Program-made: the position numbers and the translations under genes
Shown here: piece by piece, positions 1 through 40,857 of the stretch
How positions within the stretch are numbered: the first letter of the stretch is position 1
How the letters are laid out: the number at the start of each line of letters is the position of its first letter
Source: Acetobacteraceae bacterium
GTDB lineage: Bacteria; Pseudomonadota; Alphaproteobacteria; Acetobacterales; Acetobacteraceae
Direction: 5' to 3'
NCBI GenBank assembly: GCA_025354865.1
Contig: JANXMB010000109.1
Location: 1 to 40,857 of the forward strand
Length of the DNA: 40,857 nt
Notes under the pieces: model-generated
Seen by the model: the letters and a program-made list of their open reading frames with translations, nothing else
What the model was told of the DNA's origin: nothing
Databases searched by the model: none

Positions 1-326
1 GTGTTGGTGCGCACCACGACCCAGGCGAAAGACAGGCCGATGGCGACCGCAACGGCGGTGCCGCCGCCGCAGGCGATCAGCGAATTCCCGAGTGCGGCGG
101 CCACATTGGGGTTCATCGCCACCGTCAGAAAATTGGCGATCGATAAATCTTCGAGCCGATAGCCCTCGACCACGGGATTGGTTGTGGTCAACGCCCCGAT
201 CAACAGCATCGATGTCGGGTAAATCACCAAAAATGCCAGAACAGCAATCAAGAATCCCGACCATGCCCAGGGTATCCAGGCTCGGGTTGCGCCGATTTTC
301 TCCGATGCTGCGGCCGTCGCGCTCAC
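1..326 (-). CDS. ABC transporter permease, N-terminal part (cut by window edge)
   Basis: The minus strand reads from a GTG at 326 to the window edge, giving 108 residues with no stop. A GGGGAGGA-type ribosome site lies just upstream of the GTG. After a short polar N-terminus there is a long hydrophobic segment (about residues 15-45, IPWAWSGFLIAVLAFLVIYP), a soluble loop, and the start of a second segment (SLIACGGGTAVAVAIGLSFA) ending in AWVVVRTN. This layout matches the first half of inner-membrane permeases of the iron(III)/thiamine/polyamine importer type, where the second helix opens the transmembrane domain. The substrate cannot be told from this fragment. It is divergent from the MFS gene at 546. 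The family is fairly sure, the subfamily is inference. Confidence 0.72.
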   Translation of the reverse strand, partial: MSATAAASEKIGATRAWIPWAWSGFLIAVLAFLVIYPTSMLLIGALTTTNPVVEGYRLEDLSIANFLTVAMNPNVAAALGNSLIACGGGTAVAVAIGLSFAWVVVRTN

Positions 327-545
327 CCAAATCCTCCCCATTCGCGTCTCCGGTGTCTGTAACACGGCGGGCGGGGTTTGCCAGCAGGTGTTTGCCAAGG
401 TGGGGTTTTCGGTCTTACGGTTTGGGGCGCGATGGCCGAAGACCGGATCGCGCAAGGGAAGTCGAACAAAACAACCGACGGCGCATGCACTGCGCACGTG
501 AAGGCAAGCCGGCAAGCAAACCGGCGCATAACAAGGGAAACGTCG

Positions 546-1901
546 ATGTCAGTCACCGAAATGGGGCCGCTCGAACAGGCCCATATGCAATCCGCCGCAT
601 TCCGAGCGGCGGCCGATAATACGAAAGTCTCGGCAACGCACTGGCATATCGCGCTGGCGAACGGGCTGGGATGGGGATTCGACGGGATGGACGGGGTGAT
701 TTTCGCCGTCGTCGCCCCCCAGGTCATCAAAGAATTCGCCGTCGATCTCACCACCTACCGCTCGGGGGTCCAGATTGCGATGCTGATCGGCATCGGCGGG
801 CTGTATTTCTGGCCCTGGCTGGCCGACAAATTCGGTCGCCGCACCCTGCTGGCGATCAATATCGCGATGTTCTCCATCTGCATGCCGTTGGTCGCGCTGT
901 CGAACAGTTTCTGGTTCTACGTGGGAACTTACGCGCTTGTTAGATTCTCCCTGAATGGAGAATGGGCGATCGGGTCCATGCTGGTCGCCGAAACCTGGCC
1001 CGCTAGGCTCCGAGGCCTGGTAATCAGCGCGGATCGATCGGCCTGGGGGGTGGGCGCGGCGCTCGCCGGGGGGATCGCCGCCTATATCGTATCGGAGTTC
1101 GGCTGGCGCGCCGCCTTCCTGCCGCCGGCCTTCATCGCGCTGATCGCGATCTATGTGCGCTTCATGTGCCCGGAATCGCCTTATTGGGTGCGCACCAAGG
1201 ATCGGCGCGACCGGATAAACGCGCGCGTCGCGGCTGGGCAGATCGTCTCGGCCGAGGATCGCGACTGGATGGGCAAGGCCGGCAAAGTCGGGATCAAGCA
1301 GTTGTTTTTGCCCGACTTATTGGCCTCCACCCTGCTGTCCACCTTCGTCGCCAGCACGTCGGTGATCGCGTTCAGCACGGTCGGACTGTGGATGCCGCTG
1401 TTCCTGAAAGAGGCGCACGGCTTCAGCCCCGCCGAATACGGCACATTCTATATCTGGTGGGGGTTGGTCGGCGTGACCGGCATCTGCTTCGCCGGCTGGT
1501 TCATCGATCGGTTGGGACGGCGCCTTGGGTTCGCACTCATGCTGGCGCAGGCGACGATCTTCATGACGTGGTGGATTTTCGCCACCGACAAAACCACCCT
1601 GTTCTGGGTGGGGATCGTGTGGGGCTGGGGCTTTTTGGGGGTTTGGGGCCCGATCACCACCTATACGGCGGAGATGTTTCCGACCCGCATCCGTGGCGTG
1701 GGCAACGGGTTTTCATGGACCGTGGGGATGTTCTGCGGCTACGTGCTGTGGCCGTTCGTTTCGGTTTACCTACGGGAGCGGACCGGGTCGTTCCAGGCGG
1801 CGTTCCTGCTGATCCCGGCGATGATGATCCTGCAGGCGGTGGTTGTGTGGTTCTACAGCCCCGAGCACGCGGGGAAGGAGTTGGACGAGATTTCGGTTTG
1901 A
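546..1901 (+). CDS. MFS transporter, aromatic-acid/sugar:proton symporter type
   Basis: A 451-residue inner-membrane carrier with about twelve hydrophobic segments. The MFS signature between helices 2 and 3 is present as WLADKFGRRTLL, with a second copy in the other half (WFIDRLGRRLG). The N-terminal GWGFDGMDGVIF resembles the first helix of the aromatic acid:H+ symporter (AAHS) and related carboxylate or shikimate carriers. The ATG at 546 was chosen because an AAGGGAAA-like ribosome site precedes it; an in-frame extension to 378 would add an Arg/Lys-rich tail not usual in the family. A strong hairpin follows the stop at once, so the gene is probably transcribed alone. The substrate is unknown; an organic acid is an inference. 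Confidence 0.85.
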   Translation: MSVTEMGPLEQAHMQSAAFRAAADNTKVSATHWHIALANGLGWGFDGMDGVIFAVVAPQVIKEFAVDLTTYRSGVQIAMLIGIGGLYFWPWLADKFGRRTLLAINIAMFSICMPLVALSNSFWFYVGTYALVRFSLNGEWAIGSMLVAETWPARLRGLVISADRSAWGVGAALAGGIAAYIVSEFGWRAAFLPPAFIALIAIYVRFMCPESPYWVRTKDRRDRINARVAAGQIVSAEDRDWMGKAGKVGIKQLFLPDLLASTLLSTFVASTSVIAFSTVGLWMPLFLKEAHGFSPAEYGTFYIWWGLVGVTGICFAGWFIDRLGRRLGFALMLAQATIFMTWWIFATDKTTLFWVGIVWGWGFLGVWGPITTYTAEMFPTRIRGVGNGFSWTVGMFCGYVLWPFVSVYLRERTGSFQAAFLLIPAMMILQAVVVWFYSPEHAGKELDEISV

Positions 1902-1907
1902 TACGGC

Positions 1908-1945
1908 GATGGGGTCCGCCCGCTTTGCAGCGAACGGACCCCATC
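1908..1945 (+). terminator. Hairpin after the MFS gene
   Basis: Perfect 11-bp arms (GATGGGGTCCG at 1908-1918, CGGACCCCATC at 1935-1945) enclose a second small stem, CGCT/AGCG with loop TTGC at 1921-1932. It starts seven bases after the MFS stop. Only a short TTAC follows rather than a T-run, so it may work as a terminator or as a 3' stabilising hairpin. Confidence 0.65.
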
Positions 1946-2024
1946 TTACACATCGGCCGAACCAGCCTGAGGGGGAGGAAGCGGTCCCTGCCGATGCGCC
2001 GTCGGCCGATCGGAGCGATTTAGG

Positions 2025-2044
2025 ATCGGCCGCGCCCGGCCGAT
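2025..2044 (-). terminator. Hairpin downstream of the secreted-protein gene
   Basis: An 8-bp perfect stem, ATCGGCCG/CGGCCGAT with a four-base loop, lies about 32 bases past the stop of the minus-strand gene at 2076. No clear T-run follows on the minus strand. The position suggests a 3' hairpin of that gene. Confidence 0.4.
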
Positions 2045-2075
2045 ACACCCCGATCGAACGTCGCTCTGGCTGGGA

Positions 2076-2426
2076 TTAGCCACCCACCTTCGCCGGGGTG
2101 CCGGTCGTCGCGCCGGCCGGTGTCGTTGCCACTTTGGCACTGCCAGCCTTCGCCGTCGCCGCCTTGGTCGCGTCCTTGGTGTCGGTCGCCGGCTTGGCCG
2201 CATCCTTGCTCAGGGCCTGTTTGCCGGCGGGCATCGCTTTGGTGTCGTGCGACACGGCAGGGGAAACCACGGGGGGGTGCGTCGGTTTGGTTTCGTGCGA
2301 CACGACCGGGGACACCACGGGGGCGGGCGTCGTCACGGCGTTGGGCTGCGCATAGACGCTCACGGGGAGGATCGCGAGACCGGTTGCGAACAGGCCGGTC
2401 GAAGCGAGCGTCAGAAGGCGTTTCAT
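2076..2426 (-). CDS. Secreted Ala/Lys/Thr-rich low-complexity protein
   Basis: A 116-residue protein. The first 27 residues form a signal peptide (MKRLLTLAST, hydrophobic core, VYAQ cleavage region). The mature part is low complexity: a Pro/Val/Ser/His stretch with two near-identical copies of a VVSPxVSHxTK motif, then an Ala/Lys/Thr/Asp-rich tail. No catalytic motif is visible. The ATG at 2426 was preferred over in-frame codons further upstream because it starts the signal peptide and follows an AAGGAAA ribosome site. It could be a small periplasmic or envelope protein with a disordered cationic tail; the function is unknown. It is convergent with the MFS gene, with hairpins between them. 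Confidence 0.68.
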   Translation of the reverse strand: MKRLLTLASTGLFATGLAILPVSVYAQPNAVTTPAPVVSPVVSHETKPTHPPVVSPAVSHDTKAMPAGKQALSKDAAKPATDTKDATKAATAKAGSAKVATTPAGATTGTPAKVGG

Positions 2427-2478
2427 CGTGGGTTTCCTTTCCGCCGGGGGGAGGATGGTTGCTCCCGGCTGAGAAGCA

Positions 2479-2556
2479 TTAAGCCCCCGCATTGTGGCCC
2501 CGGCTTGCCGGAGTTGCGTCCGGATCGTGGCAATCGGTGCAGATACGCATTAACAT
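2479..2556 (-). CDS. Possible 25-residue micro-protein with a CxxCH motif
   Basis: A short reading frame 52 bases upstream of the secreted-protein gene on the same strand. It starts MLMRICTDCH and carries one CxxCH, the haem c attachment pattern, although 25 residues are far too few for a cytochrome and there is no signal peptide. An AGGTGA-like ribosome site sits five bases before the ATG. It may be a leader peptide acting on the downstream gene, a Cys/His metal-binding micro-protein, or chance. Confidence 0.25.
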   Translation of the reverse strand: MLMRICTDCHDPDATPASRGHNAGA

Positions 2557-2659
2557 TCTGTCACCTGCGCCGGGGGCGAGGGGCACCCTTCCCTCGATCG
2601 GCCGTTCGCTTATACCGAACAAGCGCCGCAGCCGCCGCACCACCGAGGGAGACACGTCG

Positions 2660-3835
2660 ATGCCATTGTCCGGAGTTCGGGTCCTCGACCTCACGCGTGT
2701 CCTGTCGGGACCGTTCTGCACCGCGCTGCTGGGCGACCTCGGCGCCGAGGTGATCAAGGTCGAAGCGCCCGAGGGCGACTCGATCCGCGGCCAAGGCGCC
2801 ATCAAGGACGGGTTGTCCGGCTATTTCGCCCAGTTCAACCGCAACAAACGCTCCATCCGCATCGATCTGCGCACCGAGGCCGGGCGGGAAATCCTGGCGA
2901 AACTGGTCGGATGCTCCGACGTGCTGGTGGAGAATTTCCGCCCCGGCGTGCTGGATCGCCTGGGATTCGGGGCAGAACGGCTGCAAGAACTGCGCCCCAG
3001 CCTGGTCGTCTGCGCCATCAACGGCTTCGGCAGCACCGGCCCCTATCGCGATCGCCCGGCCTTCGACTTCATCGCCCAAGCCCTCAGCGGCTTCATGGCC
3101 GTCAATGGACGCGCCGACGATCCCCCGCTGCGCTCGGGACTGCCGATCGGCGACCTGATCGCCGGGCTGTATGCGGCGCTGTCGGTCACCGCATCGGTGC
3201 TGCGGGCGCGCACCACCGGGCTGGGCCAACGGGCCGAGGTGTCGTTGACCAACGGGCTGGTCAGCATGCTGTCGTATATCGCCACCAATTATTTCGCCGG
3301 CGGCACCGTCCCGCCGCGCAGCGGCAACAACCACCCGATCGCCGCCCCCTACGGGCTGTTCCCGACCCGCGACGGGGAAATCGCGCTGGCGCCGCCGGAC
3401 GATATATTCTTCGGCCGGTTGGTCGATGCGCTGGGCATGCCGGAGCTGAAAACCGATCCGCTCTATGCGACGCAACCCGTGCGAGTGGCCAATCGGGCGC
3501 GGATCGATGCGCTGGTGGGCGGCAAGCTGGCTGCCAATACCACCGCCCACTGGGTCGCCGCCTTGAACGCCGCCGGCGTGCCCTGCGGCCCGGTCAACAG
3601 CGTGGAGCAAGTGTTCGAAGACCCGCAAATCCTGGCGCAGGACATGGTCCTCGACATCCCCCACCCCGGCCACGGCACCGTCCGCATGCTCGGGTTTCCC
3701 ATGAAACTGTCGGAAACACCCTGCCTTGTGCGCCGCCCGGCCCCGGATTTGGGCCAACACACGGACGAGATCCTGGCCGAACTGGGATACACCGAGGCCA
3801 TGCGAAATGCGCTGCACGCGGGGGGAACGGTCTGA
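2660..3835 (+). CDS. CaiB/BaiF class III CoA-transferase
   Basis: 391 residues, normal for the family. It moves CoA between acyl-CoA and free carboxylates through an enzyme-bound anhydride. The N-terminus (GVRVLDLTRVLSGPFCTALLG, then DLGAEVIKVEAP) is the family signature. By comparison with formyl-CoA transferase, the catalytic aspartate should be Asp165 in the segment LPIGDLIAG. The start at 2660 follows a GAGGGA ribosome site nine bases upstream. The stop overlaps the next ATG by one base (TGATG), so it is translationally coupled to the GH51 gene. Substrates cannot be predicted; oxalate, carnitine, succinyl-malate and aromatic acid transferases all share the fold. Confidence 0.9.
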   Translation: MPLSGVRVLDLTRVLSGPFCTALLGDLGAEVIKVEAPEGDSIRGQGAIKDGLSGYFAQFNRNKRSIRIDLRTEAGREILAKLVGCSDVLVENFRPGVLDRLGFGAERLQELRPSLVVCAINGFGSTGPYRDRPAFDFIAQALSGFMAVNGRADDPPLRSGLPIGDLIAGLYAALSVTASVLRARTTGLGQRAEVSLTNGLVSMLSYIATNYFAGGTVPPRSGNNHPIAAPYGLFPTRDGEIALAPPDDIFFGRLVDALGMPELKTDPLYATQPVRVANRARIDALVGGKLAANTTAHWVAALNAAGVPCGPVNSVEQVFEDPQILAQDMVLDIPHPGHGTVRMLGFPMKLSETPCLVRRPAPDLGQHTDEILAELGYTEAMRNALHAGGTV

Positions 3836-5382
3836 TGGTCGCCGCGACGGTTCGGCTGCGGCCCGGCGCCACGATCGGTGCGACCGACAAACGGCTGTTC
3901 GGCGCGTTTGTCGAGCACCTCGGCCGCTGTGTTTACGGTGGTCTCTACGAACCCGGCCACCCCACCGCCGATGCGCGCGGGTTTCGCCGCGATACGATGG
4001 CGCTGATCGCCGAACTCGCGCCCAGCATCGTGCGCTATCCCGGCGGCAACTTCGTCAGCGGTTACAATTGGGAAGACGGAGTCGGACCGCAAGAAGAACG
4101 GCCCAGCCGGCTCGATCTGGCGTGGATGTCGACGGAAACGAACCAATTCGGCACCAATGAGTTCATCGACTGGTGCCGCACCGCGCGGATCGAGCCGATG
4201 CTGGCGGTCAACCTCGGCACGCGCGACGGCGACGCGGCGCGGCGGTTTTTGGAATACTGCAACCATCCCGGCGGCACCGCGCTGTCGGAATTGCGCAAGC
4301 AGCACGGCTGGCCGCTGCCGCACGACGTCAAATTCTGGTGCCTGGGCAACGAGATGGACGGGCCGTGGCAGATGCAGGCACGCACCGCCGACGAATACGG
4401 GCGGATCGCGGTGGAAACCGCGAAGATGATGAAATGGATCGACCCCTCGATCGAACTGGCGGCCTGCGGGTCCTCCGGGCGGAACATGCCGACGTACGGG
4501 CAGTGGGAGGAGACGGTGCTCGAACACACGTTCGACCATGTCGATTACATTTCGCTCCATACCTACATCAACAATTACGCGGGCGATGTGCCGGCGTTTC
4601 TGGCGGCCCCGGACCTGATGGATGGGTTTATCGAGGAAGTGGTGGCGATCGCCGACGCGGTTGCCGCCAAGCGCCGGTCGCCGAAACGGATCATGCTGAG
4701 TTTCGACGAGTGGAACGTGTGGTACCGCACCCGCCGCACGCCGCAGGATCGCAACCGGCCGGGCTGGCCCGTTGCTCCGCCGATCCTGGAGGAAGCCTAT
4801 TCCATGGCCGATGCGCTGGCGTTCGGGGGCATGTGTATTTCGTTGCTGAACCACGCCGATCGGGTGAAGGTCGCGTGTTTGGCGCAGTTGGTGAACGCGA
4901 TCGCGCCGATCATGACCGAAACCGGCGGCGCGGCGTGGCGGCAGACCATTTTCTACCCCTTCGCCCAGTTCAGCCATTTCGGTCGCGGCACGGTGCTGCG
5001 GGCGGAGATCGATTGCGAGCGCTACGATTCCGTCTATTACGACCCGCGCGGCAGCCAGGACCTGCGGTTTCCCATCTCGGCGGAATATTTGAAACTGGCG
5101 GCGGTGCGCGATGAGGCAACCGGCGGCGTTACGATCTTCGCCCTGAACCGGCATCCAACCGAACCGATGCAACTGAAACTCGACCTCGATGGGTTGGGGC
5201 TGCGGTCGGTGCGGGCGGCGCGGCAGCTTTGCGACAGGTCGTTGGATGCGACCAACACGGCGGCGGATCCGGATCGGGTGCGGCCGGGGTTGCTGAGCGG
5301 GGCGACGATTTCCGCCCATGTCGCCCGCGCGACGCTGGCGCCGGCTTCTTGGAATACGATCCGGCTGGGGACTGCGGTTTAG
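3835..5382 (+). CDS. GH51 alpha-L-arabinofuranosidase
   Basis: 515 residues, the usual length for glycoside hydrolase family 51, which releases terminal L-arabinofuranose from arabinan and arabinoxylan oligomers by a retaining mechanism. The barrel signatures are intact: VEHLGRCVYGGLYEP near the start, RYPGGNFVSGYNWEDG, the acid/base Glu173 in CLGNEMDGP, and the nucleophile Glu292 in SFDEWNVWY. A C-terminal beta domain follows. There is no signal peptide, so it is cytoplasmic and would act on imported oligosaccharides. Its ATG overlaps the CoA-transferase stop, an unusual partner. The last 60 bases including the stop are repeated at 7017-7076. Confidence 0.92.
   Translation: MVAATVRLRPGATIGATDKRLFGAFVEHLGRCVYGGLYEPGHPTADARGFRRDTMALIAELAPSIVRYPGGNFVSGYNWEDGVGPQEERPSRLDLAWMSTETNQFGTNEFIDWCRTARIEPMLAVNLGTRDGDAARRFLEYCNHPGGTALSELRKQHGWPLPHDVKFWCLGNEMDGPWQMQARTADEYGRIAVETAKMMKWIDPSIELAACGSSGRNMPTYGQWEETVLEHTFDHVDYISLHTYINNYAGDVPAFLAAPDLMDGFIEEVVAIADAVAAKRRSPKRIMLSFDEWNVWYRTRRTPQDRNRPGWPVAPPILEEAYSMADALAFGGMCISLLNHADRVKVACLAQLVNAIAPIMTETGGAAWRQTIFYPFAQFSHFGRGTVLRAEIDCERYDSVYYDPRGSQDLRFPISAEYLKLAAVRDEATGGVTIFALNRHPTEPMQLKLDLDGLGLRSVRAARQLCDRSLDATNTAADPDRVRPGLLSGATISAHVARATLAPASWNTIRLGTAV
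5323..5382 (+). repeat. 60-bp direct repeat, left copy (3' end of the GH51 gene)
   Basis: The last 20 codons of the GH51 gene, stop included, match 7017-7076 at 59 of 60 positions (A at 5354, C at 7048). Similarity ends at the TAG and does not extend upstream of 5323. This is the arrangement left by a site-specific element that integrates at the 3' end of a gene and restores it, though such elements usually target tRNA genes and no integrase is seen here. Confidence 0.9.
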
Positions 5383-5584
5383 GGAGGGCAACGATCTCGT
5401 CCCTACACCAAAGTCGCCGATCGTGAGCTGCCGCCGGAGGAGGGACGTAAATCGGGGATCTATCGGCCTGCGCAACGTTGTAAAATATGTTGAACAGGGC
5501 GCGAATATTCCGGCGATCGCTGGGCGTCCAAGGGATCGTGCCGGTCTTGTCGACATCCTAAGCGGCCCAGCACCAGCAGTTAGA
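5383..5584. other. Non-coding stretch after the GH51 gene
   Basis: No convincing gene. Open frames cross it on both strands but have no recognisable product and no good ribosome site. It may be a remnant of the inserted element between the 60-bp repeats. Confidence 0.4.
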
Positions 5585-5628
5585 TCGCGCGATTCAGACC
5601 TCCGGTGATTCCACCTCCGGTCATCGCG
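5585..5628. repeat. Palindromic repeat, copy 1
   Basis: A 44-bp unit with outer arms CGCGAT/ATCGCG, a second stem GACC/GGTC offset by a three-base bulge, and an inner stem GGTG/CACC around the loop ATTC. It also contains two direct copies of ACCTCCGGT. It is followed by a 12-base T/G-rich spacer. Confidence 0.85.
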
Positions 5629-5640
5629 CTGTTTGTTTGA

Positions 5641-5684
5641 TCGCGCGATTCAGACCTCCGGTGATTCCACCTCCGGTCATCGCG
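5641..5684. repeat. Palindromic repeat, copy 2
   Basis: Identical to copy 1 over 44 bases. It is preceded by TGTTTGTTTGA and separated from copy 3 by 18 bases that again contain TGTTTGT, so the flank belongs to the element. Confidence 0.85.
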
Positions 5685-5702
5685 ATCCAACCTGTTGTTT
5701 GT

Positions 5703-5746
5703 TCGCGCGATTCAGACCTCCGGTGATTCCACCTCCGGTCATCGCG
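5703..5746. repeat. Palindromic repeat, copy 3
   Basis: Identical core to copies 1 and 2. It ends three bases before the stop of the membrane-protein gene at 5749. The flanks (TTGTTTG before, CTCTA after) are shared with the copy at 32824-32867, extending the similarity to about 57 bp. Confidence 0.85.
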
Positions 5747-5748
5747 CT

Positions 5749-6150
5749 CTAATATTTAGCAGCCTTGAACAGTCCGGCCAAAACGACCGAAATCAATCCG
5801 AACGCACTTGCGGCAGTGCCTCCAACCAATGTTACCACTACGGATGTGTCGAGTTTGAAACCGAACAAGCCGAATCCTTGCAATACTAAAATCACGCCGC
5901 AGAACCCAGAAAACATCCATAAATACCAAAATATTTGTTTACCGAACGTATTTCTAAGTTCGATAGCTTGACGCATTTCGCCAATTTTCAATTCATTTTT
6001 GGCATTTTCCAATGTGTTTTGTTCACGAAGATAGTTGGATTCATCGGCATTGCCTACCGAGCGTATTTTCGACGATTTCTCGATAATGGAAAAATCAGGA
6101 GGCAACCTTGGATTCTCCGGACGCGTTTTCGGTTCCGCTGGCAATGCCAT
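5749..6150 (-). CDS. Small two-helix membrane protein, candidate toxin of a Panacea pair
   Basis: 133 residues. Residues 1-45 are polar and Pro-rich. Residues 45-68 are charged with coiled-coil character (LREQNTLENAKNELKIGEMR). Two hydrophobic segments follow, IFWYLWMFSGFCGVILVLQG and a second one ending SAFGLISVVLAGLF, with a short FKAAKY tail. The ATG at 6150 has a strong GGAGGAG ribosome site eight bases upstream and lies inside the end of the Panacea gene, a 56-bp overlap that couples their translation. I recognise no named family. Panacea-domain antitoxins are known to pair with many unrelated toxins, including small membrane proteins, so a membrane-acting toxin is a fair inference. Base composition is AT-richer than the surroundings. 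Confidence 0.7.
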   Translation of the reverse strand: MALPAEPKTRPENPRLPPDFSIIEKSSKIRSVGNADESNYLREQNTLENAKNELKIGEMRQAIELRNTFGKQIFWYLWMFSGFCGVILVLQGFGLFGFKLDTSVVVTLVGGTAASAFGLISVVLAGLFKAAKY

Positions 6151-6622
6151 CGAAGTACTCCTCCATCATCCTGTCGGTTATGATGGAATTAATGCCCAAA
6201 CTGCGGGCCGTAGCCCAAGGGGCACCGGCGCGATGGGTAAGGGCCGATAAATCGTATGCACTGTAACCCTTGTAGGAATCCCAAACCACGTTTACCAATT
6301 GCTGTTCGACATCGCGTAATTGGGCGCGAACAATATCTCCCCTCATAGAGGGTGCGGCAAACGCCAAATAGTCGTTTTCGCGAATATAGTCTGTTACTGG
6401 GCCGGCGCCATATTTGCGGAGACTATTATATAGGCGCCGATAAACTGGACCATAATCCCGAGCCTCCGGCAACTCTTCTACCAACCGATCCTTTAGGACG
6501 ACTAACCCCCAGCCGTGCGCAAAGAACGGCAATTTTTGGAGTTGCATATTCGTAATCTGGCGCGGCTCTTTCATCGCGCGATCGATAAATTCATTTGCTA
6601 TCGCTTCGACAGGATAAGGCAT
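6095..6622 (-). CDS. Panacea-domain (DUF4065) protein, likely antitoxin
   Basis: 175 residues. The segment from YPVEAIANEFIDRA through ITNMQLQKLPFFAHGWGLV and LPEARDYGPVYRRLYNSLRK has the order of the Panacea/SocA-like domain: an N-terminal helix, the MxLQKLxxxAxG core, then the xxGPVxxxLYxxL segment. Family members act as antitoxins against diverse toxins or, in SocA, as a proteolysis adaptor. The ATG at 6622 follows a GAGGTGG site and overlaps the stop of the upstream small gene by one base (TGATG). The downstream membrane-protein gene starts inside this gene. Codon use is AT-richer than in neighbours, pointing to horizontal transfer. The fold is fairly sure, the antitoxin role is inferred from family and layout. 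Confidence 0.8.
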   Translation of the reverse strand: MPYPVEAIANEFIDRAMKEPRQITNMQLQKLPFFAHGWGLVVLKDRLVEELPEARDYGPVYRRLYNSLRKYGAGPVTDYIRENDYLAFAAPSMRGDIVRAQLRDVEQQLVNVVWDSYKGYSAYDLSALTHRAGAPWATARSLGINSIITDRMMEEYFDGIASGTENASGESKVAS

Positions 6623-6840
6623 CACTTCCACCTCGGCGGCAGACCTGCGCGCGCGGTCCGAAAACGCCGTTCGCACGGCGACAGCGCGGCGCGCATTTGA
6701 GCAACGATGTTACCGCGTCGCAGGCGGCTGGAATGCCCGAGCATGATGGCGCGTTCGTTATCAATCGATAGGTCCATAAGCTGAGCCGCACACCCGATGG
6801 CGTCGGTGGGCCAGATTTGGCCTTCAGGTCCCTTCGCCAT
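6622..6840 (-). CDS. Small basic protein, first gene of the Panacea operon
   Basis: 72 residues beginning MAKGPEGQIWPTDAIGCAAQ and ending in an Arg-rich stretch (SPCERRFRTARAGLPPRW). The start resembles, from memory, a family of small alphaproteobacterial proteins opening MAKGPxGxKRPADVIGxAV and ending in a basic ARxxLxxERR...RW region; here the middle is diverged. The ATG has a good GGAGG site six bases upstream, and the stop overlaps the Panacea ATG by one base, which argues that it is translated. It could be the DNA-binding autoregulator of the operon or a decayed copy; neither is shown. Confidence 0.55.
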   Translation of the reverse strand: MAKGPEGQIWPTDAIGCAAQLMDLSIDNERAIMLGHSSRLRRGNIVAQMRAALSPCERRFRTARAGLPPRWK

Positions 6841-6861
6841 GCTCTGCCTCCAAACCCGATT

Positions 6862-6880
6862 TGTACTACCTAGGTGTACA
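6862..6880 (-). promoter_or_regulatory. Palindromic operator candidate of the Panacea operon
   Basis: TGTAC and GTACA arms flank a perfect ACCTAGGT palindrome with one extra T, giving a near-symmetric 19-bp site 22 bases before the first ATG of the operon. Toxin-antitoxin operons are commonly autoregulated through such palindromes at the promoter. A clear -10/-35 pair could not be assigned. Confidence 0.55.
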
Positions 6881-7016
6881 GTTTGGCGCTAAAAAGCAAT
6901 CCAAAAACTTCTGACGTCGGACGAAGCAATTGCATCCCGCCCGGTTTGCTCCCGGTTTCCAATCGGGTTGTCGCACAGCACGAGCGCGAATTTTTGGTGA
7001 CGCGCAAGCGATCCAG

Positions 7017-7076
7017 GCCCGCGCGACGCTGGCGCCGGCTTCTTGGACTACGATCCGGCTGGGGACTGCGGTTTAG
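7017..7076 (+). repeat. 60-bp direct repeat, right copy
   Basis: Second copy of the last 60 bases of the GH51 gene (see 5323-5382), with one substitution that would change Asn to Thr. The sequence upstream of 7017 is unrelated to the GH51 gene, so this is not the end of a second arabinofuranosidase. Together the copies bound a 1694-bp segment. Confidence 0.9.
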
Positions 7077-7087
7077 CCCTTACGGGA

Positions 7088-7321
7088 TCACTCGGCTTTG
7101 GCAGCCGTCGCCAGGGCCTGGACGTCCAGAGATTCCGCCGTGGCCTCGACATGTACCGCGACGGCTGCCGCAAGGGCCGCGCCGTCGAAGGTGCCGGCGT
7201 CGGTGTTGATGACATAGCCGTAGAGGTTTTCGAGGATCGGCGCGTTGGACGGCCGAGCCTGGGCCGGGGCGGCAATGGTGAGCAGGGCGAGCATCCCTGC
7301 CAGAGCGAGGAGAATATGCAT
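7088..7321 (-). CDS. Small secreted protein, unknown function
   Basis: 77 residues. Residues 1-23 form a signal peptide (HILLALAGMLALLTIAAPAQA). The mature part, about 54 residues, is Ala-rich with the segment APILENLYGYVINTDAGTFDG and has no cysteines or catalytic motif. The ATG at 7321 was chosen because it begins the signal peptide; longer in-frame starts add an unlikely Cys-rich tail. It lies just outside the 60-bp repeat and would have been convergent with the GH51 gene before the insertion. Not recognised. Confidence 0.5.
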   Translation of the reverse strand: MHILLALAGMLALLTIAAPAQARPSNAPILENLYGYVINTDAGTFDGAALAAAVAVHVEATAESLDVQALATAAKAE

Positions 7322-7554
7322 CGACGGCGGACTCCGCTTGGCGCATTGAGGCGGCGCCATTTGACAAGTGAGAGTCTTCGAAGCAATTTGCGTGCCATTC
7401 TTGCAAGATATTGATTTCATGCAACTCACGGGATTGTGAGGCGACATTAAACGACAAGAGTGTAAAATTTTCCGACATAAATAAGAGATTTCTTATAATT
7501 TATACGATACCGCCCCACCCGTCGCGCCACCCCAAACCGCCAACATAATCGCTA

Positions 7555-7576
7555 GACATAAACATATCTTTATGTC
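7555..7576 (+). promoter_or_regulatory. Operator of the SahR-like regulator / metH operon
   Basis: A perfect inverted repeat, GACATAAA / TTTATGTC with the six-base centre CATATC, lies 11 bases before the regulator ATG. ArsR-type dimers bind AT-rich inverted repeats of this size, so autoregulation and control of metH are likely. An AT-rich stretch with a TATAAT at 7494-7499 lies upstream and may hold the promoter. Confidence 0.65.
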
Positions 7577-7587
7577 ACAAACCCGCC

Positions 7588-8508
7588 ATGGACCAACTCC
7601 TGGCCAGCCTCCGAGCCGCCGCAGAACCAACGCGCTTGCGCTTGTTGGCGCTGGCAGCGCGTGGCGCGTTCTGCGTCATGGAATTCACCGAAATCCTCGG
7701 CCAATCGCAGCCGCGCCTGTCCCGCCACCTCAAGCTCCTGGTCGAATGCGGCCTGTTGGATCGGGTGCGGGAGGGTACGAATGTATGGTTCGCCCTGCCC
7801 ACCGGCCCGGATGGCGACTTCGCCCGCGACGTGATCGGCCGCCTCCCCACCGACGACCCCACCCTCGAATCCGATCGGCGCCAGGCTGCTCGGGTGCTCG
7901 CCGAACGGGCGCGGGAAGCGTCGGAGAGTTTCCGGCGGACGGGGGCGGATTGGGACGAAATGCGGGCCTTGGGGTTGCCGGCGCACGATGTCGAGCAGGC
8001 GTTGCTGGCGTTGATCCCCGATCCCGGGCAGTTGCTCGATGTCGGCACCGGCACCGGCCGGGTGTTGGAATTATTGGCGCCTCGGGTGCGGCAGGCGTTG
8101 GGCGTGGATGCATCGAAGGCGATGCTGGCCCTCGCGCGGTCGCGTCTATCCGGGGAGGCTTTTGCCCATTGCGCGGTGCGCCAAGCCGACATGTATCGCC
8201 TGCCGCTGGCCAACGCGTCGTTCGACACCGCCGTGCTACAGATGGTGCTGCATTATGCCGAAGACCCGGCCGGCGTCGTGGCGGAAGCGGTGCGCGTGAT
8301 GCGGCCCGGCGGGCGGTTGATCGTCATCGACCTTGCCGCGCACGAGCGCACCGACCTCGCCGGCAAGCTGGCGCATCGCTGGTTCGGCTTTTCCGACGCC
8401 GCCATGCGCGACCTGCTGGCTGCGGCCGGCTTGCGCTCCGCCGAACCCGTGACCGTCCATGGACCGCTCGATGTGCGGTTGTGGCCGGCCGAACGCCCCC
8501 CTGTCTGA
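7588..8508 (+). CDS. ArsR-family regulator fused to a SAM-dependent methyltransferase domain (SahR-like)
   Basis: 306 residues in two parts. Residues 1-75 are an ArsR-type winged helix (LRAAAEPTRLRLLALA, recognition region SQPRLSRHLKLLVECGLL, wing REGTNVWFAL). Residues 110-306 are a class I methyltransferase-like domain: glycine motif DVGTGTGRVLEL from Asp151, the acidic strand end GVDASKAML, and the later RPGGRLIVIDL strand. In SahR-type regulators this domain senses S-adenosylhomocysteine rather than methylating a target, and represses methionine-cycle genes. The palindrome at 7555 and the metH gene 15 bases downstream fit that role. Whether it also has methyltransferase activity cannot be told. 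Confidence 0.85.
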   Translation: MDQLLASLRAAAEPTRLRLLALAARGAFCVMEFTEILGQSQPRLSRHLKLLVECGLLDRVREGTNVWFALPTGPDGDFARDVIGRLPTDDPTLESDRRQAARVLAERAREASESFRRTGADWDEMRALGLPAHDVEQALLALIPDPGQLLDVGTGTGRVLELLAPRVRQALGVDASKAMLALARSRLSGEAFAHCAVRQADMYRLPLANASFDTAVLQMVLHYAEDPAGVVAEAVRVMRPGGRLIVIDLAAHERTDLAGKLAHRWFGFSDAAMRDLLAAAGLRSAEPVTVHGPLDVRLWPAERPPV

Positions 8509-8523
8509 ACCGAGAACCTGTCC

Positions 8524-11500
8524 ATGTCCCGTCCCCATCTGCTCGATGCTCTGCGCGATACCGTTCTGCTGTGCGATGGCGGCATGGGCAGCCGGGTGCA
8601 GGCGCTCACGCTCGATACCGAAACGGACTATTGGGGGCGGGAGAACTGCACCGATGTGCTGTGCCTGTCGCGCCCCGATCTGGTGCGGGAAATCCATCGC
8701 GGCTACTTCGAAGCCGGCGCCGACATGGTGGAAACCAACACCTTCGGCGCGTCCCCGGTCACCCTGGCGGAGTTCGATCTGGCGGACCGAGCGTTCGAGA
8801 TCAACAAGATCGCGGGGGAGTTGGCGCGGGAAGCGGCCGATAGTTTCGCCGACGGGCGGCATCGCTGGGTGGTCGGTAGCATCGGGCCGGGCACGAAACT
8901 GCCGAGCCTGGGGAACATCGCGTACGATCCGTTGGAAGCGGCGTTGACGGAGCAGTGCCGCGGCCTGATCGCCGGCGGGGTCGATGCGATCCTGATCGAA
9001 ACCTGCCAGGACACCTTGCAGATCAAAGCCGCCGTCAACGGCGCCAAAATCGCTCGGCTTGCGGCGGGGGCGAATACCCCGATCTTCGTCCAGGTCACCG
9101 TGGAGACCACCGGCACCCTGCTGGTCGGGCCGGATATTGCCGCCGCTGCGGCCGTGATCGACAGCCTCGATGTGCCGTTGATGGGGCTGAACTGCGCCAC
9201 CGGCCCGCAGGAAATGGCCGAACATGTCGGTTGGCTCGCCGCCAACTGGCCCGGACTGATCTCGGTGCAGCCGAATGCCGGCCTGCCGGAACTGGTGGAC
9301 GGCCAGACGCACTACCCGCTGAATGCCGCCGATCTGGCGAGTTGGCTGGAACGTTTCGTCGCCGAGGACGGGGTCAATCTGATCGGCGGGTGCTGCGGCA
9401 CCTCCATCCCGCATATCCAGGCGCTCGACGCCATGCTGCGCAAGCGGTCGAAGTTCCGCCCTGCCCCGGTGGCGCGCAAGCCGATCTGGATCCCCTCGGT
9501 CGCCAGCCTGTATCAGGCGGTGCCGTTGCGGCAGGAGAACGCGATTTTCGCGATAGGGGAGCGTTGCAATGCCAACGGCTCCAAGAAATGGCGGGAATTG
9601 CAGGAAAAGCACGACTGGGACGGCTGCGTGTCGATGGGCCGCGAACAGGGGGGCGAGGGCTCCCACGCGCTGGACATCTGCACCGCCTTCGTCGGGCGGG
9701 ACGAAAATCTGGAGATGACGGAAGTCGTGCGCCGCTTCACCGCGTCGGTGAACACGCCGCTGGTGATCGATTCCACCGAAACCCCGGTGATCGCGGCGGC
9801 TTTGAAGCTGCATGGCGGCAAGGCCATCGTCAATTCCATCAACTTCGAGGACGGGGAGCAGGCCGCCACCGACCGGCTGAAGCTGGCGAAACAATTCGGT
9901 GCCGCCGTCATCGCTTTGACGATCGACGAGGTCGGCATGGCCAAGACCGCCGAGGACAAGCTGCGCATCGCGTCGCGGCTGATCGGTTTCGCCTGCGACA
10001 CGCACGGGTTGAAGCAATCCGATCTGATGATCGATCCCCTGACCTTCACCATCGCCACCGGCAACGAGGACGATCGCAAACTCGGCCGCTGGACGCTGGA
10101 GGGCATTGCCGCGATCCGGGAAAAATTCCCCGATGTGCAGATCGTCCTCGGGCTGTCGAACATCAGCTTCGGGCTGAACCCGGCGGCGCGCGCGGTGCTG
10201 AATTCGGTGTTCCTCGATCATGCGCAACGGGCCGGGATGACGGCGGCGATCGTGCATGTGTCGAAAATCCGGCCGCTGCATCTGATCGCGCCGGAAGAAG
10301 TGAAAGTCGCCGAAGACCTGATCTTCGATCGCCGAACCGAGGATTACGACCCGCTGCAAACCTTGCTGACGATCTTCGCCGACCGCAAACTCGCGGATGC
10401 CGTGAAGAAAACCCGCGCGGAAACGCCGGAAGGGCGGCTGAAAGATCGCATCATCGATGGCGATCGCAAGGGCCTGTCGGACGATCTGGAGGAGGCGCTG
10501 CTGACGCTGGAACCGCTCGACATCATCAACAACGTGCTGCTCGACGGCATGAAAACGGTGGGCGAGTTGTTCGGGTCGGGCAAGATGCAGCTACCGTTCG
10601 TGCTGCAAAGCGCCGAAACCATGAAGGCCGCCGTTGCCTATCTGGAACCCCGGATGGAACGGGCGGCCGGGCAGGAAAAGGGCACCATCGTGCTGGCGAC
10701 CGTGAAGGGCGACGTGCACGACATCGGCAAGAATCTGGTCGATATCATTCTGACCAACAATGGCTATCGGGTGGTCAATCTCGGCATCAAGGTGCCGTTG
10801 GCGGATATGCTGGCGGCGGCGCAGGAACATCGCGCGCATGCGATCGGCATGTCCGGGCTGCTGGTGAAATCAACCGTGGTCATGCGCGAAAACCTCGAAG
10901 AAATGTCGCGACGCAACCTCGATATCCCCGTCATGCTCGGCGGCGCCGCTTTGACCCGCAACTATGTCGAAGATGCCTGCGTCGAGGCCTATGCCAGCGG
11001 GCGGGTGGCCTATGCTCGCGATGCGTTCGACGGGTTGCATCTGATGGATCGGATCGTCGGCAACGGTTTCGACGACTACCTCGCGGCGATTCAGACAAGG
11101 CGCGTGGGCAAGCCGCGCAACACGACCCGCACGTTGGGGCAGGCCGATGCGCGGGCGTTCCAGCCGGTGGATATCGCCGCCGTGCGCAGCCGCCGCCACC
11201 GCCTGACCCGCGACGTGCCGCCGATGGTGCCGCCGTTCTGGGGTGCGCGCATCCTGGAAGCGGCGCCGAAAGCCATCGTGCCCTTCGTCAACGAGCGCAG
11301 CCTGTATCAATTCCAGTGGGGTTTTCGCAAACAGGGGCGTTCGCTGGACGAATTCCTCGGCTGGGCGAAGCAGGAATTGCGGCCGGTCATGCGCCGCATG
11401 CTGGGCATTTGCGAGGCGGAGGGCATCCTGAAGCCGCAAGCTGCATACGGCTATTGGAAGGTCGCCGGCCAGGGCAACGATCTGATCGTGTTCGACGCGG

Positions 11501-12009
11501 ATGGCGAAACCGAACTGACCCGCTTCGCGCTGCCGCGCCAACCGAAGGAGGACGGGGCCTGCATCGCCGATTTCTTCCGCGACGTGGACGATGCCGAACG
11601 CGATGTCATCGGCTTGCAGGTGGTCACCGTCGGGCAGAAAGCATCCGACACCGCGCGCGTTTGGTTCGAGGAAAATCGGTATCAGGATTACCTCTATTTG
11701 CACGGATTGTCGGTGGAAATGGCCGAGGCGATGGCCGAATACACCCATAAGCGAATCCGAGCGGAACTGGGTTTTGCGGCGGAGGACGATCGCGATATGG
11801 AGAAGATGTTGAGCCAATCCTATCGTGGCAGCCGGTATTCCTTCGGCTACCCCGCCTGCCCTCGGTTGGAGGATCAGGAACCGATCCTGAAACTGCTGGG
11901 GGCCGAACGAATCGGGGTCGATCTGTCGGACGAGTTCCAACTTCATCCTGAGCAATCGACCAGCGCGATCGTGGTGTTGAACCCGCATGCGAAGTATTTT
12001 TCGGTTTAG
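8524..12009 (+). CDS. metH: Cobalamin-dependent methionine synthase
   Basis: 1161 residues, slightly shorter than the E. coli enzyme. It transfers the methyl group of 5-methyltetrahydrofolate to homocysteine through cobalamin. All four modules are in order. The homocysteine domain (residues 1-310) has zinc ligands Cys224 in GLNCATG and Cys290-Cys291 in GGCCGT. The pterin domain starts near 340 (GERCNANGSKKW). The cap and B12 domain carry the cobalt-ligating DxHxxG as Asp730-Val-His732-Asp-Ile-Gly735. The C-terminal activation domain has YRGSRYSFGYPACP near the end. It follows the SahR-like regulator by 15 bases and is presumably cotranscribed. No cobalamin riboswitch is apparent. metF is not nearby. 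Confidence 0.97.
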   Translation: MSRPHLLDALRDTVLLCDGGMGSRVQALTLDTETDYWGRENCTDVLCLSRPDLVREIHRGYFEAGADMVETNTFGASPVTLAEFDLADRAFEINKIAGELAREAADSFADGRHRWVVGSIGPGTKLPSLGNIAYDPLEAALTEQCRGLIAGGVDAILIETCQDTLQIKAAVNGAKIARLAAGANTPIFVQVTVETTGTLLVGPDIAAAAAVIDSLDVPLMGLNCATGPQEMAEHVGWLAANWPGLISVQPNAGLPELVDGQTHYPLNAADLASWLERFVAEDGVNLIGGCCGTSIPHIQALDAMLRKRSKFRPAPVARKPIWIPSVASLYQAVPLRQENAIFAIGERCNANGSKKWRELQEKHDWDGCVSMGREQGGEGSHALDICTAFVGRDENLEMTEVVRRFTASVNTPLVIDSTETPVIAAALKLHGGKAIVNSINFEDGEQAATDRLKLAKQFGAAVIALTIDEVGMAKTAEDKLRIASRLIGFACDTHGLKQSDLMIDPLTFTIATGNEDDRKLGRWTLEGIAAIREKFPDVQIVLGLSNISFGLNPAARAVLNSVFLDHAQRAGMTAAIVHVSKIRPLHLIAPEEVKVAEDLIFDRRTEDYDPLQTLLTIFADRKLADAVKKTRAETPEGRLKDRIIDGDRKGLSDDLEEALLTLEPLDIINNVLLDGMKTVGELFGSGKMQLPFVLQSAETMKAAVAYLEPRMERAAGQEKGTIVLATVKGDVHDIGKNLVDIILTNNGYRVVNLGIKVPLADMLAAAQEHRAHAIGMSGLLVKSTVVMRENLEEMSRRNLDIPVMLGGAALTRNYVEDACVEAYASGRVAYARDAFDGLHLMDRIVGNGFDDYLAAIQTRRVGKPRNTTRTLGQADARAFQPVDIAAVRSRRHRLTRDVPPMVPPFWGARILEAAPKAIVPFVNERSLYQFQWGFRKQGRSLDEFLGWAKQELRPVMRRMLGICEAEGILKPQAAYGYWKVAGQGNDLIVFDADGETELTRFALPRQPKEDGACIADFFRDVDDAERDVIGLQVVTVGQKASDTARVWFEENRYQDYLYLHGLSVEMAEAMAEYTHKRIRAELGFAAEDDRDMEKMLSQSYRGSRYSFGYPACPRLEDQEPILKLLGAERIGVDLSDEFQLHPEQSTSAIVVLNPHAKYFSV

Positions 12010-12037
12010 TATTGGTTGGCCAAACGGCCGAACGGTA

Positions 12038-12128
12038 TGCGCGTAGGGTTGGCGTGGCGGCTGCGCGCAAAATCTCTGCGCGTAGGGTTGGCGTGGCGGC
12101 TGCGCGCAAAATCTATATGCGTAGGGTT
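12038..12128. repeat. 39-bp tandem repeat, about 2.3 copies
   Basis: Units start at 12038 and 12077, with a partial third at 12116. The first two are almost identical. Each opens with TGCGCG and carries CGCGCA near its end, so each can fold into a hairpin. The repeat lies between the metH stop and the lipoprotein start. It stays in frame on the minus strand as a 13-residue repeat, which I take as an accident of the 39-base period. Confidence 0.8.
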
Positions 12129-12187
12129 CCCATCCTGGCACGAAGCGCTATGTCTCCGCCGCACCAACCCATAAGGCGTTTGCGACC

Positions 12188-12619
12188 ATGACGATTCCCC
12201 GGCACACGACCCTGTTCTTCGGCCTCGCAGCCATCGGCGCATTGTTGCAAGGATGCGATGCGGGCAAGCCGTCCGGCCCGGCGGCGCGGCTTTACGAGGT
12301 GGATTTCAAGGGCGCCGCCAAAACCTGCGAGGCAGCGAAGCAGAAGCCGGTCGCCGGTAAGACGATCGAAGCGGCGATGAAAGTCGGCAGCGACGGCGGC
12401 TGGTGCGGCGTGCCGACAAGCAACGACAGCAAGCCCTTCGCGGCGGGGCTGCTGACCGCGCGCCCCGAACACGGCAAGGTGCTGGTGCGCAGCGTGGGGG
12501 ATGCGACGCGGATCGACTACACGCCGGAGTTCGGGTTTGCCGGCGCCGACAGCTTCACGGTGGAGCTGCTGCCGGGTTCGGCCGTCGTGCACGTTGCGGT
12601 GACCGCCGTCCCGCGCTGA
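12188..12619 (+). CDS. Small lipoprotein, unknown function
   Basis: 143 residues with a lipoprotein signal: hydrophobic core LFFGLAAIGALL and lipobox LQGC, lipidated cysteine at position 23. The mature part has two further cysteines (AKTCEAAK and GWCGVP) that could form a disulphide, and ends in a beta-rich section (IDYTPEFGFAGADSFTVELL) that resembles an Ig-like/cadherin-type strand pattern. Its membrane side cannot be decided. An AAGG ribosome site is about ten bases upstream. No operon partner is evident. Not recognised beyond that. Confidence 0.7.
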   Translation: MTIPRHTTLFFGLAAIGALLQGCDAGKPSGPAARLYEVDFKGAAKTCEAAKQKPVAGKTIEAAMKVGSDGGWCGVPTSNDSKPFAAGLLTARPEHGKVLVRSVGDATRIDYTPEFGFAGADSFTVELLPGSAVVHVAVTAVPR

Positions 12620-12671
12620 TTCTGGCAGGCCGCGCTTCCGCCTGTGGCCATCGCGTGCTTGGTGCTGGCAG

Positions 12672-12711
12672 GCGATTCAGACCTCCGGCGATCCCGCCTC
12701 CGGTCATCGCG
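12672..12711. repeat. Palindromic repeat, copy 4 with compensatory change
   Basis: A diverged copy of the 5585-5746 element. The inner stem is GGCG/CGCC instead of GGTG/CACC: a T-A pair has become C-G on both arms, so pairing is kept. The outer stem is shortened to GCGAT/ATCGC. A further degenerate half copy (ending CCATCGCGTGCTTGG) lies just upstream at about 12640-12665. Confidence 0.75.
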
Positions 12712-12815
12712 TGCTTGGCGGCCAAGCGCGCCGTGGCGATCCGACGAATCTGTAGCGTACGCCGCCCCTGGCCGTGGCATCGTCCGTTTCGACGCAACCA
12801 GCAACGGGCGAGATC

Positions 12816-12953
12816 ATGGCCAAGGGACAGCAGAAATCGAATCGAGAGACCAAGAAGCCGAAGAAGACCGACGCCGAGCGGCTGAAGGCCAAGGTGGGTC
12901 CGGGCTTGGCGTTGCCGGCGGTGGGTCAGCGGGAGTTGCCGAAAAAGAAGTAG
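12816..12953 (+). CDS. Small conserved basic protein (MAKGQQ type)
   Basis: 45 residues, very Lys/Arg-rich: MAKGQQKSNRETKKPKK, a central AERLKAKVGPG, and a PKKK end. From memory, tiny proteins with the opening MAKGQxxSNxExKKPKK are common in alphaproteobacterial genomes and are left as hypothetical. The charge suggests nucleic-acid or ribosome association, which is inference. The ribosome site is weak (GGGCGAG). It is convergent with the LOG gene, 15 bases away. Confidence 0.7.
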   Translation: MAKGQQKSNRETKKPKKTDAERLKAKVGPGLALPAVGQRELPKKK

Positions 12954-12968
12954 CCGCCTTGTCGGTCG

Positions 12969-13514
12969 TCAGATCGGCCGCGATAACCGCGCGAGGACCG
13001 CTTCGGGGCTGCCCAGTACCTCGATGAAGTCGCGCACCTCGGCGCTGGCGAAGCCGTGTTGGATCGTGGCCTCGATTGCCGCGACCAACGGTGCCCAGCA
13101 GCCGCCGATGTCGCAGATCAGGATCGGCTTGTCGTGCAGCTTCAGTTGCCGCCAGCTCAGGATTTCCATCGTCTCGTCCAGCGTGCCGATGCCGCCGGGC
13201 AAGGCCACGAAAGCGTCCGCCAGTTCGAACATGCGGCGCTTGCGGCTGTGCATGCCGTCGGTGACCTCCAGCACGCCCAGGCCGGTATGGGCGACTTCCC
13301 ATTTCAGCAGGAACTCGGGAATAACGCCTTCGACCCGGCCGCCGGCCGCGATCGCCGCATCGGCCAGAATGCCCATGATGCCAGCGCGACCGCCGCCGTA
13401 GACGACGGTCAGCCCGGCCTCCGCCAGTCCTTTACCCAGAACCCGCGCGGCTTCGGCAAAAGCGGGGTCGTTGCCGTTGCGCGATCCGCAGAAGACCGCG
13501 ACGGCCTGGATCAT
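12969..13514 (-). CDS. LOG-family nucleotide 5'-monophosphate phosphoribohydrolase
   Basis: 181 residues, typical of the LOG/TIGR00730 family (Rossmann fold). These enzymes cut the N-glycosidic bond of (cytokinin) nucleoside 5'-monophosphates to give a free base and ribose 5-phosphate. Key motifs are intact: VFCGSRNG near the start, VVYGGGRAGIMG, MHSRKRRM and the signature PGGIGTLDE. The start at 13514 overlaps the stop of the ThDP-enzyme gene (ATGA), so translation is coupled. Bacterial members act on AMP/CMP-type substrates or make cytokinins; which applies here cannot be told. Confidence 0.9.
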   Translation of the reverse strand: MIQAVAVFCGSRNGNDPAFAEAARVLGKGLAEAGLTVVYGGGRAGIMGILADAAIAAGGRVEGVIPEFLLKWEVAHTGLGVLEVTDGMHSRKRRMFELADAFVALPGGIGTLDETMEILSWRQLKLHDKPILICDIGGCWAPLVAAIEATIQHGFASAEVRDFIEVLGSPEAVLARLSRPI

Positions 13515-15142
13515 CGGCGCACGACAGGGGACGGGATGCTCTCGATCATGACGTTGACGACGGCGGGTTTGCCGCTGGCCAGCGCGCGTTCGATCGCCGG
13601 GGCCAGATCGGCGGCGCGCTGCACCAACTCCCCATGCCCGCCGAGGGCAGTTGCCACCAACTCGTAATGGGTCGGGTTCAGCTCGCAGCCATGGGTGCGG
13701 TTGGGGCCGTAATCCCGGACTTGCAGGTTGTATTCGGCGTTCCACCGGCAGTCGGTGCCGACGATGGCGACATAGGGCAGGTTCAGGCGGACGGCGGTTT
13801 CCAGTTCCGACATATGGAACCCGAACGTGCCGTCGCCCATCACCGCGAAGACGGGGGCGTTGGGTTCCGCGACACGGGCGCCAGCGGCCATGGGAATGGA
13901 GGAGCCGATGGAGCCGGCGACGCCGTTGATCATCCGGCGATCGTTCTGCAAGATGCTCTGGCCCCATTGCGCATACTCGCCGCCATCGCAGATCAGCACC
14001 GCATCGGGCGACCGATCCAGGAAGGTTTGCAGGATGCGAAAGACCTCGGCCGGGTGCAGCTTATCCTGGGTCGCGGACACGCCGGACCTGACGGAATCCG
14101 GCCGATCGGCGAAGGCGGCTTCGGCCTCGGCCACCCAGGCGGGATCGCCCTTGGCGCCGGCGCGGCGGATCAATGCTTCCGCCGCCGGGTAGGTGTCGGC
14201 GATGCAGCCGAACGCCAGACGCTTGCCCAGGACATCGGCTTCCCGCCCCAGAATGGCGCCTTCCGGATCGATGGCGACAAATTGGCAATCGGCGGAGATG
14301 AAGGGTTCGGCGGCAAATTTCAGGGTGAAATCGAGCGCCTTGCCCAGCAGCACAATCAAATCGGCGCGCTTCGCCACATCGCCGTAGCGGCCCAAAGTGG
14401 CGTCGTTGAAGCCGCGCGGCCCCTCGCTCAAGCAGCCCGGAATGCCCAGCGCCGCCTGCACCCGCGCCATCAGCGCTCGGCCTGGACGGTTGGCCAGCAC
14501 CGGGGCGCCGATCAGCAACGGGCGCTTCGCCGAGCGCACGATTGCCAGGATCGCATCGGCCGCCGCGTCGTTCAGCCCCGTCGGTTCGACGGTAAAATCT
14601 TCCGGCGACGGCCACAGGACGTCTTCCTCGTCCACAATGGCGTCGAGGATGTCGGACGGCAGGCTGAGATGCACCGGGCCGGGGCGGCCGGAGGTGGCGA
14701 TGCGGATGGCCTGCGCGACATCCATGCCGACGGTGGCGGTATCGGTCGCCATCCACGACGCCTTGGTGACCGGCGCGGCCATTTCGACCTGCTGCAATTC
14801 CTGAAAGCCGCCTTTGCCGAGTTGATCGGTTTCGGTGTGGCCGGACATCAGCACCATCGGGGTTTCTTGGCCCAGCGCGGTGAACAGCGCGCCGACCGCG
14901 TTGGCATGGCCGGGACCGCCGGTCACCCAGGCAATGCCGGGCCGGCCGGTCAGGCGCCCGTAGGCATCGGCCATGTGGACCGTCGCAGCCTCATGCCGGA
15001 CATGCCGCAGATCGAGTTTGCTTTCGATCGCCGCGTCGAACAGCGACATGATGTGATTGCCGGACAGGGTAAAGATATCGGTATGGCCGGCGCGTTCCAG
15101 GGTGCGCACGACGATATCGGCGCCGCGGATGGTTTTGCTCAT
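13511..15142 (-). CDS. Thiamine-diphosphate enzyme, acetolactate synthase-like
   Basis: 543 residues with the three-domain layout of the acetolactate synthase/2-hydroxyacyl-CoA lyase superfamily. The cofactor-activating glutamate is Glu51 in RHEAATVHMADAYGR. The central domain has the ADLIVLLGKALDFT segment. The C-terminal ThDP motif is GDGTFGF followed by the conserved Asn in TDCRWNAEYN. Members decarboxylate 2-oxoacids or cleave and join C-C bonds. Because it sits with an SDR dehydrogenase of the hydroxyacyl-CoA type rather than with ilvN, branched-chain synthesis is unlikely and a catabolic lyase or decarboxylase is more probable (inference). Third gene of the operon starting at 16441. Confidence 0.88.
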   Translation of the reverse strand: MSKTIRGADIVVRTLERAGHTDIFTLSGNHIMSLFDAAIESKLDLRHVRHEAATVHMADAYGRLTGRPGIAWVTGGPGHANAVGALFTALGQETPMVLMSGHTETDQLGKGGFQELQQVEMAAPVTKASWMATDTATVGMDVAQAIRIATSGRPGPVHLSLPSDILDAIVDEEDVLWPSPEDFTVEPTGLNDAAADAILAIVRSAKRPLLIGAPVLANRPGRALMARVQAALGIPGCLSEGPRGFNDATLGRYGDVAKRADLIVLLGKALDFTLKFAAEPFISADCQFVAIDPEGAILGREADVLGKRLAFGCIADTYPAAEALIRRAGAKGDPAWVAEAEAAFADRPDSVRSGVSATQDKLHPAEVFRILQTFLDRSPDAVLICDGGEYAQWGQSILQNDRRMINGVAGSIGSSIPMAAGARVAEPNAPVFAVMGDGTFGFHMSELETAVRLNLPYVAIVGTDCRWNAEYNLQVRDYGPNRTHGCELNPTHYELVATALGGHGELVQRAADLAPAIERALASGKPAVVNVMIESIPSPVVRR

Positions 15143-15174
15143 GGAGTGGTCCTAGCGGATCGGGTCGTTACGGT

Positions 15175-15468
15175 CTACGTGCCGGCTGCGCAGAGCACCC
15201 TGCCGGTCGAATTAGCCAAACGAAGTGGGAGAATAGCTTGGTACTCGGGCGAATTATACCACGCCATCGCCTGTTCCTGGCTATCGAATTCCAGGATCAC
15301 CGCGACATCGGCCGGCGGGTTGCCTTCAACCACGGTCGGCTTGAGGGCGCGTGCCAGAAAACGGCCACCATAGGCTTCCAAGGTCGCGACCACCTTGTCG
15401 CTATATTCCAGGAACGCGGCGTTTCTATGGACTGCGTTGAGTTCGGCGACGATATAGCCCTTGGGCAT
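15175..15468 (-). CDS. DUF1330 ferredoxin-fold protein
   Basis: 97 residues, the normal size for DUF1330, a dimeric alpha-beta barrel family. The typical segments are present: GYIVAELNAVHRNAAFLEYSDKV, the VVEG turn, ILEFDSQEQAMAWYNSPEYQ and a final basic LPLRLANSTGRV. No activity is established for the family; it is often found beside dehydrogenases and CoA-ligases. Two in-frame ATGs exist at 15474 and 15468. The second is preferred because the AAGGA ribosome site is eight bases from it and only two from the first. It is 32 bases upstream of the ThDP gene. Confidence 0.82.
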   Translation of the reverse strand: MPKGYIVAELNAVHRNAAFLEYSDKVVATLEAYGGRFLARALKPTVVEGNPPADVAVILEFDSQEQAMAWYNSPEYQAILPLRLANSTGRVLCAAGT

Positions 15469-15529
15469 GGCCATTGTCCTTCTGACATGGCGCGAGAAGC
15501 GGCGGGGCGAACCCCGCCGCGCCGAACGA

Positions 15530-16441
15530 TCAGACCGGATCCCACGCATAGACGTCGCGGGTGCGTTCCAGCGGGGTGAACGCCTTCTGCACCGCCGGCA
15601 GCCAATGCTCGGCCAGGTTTTCCGAGGTCCAGCCATCGGTCCGCGCCATGATGCGGATCGGGCGGGGCTGGTTGTAGAGGTAGATTTCGTTGCCACGGAC
15701 ACCGAAGATCTGGCCGGACACCTTGTTCGCCGCGTCGGTCCCCAGGAAGGAAATCAGCTTGGCGATGTGGTCCGGACGGGTCTTTTCCGCGCGCGCTTTC
15801 ATCTGCTCCTCGGTCTGGCCCGGCACCGTTTCGATCATGCGGCTGAATGCATGCGGCCCGATGCAGTTGGAGCGGATGTTGTAGCGCTGCATGTCCATCG
15901 CGATGCAGCGCGACAGGCCGGCAATGCCCAGCTTGGCGGCGCCGTAGTTGGTCTGCCCAACCGAACCGATCAGGCCGGAGGTGGAGGTGATGTGCACGTA
16001 GCAGCCGCTTTCCTGCTTGCGGAAATGCGGCACGGCGGCGCGGGAGACGTAGAAGGCGCCATAGAGATGCACCTTGATCACCGCGTCCCATTCTTCCGGG
16101 GACATGTAATGGAACATGCGGTCCCGCAGGATGCCGGCGTTGTTCACGACCATGTCGATGCGGCCGAAATTGTCGATCGCGTCCTGCACCATGCGCTGGG
16201 CGTCGTCCCAACTGGCGACGCTGCCGGCATTGGCAACGGCGCGACCGGCGCCATGCTTCTGCGTAATTTCCGCAACCACGCGCGCGGCCGGGCCGGCATC
16301 GCGGCCTTCGCCGGTCACAGTGCCGCCGATGTCGTTGACAACAACCATCGCCCCGTTCGCCGCCAGTTCCAGCGCGGTCGCCCGCCCAATCCCACCGCCG
16401 GCGCCGGTAACAACGGCGACCTTTCCATCCATCATGCCCAT
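15530..16441 (-). CDS. Short-chain dehydrogenase, 3-hydroxyacyl-CoA dehydrogenase type
   Basis: 303 residues, Rossmann fold. The nucleotide site is TGAGGGIG (residues 12-19), followed by NDIGG, the acidic turn typical of NAD-preferring members. NNAG is at 100-103, and the catalytic Ser153, Tyr166 and Lys170 are present (TNYGAAK). The long form with the NDIGGxxxGEG insert and the DRMFHYMSPEEWDAVIKVHL segment resembles the dehydrogenase part of peroxisomal-type multifunctional enzymes, so a 3-hydroxyacyl-CoA or similar substrate is likely. The ATG at 16441 has GGAGGG six bases upstream. First gene of a four-gene operon. Confidence 0.9.
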   Translation of the reverse strand: MGMMDGKVAVVTGAGGGIGRATALELAANGAMVVVNDIGGTVTGEGRDAGPAARVVAEITQKHGAGRAVANAGSVASWDDAQRMVQDAIDNFGRIDMVVNNAGILRDRMFHYMSPEEWDAVIKVHLYGAFYVSRAAVPHFRKQESGCYVHITSTSGLIGSVGQTNYGAAKLGIAGLSRCIAMDMQRYNIRSNCIGPHAFSRMIETVPGQTEEQMKARAEKTRPDHIAKLISFLGTDAANKVSGQIFGVRGNEIYLYNQPRPIRIMARTDGWTSENLAEHWLPAVQKAFTPLERTRDVYAWDPV

Positions 16442-16550
16442 GGCATTCCCTCCGTTAGAGTCCGAACGACCGGACAATGCGGGAAGTCGCTGGCCGTGTC
16501 ATCCCCACCGGTAGGAAAACCCGCGATTGGGTAAGTTCTTCGGGTGGGAG

Positions 16551-16576
16551 TTTTACGGGGGGAATTTTACGGGGGG
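16551..16576. repeat. Short tandem repeat in the divergent promoter region
   Basis: Two copies of TTTTACGGGGGG with a 14-base period lie about 80 bases before the cupredoxin gene, in the 212-bp gap between two divergent operons. It may be a binding site or a slippage-prone tract. Confidence 0.5.
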
Positions 16577-16653
16577 CGCCACGTCTACTTACCGGGGCGC
16601 CTGCGTCGGCAAATGGGGCGCCGCCGAGGAGGCATACGCCCCCGGGGGACACG

Positions 16654-17322
16654 ATGGGGCACACAACGAACCAATCCGGCAAACGCCGCCTTCGATTGGC
16701 ACTTCTGCTGGGCATCGCCTTACTCGCCCCATCGCGTCCGCAGGCGGCAAGCGTCGCCGCTATCGTCACCGATGAAAACGGCAAGCCGCTGGCCGATGCG
16801 GTGGTGACCATCGCCCCGCTGCCGGGCACCCCGATGCCGGCCATGTCCGCACTCCCCGAACCCACGACCATCGATCAGACCAACGAAACCTTCGTGCCGG
16901 CCGTCGCCGCCATCCGCTCGGGGGGCAGCGTGGTGTTCCGCAACGGCGATGCCATTCGCCACCATGTCTACTCCTTCGCCGCCATCCGCCCCTTCGAGTT
17001 GCTGCAAAATCCGGGGGAAACCTCCCCGCCGATCGTGTTCGACAAGCCTGGTTTCGCCGCGATCGGCTGCAACATCCACGACCACATGACGGCGTATGTG
17101 CTGGTGACCGACGCGCCGTGGGCCAAGGTCACCGACGCCGCCGGCAAGGCGGTGCTGAACGGGATCGGCGCCGGGCGGTTCGTCGCCACTGTCTGGCATC
17201 CTCGGCTGCGGCCCAAAGCCATTGCGCCGACCAAGGAGATTGCCCTGGAAAGCGCCGATTCCAACCTGACCGTCGCGCTGTCGGTGCTGCCGCCCCGGCG
17301 CCCGGCCCCGCGCGCGTATTAG
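16654..17322 (+). CDS. Secreted cupredoxin-like protein (methylamine-utilisation type)
   Basis: 222 residues. Residues 1-32 are a Sec signal peptide (RRLRLALLLGIALLAPSRPQA). The mature protein opens with a carboxypeptidase-regulatory/Ig-like stretch (AIVTDENGKPLADAVVTI) and continues into a cupredoxin-like domain. Candidate copper ligands are His103-His104 (GDAIRHHVYSF) and the cluster Cys139, His142, His144, Met145 (GCNIHDHMTAYVLV), close to the blue-copper C-x-x-H-x-x-M pattern. Proteins of this kind are usually annotated as methylamine-utilisation protein, but no mau genes are here. It begins a three-gene operon with the c-di-GMP gene eight bases downstream. A periplasmic copper protein or copper sensor is inference. 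Confidence 0.8.
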   Translation: MGHTTNQSGKRRLRLALLLGIALLAPSRPQAASVAAIVTDENGKPLADAVVTIAPLPGTPMPAMSALPEPTTIDQTNETFVPAVAAIRSGGSVVFRNGDAIRHHVYSFAAIRPFELLQNPGETSPPIVFDKPGFAAIGCNIHDHMTAYVLVTDAPWAKVTDAAGKAVLNGIGAGRFVATVWHPRLRPKAIAPTKEIALESADSNLTVALSVLPPRRPAPRAY

Positions 17323-17329
17323 ACCGACG

Positions 17330-19669
17330 ATGCGCTTCGGCACCCGCCTTGCGCTGTTCGTGACGGCGACGCTGCTGGTGGTCGGCGCGACCACCGGGGT
17401 AGGCGTCCGCTTCCTGCTGCGCGACATCCTGATCGACGACGGCAAAACCCAGGTCGTCGCGGCGGAGGCCCGGTTCCACAAGCAGTTGACCGAACTCGGC
17501 CGCTCCATGGCCGAGGGCGTGCGCCTGCTGACGTTGGATTTCGCGTTACGCCGAGCGATTGCGGATCGCGATGCGGCGACAGTGCTGTCGGCGTTGCGCA
17601 ATCATGGGCGGCGGGTCGGTGCCAGCCGGACCATCCTGATCGACACCGACGGCACCGTCGCGGGCGACACATCCGACGATGCCGCCGGCGCCGGCGCGGC
17701 TTTCCCCTTCCCCGCCCTGCTGGATCGCGCGGCGGAGGAAGAATACGCCGCGATGGTCGCGATCGTGGAGAACAAGCCGGTCTGGCTCGTCGTGGTCCCC
17801 GTCCTCGCCCCCGATCCCATCGCCTACATCGCCGCCGCCTTGCCGCTCGACTCCGCTCGGCTGCTCCGCATGCAGGACGCGATCGGCCTGCCTGGACAAC
17901 TCGGCTTGGCGGCGCGCGGTCCGGCGGGGTGGCGGCAGGTTGCCGGCAGCATGGGCGATCGGCTGCCCGAACATTTGCCGCTGGAGGGGAACGAGCCGAC
18001 GGTGGTGGCCTTCGATGGCGACGAGGACATCGTCCTAACCCGCATTCTGGCGGTGCCGGAAAATAGCCCGGCGGTCATGACCGTCATCGGCTACCCGCTG
18101 TCCGATGCGCTGCGGCGCTATCAACGCATTCTGCTGGGCCTTGTCCCCGCCCTCGCGCTTGGCGGCGGTGCGGCGCTGATCGGGCTGGCGGCGATCGCGC
18201 GCGGCGTGTCGCGGCCGATCGAGGTGCTGGCCGGCTATACCGAACGGATCGCGGCCGGCGACTACACACCGCCGCCGCCGCTGGCGCGGGGGGACGAGTT
18301 GGGCCAGCTCAGCGTGGCGTTGCACGCCATGACGCGGGCGATTTCCGATCGCGAGGACCGCATCCGCCATCAGGCGACCCACGATCCGATCACCGGCCTG
18401 ACCAATCGCGATGCGTTCCTGGCGACTGTGCAAGCGGCGGACCCGGCCGGCGCCATGGTTGTGGTTGCCCTGACCGCGTGGCGCGACACCGTCCGCACCG
18501 TCGGGCGAGAAATCGGGGAGGGTCTGATGCACGACGTCGGCCAGCGCATCGCGTCGATCCTGCCCGCCAACGTTCCGCTCGGGGCAATCGGCGAAAACGC
18601 CTTCGCCGTCTATCTGCCCGGTGCCGATCCCGCCGCCGCGCGGGCGATCGCCGCGCATATCGCCGAACTCTGCGATCTGCCGTATCGCAACGCCGATCCT
18701 TATCTGGAACCCGGCCTCAACATCGATATCCCCGTTGCGGCCGGGATTGCGCTGCGCCCGGATCACGGCAGCGATCCCGCCTTGCTGGTACGCCGAGCAG
18801 AGGTGGCTTTGCTGGCGGCGATGCAGCAGCAGACGCGGGTGGCAAGCTACGATCCCGATGCCGATCCGCATCGGCCGATGCGGCTGTCGCTGATGAACGA
18901 TCTGCGCGTCGGGCTGCGCCGCAACGAGTTCCAACTGCTGTACCAACCGAAGCTGGACCTGCGCACCAATACCATTACCGGGGCCGAGGCATTGATCCGC
19001 TGGCAGCACCCGACGCAGGGGTTTCTGCCGCCGGACGAGTTCATCTCCCTTGCGGAACAGACCGGCAATATCCAGCATGTGACCCGCTGGGTGCTGCGCA
19101 ACGGCTTGCTGGAAGCATCGGCGTGGCAAGCGGCCGGGCTGTCGGTTCGGCTGGCGATCAATCTTTCGGTGCGCGATCTGTCGGACGAGAAATTGCCGGA
19201 ACGTATCGCCGAATTGCTGCAAAATATCGGCTTGCCGCCGCGTGCGCTGGTGCTGGAGGTGACGGAAAGCGCCATCATGGGGGAACCGGAACGGGCGATC
19301 GCGGTGTTGCGGCGGTTGGAGCAACTGGGCCTCGACATTGCGATCGACGATTTCGGCGTGGGCCAATCCTCGCTTGCCTATCTACGGCGTTTGCCGATAT
19401 GCGAAATCAAACTCGATAAAAGTTTCATTATGCAGCTTCGACAGAATTCCGACGACCGCACCATCGTCCGATCCGTTATCGAATTGGCCCACGGCCTGGG
19501 CTACCGCGTGACGGCCGAGGGCGTGGAGGATGCTTTCGGCCTCGATCTATTGCGCTCGTTCGGCTGCGACTATGCGCAGGGCTATTATATCGCCCGCCCG
19601 CTGCCGGCGGCGACCTTCCGCGCCCTGGTCGCATCCGGTCCCGACCCGGCGCTAGGTGCCCCGGCATGA
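17330..19669 (+). CDS. Membrane c-di-GMP phosphodiesterase: periplasmic sensor, HAMP, degenerate GGDEF, EAL
   Basis: 779 residues. TM1 is about 8-28, the periplasmic sensor domain 30-260, TM2 268-290, and HAMP 292-345 (ARGVSRPIEVLAGYTERIAAGDY). The GGDEF domain starts THDPITGLTNRDAF, but its active site reads GENAF (421-425), so cyclase activity is lost. The EAL domain keeps the catalytic set: EAL 553-555, INLSV, LEVTES, IDDFGVGQSS, KLDKSF and AEGVED, so it should hydrolyse c-di-GMP to pGpG. The start has no clear ribosome site and may depend on coupling to the upstream gene. The stop overlaps the barrel gene ATG by four bases. The dead GGDEF may bind GTP and regulate the EAL domain, as known for some homologues. 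Confidence 0.92.
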   Translation: MRFGTRLALFVTATLLVVGATTGVGVRFLLRDILIDDGKTQVVAAEARFHKQLTELGRSMAEGVRLLTLDFALRRAIADRDAATVLSALRNHGRRVGASRTILIDTDGTVAGDTSDDAAGAGAAFPFPALLDRAAEEEYAAMVAIVENKPVWLVVVPVLAPDPIAYIAAALPLDSARLLRMQDAIGLPGQLGLAARGPAGWRQVAGSMGDRLPEHLPLEGNEPTVVAFDGDEDIVLTRILAVPENSPAVMTVIGYPLSDALRRYQRILLGLVPALALGGGAALIGLAAIARGVSRPIEVLAGYTERIAAGDYTPPPPLARGDELGQLSVALHAMTRAISDREDRIRHQATHDPITGLTNRDAFLATVQAADPAGAMVVVALTAWRDTVRTVGREIGEGLMHDVGQRIASILPANVPLGAIGENAFAVYLPGADPAAARAIAAHIAELCDLPYRNADPYLEPGLNIDIPVAAGIALRPDHGSDPALLVRRAEVALLAAMQQQTRVASYDPDADPHRPMRLSLMNDLRVGLRRNEFQLLYQPKLDLRTNTITGAEALIRWQHPTQGFLPPDEFISLAEQTGNIQHVTRWVLRNGLLEASAWQAAGLSVRLAINLSVRDLSDEKLPERIAELLQNIGLPPRALVLEVTESAIMGEPERAIAVLRRLEQLGLDIAIDDFGVGQSSLAYLRRLPICEIKLDKSFIMQLRQNSDDRTIVRSVIELAHGLGYRVTAEGVEDAFGLDLLRSFGCDYAQGYYIARPLPAATFRALVASGPDPALGAPA

Positions 19670-20859
19670 GGCTGTGTTTCGGCCTGCTGGCGGTGTTCGC
19701 CGGGCTGACCGAAACCGCGCGGGCGCAGGAAGTTTCCTTGAGCGGGCGGCTGGATTTCAGGCTGGTGGCACCGTCCGGGGAAGATAGCAATTTCGACGGC
19801 GGGCTGGGCAAATTCCGCTGGGGCAACGGACGCGGCAGCCCGGTGTTGCCCGACCTCGGCGGTGCCATCCTGCGCGGATCGGTGCTGCTGACACCGGAAC
19901 TACGCGCGGTGGCGGATATCCGTTACGACCCGCGACAGAAAACCGCCGTCGATCTGCTGGACGCCTATGTGCGGTGGCGGCCGGTTTCGACCACCAACTG
20001 GCGTTGGTCGGTCAAGCTGGGTGCCTTTTTCGCGCCGATTTCGTTGGAAAATACCGGCATCGGCTGGACCTCGGAATGGACGATCACGCCATCGGCGATC
20101 GATTCGTGGGTCGGTCAGGAATTGCGCACCATCGGTGCCGAAACAACCCTGGAGTGGCGCGGTTCGGTCGATCGTTTCGAGGCGGTCGGCGCGGTGTTCG
20201 GGTTGAACGAACCGGCGGGCGAGACGATCGACGCCTATGGCTGGACCTTCAACGACCGACCCACCGGCTTGTTCGACCATTTGCGGCTTCCCGAACAGGA
20301 ACAGCGGTATAGCCACGAGTTTCGGCAGTTCGACCATGCGGTGGGGTATTATGCCGGGCTGGCCTGGGAACGCCCGGACACCGGGCGGCTGGCGTTGCTG
20401 TACTACGACAATCGCACCGATCCGGCGGCGCACGACAGTTACGAATTCAACTGGCACACACAATTCTGGAGCCTGGGCTACAGCACCCAGTTCGGCCCCG
20501 TCGTGGTGCTGGCGCAGGCGCTGGCGGGTTCCACCACCATCGCGCCGACCCCGACCTTCGTCAGTACCACCGATTTCTGGTCGTATTACGTGCTGGCCGG
20601 GATCGAGCGGGGGGCCTGGCGCTATGCCGTGCGCTTCGACCAGTTCGGCACCAGGGGTCACCAACCCGGCACCGATCTGAAATCCGACGAACGCGGCATC
20701 GCAGGCACGGCGGCGGTGACCTGGACCCCTCGCAAGGGCCTGAGCATCGTGGCCGAGGTTCTGACGGTCGATTACAACCGACCGCTGCGCACGACGATCG
20801 GCAAGCCCGCCCACACCACCGAAACCCAGGCGCAGATCGCGCTGCGCGTCGGGTTCTAG
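19666..20859 (+). CDS. Outer-membrane beta-barrel protein (porin-like)
   Basis: 397 residues. Residues 1-20 form a signal peptide ending ARAQ. The rest alternates polar and aromatic residues in amphipathic strands (LSGRLDFRLVAP, WRWSVKLGAFFAPISLENTG, GRLALLYYDN, WSLGYSTQFGPVVVLAQAL) and ends in Phe (QIALRVGF), the C-terminal signal read by the BAM complex. Tryptophan and tyrosine are abundant, as in aromatic belts. The start overlaps the phosphodiesterase gene (ATGA), so the three genes from 16654 are made together. The cargo is unknown; a channel for the metal or ligand handled by the cupredoxin-like protein is speculation. It overlaps the convergent gene at 20856 by four bases. Confidence 0.82.
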   Translation: MRLCFGLLAVFAGLTETARAQEVSLSGRLDFRLVAPSGEDSNFDGGLGKFRWGNGRGSPVLPDLGGAILRGSVLLTPELRAVADIRYDPRQKTAVDLLDAYVRWRPVSTTNWRWSVKLGAFFAPISLENTGIGWTSEWTITPSAIDSWVGQELRTIGAETTLEWRGSVDRFEAVGAVFGLNEPAGETIDAYGWTFNDRPTGLFDHLRLPEQEQRYSHEFRQFDHAVGYYAGLAWERPDTGRLALLYYDNRTDPAAHDSYEFNWHTQFWSLGYSTQFGPVVVLAQALAGSTTIAPTPTFVSTTDFWSYYVLAGIERGAWRYAVRFDQFGTRGHQPGTDLKSDERGIAGTAAVTWTPRKGLSIVAEVLTVDYNRPLRTTIGKPAHTTETQAQIALRVGF

Positions 20860-21434
20860 CGCCGCTCGGTCCAGCTTTCGGAGAATGCCAGCGCACAGGT
20901 GCTGAACGGTTTGCCTTCCCGCACCCGCGCCCAAGGTTGCCCGGCCGCTTCCACCCCGTTGCGGGTCAAGCGCGCGCCCAAAGCCGGGATCAGCAAGGTG
21001 CAAACGCCATAGCGCCGGGTCGGATCGGCAAAAGGCTCGGTGTGGATCAGCAAAGGTTCGCCGATGCGATACCAGGTCAGCGCGATTTCCTCGTCCACGG
21101 TATCCAGCCGCTCGGTCCAGAAATCCCGCGCATCGCCGTTCTTGCTGAACTGGGCGTCGGTGACCGGAATGGTCGTATCGGCGGTTTCCGGATTGAGCAT
21201 CCCCTGCACCGTCTCCTGCAACCACCGCGCCATGGCAATGTTGTCGGAATAGATGCGCCATTTGGCATCGGTCAGCTCGCTCTTGAGGTAGAGCACATGC
21301 CCCGGGCCGGCCGGCGACATCAGAATGCGCCAATAGCTGGCATTGGTCGTAATCGGCCCGTCGTCGGTGGCGCTGAGGCGAAGGAACGGGTTTTCGCCGG
21401 TCAGGATCGTGCGATTGGGATCGAGGGTTGGCAT
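20856..21434 (-). CDS. Conserved-looking hypothetical protein, soluble
   Basis: 192 residues with no signal peptide or membrane segment. Segments such as SYWRILMSPAGPGHVLYLKSELTDAKWRIYSDNIAMARWLQ and GVCTLLIPALGARLTRNG suggest a mixed alpha-beta fold, and the second half resembles a beta-rich ligand-binding domain. I do not recognise the family. The ATG at 21434 has a GGAGGA ribosome site nine bases upstream. It is divergent from the alpha/beta hydrolase gene at 21493, with a shared 58-base promoter region. Confidence 0.75.
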   Translation of the reverse strand: MPTLDPNRTILTGENPFLRLSATDDGPITTNASYWRILMSPAGPGHVLYLKSELTDAKWRIYSDNIAMARWLQETVQGMLNPETADTTIPVTDAQFSKNGDARDFWTERLDTVDEEIALTWYRIGEPLLIHTEPFADPTRRYGVCTLLIPALGARLTRNGVEAAGQPWARVREGKPFSTCALAFSESWTERR

Positions 21435-21492
21435 GGCACTGTGTCCTCCGTATTTCGTTGCTCCAGTTTATACCAACGGGAGGCGCAGGCCT

Positions 21493-22278
21493 ATGCCCAG
21501 CATCGACACCGGCCGCGTTGCTTTATTCTATCAGGACACCGGCGTGGGATCGGGCGATGCGCCGCCGATCCTGCTGCTGCACGAACTCGGCGGCAGCAGC
21601 GAAAGCTGGGCCAAGACGATCCCGCTGCTGGGCGCCCGCCGGCGGGTGGTCGCGGTCGATTTCCGCTGCGCCGGCCGGTCGGAGAAACCGGTGGAACCCT
21701 TCGCGCTGGAAGCGTTGGCGGACGATCTGGCGGCGGTGGCGGGGGCGCTGGGAATCGGCCGTTTCGATGTCGTTGGCGCGGCTTTAGGCTCCCTGGTTGG
21801 GGCCGTGCTGGCGGTGCGCCACCCCCGACTGGTGCGGCGACTGGCGATGTTCGCGGTCGCCCCCGCGATGGCCGGACCGACCCGCATTTACCTCGCGGAA
21901 CGGGCGGCGCTGGTCCGGACCGTCGGCATGCGCGGCGTGGCCGAGGCCAGTTTGAACAACGCCTTCCCCGAGTCCCACGCCGCCATGCGGGCGGAATATC
22001 GCAGCATCTATCTCGCCAACGATCCCAACGCCTATGCCGAATTATCCCTGGCGTTGGCGCGGTTCGAACCGACGCCGGCCGACTGGGGGCGAATCGCCGT
22101 GCCGACCCTGGTGGCGTCCGGCGCCCAGGATTTCATCTGGCCCCCCGCCCTGGGACAGCAGGTCGCCGCCCTGATTCCCGGCGCGCGCTGCGAAATTCTG
22201 GCCGAAGCCGGGCACTTTCCGCATTTGCAGGCGCCCGAGGCCCTGTCGCTTATGGCCATCGGCTTCTTCAACGGCTAA
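21493..22278 (+). CDS. Alpha/beta hydrolase-fold protein lacking the nucleophile serine
   Basis: 261 residues. The fold is clear: ILLLHELGGSSESWAKTIPLL (HGxxG-type oxyanion loop), VVAVDFRCAGRSEKP, the nucleophile elbow, Asp213 in SGAQDFIWPP and His241 in EAGHFPHLQAPE. The elbow reads Gly95-Ala-Ala97-Leu-Gly99 where G-x-S-x-G is expected, so the nucleophile position is Ala; Ser100 lies three residues on and does not replace it in the usual geometry. The protein is therefore either non-hydrolytic (binding, lyase or cofactor-free dioxygenase-like roles are known in the fold) or inactive. The closest general pattern is the 3-oxoadipate enol-lactonase group. No aromatic-catabolism genes adjoin it. 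Confidence 0.87.
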   Translation: MPSIDTGRVALFYQDTGVGSGDAPPILLLHELGGSSESWAKTIPLLGARRRVVAVDFRCAGRSEKPVEPFALEALADDLAAVAGALGIGRFDVVGAALGSLVGAVLAVRHPRLVRRLAMFAVAPAMAGPTRIYLAERAALVRTVGMRGVAEASLNNAFPESHAAMRAEYRSIYLANDPNAYAELSLALARFEPTPADWGRIAVPTLVASGAQDFIWPPALGQQVAALIPGARCEILAEAGHFPHLQAPEALSLMAIGFFNG

Positions 22279-22351
22279 ACCACGCCCACCGCGTCAGCGG
22301 TTAAACCCTGCCGCCGCGCGGTCGGTCCGCGCCCCATGGAGATTGTGTAGA

Positions 22352-23272
22352 ATGCGTCCTTTCTCGCGAGTGGCCCTGCTTCTCACAACCGGTGTGTTTC
22401 TCGCCGCCGCCGACGCCCCGCCTGCCCCGGCGCCAACTGCGCCCGCGCCGGATTTCGTCGCCCGTCGCGGCGATGTGCGCCTGACGGCCGCCGATATCCG
22501 CGAGGCGCTGGGCCGAGCGGACGCGAATTTGCGGGATCAGGTGATCGCGAATCCGCAGGCGCTGTCGGAGTTCGTGAAGGAACGGATGATCCGGCAAATC
22601 CTGCTGACCGAGGCGCACGCTGCCAAATGGGAGCAAAACCCGGAAATCGCGGCAAAAGCGAACGACGTTCGCGATAGCGCCGTCGTGCAACTTTGGCTGG
22701 CATCGAAGGCGCAGGTCGATCCGTCCTACCCGACGCAAGCCGAGCTGGAAGCGGCGTACGAGGCCAATAAGGCGCGCTTCGTGGTGCCGCCGCAATATCA
22801 TGTGCAACAAATCGCCGTCCTGCTGGCGCCGAACGCGGCCAAGGATGCGGTCGATCTGGCGATGAAGAAAGCCAAGGACCTGCGGGCGCTCGTCGCCAAA
22901 CCCGGCGCCGATTTCGCCGATCTGGCCAAGAAAAACTCGCAAGATCCCGCCTCGGCGGGGAAAGGCGGCGACCTCGGCTGGTTGCGCGAAGACCAAATTC
23001 TGAAACCGGTGCGCGATGTGCTGCAAAACATGGCCGACAATGCCATCAGCGACCCCATCCGCGGCGCCGACTCCCTTCATGTCGTCAAGCTGCTCGGCAA
23101 AAAGCCGCAATCGACGCTGCCGCTCGATCAAGTGAAACCGAATTTGATCGCCGCCCTGCGTCAGGCGCGGTCGCAGCAAATGAGCACCGCCTACCTGGAA
23201 GACATGCTGAAAAAAGAGCCGGTGCAGTTGAACGACGCCGGTCTGGCTGCCAAACTCGCGCCACCGAAATAA
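22352..23272 (+). CDS. Parvulin-type peptidyl-prolyl isomerase, secreted
   Basis: 306 residues. Residues 1-22 are a signal peptide (RVALLLTTGVFLAAADA), followed by a Pro/Ala-rich linker. Residues 35-135 form the helical SurA/PrsA-like chaperone region (EFVKERMIRQILLTEAHAAKW). Residues 145-250 are a parvulin domain (YHVQQIAVLL, ADFADLAKKNSQDPASAGKGGDLGW, HVVKLLGKKP). It should assist folding of exported proteins in the periplasm. An ATG at 22352 was chosen over a TTG nine bases upstream. The next two plus-strand genes encode an FHA protein and a very large probably exported protease; a folding role for that protein is conceivable only. Confidence 0.88.
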   Translation: MRPFSRVALLLTTGVFLAAADAPPAPAPTAPAPDFVARRGDVRLTAADIREALGRADANLRDQVIANPQALSEFVKERMIRQILLTEAHAAKWEQNPEIAAKANDVRDSAVVQLWLASKAQVDPSYPTQAELEAAYEANKARFVVPPQYHVQQIAVLLAPNAAKDAVDLAMKKAKDLRALVAKPGADFADLAKKNSQDPASAGKGGDLGWLREDQILKPVRDVLQNMADNAISDPIRGADSLHVVKLLGKKPQSTLPLDQVKPNLIAALRQARSQQMSTAYLEDMLKKEPVQLNDAGLAAKLAPPK

Positions 23273-23378
23273 TCGCGTGGGGGGTTCGTTTTGCGACAGA
23301 CATCGACGTCGCGCGTAACGACAATGGCAATAGCGGGGGGCCGATGGACGGTTCCCCCGCCGATGGTTCGATAACGTC

Positions 23379-24563
23379 ATGCAACGGGAAGCCCATGTCG
23401 TCCGCTTTCTGCTCGACCAGCAGGCGGTCTGGCATGCGCATTTCCCCACATTGCGCGGCCGCACGCATGAGGCGATCGTCGGCTATCTGTGCCACGAAGG
23501 CCGGCGCGGGGCCACGGCGCAACAATTGTACGGCGCAATCCAGCAACATTTCCAGATCGACGATTCCACCGTGCGCCAACGCGTCGCCGATGTGTATCGA
23601 TTGCACTACGTTCTGATCGACCCGCCCGACAGCCGGGTCACCGGACGCACGATCCTAACCCCGTCGGCCAGTCTGCTGACCGCCCACGCGGCCTACACCC
23701 AAGACCTCGCCGGCAAATTATGCGCGGCCGCCGGGCATCCGATCCCGGCCGGAGATTTGACGGAGGCGCAACGGATTTCCGTCCACGAGACCCTGAAACA
23801 CTATACCGCCGCCTGGCTCGACGCCGCCGATCGCTTCCTGGAGGCCGCCCGCCTGCCGCCCGCACGCCGACTGGAAGCGCGCCGTCGGCTTATGACGACC
23901 TCGTATTGGACCCTGATGCACCGTGCGATCGAGGAACGATACACCGAACGCAACGAGGGCCTGTTGGCGGATCAACTCGCCGCGTCCGTCTTCGCGTTGA
24001 ACGGACAGGGCAATGCAACCGTGCGGGAGCATATTGCCGCGCTGCTGGCACTGGATTTGTTCGAACGCCGCACCGATCGCGCCATGCGGATAGCCCTGAC
24101 ACCAACAGCAACTTCCGCATTTGGCGCCATGCTCGGCGCCTTCGATCGGCATTTGACAGAATTTGCCGCCAGCCTGCATCCGGCCGAGCCGGAAGCCGAA
24201 CGCACCACCCGCTTTCGCACGCCGCCCGTGGACCCCGAGGCGACGCTCGGCGGCCTGCGATTCCATCTGGCAATCGTTTCCCCGGCCAGCGCGGCGCGGC
24301 GAATCGTTCTGACCGCAGCACCGCTGACGATCGGCCGCACCTTGCCGGCCGATATCGTGCTGCCGACAGCGGAAGTCTCGCGCAAACATTGCGAAATACG
24401 GCTGACCGGCGGCACCGTCGTTGCAACCGACCTGGAATCGACCAACGGCACCTTCGTCGATGGCGTGCGCATCGCGGCGCCAACACCGCTGCGCGCTGGC
24501 GGCACGCTGCGGATCGGGGTCTACGAGATGACGCTGGAACCGGGCGATCGCGACGGGCGGTAG
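23379..24563 (+). CDS. Winged-helix/FHA-domain protein
   Basis: 394 residues. The N-terminal 100 residues look like a winged helix (THEAIVGYLCHEGRRGATAQQLYGAIQQHF, then a DDSTVRQRVADVYRLHYV recognition helix). The middle, about 100-280, is helical and resembles a MarR-like segment (LLALDLFERRTDRAMRIALTPTA). The C-terminus (about 285-390) is a forkhead-associated domain with IGRTLPADIVL, VSRKHCEIRL and STNGTFVDG, which carries the phosphothreonine-binding Arg, Ser and Asn residues. It may turn a Ser/Thr phosphorylation signal into transcriptional control; no kinase is in the window. There is no ribosome site of note. It is cytoplasmic. Confidence 0.85.
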   Translation: MQREAHVVRFLLDQQAVWHAHFPTLRGRTHEAIVGYLCHEGRRGATAQQLYGAIQQHFQIDDSTVRQRVADVYRLHYVLIDPPDSRVTGRTILTPSASLLTAHAAYTQDLAGKLCAAAGHPIPAGDLTEAQRISVHETLKHYTAAWLDAADRFLEAARLPPARRLEARRRLMTTSYWTLMHRAIEERYTERNEGLLADQLAASVFALNGQGNATVREHIAALLALDLFERRTDRAMRIALTPTATSAFGAMLGAFDRHLTEFAASLHPAEPEAERTTRFRTPPVDPEATLGGLRFHLAIVSPASAARRIVLTAAPLTIGRTLPADIVLPTAEVSRKHCEIRLTGGTVVATDLESTNGTFVDGVRIAAPTPLRAGGTLRIGVYEMTLEPGDRDGR

Positions 24564-24678
24564 AGAACAAATCAGGAATTTCGCGAAAATACCCGCAGAT
24601 AAAGCGGCAACATCCTCTTACAAAATACTCAATATTCCCCAAGCAAAACTTTCTGAATCGCTCGGGCTGTCTTTGCCA

Positions 24679-24707
24679 TTGGCGAGGCGAACCAATCATC
24701 CCATAGT
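24679..24707 (+). promoter_or_regulatory. Possible promoter of the large protease gene
   Basis: TTGGCG and CATAGT are separated by 17 bases, ending 71 bases before the ATG at 24779. The surrounding 215-base gap is AT-richer than the average of the window. The match is modest. Confidence 0.3.
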
Positions 24708-24778
24708 CCGGCTTGGGACACGAGCGCGACCGGATGGGGATTCGGACACACACGCCTCGGACCATTGAGGGGATTACC

Positions 24779-27700
24779 ATGGCGAAAAATTCATGCAATT
24801 GCTGGTTCTGCACCGGACAAAGCGGCGCGTCGCCGCTGTACGCCGACAGCCCAGACGCCGTGGCCGATGCCGAAACCGGTGGCGCATTCGGATCGGGCGA
24901 CGTCGTTTCCGCCATTCTGGCCGCCACTGCGGGCAGCGGCGGATCGTCCACCGGAACGACCGGCCAAACGACGCCGATCGCCGGGGCGTCGGGCACCAGC
25001 GCTTTTCCGTCGTGGGTTTCGACCCTGACCACCGCATCGATCAAGGCGGACATGACCGCTGCCGATGTCGGCGGTTCGGTTTCTTATTCCGGCCTGAAAA
25101 CATTGTTCGCCGATGTTGCCGCATCGCTCGGCACCGGCAAGTTGACCGCCGCGCAGTTCGCCGATCTCAAAACGATCGCCGCGAACCTGAACGTTGGCAT
25201 GTCGACATCGAATTACCTGACCTCGATCGCCAACGCGCTGGTAAACGGCAGTGCGGCCAACGCAACCTGGACCGGCGGCACCGCCACGCCGGTCGCGTTG
25301 GGCAATCTTGCAGTCGGCAGCAGCGCCACCCAGATGAACGAATTGGTCGGGAAATGGTTCTTGGGCACCGATCTGCCCAATGCCAAACTGCTCATGAGCG
25401 GATATTCGGCCTATACTGTTTCGTACTCCGTCGAATCGGTGCCGGTTTTCGCGGCGAGCGGACCCAGCATGAACGATATCAATCAGGGGTATATGGGGGA
25501 CTGTTATTTCCTGTCGAGTTTGGCGGAGGTTGCATACCAGAACGCATCGATAATCAAATCGATGTTCACCGACAACGGCAATGGCACCTACGGCGTGCGG
25601 TTCTTCATCAACGGTTCCGCCCAATACGTTACGGTCAACAACATGATGGCCAACGGCGGCACGTTGTTCGACAAAGGCCCGGATATGTGGGCGGGACTGG
25701 CAGAAAAGGCTTACGCGCAGTTTCAGTCGATCGCGCTGAGCACCGGCAATTCGTCGTACAATTACGGCAATGCCTGGTCTACCATCGCCAATGGCGGCTG
25801 GCCGTTGAATGCGCTGGAGGCGATTACCGGCGCGTCGTCGTTGTCCGAATTCCGCGCCAACGGAACGACCTGGGCCGACTATAACTTCAATGCCGGACTG
25901 GGACAAACCTCCGTTCTGTCCGGCGTATCGACCGCGTCGGTACTATCGACGTTGGTGACCGATCTGTCGCTTGGTTACGATCTGGTTCTGTGTTCGTGGA
26001 CCAACGCCACCGACAGCGCCGGGCGCACGACGCTGGTTTCGAGCCATGCTATGTCGATCTATGGTTACGATACCGCCACGGGCATGCTGGAGGTGCGTAA
26101 CCCCTGGGGCACCGCATCCGGCCAATACTGGGACACAACGTTCGAGGTCGGCCTTTCGACTCTGGCGAAAGCCGGCGATTATATTTCCGTTGCAAATGTG
26201 CCGAGCGGTGCGACGCCGGTGGCTCCGGCGAGTTTGTCGATTGCGGCGACGGCGGCATCGAAGCTCGAAGGTGCGGCAGGTGCGACGACCGCATTGACAT
26301 TCACCGTGACGCGGACGGGCAACACGGCTGTTGTTGCCGCCGCCAATTGGGCAGTATCCAGCAGCAGCGCCAATGGTGCCGATTTCGTCGGCGGGGCGCT
26401 GCCAACAGGCACCGTCAGCTTCGCCGCCGGCCAGACCAGCCAGATTGTTACGGTCAACGTGGCCGGCGACAATGTTGTCGAAGCGGATGAAACCTTTGCG
26501 GTGAACCTGACTGCGGCCAACCCGACGACGACGATCGGAACGGCATCGGCGAGCGGAACGATCTTGAACGACGACGCCCAGCTCTTGATCGTTGCCACCA
26601 GTGCGGTGAAAGCCGAGGGCAATAGCGGCGCCACCCCGTTCACCTTCACCGTGACCCGCATCGGCTACACCGCCGTCGCGCAGTCCGCAAATTGGGCGGT
26701 ATCGAGCACCAGCGCAAACGGCGCAGATTTCATCGGCGGCGTCCTGCCAACCGGCACCGTCAGCTTCGCCGCCGGCCAGACCAGCCAGATCATTACGGTC
26801 AACGTGGCCGGCGATACCATTGTCGAACTGGATGAAAACTTTGCCGTCACGCTAACGAACCCCACAGCCGGCGCGACATTGGGCCAAGCCTCGGCTACCG
26901 GAACGATCCTGAACGACGACGCACCGGCAACCGTATCGATTGTGGCGACAGCGGCGAGCAAATTGGAGGGTGCGGCCGGAACGACGACACCTTTCACCTT
27001 CACCGCGACGCGCACCGGCAATACGGCGATTGCCGCCGCCGCCAATTGGGCGGTGTCGAGCAGCAGCGCCAATGGTGCCGATTTCGTCGGCGGTGTTCTG
27101 CCAACAGGAACCGTCAGTTTCGCCGCCGGGCAGACCAGCCAGATCGTTACGGTCAACGTGGCCGGCGACAATGTTGTCGAAGCGGATGAGACTTTCTCGG
27201 TCAATCTGACATCCGCCAACGCAGCGACGGCCATCGGCACAGCATCCGCCAGCGGAACGATCCTGAACGACGACGCCCAGCTCTCGATCGTTGCCACCAG
27301 CGCGGTGAAAGCCGAGGGCAATAGCGGGGCCACCCCGTTCACCTTCACCGCGACCCGCGTCGGCTACACCGGCATCGCGCCGTCCGCGAACTGGGCGGTA
27401 TCGAGCACCAGCGCGAACGGCGCGGACTTCGTCGGCGGGGTCCTGCCAACCGGCACCGTCAGCTTCGCCGCCGGTCAGACCAGCCAGATCGTTACGGTCA
27501 ACGTGGCCGGCGATACCATTGTCGAACCGGACGAAAGCTTTGCCGTTACGCTGGCGAACCCCACAGCCGGCGCGACGCTGGGCCAAGCCTCGGCGTCCGG
27601 AACGATCCTGAACGACGACGCCCCGGCCAGCGGTCTGCACATCAATCTGATATGGGATGCCAGCGTCGCAGCCGCGCCGGCGGCGTTCAAGACCGCGATC

Positions 27701-28681
27701 CAATCCGCAGCCACAATGTTGCAGAACGCTTTCAGCAACAAAATAACCGTCAACATCGCAGTTGGCTGGGGCGAGATCGGTGGAACGAAGATCTCCCAGT
27801 CCGGGGTTGCCGAGGGCGGACCCAACGGCGGCGTCTGGGTCAGCTATGCCAATACCAAGGTCGATCTGCTCGGCAGTGCGACTTCGACCGACGACAAGAC
27901 GGCTTACGCGGCTTTGCCGGCGACGCTCAATCCGAACGGGAACGGCAACGTTGCTGTTTGGCTGGCGCAAGAAAAGGCGCTGGGGTTGCTTTCCGGCACC
28001 GATGCCGGGCTCGACGGGAGTATCGGATTTTCCACCGATTTCCCCAGCAGCATCTGGGTCGGCTCGGCGTTGCATGAAATCACCCATGCGATGGGCCGGA
28101 CATCGGGATATTCGCCCTATGGGATCGAAGATCTCATGCGGTATTCCGCACCCGGCGTGCATGCTTATGCCGGTGGGAGTCCGCAATATTTCTCCATCGA
28201 CAACGGTGTCACGCGGATGGCGAATTTCAGCAACAGCTCCGATTACGGCGATTGGGCGAGCGACAGCCTGACCGTCAACGATCCCTATAATGCCTTCATC
28301 TCTAGCGGCGCGAACACGCTGACGGCCTCCGACCTTCGAGTCATGGACGCGATCGGTTTTACAAAAATGATACCGGGCGCTACCATTCCGGCAAGCGTTG
28401 GATTGTCCGCGCCGAGCATGGCCTTCGCCGATCCGTCGGCGTTAAGCGGGGCGGCGTTGAGCGGGGCGGCGTTGGGCGATCCGGGCCGGCTTGCCGGCTG
28501 TATAGATATGTCCGGCACACATTTCACGGCAGATTCGTTTCCGGCCCAGCCCAACAGCGTCGCGGCGGCGAGCGTCGATACCGTCCCGTCCGGATTGGGT
28601 TATTTGTTCGTCGATCCCGCGCAGGGCCTGGGCATTGCCGACAGCACGGCATACGACCGGCACACGATGCTGGCTGCCTGA
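24779..28681 (+). CDS. Large two-protease protein: calpain-like cysteine protease, four Calx-beta domains, HExxH metalloprotease domain
   Basis: 1300 residues. The N-terminus is short and Cys-rich (CNCWFC, residues 6-11) with no classical signal peptide. Residues 230-460 form a calpain-type (C2) papain-fold domain: GYMGDCYFLSSL with Cys242, SSHAMSIYGY with His423, VRNPWGTASG with Asn441. Residues 485-949 are four Calx-beta domains, each about 116 residues, with acidic VVEADETF loops expected to bind calcium and LNDDA ends. Residues 955-1200 form a zinc metalloprotease-like domain with His1099-Glu1100 and His1103 (LHEITHAMGR) and a DLMRYS Met-turn-like segment. The last 90 residues are linker-like. 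Export, perhaps by type I secretion, is inferred from the domains. GAGGGG precedes the ATG. Confidence 0.88.
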   Translation: MAKNSCNCWFCTGQSGASPLYADSPDAVADAETGGAFGSGDVVSAILAATAGSGGSSTGTTGQTTPIAGASGTSAFPSWVSTLTTASIKADMTAADVGGSVSYSGLKTLFADVAASLGTGKLTAAQFADLKTIAANLNVGMSTSNYLTSIANALVNGSAANATWTGGTATPVALGNLAVGSSATQMNELVGKWFLGTDLPNAKLLMSGYSAYTVSYSVESVPVFAASGPSMNDINQGYMGDCYFLSSLAEVAYQNASIIKSMFTDNGNGTYGVRFFINGSAQYVTVNNMMANGGTLFDKGPDMWAGLAEKAYAQFQSIALSTGNSSYNYGNAWSTIANGGWPLNALEAITGASSLSEFRANGTTWADYNFNAGLGQTSVLSGVSTASVLSTLVTDLSLGYDLVLCSWTNATDSAGRTTLVSSHAMSIYGYDTATGMLEVRNPWGTASGQYWDTTFEVGLSTLAKAGDYISVANVPSGATPVAPASLSIAATAASKLEGAAGATTALTFTVTRTGNTAVVAAANWAVSSSSANGADFVGGALPTGTVSFAAGQTSQIVTVNVAGDNVVEADETFAVNLTAANPTTTIGTASASGTILNDDAQLLIVATSAVKAEGNSGATPFTFTVTRIGYTAVAQSANWAVSSTSANGADFIGGVLPTGTVSFAAGQTSQIITVNVAGDTIVELDENFAVTLTNPTAGATLGQASATGTILNDDAPATVSIVATAASKLEGAAGTTTPFTFTATRTGNTAIAAAANWAVSSSSANGADFVGGVLPTGTVSFAAGQTSQIVTVNVAGDNVVEADETFSVNLTSANAATAIGTASASGTILNDDAQLSIVATSAVKAEGNSGATPFTFTATRVGYTGIAPSANWAVSSTSANGADFVGGVLPTGTVSFAAGQTSQIVTVNVAGDTIVEPDESFAVTLANPTAGATLGQASASGTILNDDAPASGLHINLIWDASVAAAPAAFKTAIQSAATMLQNAFSNKITVNIAVGWGEIGGTKISQSGVAEGGPNGGVWVSYANTKVDLLGSATSTDDKTAYAALPATLNPNGNGNVAVWLAQEKALGLLSGTDAGLDGSIGFSTDFPSSIWVGSALHEITHAMGRTSGYSPYGIEDLMRYSAPGVHAYAGGSPQYFSIDNGVTRMANFSNSSDYGDWASDSLTVNDPYNAFISSGANTLTASDLRVMDAIGFTKMIPGATIPASVGLSAPSMAFADPSALSGAALSGAALGDPGRLAGCIDMSGTHFTADSFPAQPNSVAAASVDTVPSGLGYLFVDPAQGLGIADSTAYDRHTMLAA
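26234..27631 (+). repeat. Two-unit internal duplication in the Calx-beta region (699-bp period)
   Basis: The four Calx-beta units follow an A-B-A-B pattern. Unit 1 matches unit 3 and unit 2 matches unit 4 best, both offset by exactly 699 bases (233 codons). Units 1/3 carry SKLEGAAG, units 2/4 carry VKAEGNSGATPFTF. Near-identical DNA stretches remain, so the duplication looks recent or is kept uniform by recombination. Confidence 0.85.
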
Positions 28682-28697
28682 CGGAAGCGGTTCGGCC

Positions 28698-28724
28698 ACG
28701 ACCGCCCTTGCCGAGGGCGGTCGT
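28698..28724 (+). terminator. Rho-independent terminator of the protease gene
   Basis: A perfect 11-bp stem (ACGACCGCCCT / AGGGCGGTCGT) with a five-base loop starts 16 bases past the stop, followed by TTTCTGCTT. It also separates the gene from the convergent catabolic operon ending at 28760. Confidence 0.85.
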
Positions 28725-28759
28725 TTCTGCTTGCAACTTGGTAGACGCAGTCTGCTGTT

Positions 28760-29827
28760 TCAGGGCGCGATCAATTTATATACGCGTGCAGCGGTGCCGC
28801 TGTAGAGCGCGGTTTTTTCGGTGGCGGATGCGGCGGATGTCAGAATTTTGAAGGCGTTCCACAATTCGGTGTACCCACCGGATTGTTTATCGGGCGGGAA
28901 ATTGCTTTCGAACATGCAGCGATCGACGCCGAACGCTTCGATACAGGGTTCGATATACATTTTCCAGGCTTCTGCCAATTCGGCGGAGGTCGGCGGGTAG
29001 TCGCGATCGTGGAACCCGAAGCCGAACGATGCCATACCGATCCCGCCCAATTTCACGACGACATTCGGGCATTTCGCCAAGGCTTCGATATCCTTGCGCC
29101 AGGAAGCGAGGATTTCCTGCCGTCGCCCTTTATAGGGTCCGACGCCCAGTACGCCGCCGACATGATTCAGCACGATAGTCGTATCGGGAAAGGATCGCGC
29201 GAGGTCGATCGCATCGGGTAGTTGGGGATGGTATTGCCAGGATTCGAAGGATAAACCGAGCTTCGCGAGTTGGGCGAAGCCTTCGCGGAAAGTGGGGTCT
29301 TTGACGATTCCAGGTGGAACGTAACGGGACGCGAAATTCTGCACCTCGGCATGCGGATCCCAGGACACACCGTAACGAATGCCACGGAACCGTCCACCGC
29401 CGGCGGCAATTTCTGCCTCCAGCACGTCGCGCACGCGGGCACCGAGGGTTAGGTCGGCATGACCGACGATGCCTTCCGCCACGCGGCACGGGCCGTAGTT
29501 TCCGGATGCGCTCATCGCGGCGATACCGGCAACGAATTCGACTTCCCCAACCGGTTTCATTTCGGCTGGACCCGCCTTGCGGTACATCGCCTGACATTCC
29601 AGAAACACGGTCGAGACGATATTATGGCCGCGCCCGATATCGGACAGCAATTCGGGCAGGAAATACGTTCCGCGGTGCGGTGTATCCCAGAAATGGTGGT
29701 GCGGGTCGATAATCGGGAGGTCCGGTTCCAGCGCGGCCTCGGTCGGGCGTTTTGCCAGCCAGGCTTTCAAGAAGGGGTCGGTACGATATTGGGTGCCGTA
29801 GTAGGCGGCGTTCGATTCCTCGATCAT
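28760..29827 (-). CDS. Amidohydrolase-family (Amidohydro_2) metal-dependent hydrolase
   Basis: 355 residues, TIM barrel of the COG3618/Amidohydro_2 type that includes lactonases, 2-pyrone-4,6-dicarboxylate hydrolase and decarboxylases such as ACMS decarboxylase. Metal-site elements are visible: IIDPHHHFWD near residue 40, the C-terminal aspartate-bearing FGVDRCMFESNFPPDKQ, and central SFESWQYHPQ and IVLNHVGG strands. The start follows AAGGGA. It lies 21 bases downstream of the TauD-family gene and should be cotranscribed. The substrate is unknown. Confidence 0.88.
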   Translation of the reverse strand: MIEESNAAYYGTQYRTDPFLKAWLAKRPTEAALEPDLPIIDPHHHFWDTPHRGTYFLPELLSDIGRGHNIVSTVFLECQAMYRKAGPAEMKPVGEVEFVAGIAAMSASGNYGPCRVAEGIVGHADLTLGARVRDVLEAEIAAGGGRFRGIRYGVSWDPHAEVQNFASRYVPPGIVKDPTFREGFAQLAKLGLSFESWQYHPQLPDAIDLARSFPDTTIVLNHVGGVLGVGPYKGRRQEILASWRKDIEALAKCPNVVVKLGGIGMASFGFGFHDRDYPPTSAELAEAWKMYIEPCIEAFGVDRCMFESNFPPDKQSGGYTELWNAFKILTSAASATEKTALYSGTAARVYKLIAP

Positions 29828-29848
29828 TTCGATATCCCTTTGTTTTGG

Positions 29849-30748
29849 TTAAGCCGCCAACGCCTGTGCCACGAAGGCGGGGTCGAATATTTTATCGGCC
29901 ATGACTTGGCAGCGTTTCATCAGGCGGTACTCGTCCGGTCCGTAATCGGGCCGAGCAAAATGCCATGACCCGAGGTTATCCCACAGCAACAGATCACCTT
30001 CGGACCATTCGTGTACGTAACGGTATTTTGGCTGGAATACCCAATTCAGCAGATATTCCAGCAGGACGGCGCTTTCCTCGGCCGGCATCCCATCGATCTG
30101 GGTGGTGAAGCCCGGGTTGACGTAGAGGACATTACGACCGGTAATCGGATGTTTCATCAGCACGGGGTGGTGAACCGGCGGTCGTTGCGCGCGCATTTCC
30201 GGCGACATCGGCGGGCGTTGGCTATTTTTTTCCCGTCGCATATATTCCCAGAACATTTCGATGTCGTGGGTCGCTGTGACGCCGGTCAGTTGCGCAACGA
30301 TATCGGCCGGCAAATCGGCAGCCGCTGCCTGCGTATTGGTAAATTCCGTATTGCCCACCGGTTTGCCGTCGCGCAGCGGCACCTTCCAGGCCGACAGCAC
30401 GTTCACAAACCCTTTGGCCGGCGAATAGGTCATGTCGGTGTGCCAGGACTGCCCTGCATCGGGTGCGCCTATCAATTTTCCATCTTCTTTAACATTGGAA
30501 AGGATCGTCACTTCGGGCATGCCGGGTTCGTGGTTCGGATTGCCTCGTAAAACCTGAATTTCTCCGAAACGAGCCGAAAATGCCTTCAACTCCGGCGCAT
30601 CCAGCCATTGTCCGGGAAAACGCAATACGCCGTAATCGCCCAGCGCCCGCAGGATGGCGGCGAAATCGCGCGGTTGCAGATCTTGTTTCAGATCGACACC
30701 AATCAGGGTAGCACCCAGGATTTGGCCGGTCGGTTCGACGCGCAACAT
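29849..30748 (-). CDS. TauD/TfdA-family 2-oxoglutarate-dependent dioxygenase
   Basis: 299 residues, double-stranded beta-helix fold. The iron facial triad is visible: His and Asp in SWHTDMTY, and the distal His in DNLGSWHFARPDY. The 2-oxoglutarate-binding arginine is probably in the EYRLMKRCQV segment. Family members hydroxylate taurine, alkyl sulphates, 2,4-D and many natural products, releasing an aldehyde or phenol with CO2 and succinate. It heads a two-gene operon with the amidohydrolase and is divergent from the flavoenzyme at 30832. GGGAGA lies upstream of the ATG. Confidence 0.9.
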   Translation of the reverse strand: MLRVEPTGQILGATLIGVDLKQDLQPRDFAAILRALGDYGVLRFPGQWLDAPELKAFSARFGEIQVLRGNPNHEPGMPEVTILSNVKEDGKLIGAPDAGQSWHTDMTYSPAKGFVNVLSAWKVPLRDGKPVGNTEFTNTQAAAADLPADIVAQLTGVTATHDIEMFWEYMRREKNSQRPPMSPEMRAQRPPVHHPVLMKHPITGRNVLYVNPGFTTQIDGMPAEESAVLLEYLLNWVFQPKYRYVHEWSEGDLLLWDNLGSWHFARPDYGPDEYRLMKRCQVMADKIFDPAFVAQALAA

Positions 30749-30831
30749 GGCGGTTTCTCCCTCTCTTCGGCGTTAGCCTAGGCGCGCGGCCCCGAACAAG
30801 ACAAGATCGACAGCGGAGGAGCGACCCGACC

Positions 30832-32811
30832 ATGTCCGATTTTCATAGCCTGTTCACCCCGTTTCAACTTGCGGGCAAGACCCTGCGCAACCGCGTGGTG
30901 CATGCTTCCATGAGTTTGCTGTCCACTCCGGCGGGTCGGGTCACCGATCGGATGATACAATATCATGCAAACCGAGCAGCGGGCGGTGCGGCGATGACGA
31001 TCACGGAGCCGCTGGCGACGATGCGCCATCAGGCCGGAATTCCTCGCGTGCAGGTTTGGCGGCGCGACGATGCGGATGGTTTGAAACGTTTCGCCGACGC
31101 GGTCGAATCGCAAGATTGTAGGCTGCTGGGGCAAATTCAGGATGCCGGGCGCGGCCGGCATTTTCCCGGACGCAACCCCGAAGCGGTTGGCGCGTCCGCC
31201 CTGCCCGACGATCTTTCGTGGACCGTGCCGCGCGCACTGACGGCGGCGGATATTCGGCGATTGGTGATCGAGATCGCAGACTCGGCTGCTCATCTCAAGG
31301 AATGCGGGTTTTCGGGGGTCGAGATTTCCGGTGCGCATGGGCACATGTTTCATCAGTTTCTTTCGCCCTGGTCGAATCGGCGAGACGATGCGTATGGCGG
31401 CAATTGGGAAAATCGCGTTCGGTTTGTTGCGGAAGTGGTCAGCGGATTACGCGACGCATGCGGAACGGATTTTATCGTCGGCTTGAAATTGCCGGTGGAC
31501 GACGGATTGAAGGGCGGGATCGGTCCGACCGAGGCAGCGATCGTTGCCGATCTGCTGACACGATCCGGGGAGGCCGATTACGTCTGTTTTGCCGGCGGCG
31601 CCCACGCGCGCACGTTGGAAATGCACACCCCGGACCGCCACGGCCCACCGATGCCCTACATGCCGGCAATTCGGGAATTGCGCCATTCCCTCAATGGGGT
31701 GCCGCTGATGGCGTTGGGCCGGATCGTCGATCCCGCCGAGGCCGACGGCATCCTCGCACGCGGCGAAGCCTCCCTGATCGCACTCGGACGGCCCCTTGTC
31801 GCCGATCCCGGCTGGCCAAAAAAAGCTGCGGCCGGACGGACTTGGGATATTCGTTACTGCCTGTCCTGCAACACCTGCTGGGCGGCCATCATCATGATGC
31901 ACATTCCAATCGCCTGCGTGAACAATCCCCGCGTCGCCCGTCCGGACGAGGTCGATTTCGTTCCGGTCAGGACAGCAACGCCGAAGCGCATCGTCGTCGT
32001 CGGGGCCGGCATCGCGGGGATGGAGGCAGCATGGGTCGCCGCCGCACGCGGGCACGATGTAACGGTTTTCGGTGCGTCGGACTGGATTGGTGGGAAAGCG
32101 TATCTACGGGAACAATTGCCCGGTGGCGACACGGTTTCTTCCATTTACGACTACCAAACAACCGCAGCCCGCCGGGCGGGCGCCCACTTCGTCCTGGGTC
32201 GTTCGGTCGGTGCGGCGGAAATCGTTGCACTGCGCCCCGACATCGTTGTGTTGGCGACGGGATCGTCGATGATTCCACCGGATTGGCTCCCCGCCGACAT
32301 CCTTGCCGAGGGCTTCGTGCCGGATTTGCGCTCGGCCGCGATCGAGGTGCTGCGCCACGATGGGCGCCAGCCCGGCACGGCCGTTCTGTTCGATGCCGAT
32401 CATACCGAAGGCACCTATGCGGCGGCGGAAGCATTACGTGCCCGTTTCGAACACACGATTATCGTTACCGCACGGGACACCATCGCCACCGATGTCGCCA
32501 TGACCACAAGGCAAGGGATTCTGCGGCGGATGGCGGAGCAAAGGATCGAAATTATGGTCCTATCGGAACCGCAATGGAACGATCGTTGCGCCGACGGGCA
32601 GTTGGACATCGTCAATGTCTATACGGGCGACATCCGCACCATCGACAATGTCGCGCTGCTGACATACGCCACTCCGCGCCGGCCGAACGATACGCTGGCG
32701 GCACCGTTACGCGCCGCCGGAATCGAAGTTGTTGCGGTTGGCGACGCGAGAGCACCGCAGGAGATGCTGTTCGCGACCGCCAGCGGCCACGCGGCCGGGG
32801 AATCGATCTGA
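30832..32811 (+). CDS. Old-yellow-enzyme/FAD fusion of the trimethylamine-dehydrogenase class
   Basis: 659 residues. The N-terminal 330 residues are an FMN TIM barrel (LFTPFQLAGKTLRNRVVHASM, GFSGVEISGAHGHMFHQFLSPWSNRRDD). A 4Fe-4S cluster follows with Cys343, Cys346, Cys349 and Cys362. The spacing C-x2-C-x2-C-x12-C is that of trimethylamine/dimethylamine dehydrogenase, not the x2-x3-x11 of 2,4-dienoyl-CoA reductase. The C-terminal part has a dinucleotide-binding fold (RIVVVGAGIAGMEAAWVAA). It may oxidise an amine or reduce an enone; the class is sure, the substrate not. GGAGGA is upstream. It is divergent from the TauD-family operon and may share its pathway. Confidence 0.9.
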   Translation: MSDFHSLFTPFQLAGKTLRNRVVHASMSLLSTPAGRVTDRMIQYHANRAAGGAAMTITEPLATMRHQAGIPRVQVWRRDDADGLKRFADAVESQDCRLLGQIQDAGRGRHFPGRNPEAVGASALPDDLSWTVPRALTAADIRRLVIEIADSAAHLKECGFSGVEISGAHGHMFHQFLSPWSNRRDDAYGGNWENRVRFVAEVVSGLRDACGTDFIVGLKLPVDDGLKGGIGPTEAAIVADLLTRSGEADYVCFAGGAHARTLEMHTPDRHGPPMPYMPAIRELRHSLNGVPLMALGRIVDPAEADGILARGEASLIALGRPLVADPGWPKKAAAGRTWDIRYCLSCNTCWAAIIMMHIPIACVNNPRVARPDEVDFVPVRTATPKRIVVVGAGIAGMEAAWVAAARGHDVTVFGASDWIGGKAYLREQLPGGDTVSSIYDYQTTAARRAGAHFVLGRSVGAAEIVALRPDIVVLATGSSMIPPDWLPADILAEGFVPDLRSAAIEVLRHDGRQPGTAVLFDADHTEGTYAAAEALRARFEHTIIVTARDTIATDVAMTTRQGILRRMAEQRIEIMVLSEPQWNDRCADGQLDIVNVYTGDIRTIDNVALLTYATPRRPNDTLAAPLRAAGIEVVAVGDARAPQEMLFATASGHAAGESI

Positions 32812-32823
32812 CCTATTGTTTGT

Positions 32824-32867
32824 TCGCGCGATTCAGACCTCCTGTGATTCCACCTTCGGTTATCGCG
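32824..32867. repeat. Palindromic repeat, copy 5
   Basis: A 44-bp copy between the convergent flavoenzyme and enoyl-CoA hydratase genes. The outer arms CGCGAT/ATCGCG are intact, the second stem has one G-T wobble, and the inner stem is reduced to GTG/CAC. Flanks TTGTTTG and CTCTA match copy 3. Confidence 0.85.
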
Positions 32868-32869
32868 CT

Positions 32870-33718
32870 CTACCGACCGTGGAACTTCCCTTTCCGTTTC
32901 TCGACGAAAGCCTTCCTCGCTTCCTTTGCGTCCTCAGATTGTTGCAAAATGCCACCAGCATTGGAGGTCAGGACCATCGTCTGCTCCAACGTCGCATCCT
33001 GCGCCGCCCGCATCACGCGCTTGCTGATCCATTGCACCAGCGGTGGAATCCCCAATATTTTCTCGCACAATGCTCGGGTGAACGATTCTAGTTCCTCAGA
33101 CGGAACCATGTGATTGAGCATTCCCCAACGATAGGCGGTTTCGGCATTCACCTCCCCCGTATACGCAAGTTCCAGCGCACGTCCCAAACCGATCATTTTC
33201 GGTAAGTAGTAACAGCCGCCGTTTTCGATGATCTGACCGGCATTGTGGTACGCAATGAAACGGCTCCGTTCGCAACCGATACGGATGTCGCAGTGCAACG
33301 ACATATCCATACCCGATCCCACGGCCGCACCGTTTATCATGGCAATGGTGGGTTTGCGGATCAGCGAGATGTCGCGGTGCAAATCGGTGAAGCCGTGGAA
33401 AAAATGCTGCCGAGCGGCATCGGGGCCGTCATGCGAACCGCGCGCGCCGGAAAAGTTCTCGCCGACGACGCTGGCCCCTTCGCGCGATGCCAGATTGGCG
33501 CCGGCACAGAACGCTCGGCCCACGCCGGTCAGCACGATCACCCGCACATCGGGATCGTCGTCGCCGGCCCGCATATATTCGCCGACCTTGGCGACCGTGC
33601 TGCCTTCCTCCGCCGTGCCCACCAAAGCATTCATCCGCTCGGGGCGATTGAATTTGATCCAGAGGATACCGTTTTCCTCTTTTTCGTAGAGCAGATAATC
33701 GACGAGTTTCGGTCCCAT
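32870..33718 (-). CDS. Enoyl-CoA hydratase/isomerase (crotonase) family protein
   Basis: 282 residues. The crotonase signatures are present: ILWIKFNRPERMNAL, the first oxyanion segment GRAFCAGANLASR, and the second, INGAAVGSGMDMSLHCDIRI. A likely catalytic glutamate lies in IIENGGCYYLPKMIG, and the C-terminal helix ends KAFVEKRKGKF. It would hydrate or isomerise an acyl-CoA. The ATG at 33718 has a strong AGGAGGGA site; an in-frame upstream start was discarded. mnmE lies 61 bases upstream on the same strand, so it could be partly cotranscribed. Confidence 0.9.
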   Translation of the reverse strand: MGPKLVDYLLYEKEENGILWIKFNRPERMNALVGTAEEGSTVAKVGEYMRAGDDDPDVRVIVLTGVGRAFCAGANLASREGASVVGENFSGARGSHDGPDAARQHFFHGFTDLHRDISLIRKPTIAMINGAAVGSGMDMSLHCDIRIGCERSRFIAYHNAGQIIENGGCYYLPKMIGLGRALELAYTGEVNAETAYRWGMLNHMVPSEELESFTRALCEKILGIPPLVQWISKRVMRAAQDATLEQTMVLTSNAGGILQQSEDAKEARKAFVEKRKGKFHGR

Positions 33719-33779
33719 GGTCTGTTCCCTCCTGTTATTTCTAACTCTATGACGGCTCGGCTTACCAGGCAAAGCCCCG

Positions 33780-35069
33780 CTATTTGCCGATGCAGAATTG
33801 CCCGAACAACGTGTCCAGAATATCCTCGACCCCCACGTGTCCGGTGATCCGGCCGATGGCGCGCAGGGCCAAGCGTAAATCCTCGCCGCGCAATTCCGGC
33901 AAATCCGTTTCGGCCGCGCCAGTCAGTCGTTCCAACGCTTCCAACAGGGCGGCGCGATGGCGCGCCCTGGTCAGCGGGGGCGGTCCGGATGTTTCGGTCA
34001 GGCGACGAGCGAGATCGGCGAGTCGATCGCGCAACAAATCCATGCCCTCACCGGTCAGGGCACTGACCGATATCGCATCGTCCGGGGCACTGCGCAGCAA
34101 ATCCGCCTTGTTCGCCACCTGGATCCGCCTATCGCTCGGCAGTTCGGAAAATCGACCGGAATCGGATATTTCCAAGACTATATCGGCATCCTCACTTCGA
34201 ACGAAGGCACGTCGTACACCTTCGGCTTCGATGGGATCGGCGGTTTCGCGCAGGCCCGCTGTATCGACCAATGTGACGGGAACCCCGCCCAGAACGACCC
34301 TGGCTTCCAGCGCGTCGCGTGTGGTGCCGGGAATGTTTGAAACGATCGCGACATCGCGTTCCGCCAGCGCATTGATCAACGAGGATTTACCGACATTCGG
34401 CGGGCCGACGATGGCGAAAACCAAGCCCTCCCGCAGTTTCTCGCCACGCCGCGCATCGTTCAAATGTGCAGCGATTTCCTGGCGCAGGGCGGCCAGAGTG
34501 GCGGTGAGTTCGCGTTCCACCTCCGGCGGTAAATCTTCGTCGGGGAAATCGATCAAGGCTTCCTGCTGCGCCAAAACGAAGCGCAATCGATCCGACCAGT
34601 CGCGGTAGACACGACCCAATTCACCGTCGAGCTGGCGCAAGGCCTGACGTCGTTGCGCTTCTGTTTCGGCGGCGATCAGGTCGTGGACCGCCTCGGCTTC
34701 CGTTAAATCCATGCAACCATTCAGGAAGGCGCGGCGGGTAAATTCGCCGGGTTCGGCCGGGCGCAATCCCAACCCCACCAGCGCCATCGCCAAACCATCC
34801 GCCACCGCTCGGCCGCCATGAATAAATAATTCGGCCGAATCCTCCCCGGTGTAAGTGCCGGGGCCGGGTAACCATAGGACCATGGAACGATCCAGAGTCG
34901 AATCATCGGCATCGCGCAAACGGCGCAATCCCGCATGCCGCGGTTCGGGGACTCGGTCGCCGCAGAGCGATGCCAAAGCGAAATAGGCAAGCGGGCCGCT
35001 TAGGCGCATGACTGCAATGGCCGCCCGCCCTGCGCCGGAGGCGATCGCGAAGATCGTATCGTCGTTCAT
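33780..35069 (-). CDS. mnmE: tRNA modification GTPase MnmE
   Basis: 429 residues. With MnmG it installs the 5-(carboxy)methylaminomethyl group on wobble uridine of certain tRNAs. The N-terminal folate-binding domain opens DTIFAIASGAGRAAIAVMRLSG. The G domain has G1 GPPNVGKSS, G3 DTAG and G4 NKAD. The C-terminus ends with the family signature FGQFCIGK, which contains the essential cysteine. The start at 35069 was chosen by alignment to the family opening; the ribosome site is weak. mnmG, rsmG and parAB, its usual alphaproteobacterial neighbours, are absent here, and the gene sits among catabolic genes. Confidence 0.96.
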   Translation of the reverse strand: MNDDTIFAIASGAGRAAIAVMRLSGPLAYFALASLCGDRVPEPRHAGLRRLRDADDSTLDRSMVLWLPGPGTYTGEDSAELFIHGGRAVADGLAMALVGLGLRPAEPGEFTRRAFLNGCMDLTEAEAVHDLIAAETEAQRRQALRQLDGELGRVYRDWSDRLRFVLAQQEALIDFPDEDLPPEVERELTATLAALRQEIAAHLNDARRGEKLREGLVFAIVGPPNVGKSSLINALAERDVAIVSNIPGTTRDALEARVVLGGVPVTLVDTAGLRETADPIEAEGVRRAFVRSEDADIVLEISDSGRFSELPSDRRIQVANKADLLRSAPDDAISVSALTGEGMDLLRDRLADLARRLTETSGPPPLTRARHRAALLEALERLTGAAETDLPELRGEDLRLALRAIGRITGHVGVEDILDTLFGQFCIGK

Positions 35070-35106
35070 ACGAAACGCCCGTCGCACCCGGCCATGGTAG
35101 CGGTGC

Positions 35107-35784
35107 TCAACCCGCCAGTTTCACCGCTTTCAGATTGTCCGCGACGGTCAACACGCCGCCGGTCGTCGCACGAATTTCGTCCACGGTCAGGCCGGGGGCA
35201 ATCTCCCGCAGCAGAAATCCCGTGCCGGTCGGCTCGAACAGGCCGTAATTCGTCGATACCAACGTAACGACACCCTTGGCCGTGATCGGCAGGGCGCAGC
35301 GTTCGACCAGACGCGATTCGTTGCGGCGGGTGACGTGTTCCAGAATGATGAAAACCCGCTTGGCACAGGCCGCGAGATCCATTGCGCCGCCGATCCCGCC
35401 GCCTTTCTGGCCCTTCAGCTTCCAGTTGGCGAAATCGCCGGTCACCGACACTTCGTAAGCACCCATCACGGTCGCATCGATGTGCCCGCCCCGGATGATG
35501 GCGAAACTATCGGCGTGGTGCACGATCGAACCGCCCGGGTTCATCGTCACATTCTGCCCGCCGGCGTTGACGAGATTGAGGTCTTCTTCCCCCGCCGGGG
35601 CAACCGGGCCGTAGCCGATCACGCCGTTCTCGGAATGATAAATGAAATCCACATCGCCGAGATCGGTGTTGGAACACATCGTTGGGATACCGACACCGAG
35701 ATTGACGATCCAACCGTCGCGGAATTCCAGCGCCATGCGGTCCGCCATTTGCTGGCGGGTCAGACCTTTGACTGCGTCGCTCAT
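35107..35784 (-). CDS. CoA-transferase subunit B (3-oxoacid type)
   Basis: 225 residues, beta subunit of a class I CoA-transferase such as succinyl-CoA:3-oxoacid or 3-oxoadipate transferase. The catalytic glutamate is Glu52 in SENGVIGYGP, in the family motif. Further motifs are NLGVGIPTM near the start and GGGIGGAMDLA. The ATG at 35784 overlaps the stop of the alpha-subunit gene by four bases, giving balanced synthesis of the two subunits. It would activate or release an oxoacid using succinyl-CoA. It lies 37 bases upstream of mnmE. Confidence 0.93.
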   Translation of the reverse strand: MSDAVKGLTRQQMADRMALEFRDGWIVNLGVGIPTMCSNTDLGDVDFIYHSENGVIGYGPVAPAGEEDLNLVNAGGQNVTMNPGGSIVHHADSFAIIRGGHIDATVMGAYEVSVTGDFANWKLKGQKGGGIGGAMDLAACAKRVFIILEHVTRRNESRLVERCALPITAKGVVTLVSTNYGLFEPTGTGFLLREIAPGLTVDEIRATTGGVLTVADNLKAVKLAG

Positions 35785-36521
35785 CTCCGGCGCTCCTGAC
35801 GGCGGGTGGGCCATATTCCCTCGGGTTCCGGGGGCACCTGGACGATGCGGTGGACGAAAATGCCGGAGCAATGCACGTCGTCGGGGTCGATGGCGCCGAG
35901 CGGCAGGATGGGTTCGTCGACCTCGACGACGGTGACGCGGGCGGCGGTTGCCATGACGGGATTGAAATTACGCTGGGCGCGGTGGAATTGCAGATTGCCG
36001 AACGTATCGGCGCGGCGGGCTCGGATGAAGGCGTAATCGAGCGGCATTGCGTATTCCAGCAAATATTCGCGCCCGTCGATGATGCGGGTTTCGCGGCCCT
36101 CGGCGAGTTCGGTGCCCACGGCGGTCGGGGTGTAGAACGCGGGAATGCCGGCGCCAGCTGCGCGCAGTCGTTCCGCCAGCGTTCCTTGCGGCACCAGTTC
36201 GGCATCGCACTCACCGGATTCGTAATATTTGGTGAATGGCAACACATCCGTCGGGCGGGTCGCGGCGGTGAAGGCGCAGACGACTTTCGCGACCTGACCG
36301 TTTTCCACCAGCATTCCCATATCCGGCATGCGCGGCTGGGCGGCGCCGCCGGTCGTGTTGCCAACCAGGGTCAGCCGTTTCGCGCCCTGGTCCAGCAGCG
36401 CCTTGATAAGATTGTACGCCACACCCGGCATGGCGAAGCCGCCGAAACCGATCGTGCTGCCGTCGGGAATATCCGCGATCGCGTCGCGGAAGCTGCCGAC
36501 TTCTTTGGATTTCAATGCCAT
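35781..36521 (-). CDS. CoA-transferase subunit A (3-oxoacid type)
   Basis: 246 residues, alpha subunit partner of the gene at 35107. The family opening is DIPDGSTIGFGGFAMPGVAYNLIKAL, followed by LTLVGNTTGG, and the C-terminal half has the typical VVEVDEPILPLGAIDPDDVHCSGIFV. The ATG at 36521 fits the family length; a longer in-frame reading to 36773 crosses the divergent trmO promoter and is unlikely. The promoter should lie in the 87-base gap to the divergent trmO gene. Confidence 0.93.
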   Translation of the reverse strand: MALKSKEVGSFRDAIADIPDGSTIGFGGFAMPGVAYNLIKALLDQGAKRLTLVGNTTGGAAQPRMPDMGMLVENGQVAKVVCAFTAATRPTDVLPFTKYYESGECDAELVPQGTLAERLRAAGAGIPAFYTPTAVGTELAEGRETRIIDGREYLLEYAMPLDYAFIRARRADTFGNLQFHRAQRNFNPVMATAARVTVVEVDEPILPLGAIDPDDVHCSGIFVHRIVQVPPEPEGIWPTRRQERRR

Positions 36522-36608
36522 CGGGTTTTCACCGTCCCCCTTCGTTCGACGGGGATCAACAGGCAGGGCGGGTTTCGAGTCAAGGGAGCGCTGTGCCATA
36601 TTGTGCCG

Positions 36609-37073
36609 ATGACCGACCCCACAATGCGCCCCATCGGCACCATCCACACCCCCTGGGCAGAGATCGCCGATTGCCCGCGCAACGGGCGCCAGCCGCAACC
36701 GCCGCCGGTTTGCCGGGTCCGGCTGCGCCCCGAATACGTCGAAGGGTTGCAAGGCCTGGCTGGGTTTTCGCATTTAATTCTGTTGTATTGGTTGAATCGA
36801 GCAACGGCGGCGGAGATGGTTTTTGTGCCGCCGTTCGATGGAAGGCCAAGGGGGGTGTTTGCCACGCGGGGGCCTCGGCGGCCGAACCCGATTGGCCTGT
36901 CGGTGGTGGCATTCGACGGGTTCGAATCCGCCGACACGCTGCTGGTGCGCAACCTCGATTGCGTCGATGGCACGCCGCTGCTCGACATCAAGCCGTATCT
37001 GGCAACGACGGATTCCGAACCGGATGCAACGATGGGGTGGCTGGCGCCGCACGCGACGCCGCGCGGTTCGTAG
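36609..37073 (+). CDS. trmO: TrmO/TsaA-family tRNA (t6A37) N6-methyltransferase
   Basis: 154 residues, the short form of the TsaA/TrmO beta-barrel family. TrmO uses SAM to methylate N6 of threonylcarbamoyladenosine at position 37 of some tRNAs. Signatures: RPIGTIHTPW at the start, GLAGFSHLILLYWL, and the strongly conserved GVFATRGPRRPNPIGLSVV, followed by DGTPLLDIKPYL. E. coli TrmO is longer because of an extra C-terminal domain missing here. There is no ribosome site of note. The gene stands 72 bases before the deacetylase pair. Confidence 0.88.
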   Translation: MTDPTMRPIGTIHTPWAEIADCPRNGRQPQPPPVCRVRLRPEYVEGLQGLAGFSHLILLYWLNRATAAEMVFVPPFDGRPRGVFATRGPRRPNPIGLSVVAFDGFESADTLLVRNLDCVDGTPLLDIKPYLATTDSEPDATMGWLAPHATPRGS

Positions 37074-37144
37074 CGGCGCGGTTTCCATTGGCGGTTGCGT
37101 GGCACCGGGATAAACTCGGCGCAGCAACCAACGGAAGCCGCATT

Positions 37145-38056
37145 ATGGACTCGACCCTGGTCCCCTACTCCCCCCTGCCGCACCGCCCCACCCTGCGCTG
37201 GCCCAACGGTGCTCGGGTCGCGCTCTGGGTGGTGCCGAATATCGAGCATTACGAATACCAACCGAAATATGTGCGCGTCCGCGATCCCTGGCCGCGCTCC
37301 CCGCATCCCGATGTGCTTGGCTACAGCGTGCGCGATTACGGCAATCGCGTCGGGCTTTGGCGCATGTTCGAAATGACCGACGATCTGCAAATTCCTTGCA
37401 CCGTCAGCCTGTCGATGACCGTGATCCAGCACTATCCCGATATTCTGGAAGCGATGGAAAAGCGCAACTGGGAACTGATGTCGCACGGTATCTACAACAC
37501 CCGTTACCATTGGAATTTCTCACCCGAGGAAGAGCGAGCGGCGATGCAGGAATCGCGGGAAATCCACCGCAAATTGACCGGGCGGGAGCAAAAAGGCTGG
37601 TTCAGCCCGGCGATCACGAACACGACGAACACCTTCGACCTCGCGGCGGAATGCGGGTTTTCCTACACGGCCGATCTGTATCACGACGATCAACCGTTTC
37701 CGTTACGGGTCAAATCCGGCAACCTTTTGTCGTTGCCTTATACAATTGAACTAAACGATGTTCTGTCGCATCGACGCGGCGAGGAAGCCGAGGAATTCGC
37801 GCGCCAGATCCGGGATTATTTCGATACCGTTTATGAGGAGGGCGCCGAGCAGGGAAGGGTCATGTGTGTGGCGCTGCATCCTTATTGGGTGGGGCAGCCG
37901 CATCGCATTCGCGCGGTGAAGGCGGCGTTGGAATATGTGCTGTCGCACCCCGGCGTCTGGGTCGCGCGCGGCGCCGATATCGTCGATTGGTTCAACGCCA
38001 ACCACCTACCCGCGATCGAATCGCACCTCGCCGCTCGGGAGGCAGCCAATGGTTGA
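37145..38056 (+). CDS. Polysaccharide-deacetylase-fold hydrolase, paralogue 1
   Basis: 303 residues, NodB-homology fold without a signal peptide, so cytoplasmic. Segments: LRWPNGARVALWVVPNIEHYEY, YGNRVGLWRMFEMTDDLQIPCTVSLS, ELMSHGIYNTRYHWNFSPEEE, GWFSPAITNTTNTFDLAAECGF and HPYWVGQPHRI. This layout matches the allantoinase PuuE/COG0726 subgroup, which works on small C-N substrates rather than polysaccharide. GGAAG lies seven bases before the ATG. It overlaps the next paralogue by eight bases, suggesting a heteromeric pair or successive steps. The substrate is unknown. Confidence 0.87.
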   Translation: MDSTLVPYSPLPHRPTLRWPNGARVALWVVPNIEHYEYQPKYVRVRDPWPRSPHPDVLGYSVRDYGNRVGLWRMFEMTDDLQIPCTVSLSMTVIQHYPDILEAMEKRNWELMSHGIYNTRYHWNFSPEEERAAMQESREIHRKLTGREQKGWFSPAITNTTNTFDLAAECGFSYTADLYHDDQPFPLRVKSGNLLSLPYTIELNDVLSHRRGEEAEEFARQIRDYFDTVYEEGAEQGRVMCVALHPYWVGQPHRIRAVKAALEYVLSHPGVWVARGADIVDWFNANHLPAIESHLAAREAANG

Positions 38057-38969
38057 GTTCGTACCCGCAACTGTTCCGCCAACCAACGAACCGCGCGAAC
38101 CCGGCATGGACCACGCGCATTATCCCTTCCGCAAGCTGCCGGACGCGCCGGTCTTCCAATGGCCGGACAAGGCGCGCATCGCGCTGACCGTAACGTTGAT
38201 GGTGGATGTCTGGGAACTCGCGCCGGCCGCTGACGCCTACCCCGACCCGCGCATCCTGTCCCCACTTGGCAAATTCCATCCGGACTGGCTGACCTGGAGC
38301 CAGCGGGCCTATGGCAATCGCGTCGGCATTTTCCGCATTCTAACGGTGCTCGACCGGTTCGGCATCGTACCGTCGGTGGCGCTGGGTTCGGCTGCGGCGA
38401 AAATGTGCCCGGAACTGGTGGACGAACTCAGCCGGCGCAACGCCTGCTTCATGGCGCATGGCGATTATGCCAGCCGGCGCATTACCAGCAAAATGACCGC
38501 CGAGGCAGAATGCAGCTTCATCGTTGCCGCCCGCGATGCCGTCGCCGCCGCCACCGGCGAAGCCCCTTCGGGCTGGTGCGGGCAGGATTTCAACCAGTCG
38601 TTCGATACGCCGCAGCATCTGATCGATGCCGGTTTCGGCTATACGATGGATTGGGCGAACGATGATCGGCCCTATTTGCTGGATGGCAGATTGGTGGCAT
38701 TGCCGCCGCAACCGGAATGGAACGATGTCGAGGCGATGCGCCTGCGCGGCGTCCGCATCCCCGACTGGGCCGACAATCTTGTCGAAGCCTTCGACGTGCT
38801 GCACGCCGAGGGCGGTGGCACGTTCAACCTGACGCTGCATCCGTGGATGACCGGGCAGCCGCACCGGATCGCGTATTTGCAGCGGGCACTCTCGCGTATA
38901 CTCGGCAAGTCCGGTATTTGGCGGACGACAACCGATGCGCTCGCGACAGCGGCGCTTGCGCAACTCTAA
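38049..38969 (+). CDS. Polysaccharide-deacetylase-fold hydrolase, paralogue 2
   Basis: 306 residues, related to the preceding gene over its whole length: FQWPDKARIALTVTLMVDVWEL, YGNRVGIFRILTVLDRFGIVPSVAL, CFMAHGDYASRRITSKMTAEAE, GWCGQDFNQSFDTPQHLIDAGFGY and LHPWMTGQPHRIAYL. Where paralogue 1 has SHGIYNTRYHWN, this one has AHGDYASRRITS, so the site after the conserved His-Gly differs and the substrates or metal use may differ too. The ATG at 38049 lies inside the end of paralogue 1. The start of mscL is 13 bases downstream. Confidence 0.85.
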   Translation: MVEFVPATVPPTNEPREPGMDHAHYPFRKLPDAPVFQWPDKARIALTVTLMVDVWELAPAADAYPDPRILSPLGKFHPDWLTWSQRAYGNRVGIFRILTVLDRFGIVPSVALGSAAAKMCPELVDELSRRNACFMAHGDYASRRITSKMTAEAECSFIVAARDAVAAATGEAPSGWCGQDFNQSFDTPQHLIDAGFGYTMDWANDDRPYLLDGRLVALPPQPEWNDVEAMRLRGVRIPDWADNLVEAFDVLHAEGGGTFNLTLHPWMTGQPHRIAYLQRALSRILGKSGIWRTTTDALATAALAQL

Positions 38970-38981
38970 GGATCGAACGCC

Positions 38982-39416
38982 ATGCTCGCACCGCAAGCCC
39001 CGACCTGGGTCAACGACTTCAAAAAATTCATCATGCGCGGCAATGTTGTCGATCTCGCGGTCGGCATCATCATCGGCGCTGCGTTCACCAGCGTCGTCGG
39101 CAGCCTGGTGAAGGATGTCATTACGCCAGTGATCGGCCTGCTGACCGGCGGGATCGACTTCACCAACATCTTCATCACCCTGAAAGGCGGGCATTTCGCC
39201 ACCCTGGCCGAGGCACAGAAGGCCGGCGTGCCGACGATGAATGTCGGCCTGTTCCTTAATGCCATCATCCAGTTCGCGATCGTCAGCTTCGCGGTGTTCT
39301 GGCTGGTACGGGTGCTGACGCATCTGAAGGTGCGCGACGACACCCCGGCGCCGGGACCGACGAAAACCGAAGTGCTGCTGGGCGAAATCCGCGACCTGAT
39401 GAAGCCGAAGGAGTGA
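38982..39416 (+). CDS. mscL: Large-conductance mechanosensitive channel
   Basis: 144 residues, normal length. It opens as a large pore to release solutes on hypo-osmotic shock. The N-terminal amphipathic helix and TM1 are conserved (FKKFIMRGNVVDLAVGIIIG, AAFTSVVGSLVKDVITP), followed by a periplasmic loop, TM2 (FLNAIIQFAIVSFAVFWLVR) and a cytoplasmic helix ending LLGEIRDLMKPKE. It acts in the inner membrane as a pentamer. Its stop overlaps the GTG of the following GTPase gene by four bases. Confidence 0.96.
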   Translation: MLAPQAPTWVNDFKKFIMRGNVVDLAVGIIIGAAFTSVVGSLVKDVITPVIGLLTGGIDFTNIFITLKGGHFATLAEAQKAGVPTMNVGLFLNAIIQFAIVSFAVFWLVRVLTHLKVRDDTPAPGPTKTEVLLGEIRDLMKPKE

Positions 39417-40393
39417 GTTTTACCCCGGTCTCCGTCGTTACCGGGTTTCTGGGTAGCGGCAAGACCACGTTGATCGGGCGTATCCTGCGCACACCAGGAT
39501 ATGCCCGAACGGCGGTCATAGTGAACGAGTTCGGCGAAATCGGGCTCGATCACGACCTGATCGCCAAAAGCGACGAGACGCTGCTGGCGCTGACCACCGG
39601 CTGCCTGTGCTGCGCGGTGCGCGGCGATCTGGTGGAAACCTTGCTCGACCTGCATGTCCGGCGCGACGCTGGCGAGATTGCATACGATCGGGTGCTGATC
39701 GAGACCTCGGGCCTCGCCGATCCCGCCCCCATTCTGCATGCGTTGATGACCGATCCCGGCATCGCCGCGACCCATCGGATCGACAGCGTGGTGACGGTCG
39801 CCGATGCCGTGCACGGGGAAACCACCCTCGACCGGCATATCGAGGCGCGGCGGCAGGCGGCGCTGGCGGATCGCCTGATCCTCAGCAAGTCCGATATCGC
39901 CGGCCCCGCCACCGCCTTACGCGCTCGGCTGGCGGCGATGAACCCCGGGGCGCCGCTTTCGCTGGCTGCCGATGCTGGTCCCGACACGTTCTTTACCGCC
40001 GCCGATGCGGATAGACGAGCACTGCGGATGATGGCGCTGCCGGATTTTATGGCGCGGCATAGCGATGGAATCGAAACGTTCGTGCTGCAACGGGATACGC
40101 CGCTGCCGGCCTTGGCGCTCACGTTGTTGTTGCAGGCGCTGACGGAACATTGCGGCGGCAAATTGTTGCGAATGAAAGGGCTGGTCGAGATCGCGGAAAT
40201 GCCGGGGCAACCGGCGATCGTGCACGGGGTGCAACATGTTTTCGCCCCGCCGGAATTCCTGCCGCGCTGGCCGTCCGACGACCGCACCACCCGCATGGTG
40301 TTCATCGGCCAAGGCATTCCTCGGTATTTTCCAGCCCGCCTTCTGGCGGCGATCGAGGCGGAGGTGCGGGACGAAATGGCATCGAGGGGTTAA
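39413..40393 (+). CDS. CobW/COG0523 metal-chaperone GTPase
   Basis: 326 residues. Walker A is GFLGSGKTTL (11-20). The family metal motif is Cys64-Leu-Cys66-Cys67 in TTGCLCCAVRGDL. VNEFGEIGLDHDLI, ETSGLADPAPI and LSKSD follow, then a C-terminal CobW domain (LLRMKGLVEIAEMPGQPAIVHGVQHVF). Members deliver zinc, cobalt or other metals to enzymes using GTP. The start is a GTG in the GTGA overlap with mscL, with AAGGA immediately before it. It could serve metH or a zinc enzyme nearby, but nothing in the context proves a client. Confidence 0.92.
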   Translation: MSFTPVSVVTGFLGSGKTTLIGRILRTPGYARTAVIVNEFGEIGLDHDLIAKSDETLLALTTGCLCCAVRGDLVETLLDLHVRRDAGEIAYDRVLIETSGLADPAPILHALMTDPGIAATHRIDSVVTVADAVHGETTLDRHIEARRQAALADRLILSKSDIAGPATALRARLAAMNPGAPLSLAADAGPDTFFTAADADRRALRMMALPDFMARHSDGIETFVLQRDTPLPALALTLLLQALTEHCGGKLLRMKGLVEIAEMPGQPAIVHGVQHVFAPPEFLPRWPSDDRTTRMVFIGQGIPRYFPARLLAAIEAEVRDEMASRG

Positions 40394-40441
40394 ACCGCCG
40401 ACGATACCATCTCCGGTCGTCCTGCGCTAAACATTGGCATC

Positions 40442-40857
40442 ATGATCCGCGTCACCCAATCCATCTGGCTGGACGAGAAAGCCATCGACGAGAGCTTTAT
40501 CCGCGCATCCGGGCCGGGCGGGCAGAACGTCAACAAGGTCTCGACCGCCGTGTTGTTGCGGATTTCGTTGGACAAAGCCGCCCTGCCGCCGGCCGTCCGC
40601 TCCCGGTTGGAGAAACTCGCCGGCCGCCGGCTGACCCTGGAGGGCGACCTGCTGATTGCTAGCCAGCGGCATCGCACCCAGGACCGCAATCGGGTGGATG
40701 CGATGGAGACCCTGATCGAATTGATCCAACGGGCCGCGGTGGCGCCGATCCGGCGGGTTGCGACCAAGCCTAGTTTCGGGGCGAAACAACGGCGGGTGGA
40801 CGAGAAAACCCATCGCGGGCGGATCAAGATGGCGCGGTCTGGGCCGGCCGAGCGGGA
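40442..40857 (+). CDS. arfB: Ribosome-rescue hydrolase ArfB, C-terminus cut by window edge
   Basis: 138 residues are visible with no stop before the edge. It is a release-factor-like protein that frees stalled ribosomes by hydrolysing peptidyl-tRNA. The GGQ loop is at ASGPGGQNVNKVSTAV (residues 23-38), and the basic C-terminal tail that enters the mRNA channel begins ATKPSFGAKQRRVDEKTHRGRI. The total length should be about 140, so very few residues are missing. The ATG at 40442 gives the family opening IRVTQSIWLDE. Confidence 0.93.
   Translation, partial: MIRVTQSIWLDEKAIDESFIRASGPGGQNVNKVSTAVLLRISLDKAALPPAVRSRLEKLAGRRLTLEGDLLIASQRHRTQDRNRVDAMETLIELIQRAAVAPIRRVATKPSFGAKQRRVDEKTHRGRIKMARSGPAER

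What the first reader, a model, noticed from the sequence alone, without database searches (positions are those of the whole stretch)
5323..7076. 1.7-kb insert at the 3' end of the GH51 gene, framed by a 60-bp direct repeat
The last 60 bases of the GH51 gene, stop included, recur at 7017-7076 with one mismatch. Similarity stops exactly at the stop codon on one side and is unrelated on the other. The segment between is AT-richer, gene-poor except for one operon, and holds three palindromic repeats. This is how an element looks that integrates in a gene's 3' end and restores it, yet here the target is a glycosidase gene and no integrase is present.
Basis: partly seen in the sequence, partly recalled or inferred. 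Interest (0 to 1): 0.72.

Follow-up and report, generated by a model that had tools for sequence, protein, structure and literature searches.

The report
Toxin-antitoxin insert behind duplicated gene end
A small acquired toxin-antitoxin cassette sits right behind a sugar-enzyme gene of an uncultured bacterium, with the last 60 bases of that gene on both sides of it; the insertion is real and recent, but it looks like a familiar kind of event, and how the DNA got in is not settled.

Summary
In detail: 5323-5382 (last 19 codons and stop of the GH51 gene) recurs at 7017-7076 with 59 of 60 matches, two copies in the genome. It is an insertion. Congener G028 has GH51, a 127-bp dispersed repeat, then the same downstream region as window 7077 onward; in G008 and G010 the conserved right-hand block begins about 175 and 52 nt after GH51. 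So 7017-7076 is the old GH51 end; 5383-7016 plus one 60-bp copy is new. The cargo is a PanA-PanT toxin-antitoxin pair (Panacea domain, GPV motif, partner with two hydrophobic stretches). The three palindromes are a genome-wide repeat family. GH51 is no recurrent attachment site: 0 of 97 other loci tested, from at most 92 genomes, show the duplicated end. Two other two-copy repeats (124, 177 bp) flank low-GC inserts in the same genome, one at a gene's 5' end, which favours a general capture route; but PanA-PanT lies beside a tyrosine integrase in viral contigs, so an integrase-less relic stays open.

The parts
3835..5382 (+). GH51 alpha-L-arabinofuranosidase gene, intact, including the left 60-bp copy
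   Evidence: Pfam Alpha-L-AF_C 1e-44 on the frame; aligned over its length with 10 homologues, 62-88% identical; start codon
5323..5382 (+). left copy of the 60-bp direct repeat (19 codons and stop of GH51)
5383..7016 (.). inserted segment, 1634 bp, G+C 0.53
   Evidence: absent at this place from the four congeners whose flank can be compared
5580..5752 (.). array of three REP-like palindromes with TTAGA...TCTAA ends; dispersed family; its end overlaps the panT stop codon
   Evidence: 42 matches in own genome; exact 32-base core 19 times in own genome, 0 in 39 other genomes of which 23 are congeners
5749..6150 (-). panT-like gene, 133 aa, two hydrophobic stretches near the C-terminus; putative membrane toxin
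   Evidence: 6 of 6 homologues (found in 249 other genomes) lie directly behind a PanA gene; hydropathy
6095..6676 (-). panA-like antitoxin gene, Panacea domain with GPV motif; the start is more likely the ATG at 6622, which overlaps the stop of the upstream ORF
   Evidence: PF13274 3e-14; NCBIfam SocA 3e-23, below its cut-off; alignment; start
6622..6840 (-). 72-codon ORF upstream of panA, unknown
   Evidence: open frame; no match in Pfam, PADLOC, PHROGs or NCBIfam
7017..7076 (+). right copy of the 60-bp repeat: original, displaced end of GH51
   Evidence: its junction with 7077 onward matches the arrangement in G028
7088..7447 (-). small putative secreted protein gene convergent with GH51; ancestral neighbour
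   Evidence: homologue (40% over 45 aa, 3e-6) directly behind GH51 in G028
7588..8508 (+). ArsR-type HTH plus methyltransferase gene, followed by metH (8524-12009); conserved right flank

Best explanation
A phage-type PanA-PanT toxin-antitoxin cassette was captured at the end of the GH51 gene in a recent event that left the gene's last 60 bases on both sides. Shown: the insertion, its borders, the old site in relatives, and the PanAT-like cargo. Inferred: a single crossover (Campbell-type) between the chromosome and a circular or tandem DNA that carried the cassette and a copy of this gene end, or an equivalent capture with duplication; general recombination rather than a dedicated integrase made the join. 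GH51 stays whole because the left copy restores its end. Recombination between the copies could delete the cassette, and the toxin would select against cells that lose it, so the cassette would hold itself in place.
For: Four congeners whose right flank can be compared lack the segment: G028 keeps GH51 next to the same downstream region (56.8 bits against at most 26.8 in 60 block shuffles), G008 and G010 have about 175 and 52 nt there, G015 has a different HTH_3/Gp49 pair without a repeat of 25 bp or more around it. Copies differ at 1 of 60 sites while these congeners differ by about 20% in GH51. In 824 kb of the same genome two other inserts (G+C 0.56 and 0.57) are flanked by local repeats that have no third full copy in the genome, 124 bp at a gene's 5' end and 177 bp, so long flanking duplications occur here away from gene 3' ends. 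No duplicated GH51 end in 17 family loci (four had under 2 kb of downstream sequence, three of them under 1 kb) or in 80 loci of genome contigs (two had under 1 kb); weak matches in L023, L167 and L174 do not include the stop. Precedent: in E. coli, 56 of 60 clones of one assay were gene-end duplications ascribed to a single crossover of a circular molecule with residual homology; 14 sequenced, 109-950 bp (PMC3240628, passages seen).
Against: The repeat ends exactly at the stop codon, which a restoring integrase element explains better than chance. PanA-PanT lies beside a tyrosine integrase near an end of viral contigs. Why a donor molecule would carry 60 bp of this gene end is unexplained. 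The two other inserts were not shown to be insertions by relatives (one search gave no test for one; the other was not tried). The published duplications are longer than 60 bp. Toxicity and retention were not tested.
Confidence: 0.47

Rival explanations
1. Relic of a site-specific integrative element (prophage-like). Its tyrosine integrase used the 3' end of GH51 as target, the element restored the gene end (attL 5323-5382, attR 7017-7076), and later deletion removed the integrase and the rest, leaving the toxin-antitoxin pair.
For: The repeat is the gene end up to and including the stop; empty site in relatives; the cargo has phage relatives (PHROG 1281 for PanA; 26171 and 13343 weakly for PanT; PanA in 85 phage records, and 45 viral-contig loci; PanT in 4). 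In viral contigs L276, L285 and L314 the order is PanA, PanT-like, then a convergent tyrosine recombinase (Pfam PF00589 at 4e-20, 7e-6 (just under its cut-off) and 2e-11), 3 of the 27 PanA loci looked at out of 45. The PanT partner is supported by tblastn in L276 and by profile comparison in L285, but only by eye in L314. 14 of 68 thaumarchaeal elements sit in 3' ends of protein genes (PMC6563490, passages).
Against: No integrase or phage remnant recognised in the insert. No duplicated end at GH51 in 97 other loci, and none of those loci matches the four integrases used as queries (limited sensitivity). No GH51-end pattern in viral contigs. The contig end lies on the PanA side in L276 and L285 but on the integrase side in L314, so these do not define one attachment layout; that they are integrated proviruses was not tested. 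Needs a large deletion in the short time allowed by 59/60 identity.
Confidence: 0.37
2. Tandem duplication of the GH51 end followed by separate insertion of the cassette between the copies, or a GH51 paralogue deleted down to its last 60 bp.
For: Gives the same final layout.
Against: Sequence after the two copies is unrelated, the right copy is at the ancestral junction, one GH51 match at E<=1e-60 in the genome; needs two or more events.
Confidence: 0.08
3. Assembly artefact: two strain variants or a free circular molecule sharing 60 bp were joined in a draft genome of 190 contigs.
For: Draft genome, 3.56% contamination.
Against: The repeat has a mismatch; the insert carries this species' own REP-like family; both flanks match congeners in order.
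Confidence: 0.04

Closest known systems
PanA-PanT (Panacea/SocA-like) toxin-antitoxin systems, membrane-toxin group (Kurata et al. 2022, PMC8832971, passages seen)
   Same: Panacea domain, GPV motif, neighbouring small toxin gene with predicted hydrophobic segments near the C-terminus
   Different: the PanT family here has no significant Pfam match and was not compared with the paper's toxin clusters; activity untested
Integrative elements in the 3' end of protein genes (tyrosine recombinase; examples in PMC6563490, passages seen)
   Same: direct repeats, target gene restored, empty site in relatives
   Different: no recombinase, 1.7 kb, no second occupied site found
Single-crossover or homology-facilitated capture of foreign DNA (PMC3240628, PMC5361080, passages seen)
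   Same: foreign segment next to a duplicated or displaced gene end
   Different: repeat of 60 bp is shorter than the 109-950 bp measured in PMC3240628; no loss of recipient DNA seen
HTH_3/Gp49 (HigBA-like, label recalled) pair in G015
   Same: toxin-antitoxin-like pair on the minus strand in the same GH51/ArsR-methyltransferase interval
   Different: unrelated genes, no flanking repeat found

Membership tests
PanAT toxin-antitoxin | Panacea domain (PF13274) | tested here: met
   54.3 bits against cut-off 25.7
PanAT toxin-antitoxin | GPV motif | tested here: met
   residues 76-78, invariant in 7 of 7 aligned
PanAT toxin-antitoxin | conserved adjacent toxin gene | tested here: met
   6 of 6 PanT homologues next to PanA; 4 of 4 viral PanT hits on contigs that also gave PanA hits
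PanAT toxin-antitoxin | toxicity neutralised by PanA | not testable with these tools
   needs expression tests
SocA equivalog (type VI) | NCBIfam NF047745 cut-off | tested here: not met
   82.4 bits against 190
Site-specific integrative element at a gene 3' end | direct repeats including the restored gene end | tested here: met
Site-specific integrative element at a gene 3' end | empty site in relatives | tested here: met
   in G028 a 127-bp repeat element lies at the junction
Site-specific integrative element at a gene 3' end | recombinase gene in the element | tested here: not met
Site-specific integrative element at a gene 3' end | same site occupied by related elements elsewhere | tested here: not met
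   duplicated end in 0 of 17 and 0 of 80 loci, five genomes being in both sets
Transposon or IS | transposase, terminal inverted repeats, short target duplication | tested here: not met
   no inverted repeat of 16 nt or more joins the two borders, 60-bp duplication, no transposase match among the insert proteins and fragments tested

The most novel reading that the evidence does not exclude
This genome gains small low-GC cargo inserts by a route that duplicates 60-180 bp of host sequence at a gene end on both sides, without a dedicated recombinase, and toxin-antitoxin cargo persists because it prevents loss through the repeats.
Probability: 0.15. Interest if true: 0.55.

Novelty: new member of a known kind. 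Interest (0 to 1): 0.34.

Why it matters
It is a clean, recent case of a toxin-antitoxin pair arriving at a defined spot with both borders readable, and an unrelated pair lies in the same interval of a congener. If the flanking duplications prove to be a general route in this genus, they would explain how small cargo genes enter without mobile-element machinery, and the direct repeats make retention by the toxin directly testable.

Tried and rejected
REP-like array as a cause: rejected, the palindromes are genome-wide and similar arrays lie elsewhere. Left edge 5384-5575 as a phage gene remnant: PHROG hit 0.0056, no phage match, matches at E<=0.1 in 41 of 299 family genomes, the best (2.5e-4) on the strand opposite to a longer open frame that looks like a binding protein; taken as noise. 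GH51 end in viral contigs: none with two degenerate patterns. PanA in genome contigs with the single protein: 28 candidates, none confirmed. PanT in plasmids: none. PADLOC: none. Insert edges 5383-5582 and 6677-7016 in 33 other genomes: none. Direct repeats of 25 bp or more in ten other Panacea loci (six with PanT): three weak pairs of 27-49 bp in L068 and L075, not followed up. REP ends supplying stop codons: 13 of 33 REP ends close an open frame of 100 codons or more against 30 of 92 other TTAGA sites, no clear excess (9 of 66 in the other two registers). Empty site for the C190 insert: 19 congener gltX loci (name recalled) lack the neighbouring gene within the fetched 1.5 kb, so no test. 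No structure was predicted.
Full report
What is there. The last 60 bases of the GH51 gene, 19 codons and the stop, stand at 5323-5382 and again at 7017-7076 with one mismatch. The genome (G000, 4.76 Mb, 190 contigs) has no further copy at E<=0.001. The bases just outside the block differ on both sides, so the block is exactly 60 bp. Congener G015 has a contig of the same length as CAIRCM010000006.1, an uncultured Acetobacteraceae genome of the Umea bins, which also came up as a GH51 locus; that the two records are one, and that the host therefore belongs to that family, is my inference.

It is an insertion. In the first search six congeners gave a GH51 match of 170 bases or more. In four of them the right flank can be compared, and none has the segment. 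In G028 the GH51 stop (10480-10482 of L024) is followed by a 127-bp dispersed repeat (10477-10603, second copy in the same contig) and then by a homologue of the small gene at 7088-7447, whose stop is at 10605-10607, and by its far side (blastn 56.8 bits against at most 26.8 in 60 block shuffles); the G028 contig ends before the next gene. In G008 and G010 the conserved block that begins at window 7552 starts about 175 and 52 nt after the GH51 stop. In G015 the interval of about 0.8 kb holds an HTH_3 protein and a Gp49-type protein on the minus strand, a different toxin-antitoxin-like pair. In the other two, G003 and G025, the similarity to the window ends within GH51 and the right-hand genes are not there, so they give no empty site. 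In the window the right copy ends 11 bp before the stop of the small convergent gene; in G028, without its repeat element, the two stops would also nearly touch. The right copy is therefore the old GH51 end, and the left copy now completes the gene. One change in 60 sites separates them, while GH51 differs by about 20% between the window and these four, so the event is young. At the variable site three of the four share the base of the left copy and G010 that of the right, too little to date or polarise it.

What was inserted. Two overlapping genes on the minus strand: a Panacea-domain protein (PF13274, 54.3 bits, cut-off 25.7) with the GPV motif, and a 133-aa protein with two hydrophobic stretches near its C-terminus. 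Homologues of the second protein were found in 6 of 249 other genomes of the order, each directly behind a Panacea gene. Kurata et al. (PMC8832971, passages seen) describe such pairs as PanA-PanT, with membrane-depolarising toxins among them, and name the GPV motif as critical. Relatives of PanA occur in 85 phage and 25 plasmid records, all below 60% identity. In viral contigs PanA was found at 45 loci and PanT at 4, all four on contigs that also gave a PanA hit; an E. coli phage record is annotated PanA and PanT. In three viral contigs the order is PanA, PanT-like, then a convergent tyrosine recombinase: L276 and L285, where PanA is at the contig end, and L314, where the recombinase is (the L285 match is just under Pfam's cut-off, and the PanT of L314 was judged by eye). 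I looked at 27 of the 45 loci for this; L282 and L284 show another integrase-like ORF (by eye) about 3 kb away. Upstream of panA is a 72-codon ORF, 6622-6840, whose stop overlaps the likely panA start and which has no family match.

What is not part of it. The three palindromes form one array (5580-5752) of a dispersed family: 42 matches in this genome, 19 exact copies of a 32-base core, none in 39 other genomes searched, 23 of them congeners. They entered the insert after its arrival, or the insert came from the same species.

How it got in. Two readings remain. First, general capture: a single crossover of a circular DNA with a short gene-end homology, or an equivalent event, gives cargo between direct repeats. 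In E. coli 56 of 60 clones of one assay were such gene-end duplications, 14 sequenced at 109-950 bp (PMC3240628, passages). In 824 kb of this genome, the window included, I found three local repeat pairs of low copy number (30-400 bp, 84% identity or more, spacing 0.2-12 kb), after dropping 21 pairs of families with more than three copies: the GH51 one, a 124-bp pair around a 619-bp insert at the 5' end of an inositol-monophosphatase-like gene (name recalled from the sequence, not tested), and a 177-bp pair around 2.1 kb. The latter two have no third full copy in the genome (one further 36-base match), and the three inserts have G+C of 0.53-0.57 and no similarity to each other. A 340-kb sample of congener G012 gave one pair, of 50 bp. 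For the C190 insert relatives gave no test of an empty site; for C158 I made none. Second, an integrase relic: the block ends at the stop codon, the gene is restored, and the cargo can travel beside integrases. I favour capture slightly.

Function. If PanT is toxic, cells that lose the cassette through the 60-bp repeats would suffer from leftover toxin, so the cassette would hold itself in place. This is inference; nothing here tests it.

Novelty. Toxin-antitoxin pairs in acquired segments and gene-end duplications around inserts are both known. A search for toxin-antitoxin with flanking direct repeats, integrase and genomic islet (three of four terms) gave 29 papers, of which I saw 12 in the listing and read none; I make no claim that the case is absent from print. 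I rate it a new member of a known kind.

Noticed in passing
L022 (G015), between the GH51 stop and the ArsR-methyltransferase gene: A different toxin-antitoxin-like pair (HTH_3 plus Gp49) lies in the same interval as the PanAT insert, also on the minus strand.
   Followed up: partly
L200 1525-1648 and 2268-2389 (G000 C190:21525-21648 and 22268-22389): A 124-bp two-copy repeat at a gene's 5' end flanks a 619-bp low-GC insert with a small secreted-protein-like ORF.
   Followed up: partly
L231 6879-7055 and 9169-9345 (G000 C158): A 177-bp two-copy repeat flanks a 2.1-kb low-GC insert with a 368-aa ORF (metallo-hydrolase-like by eye, no Pfam hit at 0.01) and a transposase-like fragment (by eye).
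   Followed up: partly
L024 (G028):10477-10603: A 127-bp dispersed repeat with TTAGACCATGATC / GATCATGGTCTAA inverted sequences starts at the GH51 stop codon.
   Followed up: partly
window 5748-5752: The end of the REP-like array overlaps the panT stop codon; a count over 33 REP ends showed no clear excess over other TTAGA sites.
   Followed up: yes
window 26222-27623: Four 300-bp repeats, 65-83% identical to the first, spaced 345-354 bp, perhaps a repeat protein.
   Followed up: no
window 12038-12115: Two 39-bp tandem copies just after metH.
   Followed up: no
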